From Thermococci archaeon (GTDB taxonomy: Archaea; Hadarchaeota; B88-G9): a stretch of DNA of 8,131 bases. The DNA is taken from positions 1-8,131 of the forward strand of contig QMUK01000060.1 of assembly GCA_003660555.1 (NCBI GenBank). The letters are read 5' to 3'. How positions within the stretch are numbered: the first letter of the stretch is position 1; every line of letters begins with the position of its first letter. The position numbers and the translations under genes were made by a program. A model generated the notes under the pieces. The model did not search any database and was not told where the DNA came from. It saw only the letters and a list, made by a program, of their open reading frames with translations. Below, in pieces: positions 1 to 8,131 of the stretch.

Positions 1-90
1 AGGAGAAGAATTGGGACAGAGAGTGCCTTCGAGGCCTTGGTGGAGATGGGCCTAATTGCTATGGCGAGAAATAGTCCTAGGAGGAGGTAG
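1..90 (+). CDS. C-terminal end of an unidentified protein (partial)
   Basis: Frame 1 is open from the first base to a TAG at 88-90 and gives 29 residues, including SAFEALVEMGLIAMARN and ending in a basic tail (SPRRR). The stretch has a plausible amphipathic helix and sensible codon use with AGA/AGG arginines, so I read it as the tail of a gene beginning left of the window. It is too short to assign a family. Its last 14 bases overlap the end of the convergent - strand gene at 77-283. It could be a chance open frame. Confidence 0.45.
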   Translation, partial: RRRIGTESAFEALVEMGLIAMARNSPRRR

Positions 91-283
91 AGGTACTCCC
101 TGGGAATTCCGCAGTTGACTGATAGCATAGCTGTTTCCAAGGGGAGGAGTATCGATAGGGAAAAGAAGCCAACTTCCTCCATTTCTTGTGGATTTCTCTC
201 TCCAAGATCTCCCAGAGAATGGAGAGTATTGACAAATGGGAAGTTGCCAAGAGTATTGCTATTACTACATAGAGTGCTGACAT
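77..283 (-). CDS. Small single-helix membrane protein (68 aa)
   Basis: I place the start at the ATG at 283-281. GGGTGA at 293-288 is an excellent Shine-Dalgarno site four bases upstream, and a TATA-like element at 317-332 would put transcription start near 297. A longer in-frame extension to about 400 would run through the promoter, so I reject it. The 68-residue product has a hydrophobic helix at residues 2-24 (MSALYVVIAILLATSHLSIL), then a charged amphipathic stretch (WEILEREIHKKWRKL, 24-38) and a polar tail rich in Ser and Thr. By the positive-inside rule it would be anchored by its N-terminus with the basic tail in the cytoplasm. I recognise no family. The gene stands alone and converges on the + strand frame ending at 90. 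Confidence 0.5.
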   Translation of the reverse strand: MSALYVVIAILLATSHLSILSILWEILEREIHKKWRKLASFPYRYSSPWKQLCYQSTAEFPGSTSTSS

Positions 284-316
284 TGGCTCACCCTGTTGAG
301 TTCTGTTTCGATTATC

Positions 317-332
317 CTTTTTATTTATTTTA
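317..332 (-). promoter_or_regulatory. TATA box for the small membrane protein gene
   Basis: On the - strand this is an A/T-only run (AAATAAATAAAAAGG) in an otherwise mixed region. Its centre lies about 41 bases before the ATG at 283, which predicts transcription start near 297 and a leader of about 14 nt containing the GGTGA ribosome site. The match to an archaeal TATA box is good, but the call rests on position and composition alone. Confidence 0.4.
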
Positions 333-427
333 CGTGTTAAAGGGACCTGAAAGAGTAGTGGCTGTCTCCTGGGTAGCATCAACGTTGTTAAACAAACCAC
401 AAGTGTGAGCGCAGTAAAGCAGTGAGC

Positions 428-642
428 CTAAAGCTCTGCAACACCTGCCCAAGTTCCGCTTCTGACGAGAACTCTTAGATTGCCTTCATCGATCTGTCCT
501 GCTAACCCAGATCCAGTCCCAATTACTATTTCAGTAAGACGTTTCATGCAGGTGTCCTCTAGTTTCTCACAAGTATCTCCTTCTCCTTGTCCTTCCCCAT
601 CTCCTTTTCCTCATCATTCCCTTCATTGCCAGATTTCCGCAT
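428..642 (-). pseudogene. Possible small gene split by a frameshift in a purine tract
   Basis: Two - strand frames meet here, just 21 bases downstream of the membrane protein stop at 664. The first opens with an ATG at 642-640 and gives an acidic/basic peptide (MRKSGNEGNDEEKEMGKD), ending at a TAG in the next 90 bases. The second frame, open from the purine tract to a TAG at 428-430, gives EGDTCEKLEDTC, then MKRLTEIVIGTGSGLAGQ, IDEGNLRVLVRS and GTWAGVAEL, which looks protein-like. It has no start codon of its own before the ATG at 547. Joining the two by a one-base shift in the G/A-rich stretch at 572-620 would give roughly 70 residues. Alternatives are a free-standing 39-residue gene (428-547), a decayed gene, a sequencing error or no gene. 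No family recognised. Confidence 0.25.
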
Positions 643-663
643 TCCGGAGCTCTGAATACTACG

Positions 664-1206
664 TTAAAGAAAAGCCATCATGAAAAGGATCCAAGCAACA
701 ACAAAAAGTATTGAGATGATTCTGCACTTTTCCTCCTTGGCTTCGCTCCTTTTGAAACACCTGAAGGCCAATCCAACTATTACTCCAATTGAAACTAGGA
801 CTATTCCCGAGAGTTCCAAGAGACTCTGTAATTTCAGACCCATGTAATTTTCGAATAATTCAAGAGAAATGGGAATTTCAGCTACGTTCGAGATTAGGCA
901 AAATGGGAGACCAATTGAATACAGGAATACACTGGTCTTAAGGAAGGCCAATGAGGAAACTAATGCGGAGAATCCGATTGCAATTGAGATTAGGACTAAG
1001 AGATCAGTGTTCTTCGAGGGGGCCCCAGATAGAAGAAAGTAGGAGATCACCCAAAGAGGTAAGTGGGGTAGAGTTCTCTTCACTCCAATTTCGGATACTA
1101 GCTCAAATGGGCCTCTCCATGGCTTTCCAGCCTTAAAAGAGAGTTTTACGAATGAGTAAATTGTCAGGAAAGTGAAGAGATATCCCAGGAGAATGAAAGG
1201 GTGCAT
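664..1206 (-). CDS. Polytopic membrane protein of unknown function (180 aa)
   Basis: The ATG at 1206 follows GGGAGGA at a normal ribosome-site distance, which supports this start. The product has about five hydrophobic segments: residues 3-22, 50-62, 69-108 (probably two helices), 122-148 and 163-180. The loops are short and mostly basic, including a cytoplasm-like FKAGKPWRGP after helix 1 and RCFKRSEAKEEKCR before the last helix. I see no transporter, protease or enzyme signature. It is separated from the radical SAM gene upstream by 291 bases, so it may have its own promoter: weak A/T-rich candidates lie near 1231-1240 and 1290-1300. It is probably a lineage-specific integral membrane protein. 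Confidence 0.7.
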   Translation of the reverse strand: MHPFILLGYLFTFLTIYSFVKLSFKAGKPWRGPFELVSEIGVKRTLPHLPLWVISYFLLSGAPSKNTDLLVLISIAIGFSALVSSLAFLKTSVFLYSIGLPFCLISNVAEIPISLELFENYMGLKLQSLLELSGIVLVSIGVIVGLAFRCFKRSEAKEEKCRIISILFVVAWILFMMAFL

Positions 1207-1497
1207 TTCGGTTCCTCCCTAGTAGAGATCTATTTTAGCTGGAGCTGAGCTGGATGGAGGTATCCCCTGTACGAGAGAAGAAGTGTCTTCTTACTATTTA
1301 AGGCTCACTCTCGTGACGTTTACTTCTCTTTCGAATGAATTTGGTGGATCAACACCAAATGCTTATTCTCGTCTTTTTCTCAGCATGCCCTCATCAAGCA
1401 GCGGCTCAAAGATTGGAGGATTGAGAAGCTATGTAGCTACCGAAACGTGTGGAATATCATGCGTAATCCAACGCTCAATGAACGATTAAACTCAAGT
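1207..1497. other. Non-coding gap between two - strand genes
   Basis: A 291-base stretch between the end of the radical SAM gene and the start of the membrane protein gene. A 68-codon + strand frame crosses it, but it is Ser/Thr-rich with no ribosome site and reads as chance. The only clear structure is the inverted repeat at 1339-1360. A/T-rich patches near 1290-1300 and 1231-1240 could be TATA elements for the - strand membrane protein gene. I find no tRNA or convincing C/D-box guide RNA. Confidence 0.5.
1339..1360. repeat. Perfect 8-bp inverted repeat with 6-base loop
   Basis: ATTTGGTG at 1339-1346 is exactly complementary to CACCAAAT at 1353-1360 around GATCAA. A further four pairs (GAAT at 1333-1336 with ATTC) can form across a small internal loop. 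A pyrimidine-rich run at about 1371-1380 follows on the + strand, but no + strand gene lies upstream to be terminated. As a DNA site it could be a regulator-binding palindrome; as RNA on the - strand it could be an element downstream of the radical SAM gene. Confidence 0.45.
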
Positions 1498-2583
1498 TCA
1501 GTGTATGACATTCTCTAGGCCGAATTCCTCAGCTATTTTTAGAGCTTCCTCTAACTCAGAGATTCTCAAGGCCCTGCTTATTTCCTCATATTCTCCTGCC
1601 TTGTAACAGGGCCTATACTGACCCATTACGTTGACTCTCACTTCCCTGCCTAGGTTCTCGCTTATCCACTTCAGAATTGGCCTAGTGCAGCACTCTATGT
1701 GATTAGGCATTACCAGGTGCCTTATTATCACCTCAGAACTTTCCTTGGATAGAAGATGATTTCTGGTAATAATTTCCCAGTACTTAATTACTTTGGAGTA
1801 TTTCAGGGCGCAATCGTCGTTTCCATACTTGAAGTCCGTTAGATAAACGTCCACTGCTTGATCCAAGAGGGCCATGGCCTCCTCGGTGAGGTACATGTTG
1901 GAGTTCCACACCACTGGTAAGTCAGCCTTGGAATATAGTAGAGCCTCTAGTATCGTATGGAGATTGGGTGTAGGATCTCCACCTACGAAGTTCACGTTCC
2001 TAGCTCCCTTTCTTTCAGCTTCCTCCATCCAAGTGGCTATTACCTTAGGGGAGACTTTAGTTCCCTCTTCAGGATACTGGGATATGTCCCAGTTTTGGCA
2101 GAAGACGCACTTGAAAGTACACCCAGAGAAGAAAATGGTGTAGCTTGGAACCAACTCTGGCTCCTCTCCCCAATGGAGAAACTCAGAGGAGACTCTTGAT
2201 TCCAACCCAACCCCACAAGCTCCTCTTTCTCCTTCTAATCTGTTCACTCCACATTTCCTCTCACAGAAGGAGCAAGATTCCAAAATTCTCTTAGAAATCT
2301 CCGTTTTTAGTCCCAGCAAATTACTTTCCTTCTCCTCTTCTTCCTCTAGTTCCCCCCTCTCTATCATCTTCTTGGCTTCTTTTGTGAAGTCTCCATGCAA
2401 ATTCCATAACTCCTCCAATGGGTCATTCTCGGAGTATTCTACCTCTATCCTCTTTATTAGCTTGTATCTCGGCTTTTCTTCTCCAGAGAGTATCGAGAAG
2501 TATCTTCTGAGAGATCTCAAGGCCTTCTCATCGCTGAGAACCTCTATTGAATCTGGTCTTATGTGCCAGGGGAGCAGGCTCAT
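1498..2583 (-). CDS. pflX: Radical SAM protein, PflX-like (COG1313 type)
   Basis: A 361-residue radical SAM enzyme of the pyruvate-formate-lyase-activase-related group. The [4Fe-4S]/SAM motif is C155-x3-C159-x2-C162 (SGCTFKCVFCQNWD). It is followed by a glycine-rich SAM-contact strand (FVGGDPTP, 199-206), VVWNSNMY (224-231) and a strand ending LTDFKYG (248-254). A second cysteine cluster before the barrel (C104, C107, C111, C123, in CSFCERKC and later GACG) is typical of this subgroup. About the first 100 residues are an extension with an acidic stretch (EEEEEKES). The real substrate of these proteins is unknown; the PflX name reflects homology, not proven activase activity. The ATG shares ATGA with the upstream gene's stop, implying translational coupling. 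AGGAGGGG sits directly before it, unusually close for a ribosome site. It ends the operon. Confidence 0.85.
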   Translation of the reverse strand: MSLLPWHIRPDSIEVLSDEKALRSLRRYFSILSGEEKPRYKLIKRIEVEYSENDPLEELWNLHGDFTKEAKKMIERGELEEEEEKESNLLGLKTEISKRILESCSFCERKCGVNRLEGERGACGVGLESRVSSEFLHWGEEPELVPSYTIFFSGCTFKCVFCQNWDISQYPEEGTKVSPKVIATWMEEAERKGARNVNFVGGDPTPNLHTILEALLYSKADLPVVWNSNMYLTEEAMALLDQAVDVYLTDFKYGNDDCALKYSKVIKYWEIITRNHLLSKESSEVIIRHLVMPNHIECCTRPILKWISENLGREVRVNVMGQYRPCYKAGEYEEISRALRISELEEALKIAEEFGLENVIH

Positions 2584-2999
2584 CCCCTCCTGAGCATCAT
2601 ATGGGTAATCGTCTCCAGTACATCCCCTTCCTCTTCCTTCTCCACTAGTTTCCCGAAGAAGGCAGGTATGCCCTCCTTTTCACAGAACTTCAATGCCTCC
2701 TTAGTCATGTGTACCGCTAGGAAAATCCTGTTTCCCTTCATCCCCATCCTTTCCAGCAGAGAAGACAAAGTAGAGAAATTTCTAACTTCTTCTTCATTAG
2801 CTATAAGGCTTATCCCCAATATGTACTTCTCTCCGGATCTTCCTTCTCCAATTGTCACTTCTATGGGTATTTCCCTTGGAAATACCTGTTCCTCCTCATC
2901 GAAGATTTCCGTTCTCCTTATTGTGTCCACATTCAATCCTATTTTAGTCAAGTCCTTTCTGAATACTTCTAGGATGGTTCCCTCCATGTCCATCTCCAA
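2580..2999 (-). CDS. Unrecognised alpha/beta protein in the dnaG operon (139 aa)
   Basis: The frame opens with a GTG at 3008 inside the end of dnaG, but the best start is TTG at 2999: GGTGATT at 3009-3003, overlapping the dnaG stop, is five bases before it. ATG at 2993 is an alternative. The product is acidic with alternating strands and helices: IPIEVTIGEG and KYILGISLIA look like a beta hairpin, and RIFLAVHMTKEALKFCEKEGIPAFFGKL looks like strand-helix-strand. That last part resembles the back half of restriction-endonuclease-like folds, but I cannot see the PD-(D/E)xK catalytic set, so this is only a shape resemblance. It has no signal peptide or membrane segment. It lies between dnaG and the radical SAM gene and overlaps the latter by four bases, so it is surely co-transcribed. 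Confidence 0.75.
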   Translation of the reverse strand: MEMDMEGTILEVFRKDLTKIGLNVDTIRRTEIFDEEEQVFPREIPIEVTIGEGRSGEKYILGISLIANEEEVRNFSTLSSLLERMGMKGNRIFLAVHMTKEALKFCEKEGIPAFFGKLVEKEEEGDVLETITHMMLRRG

Positions 3000-3000
3000 T

Positions 3001-4197
3001 TCAATCACCTAGAGATACTATCTTAACCTTCGTGGGTTTAGTGGTTATCGGCCCGAGCTTCATCCCTATTAGATACTCTATGCCCTTCTCTCCTGCTATG
3101 TTCAGGAGCCTTTGGGATATCACTCCATCAAATATCACGGCGTGAATTCCGTTCGAATTGGATAGGGCCTCTACTAACTCATCTATGGCCAGTTTTCTCA
3201 CCAATTGGAAGTTCTTGTCCAATAAATAAGCGCTTCTCGTATTAGGAACTTTATCTACGTACTCCTTAAGCTGATCAGGAACTTCTCTTAGTTCAATTGC
3301 CACCTTCTTCGATGGTTTCTCAACTCTTCTGGCTTTCCTCTCTTCCTCCTCCAATTTCTTTGGCTTCTTTCTCTCTAGTTCAGTTACTGCCTGCTCAGCT
3401 GGTATTGCGTTCCTAAGAGCTTTGACTATCTCTTTGTGGGTTAGCTCCTCAACTTCCTTGTTCTCAGGTGCTCTAGCGACGTAATCAACCTCTGCAACTT
3501 GGAGCAATTCCTTTAGAATCAGCTCCCCTCCTCGATCTCCGTCCACGAAGGCGGTGACTGTTTTCCTCTTACTCAAGTCTATTATGGTTTGAGGTACGTT
3601 AGTCCCCTCAACAGCTATGGCATTTCTTATCCCGTGTTTCAAGAGGTTCAGAACGTCTGCTCTCCCCTCCACCACTATTATCTCATCACTTTCCTCTACA
3701 GCTGGACCCGCAGGCAACTTCTCTGGACCATAGCTCGTTATTTCTCCCATTCTCATTTCCTTGGTTATCTCTTCTATTAGTTCTTGACTCTCAGGCTCTG
3801 ATTCCTCTATCATTTTTATGAGTTCTATGGCTCTTTCCTTTATCTTCCTCCTTTTCACGGCTCTAACGTCCTCTATTTTTAGAACCTTTATTTTCGCCTC
3901 ACATGGCCCAACTCTGTCTATTGTCTCCAATGCAGCGGCTATCAGGGCAGTGTCCACTTTGTCCATGCTGGAGGGAATAGTTATCTTGCCCTTTGATTTT
4001 CCTCCCTTGGAGGATATCTCGACGTTTATTCTTCCAATCCTTCCAGTCTTCTGTAGCTCTCTCAAATCGAGATCTCTTCCGAGTAATCCTTCTGTCTGAC
4101 CAAATATGGCTCCAACAACATCTGGTCTTTCAACAACACCATTAGCTTCTATTTCGGCATGAACTATATATTTAGTGGTGCCTAAATCCTCTTTCAA
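3001..4197 (-). CDS. dnaG: Archaeal DnaG primase / exosome-associated protein
   Basis: The family signature is clear. The N-terminal domain has TTKYIVHAEIEANGVVERPD, VGAIFGQTEGLLG and GRIGRI. A central Toprim domain follows (about residues 170-245 from the TTG start), with metal-binding E177 (VVEGRADVL) and D219/D221 (FVDGDRGG), and then VARAPENKEVEELT. A long charged linker (about 273-299) leads to a C-terminal domain. In archaea this protein binds the RNA exosome as a poly(A)-preferring adaptor and has reported primase activity. I prefer the TTG at 4197 over an ATG at 4212: GGAGGTGATT at 4210-4201 is a near-perfect ribosome site for TTG but lies after that ATG. The TTG start (MKEDLGTTKYIVHA) also fits family N-termini better. 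The gap stop lies five bases upstream. Length of 398 residues is normal. Confidence 0.95.
   Translation of the reverse strand: MKEDLGTTKYIVHAEIEANGVVERPDVVGAIFGQTEGLLGRDLDLRELQKTGRIGRINVEISSKGGKSKGKITIPSSMDKVDTALIAAALETIDRVGPCEAKIKVLKIEDVRAVKRRKIKERAIELIKMIEESEPESQELIEEITKEMRMGEITSYGPEKLPAGPAVEESDEIIVVEGRADVLNLLKHGIRNAIAVEGTNVPQTIIDLSKRKTVTAFVDGDRGGELILKELLQVAEVDYVARAPENKEVEELTHKEIVKALRNAIPAEQAVTELERKKPKKLEEEERKARRVEKPSKKVAIELREVPDQLKEYVDKVPNTRSAYLLDKNFQLVRKLAIDELVEALSNSNGIHAVIFDGVISQRLLNIAGEKGIEYLIGMKLGPITTKPTKVKIVSLGD
3003..3009 (-). promoter_or_regulatory. Shine-Dalgarno site overlapping the dnaG stop
   Basis: GGTGATT overlaps the last codons and TGA stop of dnaG and is five bases before TTG at 2999. 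This is the same arrangement as at the gap/dnaG junction and favours the TTG start for the downstream gene over GTG at 3008. Confidence 0.65.
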
Positions 4198-4200
4198 GAG

Positions 4201-4210
4201 AATCACCTCC
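4201..4210 (-). promoter_or_regulatory. Shine-Dalgarno site that sets the dnaG start at TTG
   Basis: GGAGGTGATT on the - strand matches the full anti-Shine-Dalgarno sequence of archaeal 16S rRNA. It overlaps the gap stop codon (TGA, 4205-4203) and lies just before TTG at 4197. It cannot serve the ATG at 4212, which it follows. Termination of gap and initiation of dnaG would thus happen at one site. Confidence 0.8.
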
Positions 4211-5207
4211 ATATGCCAAGAGACTTATCTGTGGTTTCTATACTCTCGTCTTTATCTGCTAAATCGAACATAGCTCTTACTGCGTCCACATTCTCAGGTA
4301 CTACATCTGCCTCCTGATGAACTGCCTGCATGTAATAGACTTCTCTTCCTTCTACAGATACTGAGTCCTCGAAAACTACTATCTCGTATATGTCACCTCT
4401 CTTTCTCCCCAAATCCCTGAAGTACTCTATTAAGGAGGCTGTGGACTTCATTCCCATATCGGATGAGACTAGTATTATTCTAGGAGCGTCTTCTAGATGA
4501 GAAATTATATCATCTCTTTTGACCTCTTCGTTCATTTCCAACATTACGGTGTGGAGATGCATTATCGTAGTTGGGACCTTGACTGCCATCGTAACTATGT
4601 CTAGGTCTTTGAGGACTGTCCTGACATCTGGTCCGTGATGAGACGGTGTCCTAGGAGGATCTGGTACTATGGCATTTATTGGACCCTTTCTATGCTCTTT
4701 GGGATCTGCTGCCCTTCTTATCAGTGTGACTCTAGCTTTCTTGATTCCCAGGGGTTGAAGTGATCCGAGAGTCCTAGCTAGCCCCGTGGTATTACAAGAG
4801 ACTACTCTGACGAAGTCCTTATCTATTGCTTCCTCGTAGTTGCACTGAGCTACGAAAGAGACTTGAGCTACCTCTGCCTTCTCTCCTCCTTGGAATATTG
4901 CCTTTACTCCTAATTTCTCGTACAATTCCTCCTTGTTTCTCATTCCTTGTCCCTCTGGGGTACAATCTATCACCAAATCTGAATTCTCTACCATGTCCTC
5001 TATGCTTCCCTCTACTGAGATTCCTCTGTCTTCGAATTCTCTCTCTTTTCCCCTAGGAACGTATAATCCGAATTCTTGGGCCATTCTCGAGAAGTAATCT
5101 GGAGTTGTCTTAGAGACTCCCACTAAGGTCATGTCCCTCTGCTTAGATATTGCGTCTGCCACTCTCTTTCCTATGGTACCGAATCCGTTTACAGACACCT
5201 TAACCAA
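4203..5207 (-). CDS. gap: Glyceraldehyde-3-phosphate dehydrogenase, archaeal type II
   Basis: A 334-residue cytosolic glycolytic/gluconeogenic enzyme that interconverts glyceraldehyde-3-phosphate and 1,3-bisphosphoglycerate with NAD(P). It shows the N-terminal Rossmann motif VSVNGFGTIGKRVADA (residues 4-19), DLVIDCTPEG (77-86), the catalytic cysteine C138 in VVSCNTTGLART, and RRAADPKEHRKGPINAI (164-180) of the archaeal family. Length is normal for this family. The start is TTG at 5207, with a moderate GGTGGTG ribosome site seven to eight bases upstream. The small Toprim gene ends 15 bases upstream and dnaG begins five bases after the stop. Archaeal gap is often found with phosphoglycerate kinase; here it sits between two Toprim-domain genes instead. 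Confidence 0.96.
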   Translation of the reverse strand: MVKVSVNGFGTIGKRVADAISKQRDMTLVGVSKTTPDYFSRMAQEFGLYVPRGKEREFEDRGISVEGSIEDMVENSDLVIDCTPEGQGMRNKEELYEKLGVKAIFQGGEKAEVAQVSFVAQCNYEEAIDKDFVRVVSCNTTGLARTLGSLQPLGIKKARVTLIRRAADPKEHRKGPINAIVPDPPRTPSHHGPDVRTVLKDLDIVTMAVKVPTTIMHLHTVMLEMNEEVKRDDIISHLEDAPRIILVSSDMGMKSTASLIEYFRDLGRKRGDIYEIVVFEDSVSVEGREVYYMQAVHQEADVVPENVDAVRAMFDLADKDESIETTDKSLGIWR

Positions 5208-5222
5208 TTTAGAGCACCACCA

Positions 5223-5630
5223 TCATATTATATTCATTCTCTCCTCTAATTTCCTAACGAATTGGCTCATGTCCTCTATTCTGGTGAAGTCCTTCTTGAA
5301 TCTCAACACCTTTTCCCTTATTTCTCTATGTGGATTCCCTCCTAGTTCCTCTATGTGTCTAGATATTTCTTTAGCAATTTCCTCCCCCTTCTCATCCAAG
5401 TCCGTGAGTACCAATGCTTCTCTTCCCAGTAGGAAGGCTCTCTCTGCTATTTCCCAAGGAGGTCTACTCGATGCTGCTATGAAGTTTCCGCTAATACCAA
5501 GTTCTCTCAAGCTCTCTATGTCTCTTTTCCCCTCAACTATCAATGGGAGGCCTGAGGAGGCCATCCCACTTATGAGATTTATCAACTCCTTTATCTCGAT
5601 GTATTTCTCTAAAGCCTCGATCCTTCTCAT
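5223..5630 (-). CDS. Small Toprim-domain protein (UPF0292 / RNase M5-like)
   Basis: The 135-residue product is little more than a Toprim domain. It has E33 in LIVEGKRDIESLRELGISG, D77 and D79 in ALVLTDLDEKGEEI, and a basic tail (REIREKVLRFKKDFTRIEDMSQF). This is the archaeal small primase-like family related to the catalytic core of bacterial RNase M5, the 5S rRNA maturase; the archaeal function is not established. I start at ATG 5630 because GAGAGGA lies about eight bases upstream. The frame stays open to 6095, but that extension crosses the structured RNA, the promoter and the antisense of OsmC, so it is not coding. It is first in the protein operon and directly follows the structured RNA, with no terminator between them. 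That makes an RNA-processing role attractive but unproven. Confidence 0.85.
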   Translation of the reverse strand: MRRIEALEKYIEIKELINLISGMASSGLPLIVEGKRDIESLRELGISGNFIAASSRPPWEIAERAFLLGREALVLTDLDEKGEEIAKEISRHIEELGGNPHREIREKVLRFKKDFTRIEDMSQFVRKLEERMNII

Positions 5631-5639
5631 GATCTTGTC

Positions 5640-5880
5640 CTCTCTAAGTGATTGGGAGCGATGTCGCCCGACCCTAACACCTCTCTTCATCGAAGAGGTT
5701 ATCCTCCCTCTGGAGGCTGACCCGGGTGGGCTGTCCTGCGTTAGGGTTGTCCTCCCGTCATAGCTAGGCTCTCTCCACACTCCGGGAGGGACCCAATAAC
5801 GCAGGGGCTCATGTACCCTCTCCCTTGCCCCAGAGTTCACTGTTTCTCTCCGGTCCTCGAGGAGAGGGGAGTTCACAGCC
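5640..5880 (-). ncRNA. Unclassified highly structured RNA or long 5' leader
   Basis: A TATA box at 5901-5910 predicts transcription start at about 5880, exactly where a GC-rich, strongly folding segment begins. Visible helices are: CTCTCC (5866-5861) with GGAGAG (5851-5846); a long hairpin of CCTGCGTTA (5805-5797) with TAACGCAGG (5743-5735), continued by GGGT/ACCC across a two-base bulge and by CCTCCCG (5789-5783) with CGGGAGG (5757-5751), 20 bp in all; GCCCACCC (5731-5724) with GGGTCGGGC (5674-5666), one bulged base, enclosing hairpins at 5716-5703 and 5699-5679. It lacks the RNase P GAGGAAAGTCC core and the SRP helix 8 GGAA/AGCAG motif. It runs without a terminator into the Toprim gene, so it may be a stable RNA processed from the operon transcript or a regulatory leader. 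Confidence 0.6.
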
Positions 5881-5900
5881 TTTTCAGATTTCTCTAGAGG

Positions 5901-5911
5901 AATATAAAAAT
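5901..5911. promoter_or_regulatory. Shared bidirectional TATA element
   Basis: The A/T-rich core reads ATATAAAAAT on + and ATTTTTATAT on -, a good TATA box in both directions. On the - strand it is preceded by an A-rich BRE-like AAAAAG and predicts transcription start at about 5880, the 5' edge of the structured RNA. On + it predicts start near 5930, ten bases before the OsmC ATG with its GGGGTG ribosome site. One site may therefore serve the Toprim-gap-dnaG operon and osmC. Confidence 0.6.
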
Positions 5912-5940
5912 CTTTTTCTAGTAGGAACTTGGGGTGCGAC

Positions 5941-6333
5941 ATGAAGGTGATTTGGAGGGGAAGTGATAAGTACTCCCTACTTATTGACGAAGATGAGAAG
6001 ATACTGGAGTTCTCAGAGTCTAACAATAGAATAACTCCAATGAAGCTATTGTTACTCAGTGTAGCTAGTTGCACAGCCATGGACGTAGTACACATACTGA
6101 AGAAAATGAAGGAGGATGTAAAGGAAGTTCAGGTGGAAATAGATGGAAAAAGGAGAGAGGAATATCCCAGAATATACGAAAAAATAGAAATTAGGTACAG
6201 GATAAGAGGGGACGTAAACGAGGAGCGCGCGAGGAGAGCTGTAGAACTCAGTTTGAGTAAATATTGTTCCGCCTCTAATCAAGTCTCTTCCGGGGGTGCT
6301 CTAATATCTTGGTCACTGGAAATTCAGGAGTAG
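5941..6333 (+). CDS. OsmC/Ohr-family protein, YhfA-like subgroup
   Basis: The 130-residue protein carries both conserved cysteines of the OsmC family: C44 in LLSVASCTAMDVVHILKKM and C109 in LSLSKYCSASNQVS. These pair as the thiol active site in peroxide-reducing family members. The CTAMDVV and KYCS motifs match the YhfA-like (COG1765) branch, whose substrate is less certain than that of Ohr or OsmC proper. Start at ATG 5941 follows GGGGTG; an in-frame TTG at 5929 would overlap that ribosome site and is rejected. It shares the TATA element with the divergent operon. Its last 21 bases overlap the end of the convergent DUF92 gene. It is a cytosolic protein of normal family length. Confidence 0.92.
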   Translation: MKVIWRGSDKYSLLIDEDEKILEFSESNNRITPMKLLLLSVASCTAMDVVHILKKMKEDVKEVQVEIDGKRREEYPRIYEKIEIRYRIRGDVNEERARRAVELSLSKYCSASNQVSSGGALISWSLEIQE

Positions 6334-7017
6334 AGGAACTAATCCGGCTAGAAAGGTGGACATGAAATTGACTCCGTTATTGTCTATTAGACCTCTCCTC
6401 TGTAGCGTAGCTCCTAAGAGGCTGTCGAAGTGACTGCCTATTATGCCTGAGAGGAAGACCTGCATGAAATTTGTTAATCCGAAGCCGAACAGAATCCAAG
6501 AGGTTCCGGCTATTAGGAGAGAGCCCAGAACTCCAAAGAGTTCTCCAAGTGGTGAAATAGCCCCGTCTTCTCCTACCTCGACTTTCTCTAGAGTGGTTAT
6601 TAGCCTAGGTCTCTCCTTGCTAAGCACTCCTATCTCACTACTGAGCGTGTCTGAAGTCGCTGAGGAGACAGAGGCCGAAAATGAAACTAGGGCCAGGTCT
6701 CCTATTAGGGGTCTCAGAGATATGAATATTGTTGGAAACAAACCATTTCCCAAGACGTTCCATAGACCTCTTCTCCCCATCTTCGACTGAGCCACGCCCA
6801 TTCTCAATTTAAGCCCATATTTGACCTTGGTAGCAATATAGGCAGATAGGAAAAAGATTAAGATTACAGAGAAAGCTTCTAGCCCACCGAAGAATAGAGA
6901 CGCTATGCCTATTAGTGCTCCAGAAGTAGCCCCCTTCCCATCTAGGGCTCCTAGGAAGTAGGACAGGAGAGCAAAAGAAGTTGGTATGATGAGTGTTAGC
7001 CCTATCTCTGAGTACAT
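6313..7017 (-). CDS. DUF92 / TMEM19 family integral membrane protein
   Basis: The 234-residue protein has about six to seven hydrophobic segments and the conserved DUF92 motifs: KMGRRGLWNVLGNG (79-92), SDTLSSEIG (122-130), PRLITT (137-142), GAISPLG (152-158) and FDSLLGATLQRRG (197-209). The plant member VTE6 is a phytyl-phosphate kinase, and other members are thought to act on polyprenyl phosphates. In an archaeon, isoprenoid phosphate metabolism for membrane lipids or carriers is a reasonable inference, but the function is not shown. The ATG at 7017 lies inside the last 16 bases of the upstream hydrolase gene, whose tail supplies GTGA as ribosome site, so the two are co-transcribed. The 3' end overlaps OsmC by 21 bases on the opposite strand. 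Confidence 0.9.
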   Translation of the reverse strand: MYSEIGLTLIIPTSFALLSYFLGALDGKGATSGALIGIASLFFGGLEAFSVILIFFLSAYIATKVKYGLKLRMGVAQSKMGRRGLWNVLGNGLFPTIFISLRPLIGDLALVSFSASVSSATSDTLSSEIGVLSKERPRLITTLEKVEVGEDGAISPLGELFGVLGSLLIAGTSWILFGFGLTNFMQVFLSGIIGSHFDSLLGATLQRRGLIDNNGVNFMSTFLAGLVPLLLNFQ

Positions 7018-7541
7018 ATCTCTTCACTTCTGACTATCTCTGCTTTGAGTATCTCTCTCATCTGTTTTATCGCAAATTCGTGGTCTTCTTTGGAGAAGGA
7101 TGCAACACAATCCTCTATTACTTTGACTTCATACCCCCTCATGAACGCATCTGCTGCAGTGTAGAGAACGCACACGTTTGTAGCCACGCCCGAGAGATAA
7201 AGAGTATTTATTCCCCTCTCTCTTAGATACAGGTCCAAATCGGTGTATAGAAATGCGCTGTATCTTCTCTTTAATATTATTCTATCTCTAGGGTTCGGTT
7301 TGAGTTCCTCTACTATTTGAGATCCCCACTCTCCTTCCAATGCGTGATTGCCCCATATCTCAGTTTCCTTGTCTCCCTCGATGTGAGAGTCACAGATGAA
7401 GATTACCTCCTCGTTGGATTTTCTGAAGTGGTCTACTACTTTAGATAGATTTGGAAGTATATCCCTGCTCTGTGGAATGAACAGTTTACCCCTTGGATGA
7501 ACGAAGTCGTTTATCATGTCTATTATCAGGAGTGCCCTCAA
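7002..7541 (-). CDS. Nicotinamidase / isochorismatase-family hydrolase
   Basis: The 179-residue cysteine hydrolase has the complete catalytic triad D8 (LLIIDMINDF), K91 (IILKRRYSAF) and C124 (SGVATNVCVLYTA, with the cis-peptide VA). It also has the metal-ligand set of archaeal nicotinamidases: D51 and H53 in CDSHIEGD, and H66 in GNHALEG. That pattern favours nicotinamidase (nicotinamide to nicotinic acid, in NAD salvage), though related amidases share it. The start is TTG at 7541, four bases after a GGGGGAG ribosome site. A TATA element at 7572-7581 is correctly placed. It overlaps the DUF92 gene by 16 bases and forms a two-gene operon with it. Cytosolic; length normal for the family. Confidence 0.9.
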   Translation of the reverse strand: MRALLIIDMINDFVHPRGKLFIPQSRDILPNLSKVVDHFRKSNEEVIFICDSHIEGDKETEIWGNHALEGEWGSQIVEELKPNPRDRIILKRRYSAFLYTDLDLYLRERGINTLYLSGVATNVCVLYTAADAFMRGYEVKVIEDCVASFSKEDHEFAIKQMREILKAEIVRSEEICTQR

Positions 7542-7570
7542 TTTCTCCCCCGTCCCTCCTAGATTCCAAT

Positions 7571-7581
7571 GCTAATATAAG
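7571..7581. promoter_or_regulatory. Second shared TATA element between divergent genes
   Basis: GCTAATATAAG on + reads CTTATATTAGC on -. The - reading predicts a start at about 7549-7554, leaving a short leader with the GGGGGAG ribosome site before the TTG at 7541. The + reading predicts a start near 7603 for the gene running off the right edge. CTAA and TTAG flank the core symmetrically. Confidence 0.5.
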
Positions 7582-7715
7582 TTAGCTGTTAATGGCAGGA
7601 AGTCGAAGGCTGGGAATTCAGCAAGAGTCAACTCTGTGGGGAGTACGCGCATTGGTTATATACCACTACTGATTTCGACTTCAGAGAGCTGGGGAGTGTA
7701 GCTGGGGGAATCCAT

Positions 7716-8131
7716 TTGCGTGAGTTGACTGATGTGCTGGACAAGTGTCTGAGAGAGGTCATTGGTGACGATAGGGAAGTGCCAGAGTTCAGGACTGTGC
7801 TAGATGAACGAGACGAGAGGTTGTATCTGATAGTCCATGACAGAGCAGAGAAAAGTATGATGATAGCAGGCGGATTAATTGGGAAAGTAGCTAGTCTTCT
7901 AGGACTGAATATAACAGTTCTAGCACTTTCCGACATAATAAGTAAGAGAATGAGGATTGCGAGGAATTTAAAGTACTTCCCAAACAGCGGGGTATTTGGA
8001 AGAATTAAAGAGCTAATGATCTCTGAGTTGAAATATCCTCCAAGGAAGCTTCCTGAACTAGATAAATATGGAGAGAGCCTAATATTCTTCCTAGAAAGTA
8101 ATTACCAGTCTCTCCTCTCCGAGAAAATTGG
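7716..8131 (+). CDS. Unidentified protein with KH-like segment (3' end outside window)
   Basis: This frame is open from 7593, just after an in-frame TAA at 7590-7592, to the window end. The first in-frame start codon is TTG at 7716, then TTG 7725 and GTG 7734, none with a strong ribosome site, so the start is uncertain. The translation is clearly protein-like: RLYLIVHDRAEKSMMIAGGL, then IGKVASLLGLNITVLALSDI, then RIARNLKYFPNSGVFGRIKELM. The segment from IVHDRAEKS through GLIGKVASLLGLNITVLAL resembles a KH-type nucleic-acid-binding fold (helix, glycine turn, helix, strand), but the match is by eye. KH segments occur before PP-loop ATPase domains in some archaeal proteins; the rest lies outside the window, so this cannot be tested here. 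A TATA element at 7571-7580 is the likely promoter. Confidence 0.6.
   Translation, partial: MRELTDVLDKCLREVIGDDREVPEFRTVLDERDERLYLIVHDRAEKSMMIAGGLIGKVASLLGLNITVLALSDIISKRMRIARNLKYFPNSGVFGRIKELMISELKYPPRKLPELDKYGESLIFFLESNYQSLLSEKI

Follow-up and report, generated by a model that had tools for sequence, protein, structure and literature searches.

Question raised by the locus

On the minus strand of an 8,131-nt contig, an intergenic stretch lies between a divergent OsmC gene and the start codon of a Toprim-domain gene, which is followed downstream by genes for GAPDH-II and DnaG. The initial annotation had proposed an unclassified structured RNA here, either a new archaeal stable RNA or a long regulatory leader of the Toprim-gap-dnaG operon, and we sought to establish what this stretch encodes. 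The window, as we call the contig, which was analysed at its whole length, belongs to a 1.3-Mb archaeal MAG from deep Hadarchaeota, the only genome of its family among the genomes compared.

The locus encodes a divergent HgcG/Pab40 RNA

The minus strand from 5882 to 5650 folds at -99.4 kcal/mol, against -86.9 kcal/mol for dinucleotide shuffles (z -2.5), and two of the 200 shuffles match it, so that the fold energy alone is moderate evidence for structure. Much stronger evidence came from Infernal. An Rfam search, which had been suggested as a check on the proposed RNA, returned RF00064 (HgcG, Pab40) at 5923-5657 (-) with 62.9 bits and an E-value of 1.7e-15, the match spanning the entire model (positions 1-276 of 276). 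The structure noted at 5640-5880 is thereby confirmed. Within the whole host genome the window copy is the sole RF00064 match at E ≤ 0.001, other Rfam families matched the window at chance level only, and no tRNA or tmRNA was found in it. HgcG goes by the name of Pab40 in P. abyssi and of Pf7 in P. furiosus and belongs to the H/ACA guide RNAs, with three motifs (PMC4652768, PMC2584109); the Pab40 transcript of P. abyssi is 234 nt long (382,389-622; PMC4652768).

The full-length match lies below the curated gathering cut-off of RF00064 (77 bits), which is a curation threshold and no biological feature. With a score just under it, the RNA would be missed by standard annotation. The cut-off was passed in only 3 of the 61 genomes searched, all three outside the phylum. 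To judge by the weak matches found here, HgcG may be spread widely over archaea and hidden by the Rfam cut-off; a lower threshold, or the addition of these sequences to the family, would annotate many missed copies.

By its sequence, the window RNA appears clearly to be a divergent member of the known HgcG/Pab40 family and no new RNA class, so that the proposal of a stable RNA is well supported while the label "unclassified" falls away. We consider it very probable that the window carries the gene of a three-motif H/ACA RNA of the HgcG/Pab40 type, predicted to guide pseudouridylation of 23S rRNA. Its features are collected in Table 1. The putative start near 5880, proposed earlier from the promoter, is consistent with the position of the TATA-like box.

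Table 1. Features of the window around the HgcG/Pab40-type RNA
Feature	Position	Strand	Elements	Basis
HgcG/Pab40-type RNA, three H/ACA motifs	5660..5871 (best bounds, about); putative start near 5880	-		RF00064 match
H/ACA motif 1	5810..5871	-	lower stem 5868-5861/5823-5816 (8 bp); upper stem 5853-5847/5836-5830; 5' guide UCGAGGA 5860-5854; 3' guide GGCAAG 5829-5824	model R2, from other archaea only, E 2.4e-8
H/ACA motif 2	5732..5805	-	lower stem CCUGCGUUA/UAACGCAGG, 5805-5797/5743-5735 (9 bp); upper stem 5789-5783/5757-5751; 5' guide UUGGGUC 5796-5790; 3' guide ACAACCC 5750-5744	sequence and fold; GGUC/AACCC arms conserved in relatives
H/ACA motif 3	5660..5733	-	interrupted lower stem 5731-5724/5674-5666; GAUGA 5691-5687; 5' guide GGGUCAG 5723-5717; 3' guide UGUUA 5679-5675	model R1, from other archaea only, E 1e-11
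TATA-like promoter element TTTATATT	5901..5908	-	precedes the putative start (near 5880) by about 25 nt	sequence; putative function
Toprim-domain gene, PRK04017 type	5223..5630	-	start codon at 5630, about 30 nt past the last ACA box of the RNA	Pfam Toprim E 3.3e-5; NCBIfam PRK04017
OsmC gene	5941-6333	+		divergent neighbour

Three H/ACA motifs and their conservation

All three motifs stand in order in the sequence, each followed by an ACA box, which for motif 1 sits inside UACA after 5816. GA...UGA signatures, candidate K-turns or K-loops for L7Ae, were seen in every motif: as a GA...UGA loop on the upper stem of motif 1, a GAG...AUGA loop on that of motif 2, and GAUGA in motif 3, the upper stem of which is imperfect, with a bulged A. 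The "interrupted 20-bp hairpin" and the "closed multibranch domain" of the initial annotation correspond to these H/ACA motifs.

Two models, R1 for motif 3 and R2 for motif 1, were built from other archaea only, and each gave one match in the window, at the expected place. The stems covaried over 20-24 sequences; the alignments (24 and 20 distinct sequences) were fitted to the models, so that the counts lean towards structure. Changes on both sides occurred in 15 of 18 pairs of the motif 3 stems and 9 of 12 pairs of the motif 1 stems, in the latter with 97.8% of cells paired. For both motifs covariation exceeded all or nearly all shuffles and all slid controls, and in a MAFFT alignment of motif 1 that was not fitted to the model, 9 of 13 pairs carried a compensatory change.

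Predicted targets of motifs 1 and 3

Each pocket was scored against every U in the 16S and 23S rRNA of the host itself (n = 671). For motif 1 the top target was 23S U2601 in GGCUUGC[UA]CCUCGAUG (rank 1 of 671, score 29, next 22), and for motif 3 it was 23S U2031 in GGUAAC[UA]UGACCC (rank 1 of 671, score 25, next 20). By alignment, U2601 corresponds to E. coli 2496 in the peptidyl transferase region and U2031 to E. coli 1915 in the loop of helix 69. These are the sites of the known family: the position matching U2601 (P. abyssi U2588, T. kodakarensis U2592) is assigned to Pab40.1, and the one matching U2031, P. abyssi 2016, equal to H. volcanii 1956 and E. coli 1915, to Pab40.3 (PMC6138745, PMC4652768, PMC2584109). 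A strict pocket-agnostic scan again placed U2601 first, of 452, but missed U2031 owing to the imperfect upper stem of motif 3. Weak homologues without support in the strict scan (L009, G001, G004 and G009) were left out of the target evidence.

The guides also change together with the rRNA. For motif 3, guide GGGUCA faces rRNA UGACCC (window, G034), GGGUUA faces UAACCC (G032, G054, G048, G019), and CCGUCA faces UGACGG (G040); for motif 1, UCGAGG faces CCUCGA (window, G059), and GCGAGG faces CCUCGC (G032, G054). In this guide-target table, which is small, draws on related species and uses guides picked by eye, Watson-Crick guide-rRNA pairs numbered 47/48 and 33/36, with partner permutation P of about 0.004 and 0.005. 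Such co-change provides evidence for the targets at the level of sequence, without experiments. The most likely function of the RNA would be to guide pseudouridylation of 23S uridines in the peptidyl transferase region and in helix 69, and a three-motif guide with this predicted aim is now placed in Hadarchaeota.

Two observations concern the rRNA around helix 69 in other genomes. The best pocket of L009, a weak homologue in G052, fits 23S U2102 of that genome, a few bases 3' of the uridine in the loop of helix 69. The 23S rRNA genes of other Hadarchaeota (L051, L052, L054 and L055) measure 3.6-3.9 kb, compared with 3.05 kb in the window's genome, and the 23S rRNA of G019 (L052, 3584-4408) carries an insertion after helix 69; a LAGLIDADG-type ORF within this insertion suggests that an rRNA intron adjoins the guide's target.

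Candidate target of motif 2

The arms GGUC and AACCC of motif 2 are conserved in relatives and fit GGGUU[UA]GACC at U2691 (E. coli 2586), which is pseudouridine 2621 in Haloarcula and has been proposed for motif II (PMC2584109). Among the 671 U, U2660 and U2659 took ranks 1 and 2 and U2691, predicted from the relatives, rank 5. U2660 sits in the self-complementary A-loop hairpin; this strong match was set aside because pocket (GGGU/ACCC) and rRNA hairpin are both self-complementary and can match by themselves. P. abyssi position 1932 is listed for Pab40.2 (PMC4652768), and no match of motif 2 to its equivalent was seen in the host rRNA. Motif 2 probably guides U2691, which we regard as a candidate site.

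Proposed mechanism

In the proposed mechanism each motif would bind Cbf5, Nop10, Gar1 and L7Ae, its two-armed pocket would base-pair with 23S rRNA on either side of one uridine, and Cbf5 would turn this pocket uridine into pseudouridine. From the pairing, motif 1 is predicted to guide U2601 and motif 3 U2031. Cbf5, L7Ae and Nop10 were found in the host genome above curated cut-offs, and Gar1 as a weak match of 19.3 bits, below its cut-off.

Gene neighbourhood and alternative readings

The closeness of the RNA to the Toprim start codon, without an evident terminator in between, and the recurrence of the neighbourhood could be read as signs of a cis-acting 5' UTR leader, a riboswitch or attenuator, that regulates the Toprim-gap-dnaG operon. 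The arrangement HgcG-(DUF167)-Toprim-dnaG was found in several archaeal lineages (loci L012, L007, L092-L094, L111 and L085 besides the window): in the window, G049 and G035, and also in Methanosarcinales/Methanocellales MAGs, another archaeon and a Baldrarchaeota MAG; the Methanosarcinales/Methanocellales and Baldrarchaeota set was fetched by dnaG and so yields no frequency of the arrangement. Its details vary: the window version (3001-5880) is without DUF167 and has a type II GAPDH gene inserted between Toprim and dnaG, the Baldrarchaeota MAG has another gene inside, and in G040 HgcG adjoins dnaG, Toprim not being detected there. In other Hadarchaeota families, however, the same RNA lies just downstream of a gene that we take from its sequence to be pheT, not before Toprim, and when the window proteins were searched by tblastn, neither Toprim nor dnaG turned up in the 1.5-kb flanks of L002-L004. 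These other contexts argue against a Toprim-specific leader, as do the conserved single-stranded elements, which match 23S rRNA as guide pockets and change with it. The regulatory leader suggested earlier is thus disfavoured, and we hold it very unlikely; co-transcription with Toprim without a regulatory role is possible. That the recurring neighbourhood reflects a functional link of HgcG to Toprim/DnaG, combined with a motif 2 that directs pseudouridylation within the A-loop hairpin, at E. coli 2554/2555, and not at 2586, seems unlikely. RNA processing via the DnaG-associated exosome is an example of such a link, and this conserved gene neighbourhood offers a testable lead.

K-turns, hairpins and ACA boxes are common to H/ACA RNAs, and the score is below the family cut-off, so a different guide RNA could in principle match HgcG through such generic features; some weak matches elsewhere, L016 (in G032) and L009, indeed resemble other H/ACA RNAs. 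Against this, the three motifs stand in order in the window and two pockets independently pick the Pab40.1 and Pab40.3 sites among 671 U, and a different guide is likewise very unlikely. The Toprim reading frame is open across the whole RNA and beyond (5223-6095, -), and gene finders may wrongly stretch the protein over it. That this 290-aa frame from 6095 to 5223 encodes an N-terminally extended Toprim protein is nevertheless extremely improbable, as the protein families match only downstream of 5663, and the stretch matches an RNA family, its changes keeping base pairs and guide pairing.

Comparison with known guide RNAs

The HgcG/Pab40-type RNA of the window shares with HgcG/Pab40/Pf7 (RF00064) the three H/ACA motifs in order, the full-length covariance match, the ACA boxes and GA/UGA loops, and the pockets for the motif 1 and motif 3 sites. 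It differs in a sequence that scores below the Rfam cut-off, in the imperfect upper stem of motif 3, and in motif 2, with pocket arms of 7 nt against a 3' guide of 23 nt in Pab40.2 (PMC4652768). Afu-4.3 of Archaeoglobus Afu-4 and HP2 of Haloferax volcanii also target the uridine predicted for motif 3 (E. coli 1915, in helix 69), and H. volcanii HP1 is the relative of motif II. In eukaryotes, the H/ACA snoRNAs human U19 and yeast snR191 guide pseudouridines at helix 69, the equivalents of 1915/1917 (PMC2584109), a likeness in function.
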